Source: Microcaldota archaeon
GTDB lineage: Archaea > Micrarchaeota > Micrarchaeia > Norongarragalinales > Norongarragalinaceae
DNA: 12,136 bases
Assembly: GCA_016214445.1 (NCBI GenBank)
Contig: JACROM010000122.1
Span: forward strand, 1 to 12,136
Reading direction: 5' to 3'
Numbering within the stretch: position 1 is the first letter of the stretch; each line of letters begins with the position of its first letter. The notes below the pieces were generated by a model. That model made no database searches. It was not told the DNA's origin and worked only from the letters and a program-made list of their open reading frames with translations. The position numbers and the translations under genes are program-made. This document shows positions 1 through 12,136 of this stretch, piece by piece.

Positions 1-2
1 GC

Positions 3-842
3 AGCAACCGCGTCATAATAGCCTACCCGTCAGCATACGTGCCCTCGTTCCGGAAGGAATTCGAGCCTTTCCTCGCACAGCTCGCGAGAGAAACCGATGT
101 TCTGTTCCTCTCGGGCCTGCACATCCTCAACCCAAAAAACTACAAGAAGACAACAGACGAATTATTCAAGCAGCTTTCGAAAATGCGGAAAGCCAACCGA
201 AATCTGCGCATTCACTACGAGTACGTGCCGGCTGACGACGCTTCAGTTGAAAAGAACCTCCTCCTTTCCTTGAGCAAGAGCGTGGACAGCCTCGGCCTCA
301 ACGAAGTGGAGTTGGGCATGGTGCTCTCCAATTTGGGCTTCAAAAAGGAGGAGAAGGAACTCCTGAAGCGCGAGTCAGCTGAAACGCTCTATTACGGCGC
401 TTTGGCCATAATGAGGAAGCTGAAGCTGCGCCGCGTGCACGTCCACTGCCTCGGCTACAATATCCTGGTGCTGCCGAAAACCGAGAACGCGGAAAAGGCA
501 AGGGACGGCGCGCTCTTTGGTGCGGTTGCCGCGTCCATAAAGTCGCAGGAAGGCGAACTTGACGCCGAAGTGCTGAAGAAGGAATGGAAGCTGCGTATAT
601 CCGAGGCAGGCTACAACCAGATAGGGGTTTTCGAGTCAACTATCTGGGACGCTTTCCAGAAGAGGAAACACAAACCAATTTCCGCGCTTCTGAGAAAGAA
701 GTTCATGAGCTCGGGTGTATTCGAGGAAAAAGACCATTTTGCCATCATAGTGCCAGCCCCAATAGCTTCGGGAGTAAAGACAACAGTTGGTTTGGGCGAC
801 GTTGTCAGCGCGTGCGCTTACGCTTACGAGAACCTGAAGTAA
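3..842 (+). CDS. ADP-dependent glucokinase/phosphofructokinase family, 3' part (5' end outside window)
   Basis: The frame is open to the left edge: codons before the GTG at 39 read SNRVIIAYPSAYV and join smoothly, so that GTG is not the start and about the first third to half of the protein is missing. Visible family signs are DVLFLSGLHIL (sugar-kinase core strand), HYEYVPADDASVEKNLLLSLS followed by GLNEVELGMVL (the conserved H-E and NE-E segments of the ADP-specific kinase family), and near the C-terminus VGLGDVVSACAYAYE, which carries the GxGD motif whose Asp is the catalytic base in this ribokinase-like fold. By family the enzyme phosphorylates glucose or fructose-6-phosphate using ADP and yields AMP, in the modified archaeal glycolysis. 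The substrate cannot be chosen from this fragment. The stop is followed 34 bp later by cysE with its own TATA-like box. Confidence 0.88.
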   Translation, partial: SNRVIIAYPSAYVPSFRKEFEPFLAQLARETDVLFLSGLHILNPKNYKKTTDELFKQLSKMRKANRNLRIHYEYVPADDASVEKNLLLSLSKSVDSLGLNEVELGMVLSNLGFKKEEKELLKRESAETLYYGALAIMRKLKLRRVHVHCLGYNILVLPKTENAEKARDGALFGAVAASIKSQEGELDAEVLKKEWKLRISEAGYNQIGVFESTIWDAFQKRKHKPISALLRKKFMSSGVFEEKDHFAIIVPAPIASGVKTTVGLGDVVSACAYAYENLK

Positions 843-844
843 GG

Positions 845-852
845 CTTTAAAT
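845..852 (+). promoter_or_regulatory. TATA-like box for cysE
   Basis: The sequence CTTTAAAT, centred near 849, is 28 bp before the ATG at 877 and 25 bp before the GTG at 874. The transcript would therefore be leaderless or nearly so. No Shine-Dalgarno sequence is evident before the start. Confidence 0.55.
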
Positions 853-876
853 TTCAAGCCCTCCTGAAAAGTCGTG

Positions 877-1530
877 ATGATTTTCTCCCACGTACGCAGG
901 GACTTCGACGCTATAAGCGTGTTCGACCCAGCTTCCAAGAACAAGCTTGAAGACGCCCTTTGCTCACCTGGTTTCCACGCTGTTACCGTCCACCGGTTTT
1001 CGCACCGCCTCCATGTTTGGGGCGTTCCGCTGTTGCCAAGGCTGGTTTCCCAATTGATGCGTTTCATTACGGGCGCGGAAATTCATCCGGGCGCGAAAAT
1101 CAAGGGCGGCCTGTTCATAGACCATGCCATGGGTGTGGTGATAGGCGAAACAACCGAAATCGGCGAAAATGTCCTGCTCTATCAAGGCGTTACACTTGGA
1201 GGAACAGGCAAGCACAAAGGAAAACGCCACCCCACCATAGGCAACAACGTCGTTGTGGGCGTTGGCGCCAGCATTTTGGGCCCCATAACAATCGGCGACA
1301 ACGTGCGGGTCGGCGCCGGCTCGGTGGTCGTGAAGGACGTCCCGCCTGACTCGACTGTTGTCGGCGTGCCAGGTGAAATAATCCGTCACAAGGGCGTGCG
1401 CGTGCAAGGCACAAAGCTCGAGCACGGCGAGCTGCCTGACCCGCTCTTCGAAATGATACGCTCACTACGGAAGAGGGTGGACGATCTGGAAAAAGAGTTG
1501 CGGAAGAAAAAGGCAGCTACGCGTTCTTGA
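877..1530 (+). CDS. cysE: Serine O-acetyltransferase
   Basis: This enzyme moves an acetyl group from acetyl-CoA to L-serine to give O-acetylserine, the precursor for cysteine made by a sulfhydrylase (none is visible here). The 217-residue protein has a helical N-terminal part (residues about 1-65). A left-handed beta-helix of hexapeptide repeats follows (about 68-170), with DHAMGVVIGE (His near 83) and GKHKGKRHPTIG (His near 118), the two segments that form the active site in the family, and then GSVVVKDVPPDSTVVGVPG. The C-terminus is a charged helix (about 190-217) that could be a coiled coil. Start: GTG 874 and ATG 877 are adjacent in frame; I prefer ATG, 28 bp after the TATA-like box. The 3' end overlaps the convergent gene by 14 bp. 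cysS lies 655 bp downstream, so two cysteine-related genes are close together. Confidence 0.93.
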   Translation: MIFSHVRRDFDAISVFDPASKNKLEDALCSPGFHAVTVHRFSHRLHVWGVPLLPRLVSQLMRFITGAEIHPGAKIKGGLFIDHAMGVVIGETTEIGENVLLYQGVTLGGTGKHKGKRHPTIGNNVVVGVGASILGPITIGDNVRVGAGSVVVKDVPPDSTVVGVPGEIIRHKGVRVQGTKLEHGELPDPLFEMIRSLRKRVDDLEKELRKKKAATRS

Positions 1531-1889
1531 AAATTTCGTACGTTTTCAGCCTCTCCATTATGTTGCTAAAGTTGGCGTCGTAAGCTTCGTGAAACCGGTC
1601 GGCTTGCTCTACTTTCAAGTGGTCATAGATTTCAGCCATTACGCCCTCAGCTGCGTCATCAACCGCGTGTGCCCCCCGCAGCCCGGCCTTCTTGTTTTCA
1701 GAAACACTTTCGGCGAACCTTCTCGCTATTTCCCTGAGAGCTTTCTTGGCGCCTGTTTTTTTCACGCGCGCGTGCTCGAGCGCCTTCTCCGTTGCAAGTG
1801 CGCTGCTTGCCATTATCGCCTCGTGAATAGATATTTCCGGCCGTTTTTCCCTTACCCATTCTGTTGCTTTCTTTGGGTCCGAATGCCCG

Positions 1890-1975
1890 CTTATAGCTGA
1901 TTGCAAAAATAATCGTACTTTGGCTGCCTCGTAAAAGGAGCCTTAAAAAGTACAGATATTTTCGTTATTCGCTAT
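1890..1975 (+). repeat. 86-bp perfect inverted repeat, left arm
   Basis: Positions 1890-1975 are the exact reverse complement of 5256-5341. The identity breaks at 1889/5342 and 1976/5255. The arm consists of the MITE-like element, the 3-bp duplications and a few shared target bases (CT on the left side). The arms enclose about 3.3 kb with cysS, the toxin-antitoxin pair and the hydrolase-like gene. Confidence 0.95.
1895..1972 (+). mobile_element. MITE-like element, copy 1
   Basis: This 78-bp element has imperfect terminal inverted repeats of about 26 bp (1896-1921 and 1947-1972, about 18 of 26 positions matching when one is reverse-complemented). The repeats start GC and end GTACTTT. A 25-bp centre contains GGCT and AGCC that could extend the fold, so the whole element could form one hairpin. 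It is flanked by TAT at 1892-1894 and 1973-1975, an apparent 3-bp target duplication (TA is also possible). It carries no ORF of note and has stops in all frames, so it would need a transposase supplied elsewhere. Copy 2 is identical and inverted. The parent IS family is not determined; TA-rich targets would suit IS630-like elements among others. Confidence 0.82.
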
Positions 1976-2153
1976 TAGTCCCATGGCGATTTTTCTTTCC
2001 AGCGTTGCCGTCATATCCCTGGTGAGCTTCATTATCTCTCCGTCAGTTGCGTACGCTATCCCCGCTTTGTCCCTTCGGAAAAGGCTTCCGGCCCTTCCAG
2101 CCAATCTTCTCAACCACTCCATGTAATCACAAACAGTTCATTCGCGCCAAGAA

Positions 2154-2163
2154 CTTAAAATAC
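2154..2163 (+). promoter_or_regulatory. TATA-like box for cysS
   Basis: The sequence CTTAAAATAC, centred near 2158, lies 28 bp before the cysS ATG, which suggests a leaderless transcript. The same A/T run is about 35 bp before the start of the divergent split gene (2122) and could serve it too, though that is less certain. Confidence 0.55.
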
Positions 2164-2185
2164 TTCCGTACCTAAAGTGTAGCGT

Positions 2186-3727
2186 ATGTTTAGGATATTC
2201 AACACGCTCACCAGGAAGAAGGAGGCGTTCAAGCCCATTGAGAAAGGCAGCGTGCGCGTCTACAACTGCGGGCCCACTGCCTATAATGACCCGCACATCG
2301 GCAACTACCGCGCTTATTGTTTCGCCGACCTTTTGAGGCGGTTCCTCGAGTGGGAAGGCTGCTCAGTTAAACAAATAATGAACATCACCGACGTTGATGA
2401 CAAGACCATAAGGGACTCGCAGAAGCAGAAGAAGAATTTGACTGATTTCACGAGGCATTACGAAAAGGTCTTCTTTGACGACCTGAAATCGCTGAACATC
2501 CTGCCGGCTACCAAGTACCCGCGGGCAACCGAACACATAGCAGAAATGGTTTCGCTGGTTCAAAAACTGCTGACCGAAGGGAAAGCGTACAAGAGCGAAG
2601 ACGGCTCGGTATATTACGCGATTTCCAAGTTCAAGGACTACGGCAAGCTTTCTGGCTTGAAAATGAAGGAGTTGAAGGAAGGCGCGTCAGGAAGGGTGAA
2701 CAAGGACGAGTACGAGAAGGAAAACGCAGATGATTTCGTGCTTTGGAAAGCCTACTCAGAAGAAGACGGCGGCGTGTTCTGGGAAACTCCTCTGGGCAAA
2801 GGCAGACCCGGCTGGCACATAGAGTGCAGCGCCATGAGCTCCAAGTATTTGGGGGAAAGCTTTGACGTGCACACCGGCGGAGTTGATTTGATTTTCCCGC
2901 ACCACGAGAACGAAATCGCGCAAAGCGAAGGCGCTTCAGGCAAGAAGTTCGTGAACTACTGGCTGCACAACGAGCACCTGCTTGTTGACGGCCGCAAGAT
3001 GAGCAAGTCATTGGGAAACTTCCACACTTTGCGGGATGTTTTGGCGAAAGGCTTCAAGCCGCTCGCTGTCCGTTACGTCCTTCTCGCAACGCACTACCGC
3101 ACCCAGCTCAACTTCACTTTCGATTCCATAACCGCAGCGGAGAACACGCTCGCGAGCATGCAGGATTTCCTGCAGCGGCTGGAGGAAATGGAAATGGAAA
3201 AGGACAAAGGCAAGAAAAAGCAGGAAAAAAAGGAAACCAACAAAAACAACCCGCCCGCTGAAAACGCCGACCTTGAGGAAAAGCTCGAGGAAACGAAAAA
3301 ACAATTCACAACAGCCTTGGAGGACGACTTGAACGTTGCAGATGCGCTGGCGTCGGTGTTCGGGCTGGAGCACTCCACGAACAAGGCAATTGAACGCGGA
3401 GAGGTTTCAAAGAAGCTCGCCAAGAAAATCGCTTCCTTCTACTGGAATGACTTCAACGCGGTTTTCGGCGTGTTGGAGAAGAAAAAAACATTAACGGAAA
3501 AGGTAAAACTGTCGGATTTGCTTGAAATAAAACACGCGCGTCCGGCAGAATTTGAAATGACCTACGATGCGGCAACACCTAAAGAAATAATCGGTTTAGC
3601 CAAAGAACGCGAAGAGGCGAGGAAAGCCAAGGACTTCAAGCGCGCTGACGTGTTGAGAGAAGAAATCAAGGTGAAAGGCTTCATTCTTGAGGACTCGAAG
3701 AAGGGAGTCCGTGTTAAGAAGGCCTGA
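2186..3727 (+). CDS. cysS: Cysteinyl-tRNA synthetase
   Basis: This class I aminoacyl-tRNA synthetase charges tRNA-Cys with cysteine in the cytoplasm. The 513-residue protein shows [20 protein letters not shown] with the HIGH-type motif HIGN at 37-40, and KMSKS at 271-275. The zinc site is complete by comparison with the E. coli ligand pattern: Cys28, Cys214, His239 and Glu243 (in [11 protein letters not shown] and [13 protein letters not shown]). The C-terminal helical domain follows from about residue 315. Unusually, residues about 332-372 are a strongly charged, low-complexity stretch rich in Lys and Glu ([16 protein letters not shown] and onward), longer than I would expect at this point. 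The start is ATG, 28 bp after a TATA-like box. The archaeal alternative (SepRS/SepCysS) is not implied, since direct charging is present. Confidence 0.96.
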
Positions 3728-3874
3728 CTTTTGGAGGGCTTGATAAAAGGCGTTATAGTGAAGGGGGTTTAGGCGCCGCTTCCTTCCGGGTATCCGCCCT
3801 GCGTGGCGGTTCTGGCGCGCCGATTCATGGTGCGAGCAAACAATTAAAAGTAAGAATTATCCTACTATTAGTGG
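3728..3874 (+). other. Intergenic region with GC-rich nested stems
   Basis: Between cysS and the antitoxin gene, two nested 5-bp stems can be drawn: GCGCC 3773-3777 with GGCGC 3814-3818, and CCGCC 3794-3798 with GGCGG 3805-3809 around a 6-nt loop. I could not fit a tRNA or a box C/D or H/ACA RNA. It may be a small structured RNA, a decayed repeat or chance. A/T-rich runs at 3842-3849 and 3853-3860 are candidates for the toxin-antitoxin promoter. Confidence 0.3.
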
Positions 3875-3883
3875 TTGATACGT

Positions 3884-4147
3884 ATGAATCTTACCACTGT
3901 TACCTTGAGTGACAAAGGCCAAATCAGCATTCCCGTTGACCTGCGGAGAGCTTTGGGCTTGAAAAAGGGCGAAAAGCTCGTCCTGATAGAGGAAAAAGGC
4001 AGGATTATCCTCGAAACAGCGAGCAAAGTGGTCAGGAAGCTGGCCATGCTGCAGCACGGCGAATCCTTCGCCACCATGATGGCATCTGAAAAAACCCTCG
4101 GCAAGGAGTGGGACAGTGAAGAAGATGAACGATGGAACGCGCTTTGA
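3884..4147 (+). CDS. AbrB/MazE-type antitoxin
   Basis: This is a small DNA-binding antitoxin of 87 residues that by family neutralises the MazF-like toxin encoded next and represses their shared promoter. The N-terminal half is a swapped-hairpin AbrB/SpoVT domain: TVTLSDKGQISIPVDLRRAL then GLKKGEKLVLIEEKGRIIL (residues about 4-45), with the standard DKGQ-IPxxLR pattern. The C-terminal half, ending in the acidic DSEEDERW, fits the flexible toxin-binding tail of MazE proteins. The start is taken at ATG 3884; an in-frame TTG at 3875 would add three residues and is also possible. Its end overlaps the toxin start, which implies translational coupling. Confidence 0.9.
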   Translation: MNLTTVTLSDKGQISIPVDLRRALGLKKGEKLVLIEEKGRIILETASKVVRKLAMLQHGESFATMMASEKTLGKEWDSEEDERWNAL

Positions 4148-4484
4148 CCAATGGCAAATTGTCTTGGTGCCTTTTCCTTTCACCGACTTAAGCGGCGCAA
4201 AAAAGAGGCCGGCTTTGGTTGTCTCAAACGCAGGTTTCAACCGCGGGCACGACGACCTGATTTGCTGTCTTATGACAAGTAAAATCGTGCCGGAGACCGG
4301 CTGCCCCATTGTTGCGGCAGGCGACCTTCTGGAAGGCACACTGCCCTTTGAAACCAAAATCAAGCCTTACCGCCTGTTCACCATCGAAAAGACGCTGGTA
4401 ATAAAGCAGCTCGGCCAACTCCGCCCCAATAAAGCGGAAGAAACAAGAAAAGAATTTGTCGGGCTTTTCCAATCATCCGACTAG
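4125..4484 (+). CDS. MazF/PemK-type endoribonuclease toxin
   Basis: This 119-residue toxin is expected to cut mRNA at specific short sequences when freed from its antitoxin. Family signs are QIVLVPFPFTDLSGAKKRPAL at residues 11-31 (the FPF-D-S-KKRPALV core, with Arg28 in the usual catalytic-Arg place) and CLMTSKIV, which supplies the conserved Thr/Ser. The C-terminal IKPYRLFTIEKTLV and LGQL are also typical. Start: ATG 4125 overlaps the antitoxin stop by 23 bp; GTG 4116 is a possible alternative start giving 122 residues. No residue essential to the family appears lost, so it looks intact. Its stop (4482-4484) interlocks with the stop of the convergent minus-strand gene (4481-4483) within CTAG. 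Confidence 0.91.
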   Translation: MNDGTRFDQWQIVLVPFPFTDLSGAKKRPALVVSNAGFNRGHDDLICCLMTSKIVPETGCPIVAAGDLLEGTLPFETKIKPYRLFTIEKTLVIKQLGQLRPNKAEETRKEFVGLFQSSD

Positions 4485-5133
4485 GCCCGGCCTAACTTTT
4501 TCGCATCCAGTTCGATAAGGTGCTTGTGAATAGATTTCGCTATTAACATAGAAATTATAGGGCTCTTGTACTTCTCCTGTTCGGGTATGTTTAAACGTGT
4601 GTGCTTCAGTTGGTAATCCACCAGCAAGTCCCTCCAAACCGTGAAAACGTCCGTATATCTTATTCTATCGATTTTTTTCCCGTATTTTTTAACTACTGCT
4701 TCCGGGAGCGGAACGTATGCTGCCGGCACCTCAACAACATACTCAGGCAAGTAACCGCTTACCGTTATTTCTGCGTTTTGTTCAACAATTGGCGAGCCAA
4801 TCTGCTCCATGAGCCTAAACTGTTCAGGCGTCCGCGACTTCGCCTCGCCCATCATTGTATATGGAGTTGAATGAAAATCAACAACCATCGCGCGGTGTTT
4901 CTGTCTCAGTGAATTCATTCTTTTCTCTCTTTTTTCACATAATCCTCTTAACTTTTCCCCCGCCTCTTTTACGCTATATTTTCTAACTATCCCATAACTC
5001 GTTTCGTCAGGGTGGACTTTTTCAACTATCACTTCGTGGCCCACCCTTCCAGGATTTTCTTTACCTCGCGCATGTGGTGTGCGGCGACGTGCTCGGTCGG
5101 GTGCTCGTTCCACAGGAAGACTACTTTTGCCAT
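4481..5133 (-). pseudogene. Possible compact M14/AstE-like zinc hydrolase, frameshifted
   Basis: Translation from ATG at 5131-5133 gives MAKVVFLWNEHPTEHVAAHH and on to VKKILEG, then leaves frame and stops. The downstream frame continues GHEVIVEKVHPDETSYG to the C-terminus. The span is 653 bp, one base short of a multiple of three. Restoring one G in the GGG run at 5044-5046 joins the halves as ILEGVGHEVIVEK and gives 217 residues. Possible zinc-hydrolase signs are HPTE (His11, Glu14: HxxE), VVDFHSTP (His88) and YVVEVPAAY (Glu135). This order matches the two-plus-one zinc ligands and catalytic Glu of the aspartoacylase/succinylglutamate desuccinylase branch of M14, but the protein is shorter, so this is a proposal only. 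It starts 4 bp after the HTH gene stop, as in an operon. A sequencing error is as possible as a true mutation. Confidence 0.6.
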
Positions 5134-5255
5134 GCGATCATTTTGCTCTATCTATTTTCCTGAACGCTCTTTGGAGGTCGTTGTCAACGCTTTTAACATG
5201 CAAGTTTTTTTCTCGAGCAATCTGCTGATAGGTATTGCCTGCAAGAAACAGTCTT

Positions 5256-5341
5256 ATAGCGAATAACGAAAATATCTGTACTTTTTAAGGCTCCTTTTAC
5301 GAGGCAGCCAAAGTACGATTATTTTTGCAATCAGCTATAAG
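5256..5341 (-). repeat. 86-bp perfect inverted repeat, right arm
   Basis: This is the exact reverse complement of 1890-1975. Because both host genes are continuous across their own copy, the present order is the ancestral one. The arms could still recombine and invert the 3.3 kb between them. Confidence 0.95.
5259..5336 (-). mobile_element. MITE-like element, copy 2 (inverted)
   Basis: This is an identical 78-bp copy of the element at 1895-1972, in opposite orientation. Terminal inverted repeats lie at 5259-5284 and 5310-5335. It is flanked by ATA at 5256-5258 and 5337-5339 (TATA at 5255-5258 and 5336-5339), the apparent target duplication. It sits inside the codon run for VLI-RLF of the HTH gene. 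In the sense of the host gene it is reversed relative to copy 1, which argues against an RNA intron. Confidence 0.82.
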
Positions 5342-5638
5342 AACTGTCTCTTCGCGCTTGCTCAAGCCAGCGTTGGTTATATGCTCTTCCTTTACCGTGC
5401 CTCTGCGGAAGGTGTAGGCCTCAGGTCTCTTCGGAGACGGTGCATTGCAACTTAACTCTGCTCTTATTCTCCCAAGCCCATGCCCGCGGAGTGCATTAAT
5501 CAGCTCTTTTTCCACGCCTTTTTCTCTAAGTTCCCTTATGCTAGGTAAAACGCCGTCTATTATATGTTGTCTGGCGGCTTCAACGGCTGCTTTGAAGTTG
5601 GCAAATTTTCCATACATCGTTTGTCTTTCCATTTCGAT

Positions 5639-8272
5639 CTAACCCTTCTTCCCCCTCGCGAACTTCGGCGAGCCGCCGCCTTTCGCGCCAGCGCCCTTTA
5701 GGAGGTCAACTGCGTTCTGCTTGCTCTTTTCCGTTGTGGCCGCGACTATGGCGCCTTCCTTGTTCCACAAGACGCAATCCAATGTTTTGGCTATGGTGCT
5801 AGCAAGTATTTCTAACCCTTTCGCGTCGAACGGGACCTCGTGGGCTATGGTGGTTTTCTTCATCTTCAGAGCTTCGCCTACAAGTTTTTGGGCGTAAGCC
5901 TCGGCAGCGTTTCCTTGGAGTTTCTCCAAGTCCTTCTTGGCCTGCTTCCATTCCTCGAATATTCTCTTGACGCTTTGCGGCAGCTGCTCCTTGGATACGC
6001 TGAGTATCCCGCACGCTTCGTTCAAAATGTCCTCGTCTTTCTGTATCTGTTCGATGGCCTTGGGCCCAGCTTTGTATCTCAACCTTATCACTCCGTCCTG
6101 TATGTTTTCCACACCTGTAATCTTGATAAACCCGACTTCGCTTGTGTTGCCGACGTGCAAACCGCCGCAAGCCTCCACGTCCCAGTCCTTCACTTCCAAT
6201 ACCCTAAGGCGTTTGCCTATGGCGCAGCCTCCTTGGTACAACCGAAAACCGTACTCTTTCTCGGCTTCGCCGCGGTCGAGGTCCTTGAGGTAAACCGGCC
6301 GCGCCTCGCGCACTACCTCGTTCGCTGTTTTTTCCATTTCCTTTATCTGTTCGCGTGAGGGCTTCTCGAAGTGGGTGACGTCCACGTGCGCTTCGTCCGG
6401 TGTTTTGCTGGAGCCGTGCTGCCAAACGTGGTTGCCCAGCACTTTCCTGGCTGTAGCGATCATTATGTGAGTTGCGGTGTGGTGGCGTGAAATGCTTTCG
6501 CGCGCTGCCCAGTCGAGCTGCATCAAAACTTCACTGCCTTTCCTGAACTCGGATACGTCTTCCATGTAATGCAGGACAACTTCGCCCTGCTTCTGCACGT
6601 CGCTCACAGGCACGTTCTCTATCATTCCCAGGTCGGCGTGCTGGCCGCCTCCTTCGGGATAGAAGATCGTCCGGTCAAACACGAGTATTTTGAGCGCCGG
6701 CTCGACGTGAAGCACTTTCGCCTTGGCGTGTTTCGTGCCCTGCTCCAAGTAGTATAGTTGCTCAGTTGGCTCCAATGGCGGGAGGTCTATTGTCTTTTTC
6801 GCCTTTTTTTCGCCCGGCTCGCTTTTTTCCATGACGTGCCCTTCTGTGAGGCGCTGGTAGAACTCGGTCGGAACCTCCTTTACACCTACCCTTTCCAGAA
6901 GTTCAGGTGTCACGCCGTGGCTTTCGTACAGTGTAACCATTTTTTCGAGCGTGACTGGCTCTTTTTTCAGCAGCACCTCGCGGGCCAGTGAAGTGGCTTT
7001 TTTCACGGACTGCTCGTGCTTCCGGCGTTCTGCAGCGACAACCGCGTTCACGTTGTCTATATTTTCCCTCAATTCAGGAAATATCCCCTTCAGGTCGTCG
7101 GCGTGTATGGAAATGATCTGTTCGAGCTCGAAGTCGAAGTCGTACTCCTTCAGGAAAGCGAAAGCGCGCCTCAACAACACCCTCAGGTTGTAGCCTCCTG
7201 AAACATTGGAGGGCAGCGCTCCGTCCGCCAACGCGAACAATATGGCGCGGGAATGGTCGGCTATTGCGTACATGGCCTGCATGGGTGCTATGGTTTTTTC
7301 CATCTCCTCCAAACTAAGGTTCATCATTTCGGCTATCTTCATTTTCTCCTGCTTCATGTTCACTACGCTATCAACGTCCAGGCTAGCTGAAAGAGCGGCA
7401 TAACGCTCCATCAGTTCCGCGTCCTCGCTGAATCCGCTCTTGCGCCTCATTAGCGCCAGAGGTTTCGGGAAAACCGCATCGTACGCGGTCGAGGTTCCGT
7501 TGTAGAACCACAGAAGGCGCTCAAAACCCCAGCCCACGTCTATCACTTTCATGTCCAGTTCCTCGAAGCCCTGGCCTGCTGCCCTGTATTGCATGAACAC
7601 GCTGTTCACCAGCTCAAGGCCGCGCGAGAACGACTCCATGGAAGGCCCGAAGGCGGAGAAGTCCGGCATGTTCCACACATCTTCGCCGTAGACGAGCTCG
7701 CTTTTAGGCACTTTGAGCACTTTAGTGAGGAAGTCGAAGTTGTACTGCAGGCACTCGTCCTTCCAATAACCTTCCTTGGGGTGGTTGAAGGAGTGCTGGC
7801 CTGCCATCATGAAACAGGAAAAGTGTCTTCCCGTGATTCCTATGTTTGCCAAGTCGGGAAAGCGCAGGCACATCTGCGGGACCATGAGCGGGTTGGCCGG
7901 GTACTCGAAAACGACCTTGCCCTGCTCCAAGCGTTGGAAGTCCACTATGCTTGCTATGGTGAACGGCAGGTCTTCGCGCCACCTGCTCAGCACCGGGTAT
8001 CTTGGTATGACCTCGTGGCCGTTGTCCTGCCAGAATTCCGCGAACTTCTTCCAGAAGGAAGAGTACGTTTCCTCCCGCTTTTCCTTCCTGAAGAAGGAGT
8101 AGGGCTCGTGAACTGAATCGCCGCACGTGTCGCGTGGGGTAGCAGACCAGAAGCCTTTGCCGCATTCCTTGCAGGTGTGCCGCTCAAAGCCTTCGTTCTC
8201 GAACAACGGGACCTTGTAGTAGGTGTTGTAGTCGTTGGCGAAAGTCTGCTTGAGCTTCTTCTTCGAGAGCAT
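5639..8272 (-). CDS. alaS: Alanyl-tRNA synthetase, archaeal type
   Basis: This class II synthetase charges tRNA-Ala and hydrolyses Ser-tRNA-Ala and Gly-tRNA-Ala. The 877 residues start with the archaeal N-terminal extension and zinc finger: CKECGKGFW (Cys34, Cys37) and CGDSVHEPYSFF (Cys50, with His55 where Cys is usual). The catalytic domain follows, with IASIVDFQRLEQG, GITGRHFSCF and a G-ER motif in VGWGFERLLWFYNG. The editing domain carries HHTATHIMIA (HxxxH) and CGGLHVGNTSEVG (Cys and His of the zinc site). The C-terminal domain is short and ends in a glycine motif, KGGGSPKFARG. Length fits the archaeal family. The ATG at 8270-8272 lies about 29 bp from a TATA-like box shared with the divergent AMP phosphorylase gene. 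No frame damage is seen, in contrast to the two genes behind it. Confidence 0.97.
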   Translation of the reverse strand: MLSKKKLKQTFANDYNTYYKVPLFENEGFERHTCKECGKGFWSATPRDTCGDSVHEPYSFFRKEKREETYSSFWKKFAEFWQDNGHEVIPRYPVLSRWREDLPFTIASIVDFQRLEQGKVVFEYPANPLMVPQMCLRFPDLANIGITGRHFSCFMMAGQHSFNHPKEGYWKDECLQYNFDFLTKVLKVPKSELVYGEDVWNMPDFSAFGPSMESFSRGLELVNSVFMQYRAAGQGFEELDMKVIDVGWGFERLLWFYNGTSTAYDAVFPKPLALMRRKSGFSEDAELMERYAALSASLDVDSVVNMKQEKMKIAEMMNLSLEEMEKTIAPMQAMYAIADHSRAILFALADGALPSNVSGGYNLRVLLRRAFAFLKEYDFDFELEQIISIHADDLKGIFPELRENIDNVNAVVAAERRKHEQSVKKATSLAREVLLKKEPVTLEKMVTLYESHGVTPELLERVGVKEVPTEFYQRLTEGHVMEKSEPGEKKAKKTIDLPPLEPTEQLYYLEQGTKHAKAKVLHVEPALKILVFDRTIFYPEGGGQHADLGMIENVPVSDVQKQGEVVLHYMEDVSEFRKGSEVLMQLDWAARESISRHHTATHIMIATARKVLGNHVWQHGSSKTPDEAHVDVTHFEKPSREQIKEMEKTANEVVREARPVYLKDLDRGEAEKEYGFRLYQGGCAIGKRLRVLEVKDWDVEACGGLHVGNTSEVGFIKITGVENIQDGVIRLRYKAGPKAIEQIQKDEDILNEACGILSVSKEQLPQSVKRIFEEWKQAKKDLEKLQGNAAEAYAQKLVGEALKMKKTTIAHEVPFDAKGLEILASTIAKTLDCVLWNKEGAIVAATTEKSKQNAVDLLKGAGAKGGGSPKFARGKKG

Positions 8273-8295
8273 AGGATACTCTTTCCAAGCGACAG

Positions 8296-8305
8296 CTATT
8301 TAATC
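8296..8305. promoter_or_regulatory. Shared bidirectional TATA-like box (alaS / AMP phosphorylase)
   Basis: CTATTTAATC, with TTAA at 8300-8303, is the only clear A/T box in the 54-bp divergent intergenic region. It is about 25 bp before the plus-strand ATG (8327) and about 29 bp before the minus-strand ATG (8272). Read on either strand it looks like a TATA box at leaderless spacing. Confidence 0.55.
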
Positions 8306-8326
8306 TTGGCTTCAGTGCTACGTAAC

Positions 8327-9877
8327 ATGCACCTGCCGTTCAAAGCAAAAGTTTTCGACATAGAACAGGGCCAGCACGAGATAGTGCTGAACGAGAATGA
8401 AGCGAATCGGCTCGAAATCGAAATCCAGGACCGCGTTGTGGTTACCAAGGGGAAGAAGAGCCTGGTTGCGATAGCGGACCACTCCTTCCACCTCGTAAGC
8501 GATAAGGAAATAGGGGTGTTCTGGGAGGTCGCCCAGGAGCTCGGGATAAAGAACGGCGACCGTGTTTTCCTCGGTCACGCCGAGCGCCCGTCTTCACTTG
8601 ACTCCATACGCAAGAAGCTGGACGGCCAGCCCCTTAACCGCGCCGAGATAGGCGAGATAATTGCGGACCTCATGGAGCAAAAACTCTCGAATGCCGAGCT
8701 TTCCGCTTTCATCGCTGCGGTATACGCGAGGGGCATGCAGGTGGAGGAAACCAAGGCGCTTACCGAGGCAATCTACAAGAGCGGCGAAGTGCTGTCGTTC
8801 AAGAAAGGGCCCGTATGTTCGGAACACTCCATTGGCGGAGTGGCAGGAGACCGCACTTCCATGGTTTTCGTGCCCATAATGGCCTCGCTCGACATAGTCA
8901 TACCGAAAACATGCAGCAGGGCAATAAGCTCCGCCTCTGGAAGCGCGGACGTCATGGAGCTATTCGCGCCTGTTTCCCTTACAGCCCAGCAAATGAAGAA
9001 GGTTGTGGACAAGACAAACGGCGCCATAGTGTGGGGCGGCGCAGTCAACATGGCGGCTGCAGACGACAAGCTCATACGCATACGTCACCCCCTCCGTTTG
9101 GACCCGAGGCCGCTGCTGCTGTCGAGCATATTGGCCAAGAAGAAAGCCGAAGGGGCGAACTACGTCTTATTGGATATCCCTACTGGCGCGGGCGCCAAGA
9201 TGGCGAGCATGGAGGAAGCGCACTCGCTTGCAAAGGAGTTCAACGCCCTTGGTTCCTATATGGACATGCACGTGGAGTGCACCATAACCGACGGCTCCGA
9301 GCCATTGATGCACTGCATCGGTCCCTCGCTTGAAGCGAAAGCGGTTCTGGAAACGTTGATGGGCAAAGGCGAAAAGGGTTTGGCGGAAAAGGCAACGCAC
9401 ATGGCAGGGGTTGCGTTGGCTGCTTTGCGCGGAATAACCTACGAGGAAGGCTGTTCCATTGCTTCCCACCGCTTGCAAGACGGCTTGGCCCTGAAAAAGT
9501 TCCGCGAAATAATAGCGGCCCAGGGCGGCAACCCTAATGTGAAGCCGTCAGACCTGAAGCTCGGCAAGTACAGGAAGGTCGTATTTTCGAAGGAAGAAGG
9601 GAAGATAGAGCACGTCGACAACAAGGCGCTTTCGCGCATAGTGCGGGCGCTTGGCGCACCTGAAGACGCGCAAGGCGGTATGGTTTTGAAGGCGATGAAA
9701 GGCGACTACGTCAAGAAAGGCGACCCGCTGTTCGAATTGTACGCGTCATCGAAGGAAAAACTCGGCATCGGCCTCTTGAAACTCGAGAAGTATTACCCGG
9801 TTTCAATCGGCAAAGTCATACTTGATGTCGTGCGCGAGGAAGGCTTCCACTACATGAAGAAAAAAAGGAAATGCTGA
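8327..9877 (+). CDS. deoA: AMP phosphorylase (archaeal DeoA-like)
   Basis: By family this enzyme splits AMP (and CMP, UMP) with phosphate to give the base and ribose-1,5-bisphosphate, which an isomerase and type III RuBisCO turn into 3-phosphoglycerate. Those partners are not in this window. The 516-residue protein has an N-terminal beta-rich domain (residues about 1-85), which separates archaeal AMP phosphorylases from bacterial thymidine phosphorylases. The nucleoside phosphorylase core follows, with EHSIGGVAGDRTSMV (about 166-180), the phosphate-binding region KTCSRAISSASGSADVMELF (about 195-214), and a C-terminal domain ending in the lipoyl-like KGDYVKKGDPLFELYA. Upstream in-frame codons lie inside the alaS gene, so I choose ATG 8327, about 25 bp after the TATA-like box. 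It converges on rsmA with 3 bp between stops. Confidence 0.93.
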   Translation: MHLPFKAKVFDIEQGQHEIVLNENEANRLEIEIQDRVVVTKGKKSLVAIADHSFHLVSDKEIGVFWEVAQELGIKNGDRVFLGHAERPSSLDSIRKKLDGQPLNRAEIGEIIADLMEQKLSNAELSAFIAAVYARGMQVEETKALTEAIYKSGEVLSFKKGPVCSEHSIGGVAGDRTSMVFVPIMASLDIVIPKTCSRAISSASGSADVMELFAPVSLTAQQMKKVVDKTNGAIVWGGAVNMAAADDKLIRIRHPLRLDPRPLLLSSILAKKKAEGANYVLLDIPTGAGAKMASMEEAHSLAKEFNALGSYMDMHVECTITDGSEPLMHCIGPSLEAKAVLETLMGKGEKGLAEKATHMAGVALAALRGITYEEGCSIASHRLQDGLALKKFREIIAAQGGNPNVKPSDLKLGKYRKVVFSKEEGKIEHVDNKALSRIVRALGAPEDAQGGMVLKAMKGDYVKKGDPLFELYASSKEKLGIGLLKLEKYYPVSIGKVILDVVREEGFHYMKKKRKC

Positions 9878-9880
9878 AAA

Positions 9881-10669
9881 TTAGCGCTTCATGCTTTTGC
9901 TCAAACAGTTGGCCGCCGTCGTTTTGCCAAGAACGATGGCTTCGCTCAAACTCACCAGTTCTTCAAGAGTTAGGTCGCGCACGCGCTTTTCCGAAAAAGG
10001 CAGCTCCGCTTTTTTCGCCTCTTCCTTGGTCATCCCGAGAGCTTTCGCGGAGTGCCTGAACGCGTTCCTGACTGTCTGGTTCTTGTGGGAAAACAAGGCG
10101 CGGACAAGCTCCTCATCCATTTTCAGCGGCTTCTTCGGCTTCAAGTGTATTACTGCCGAGTCCACTTCCGGAATCGGGTGAAACGAGAACTTTGGAATGT
10201 CCTTCCCTTTTTCCACTTCCGCCTTGCTCTGGGCGGACACGCTCAAACGCCCCCACTGTTTGGTTCCCGGATTAGCGACGATGCGGTCCGCGAACTCCTT
10301 CTGAACCACGAAAAGCGTTTCTGTTTTCGCTTCCAAAGCTTTGAACACCAGAAAAGACGACAGGTAATACGGGATGCTGCCGATTATGATGTCGAAGTTG
10401 CGGAAAGCGTAGCTGCGCGCGTCGTCCACGAAAACCTCCGCGTTGTCGTAGTCTTCGACGCGTTCTTTTGCTTTCTCCGCAACTTCCGGGTCGATTTCCA
10501 ACGCCACCAATCTTTTGGGTTTCCTCGCCGCAATTGCTTCCGTGACTACTCCTGTTCCCGCGCCTATCTCTAAAACCTTCCTTCCCTTGATCTCTGCCAT
10601 GTCCAGGAAGTCCGAGATGGCCTGCCTGTCCAGGAGGAAGTTCTGGCCCAGGCGCTTTTTGGGTTTCAT
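9881..10669 (-). CDS. rsmA: rRNA small subunit adenine dimethyltransferase (KsgA/Dim1)
   Basis: This enzyme uses S-adenosylmethionine to dimethylate two adjacent adenines in the 3' terminal helix of 16S rRNA, late in 30S assembly. With the start at 10669 it has 262 residues, near the family length. It shows KKRLGQNFLLD (4-14), the SAM motif LEIGAGTGVVTEA (33-45), the acidic EID at 58-60, GSIPYYLSS (97-105), VVQKEFADRIVA and FSFHPIPEVDSAV. The family motif NxPY is SIPY here (Ser98 in place of Asn), which is worth noting. Start choice: an in-frame start at 10771 would add 34 unlike residues. The ATG at 10667-10669 begins the conserved part and lies 28 bp after an A/T box (10694-10701). It converges with the AMP phosphorylase gene. 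Confidence 0.93.
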   Translation of the reverse strand: MKPKKRLGQNFLLDRQAISDFLDMAEIKGRKVLEIGAGTGVVTEAIAARKPKRLVALEIDPEVAEKAKERVEDYDNAEVFVDDARSYAFRNFDIIIGSIPYYLSSFLVFKALEAKTETLFVVQKEFADRIVANPGTKQWGRLSVSAQSKAEVEKGKDIPKFSFHPIPEVDSAVIHLKPKKPLKMDEELVRALFSHKNQTVRNAFRHSAKALGMTKEEAKKAELPFSEKRVRDLTLEELVSLSEAIVLGKTTAANCLSKSMKR

Positions 10670-10693
10670 GTCAGAAGGATTTGGCTGGCCGGG

Positions 10694-10701
10694 TATTATT
10701 T
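10694..10701 (-). promoter_or_regulatory. TATA-like box for rsmA
   Basis: On the minus strand the sequence is AAATAATA, centred about 28 bp before the ATG at 10669. The spacing supports the shorter rsmA start and a leaderless transcript. Confidence 0.5.
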
Positions 10702-10825
10702 GTCTTGCGGTAGGTGGATAAACCAAATGAACCTCGCCGCCTTCTCCTTTTCCTTTCGTTGTTCGCTTCAACCCCTTTCCTAAGTCCTTCCCCGTTTTAA
10801 GGTTGGGGGGTTAGTTCGTGCATAG

Positions 10826-11392
10826 TTATTGAGAACGGAGAACCGAATACGCGTTGTCACGTAAATATTTCATGTGGTTACGGATGTCCCGTTTAGCTGT
10901 CTCAAGCATGTCTGGGTTCCGAAGGTCTTCTTGCCTATAGAGTCCTCCGCAGCGATCGGTGGAATAGGCTAAAAGTATTCTTACTGCTTGTCTGACTCTT
11001 TTTTGGGGTATGAGATGAACGATTAGATTGGTGCTAACACCTTTGACGCATTCGGTGCCGTACTCTCCGTAGGCGTGGATTTTAATTTCGTTGGGGTTGA
11101 AGCCGATTTTGGTTATCTTTGCGTTTAGGTTGTCGAGGGAGGTGTCTTTTATAACGCGGTGCTCGCCTAGTTTTTCTTTCGCGTAAGTTAATAGCTCATC
11201 AATAGCGCCATAGTCTGGTCCGCCCAAGCAACCGAGCGGAGGTTCAAAGACAAGGTAGTGATGCTTGTTCTTTGCAATTGAGTCTATACGCTTTTTCCAC
11301 AACTGCATTTTTTCCTCTCGTTGGCTTGTAGTGTAAAATGGGTGCACTAATAAATCAAGGTGTCTTATTTGTCCGGCGGCCATTTTTTTCAC
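10826..11392 (-). CDS. Unknown protein, 188 residues
   Basis: I do not recognise this family. It reads as a cytosolic alpha/beta protein: RHLDLLVHPFYTT (residues about 10-22), HHYLVFEPPLGCLGGPDYGA (about 44-63), IKIHAYGEYGTECVKGVSTN (about 103-122), RILLAYSTDRCGGLY, and a helical charged C-terminus. The His, Glu, Cys and Gly-rich turns in several short blocks suggest an enzyme active site or metal site, but none matches a motif I can name. No signal peptide or membrane segment is seen. The start is GTG 11392, with ATG 11383 (three codons on) as an alternative; the A/T box at 11414-11422 is 26 bp before the GTG. It ends 157 bp before rsmA, which has its own promoter signal, so an operon is not required. 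Confidence 0.75.
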   Translation of the reverse strand: MKKMAAGQIRHLDLLVHPFYTTSQREEKMQLWKKRIDSIAKNKHHYLVFEPPLGCLGGPDYGAIDELLTYAKEKLGEHRVIKDTSLDNLNAKITKIGFNPNEIKIHAYGEYGTECVKGVSTNLIVHLIPQKRVRQAVRILLAYSTDRCGGLYRQEDLRNPDMLETAKRDIRNHMKYLRDNAYSVLRSQ

Positions 11393-11655
11393 CGAAAAAG
11401 AATGAATCTGCTGTCTTTTAACGACTTTCTCGGAGGTTGAAATCTTCTATTGGTAAGCGGTTAGTTTTGTTGGCAGACCGAAAAGCGTAAATTCTCGATT
11501 TTCTTGTTTTCGGTAGCTTCGTTTTTCCAAACCGGCGTGCCGTTTTCCCAAGGCGGTTGGCTGTGCCGCGAATGCGATGAGAAAACTTTCGGCTAATCTT
11601 CTCTCGTTTTGTTTTTTTGGGCCAACCTGCGGTAGGGTGACCCTAAAAAACAAAA
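11393..11655. other. Intergenic region, mostly unexplained
   Basis: Apart from the A/T box at its left end, I see no supported gene here. A 68-codon minus-strand reading frame (11447-11653) starts with TTG, has no promoter or ribosome-binding signal and resembles no family, so I do not call it. A pair GGTTGGC and GCCAACC near 11554 and 11619 could form a stem; no tRNA or known RNA was recognised. Confidence 0.4.
11414..11422 (-). promoter_or_regulatory. TATA-like box for the 188-residue protein gene
   Basis: GTTAAAAGA on the minus strand is centred about 26 bp before the GTG at 11392. This spacing supports the longer start and a leaderless transcript. Confidence 0.45.
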
Positions 11656-11665
11656 GATTTAAATA
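11656..11665 (+). promoter_or_regulatory. TATA-like box for the truncated ATPase gene
   Basis: GATTTAAATA lies about 42 bp before the GTG at 11703, so a transcript would start near 11686 and carry a short leader. This differs from the leaderless spacing of the other genes here. Confidence 0.5.
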
Positions 11666-11666
11666 G

Positions 11667-11682
11667 ATTACTTTAAAGTAAT
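11667..11682. promoter_or_regulatory. 16-bp perfect palindrome, candidate operator
   Basis: ATTACTTTAAAGTAAT is a perfect palindrome placed between the TATA-like box and the expected transcription start of the ATPase gene. A dimeric regulator bound there would block polymerase. The inner TTTAAA could alternatively be the TATA box itself. Confidence 0.45.
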
Positions 11683-11688
11683 ATAATC

Positions 11689-11694
11689 GGAGGT
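11689..11694 (+). promoter_or_regulatory. Shine-Dalgarno sequence deciding the GTG start at 11703
   Basis: GGAGGT ends 8 nt before GTG 11703. It is the only strong ribosome-binding site I see in the window and supports this start. Confidence 0.7.
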
Positions 11695-11702
11695 AATGTG
11701 TT

Positions 11703-12017
11703 GTGCGGTTTGTGGATAGGGCGGACGAAATTAATGTTTTTGAGGACGAATTCGCTCAAGTAAACAAGCGCGCTTCCTTGGCGGTTGTGTACGGGCGAAG
11801 AAGAATCGGAAAAACCGAGTTAATCAAAAAATTCGCGTCAAACAAGCCACACGTCTACTTTCTTGCGACCTTGCAATCCAAGGAAGACGTAATCGCGAAT
11901 TTTTCCCGTAAAGCCGCGGAATTCTTCAACGACACCGCAACCTTGGGTAACCCGCACACTACTTGGGCTGGGTTTTTTGGGTATTTGGAACGTGAACCTA
12001 ATCTATCGCATTTGTGA
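11703..12017 (+). pseudogene. Archaeal AAA-type ATPase (P-loop), truncated
   Basis: The 104 residues match the start of the archaeal ATPase family (MRFVDRADEINVFEDEF, then VVYGRRRIGKTELIKKFA with the Walker A core GRRRIGKTE at about 31-39, then HVYFLATLQSKEDVIANFS). Such proteins usually run to around 400 residues or more, with Walker B (IDE) soon after the segment equivalent to TWAGFFGYLEREPN. Here the frame ends at LSHL and a stop, before any Walker B, so the product could not hydrolyse ATP. Upstream signals (TATA-like box, palindrome, GGAGGT) look intact. The break falls where a minus-strand reading frame ends (11998), which suggests a foreign insertion rather than a point mutation. The distal part, if it exists, is outside the window. 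Confidence 0.72.
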
Positions 12018-12136
12018 GTTTACGTCTATAAAGACGTTGCAGTAAGACTCGTTTCACCTCGTGAAGTGAATCACGGATTTTTTCAACCGCCTTACGCATA
12101 GTCCAAGCGGCGTTCGACAATCCTCTAAGAGAACGC
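11998..12136 (-). CDS. C-terminus of an unknown protein entering from the right edge (partial)
   Basis: On the minus strand a frame open from the window edge gives about 45 residues: RSLRGLSNAAWTMRKAVEKI and onward, ending KLTNAID at a TAG (11998-12000). The composition (charged amphipathic helix, LHEVKRVLLQRLYRRK) looks protein-like, but an open frame of this length can occur by chance. It overlaps the last codons of the truncated ATPase on the other strand, so it may be the end of a mobile-element gene inserted there. A 6-bp stem with 4-nt loop (12022-12037) lies within it. Its family cannot be named. Confidence 0.35.
   Translation of the reverse strand, partial: RSLRGLSNAAWTMRKAVEKIRDSLHEVKRVLLQRLYRRKLTNAID

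Follow-up and report, generated by a model that had tools for sequence, protein, structure and literature searches.

Non-autonomous DNA transposons (MITEs) are a well-known kind of mobile element, and archaeal members are already on record: one published count gives 44 of them (PMC3852290), which tells against the earlier note's remark that elements this small are rarely described in archaea. The Sulfolobus MITEs SM1-SM4, SM3A, and SMN1 are described as depending on the transposase of an autonomous element (PMC3718332, PMC10969869), the parents given being ISC1058 for SM3A and ISC1733 for SMN1 and the sizes 164 and 320 bp. RUP of pneumococcus, at 107 bp, has been assigned to IS630-Spn1 through its ends and its TA targets (PMC2229807). 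ISY100, of the IS630/Tc1/mariner group, is a well-studied prokaryotic relative that moves by cut and paste into TA (PMC2170065).

The window (the whole 12,136-nucleotide stretch analyzed here) holds two copies of an element that resembles RUP and Correia/NEMIS in being shorter than 200 bp and A+T-rich, in lacking a transposase, and in having terminal inverted repeats and TA ends (PMC2229807). It differs from them in its archaeal host and in an apparent TNA duplication at its flanks, and it has stops in all frames yet lies mostly within open ones. With the Sulfolobus MITEs it shares an archaeal host and, as we propose, reliance on an external transposase, while its likely parent and its size are different. 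The element is a MITE, and its family is new. With a probability of about 0.9, both window repeats are recent copies of this MITE and the MITE arose from an IS630-type insertion sequence by loss of its interior. The finding adds a recent, gene-interrupting MITE spread in a small-genome archaeon, with a likely parent named; we found no MITE report for this archaeal group in open-licence papers, searched without pairing the terms Micrarchaeota and MITE.

The element and its copies

Window positions 1890-1975 and 5256-5341 are reverse complements at all 86 bases, just as the earlier note had claimed. A repeat finder (seed 12) could extend the inverted pair to 89 bp at 99% and found no further inverted repeats of 20 nt or more in the window. 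The size needed correction, however, from the 78 bp first claimed to 81 bp (TAGC…GCTA), as set by the register of many copies (Table 1). The terminal inverted repeats and the absence of an open reading frame, both claimed before, were upheld: the left end matches the right with P = 0.002 in shuffles that kept the first five bases fixed, and the 81-bp element has a stop in each of its six frames and no transposase gene. Correia ends, for comparison, are TATAG. A sister subfamily, which has its left end in common with the main element and a different middle, gave P = 0.012 for its own two ends under the same shuffling.

Table 1. Coordinates of the two element copies, their target-site duplicates, and the frames they break
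Feature	Positions	Strand	Remarks
MITE copy 1, TAGCTGATTGC…TTATTCGCTA, 81 bp	1894..1974	+	10 of 12 full source-genome copies identical over 83 bp (ATAGC…GCTAT), copy 1 included
MITE copy 2, 81 bp, opposite orientation	5257..5337	-	Sequence identical to copy 1
Left target-site duplicate of copy 1, TTA	1891..1893	.	Flank comparison
Right target-site duplicate of copy 1, TTA	1975..1977	.	Flank comparison
Target-site duplicate of copy 2, TTA (+ strand)	5254..5256	.	
Target-site duplicate of copy 2, TAA (+ strand)	5338..5340	.	Sole source-genome copy of 14 with unequal N
Frame broken by copy 1	1517..2122	-	173 aa from its ATG with 84 bp removed; no convincing family
Frame broken by copy 2	5138..5632	-	C-terminal LuxR/sigma-70 region 4 type HTH across the junction

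The many copies predicted for the genome are there. The source genome (1.29 Mb in 140 contigs, 72% complete) contains 12 full-length copies of the main element and 1 truncated copy, the latter unusable for flanks (C66). Compared with copy 1 over 83 bp, 10 of the 12 show no difference (copy 1 itself included), one shows 1, and one shows 12, a near identity that suggests recent activity. A locus with 2 mismatches (L030) was accepted as the sister subfamily's second member, and three with 3 mismatches each (L031, L032, and L033) were left out of the count. The expected copies in related genomes were also found, in two "Ca. Micrarchaeota" genomes at 87% and 83%; a 21-base match in G064, with neither ATAG nor a second end, was dropped. 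A 21-letter pattern occurred at seven loci in genome contigs, three of which (L099, L100, and L102) are the element or its sister and lie in Micrarchaeota, and four of which (L097, L098, L101, and L103) had no second end within the 160 bases shown and were dropped as chance. Plasmid and phage records held no match to the element, and viral contigs none to the 21-letter pattern.

Interrupted genes and empty sites

Both elements were said to lie inside protein genes, and each does interrupt a frame that reads through the site without a stop once 84 bp are removed. On the rejoined copy-1 frame, the match to DUF3535 fell short of its cut-off and lay apart from the junction, and an ortholog search of 296 genomes returned only the gene itself, in two pieces. 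The rejoined copy-2 frame matches GerE (6.1e-7, residues 92-134) and Sigma70_r4_2 (8.4e-7, residues 91-134), both over their cut-offs, with the junction at residue 100; neither was found when the piece up to the element was scanned alone, and the same 296 genomes gave one weak match to this gene (G086, 7e-4).

An empty site with a single target copy can be reconstructed at a sister-subfamily copy, L015, through homology to racemases rather than from a sister strain. Removal of 83 bp (the 82-bp ATAGC…GCTAT plus one base) produces a 245-aa frame, and removal of 81, 82, or 84 bp produces 151, 162, or 130 aa. The 245-aa frame matches Asp_Glu_race (Asp/Glu racemase) over the whole profile (2.2e-41) and aligns with PDB 3ojc without gaps (4.4e-65, residues 6-234 on 2-230). 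At L003, a LAGLIDADG_3 domain crosses the junction (5.3e-7). In six of the eight loci examined, the longest frame comes from the class to which the predicted removal belongs; at L003 (198 versus 142) and L004 (567 versus 551) another removal class gives a longer frame than 84 bp does, and frame length alone is therefore no proof for those two. Pfam gave no match at L008 or L010. By our reading, at least 8 of the 12 full copies lie within open frames.

Two or three duplicated target bases

The duplication first described, ATA/TAT, straddles the element ends, and the flank duplicate reads TNA instead. Fourteen copies in the source genome could be scored for flanks (12 main and 2 of the sister subfamily); they follow the pattern TNA-element-TNA, and N is the same on both sides in 13 of them (shuffle P = 2.5e-5), the equal pairs being T/T, A/A, G/G, and C/C. 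The exception is copy 2 of the window, which departs by one mismatch. Among the relatives, one of three copies breaks the equal-N rule (G017:C12, G/C), and an element adjoining the G017:C2 copy has flanks T/A. The usual IS630 duplication is TA, not TNA. Judged from these flanks, three target bases instead of two appear to be duplicated upon insertion, and the odds seem to us about even that a Micrarchaeota branch of IS630/Tc1/mariner once used TA targets and a 2-bp stagger but now inserts at YTNAR targets and duplicates the 3-bp TNA, a change recorded by its MITEs. We found no pertinent literature on IS630 elements with a TNA duplication, which is perhaps what is novel here beyond the family itself. 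Should the transposase itself prove to duplicate TNA, the TA rule of IS630/Tc1/mariner would have an exception, and studies of what sets the stagger would have a natural variant to work with.

The strongest competitor, somewhat less probable though far from negligible, is that the same MITE makes an ordinary IS630 TA duplication and that the excised end is either TAGC or ATAGC, with a slide of one base. Because the ends can slide in this way, T/T, A/A, T/A, and A/T flanks are all readable as TA-element-TA, and 12 of the 14 source-genome copies fit. So do all nine IS630 relatives with both ends read, whereas TNA fits only three of them: the flanks are T/A in G011, G077, and the more distant G158 and G251, A/T in G090 and G186, T/T in G167 and G173, and A/A in G061. 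(Inverted ends were found by script in seven of these nine loci, by eye in G011, and by a separate reading in G061; G192 was left out of the count. The right-end pattern occurred at seven places in 6 of 301 genomes, where G158:C6, G270, and both G218 places were excluded, having no readable left end.) ISY100 likewise differs from a TNA rule, with a normal TA duplication reported in 34 of 39 sequenced in vitro products and, in three of the other five, a full TA at one flank and a lone A at the opposite one (PMC2170065). Yet two copies in the source genome are unreadable as TA, namely, a TGA/TGA copy whose element is identical (C44) and a C/C copy whose left side is otherwise degenerate (C71), and free sliding should make the mixed flanks T/A and A/T roughly as frequent as T/T and A/A, against the 13 equal pairs in 14 copies.

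Two other accounts of the flanks were rejected. An inversion between the window copies, proposed to explain why copy 2 is flanked by T/A, fails because both broken frames rejoin in their present order, and it would still leave one mismatch. A model in which the element brings extra bases along and enters between T and A, duplicating nothing, fails because the 84-bp removal that it needs at L015 yields 130 aa rather than 245.

Probable IS630-type parentage and proposed mobilization

Although the parent transposase had been called unknown, similar ends and a linked HTH fragment indicate that the parent transposon was very probably of the IS630 type. The search for insertion sequences with the same ends led to transposase elements with similar ends in relatives and to a fragment in the source genome itself. 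There, contig C136 carries, from position 6176, an end resembling the right end of the element (E = 6e-4 in the source-genome search; 0 of 3,000 shuffles), followed by the start of an HTH_23 frame (3.2e-8). Its left end does not match that of the MITE (0.46), and the fragment has an in-frame stop and extends to the contig end. A second fragment, on C124, is cut short, and these two N-terminal pieces are the only remains of a cognate transposase found in the 72%-complete assembly. The same assembly has no DDE_3 domain, so that the MITE is not accompanied there by any complete parent.

The same-phylum IS630 relatives are about 1.1 kb long and have ends like those of the element (roughly ATAGC…ATAAATATTTGAACATTT, variable); they differ from it in being autonomous in form, with one match per genome, and in having equal N in only three of nine cases. 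Where tested (G090, G186, and the DDE half of G158), they match HTH_23/29/32/33 plus DDE_3 and also NCBIfam IS630 NF033545. The left end of the sister subfamily matches the right ends of G186 and G011 better than any shuffle (0 of 3,000 each), and the main left end matches them modestly (P = 0.004 and 0.013, respectively).

It is improbable that the element instead derives from the IS5 group (IS1031 type) or another TNA-duplicating family and has come to resemble IS630 ends by convergence. Members of the IS1031 subgroup of IS5 as a rule duplicate 3 bp of the form TNA, which is near the TWA of PIF/Harbinger, and a complete IS630 parent is absent from the source assembly; but on C136 an end of the element's type adjoins an IS630-like HTH, and the resemblance to IS630 ends extends past the first five bases, which were fixed in the shuffles.

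Under IS630-type parentage, the minus strand of the element would be an IS630-type left end (TAGCGAATAAC…ACTTTTTAA) fused to a right end (…CAATCAGCTA). An IS630-type transposase provided in trans would excise the element by cut and paste and insert it at YTNAR-like sites, and a TNA on either side would result once the staggered ends were repaired. Each insertion would add 84 bp with a stop in every frame, so that interrupted genes would be truncated. The mobilizing copy presumably either lies in genome sequence missing from the assembly or no longer exists.

Precise removal of the element at the RNA or DNA level (intron- or IES-like), with the interrupted genes still functional, would fit the otherwise open split frames, such as the 245-aa racemase, and the strong RNA hairpin fold of the element (z = -5.5), but it is most unlikely, as no Rfam family reached its gathering score in the window and the near identity of the copies indicates recent insertion, which explains the open frames without excision.

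A short element repeated across the genome

Over 86 bp, the two stretches of the window that carry the MITE are reverse complements without a mismatch, and over 89 bp they are 99% identical; they belong to a family that recurs throughout the genome (1,293,712 bases in 140 contigs, completeness 71.8%). A 106-bp probe gave 15 matches, comprising 12 full-length copies, one truncated copy (contig C66), and two short matches (contigs C136 and C83). The left-end pattern was found at 14 places without mismatch and at 4 more with two or three mismatches, and the right-end pattern at 13, while a reversed control pattern for the ends was found at 0. Ten of the 12 full copies, counting the first window copy, are identical to that copy, one has a single difference, and one has 12. 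With the flanks lined up, the constant part of the copies is ATAGC…GCTAT, 83 bp. The element is poorer in G+C than the window (35% versus 51%), all six of its frames are interrupted by stops, and it folds better than its shuffles (z of -5.5 as RNA and -2.4 as DNA). A sister subfamily, with copies on C83 and C71 that differ at 2 of 82 positions, shares the left end of the main element but has a different middle. The short palindrome L032 (see table) is perhaps a still smaller relative.

Among 60 relatives the MITE occurs in 3, and among 301 genomes of the phylum likewise in 3 (after a chance match in G064 was dropped), its own genome being counted both times. It is present at 87% in G013, with A/A as the variable bases (N) just outside its left and right ends, and at 83% in G017, with T/T; the element adjoining the G017 copy reads T/A, an arrangement that suggests insertion of one element at the border of the other. 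G017 also holds a third subfamily, with flanks G/C. The genome of the window is assigned to the same order as G013 and G017 and is probably that of a micrarchaeon.

Archaeal MITEs as such are well known: passages of PMC3852290 count 44 in archaeal genomes, and the SM and SMN elements of Sulfolobus are long described in parts of PMC3718332 and PMC10969869. An IS630-linked MITE, RUP, appears for a bacterium in part of PMC2229807. Within the open-licence literature, we found nothing on miniature inverted-repeat elements of DPANN archaea and nothing on topic for insertion sequences together with transposases of Micrarchaeota. Our verdict is that the family is new and its kind already known, with one feature worth testing.

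Positions of the element, its relatives, and associated features
Sequence	Position	Feature
Window	1894..1974 (+)	MITE, first window copy
Window	2186-4484	Between the inverted MITEs: cysteinyl-tRNA synthetase gene (tRNA-synt_1e, 6e-113) and MazE-like/PemK-like pair
Window	5257..5337 (-)	MITE, second window copy
C136, own genome	6176-6211	Short match: end of the MITE kind, TAGCGAATAAC, then start of a frame with HTH_23 (3.2e-8)
L032 (C27:2174, own genome)	~1470-1521	Very short palindrome, ATAGC/GCTAT ends, different middle
L033 (C96:22025, own genome)	1500-1660	ATAGC-type end, then repeated unit containing GTCTGCAATGGCCTCAAAGTGGGCACGGTCTCAAAAG near contig end
L081, L100 (G017:C2)	near 33870	MITE of this family abutting the end of another ATAGC/GCTAT-ended element
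L084, L099 (G017:C12)	5196	Third subfamily: 91 bp, first 12 bases common; palindromic CTG…CAG flanks fit neither TNA nor TA
L087	2001-2065	Overlap of HTH and DDE frames, IS630 relative
L088	1990-2076	Same
L089	1995-2050	Same
L090	1998-2050	Same
L091	1995-2047	Same
L092	1995-2047	Same
L093	1986-2075	Same

Target duplication and interrupted genes

Among the 12 main copies the N pair is T/T six times, A/A four times, and G/G once, and the second window copy has T/A; the sister subfamily contributes one T/T and one C/C. N is thus equal on both sides in 13 of 14 own copies, which shuffled right-hand bases reach at a frequency of 2.5e-5, and in 15 of 17 when three copies from relatives are added. 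The bases outside N are constant, T before the left one and A after the right one, the sole exception being the left side of the C71 copy. Read simply, the element is TAGC…GCTA (81 bp), its target is YTNAR, and the duplication is TNA.

IS630 members duplicate TA. The flank pairs of nine IS630 relatives (T/A in four, A/T in two, T/T in two, A/A in one) can all be read as TA if the ends slide one base, and TNA fits only three of the nine. The MITE copies favor TNA, because 2 of 14 (G/G and C/C) are impossible as TA and because the equality of N is far above chance. TNA is the likelier duplication for the MITE, and for the whole IS branch the choice is undecided. For comparison, passages of PMC2170065 report for ISY100 a normal TA duplication in 34 of 39 sequenced products, duplicated AA/TT in two, and TA on one side with A on the other in three.

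Empty sites were simulated by a script that removed the MITE and one duplicate, and the frame across the junction was read; so treated, the frames run open over the junction. The strongest case is L015, a sister-subfamily locus, where removal of 83 bp gives 245 aa and removal of 81, 82, or 84 bp gives 151, 162, or 130 aa. The restored product matches Asp_Glu_race (Pfam) over its full length (2.2e-41) and PDB 3ojc without gaps (4.4e-65). Removing the second window copy restores a C-terminal helix-turn-helix that crosses the junction (GerE, 6.1e-7; Sigma70_r4_2, 8.4e-7), and a LAGLIDADG_3 domain does so at L003 (5.3e-7). Elsewhere in the Pfam comparison, which left out L004, a junction-crossing HTH_17 match at L005 fell slightly under its cut-off, and the restored frames of L008 and L010 matched no family. 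The class of the predicted removal gave the longest frame at 6 of 8 loci, another class being longer at L003 and L004. Restoring the frame at the first window copy yields a protein of 173 aa that has no relative among 296 genomes. As we read the loci, 8 or more of the 12 full main copies sit within a gene (L001, L002, L003, L004, L005, L007, L008, and L010); L006, L009, L011, and L013 could not be assigned to a gene.

Probable kinship with IS630-type elements

Two fragments of one frame lie in the own genome. On C136 the HTH_23 frame contains a stop and is cut off where the contig ends, and C124 opens with another piece of this frame, which ends early; these contig breaks are such as a repeated element would probably cause. 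A DDE_3 search of the own assembly found none, with a sensitivity such that the control was detected in 3 of 14 known genomes, in 2 of them above the cut-off.

Relatives of the G011 transposase half were found at 1e-12 in 11 of 301 genomes of the phylum (own included), and elements of about 1.1 kb with readable ends in G011, G061, G077, G090, G158, G167, G173, G186, and G251. Where tested (G090, G186, and the DDE half of G158), the frames match HTH_33, HTH_32, HTH_29, HTH_23, and DDE_3. The NCBIfam IS630 model covers both halves in G090, G158, and G186, with 87-90 bits for first halves (100.1 in G011) and 101-106 for second halves, against a cut-off of 100 that is meant for the whole protein.

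Ends were compared with gaps over 36 bases, the first five fixed, against 3000 shuffles. None of the 3000 equaled the match of the MITE right end to the C136 end (the C136 piece started one base early, a shift that the free end gap absorbs), nor those of the sister left end to the IS right ends of G186 and G011. The main left end matches these IS right ends more weakly (0.004 and 0.013, respectively). Against the C136 left end it shows no match (0.46), which is to be expected if the MITE left end corresponds to the IS right end, a part that lies outside the own assembly. The end matches are best read as indicating that the MITE would be the left and right ends of an IS630-type IS with the inside deleted.

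The IS630 relatives are divided into an HTH frame and a DDE frame that overlap, and at the overlap a T is followed by 7-8 consecutive A in 7 of 7 loci (families tested in three). This run resembles a site of programmed -1 frameshifting.
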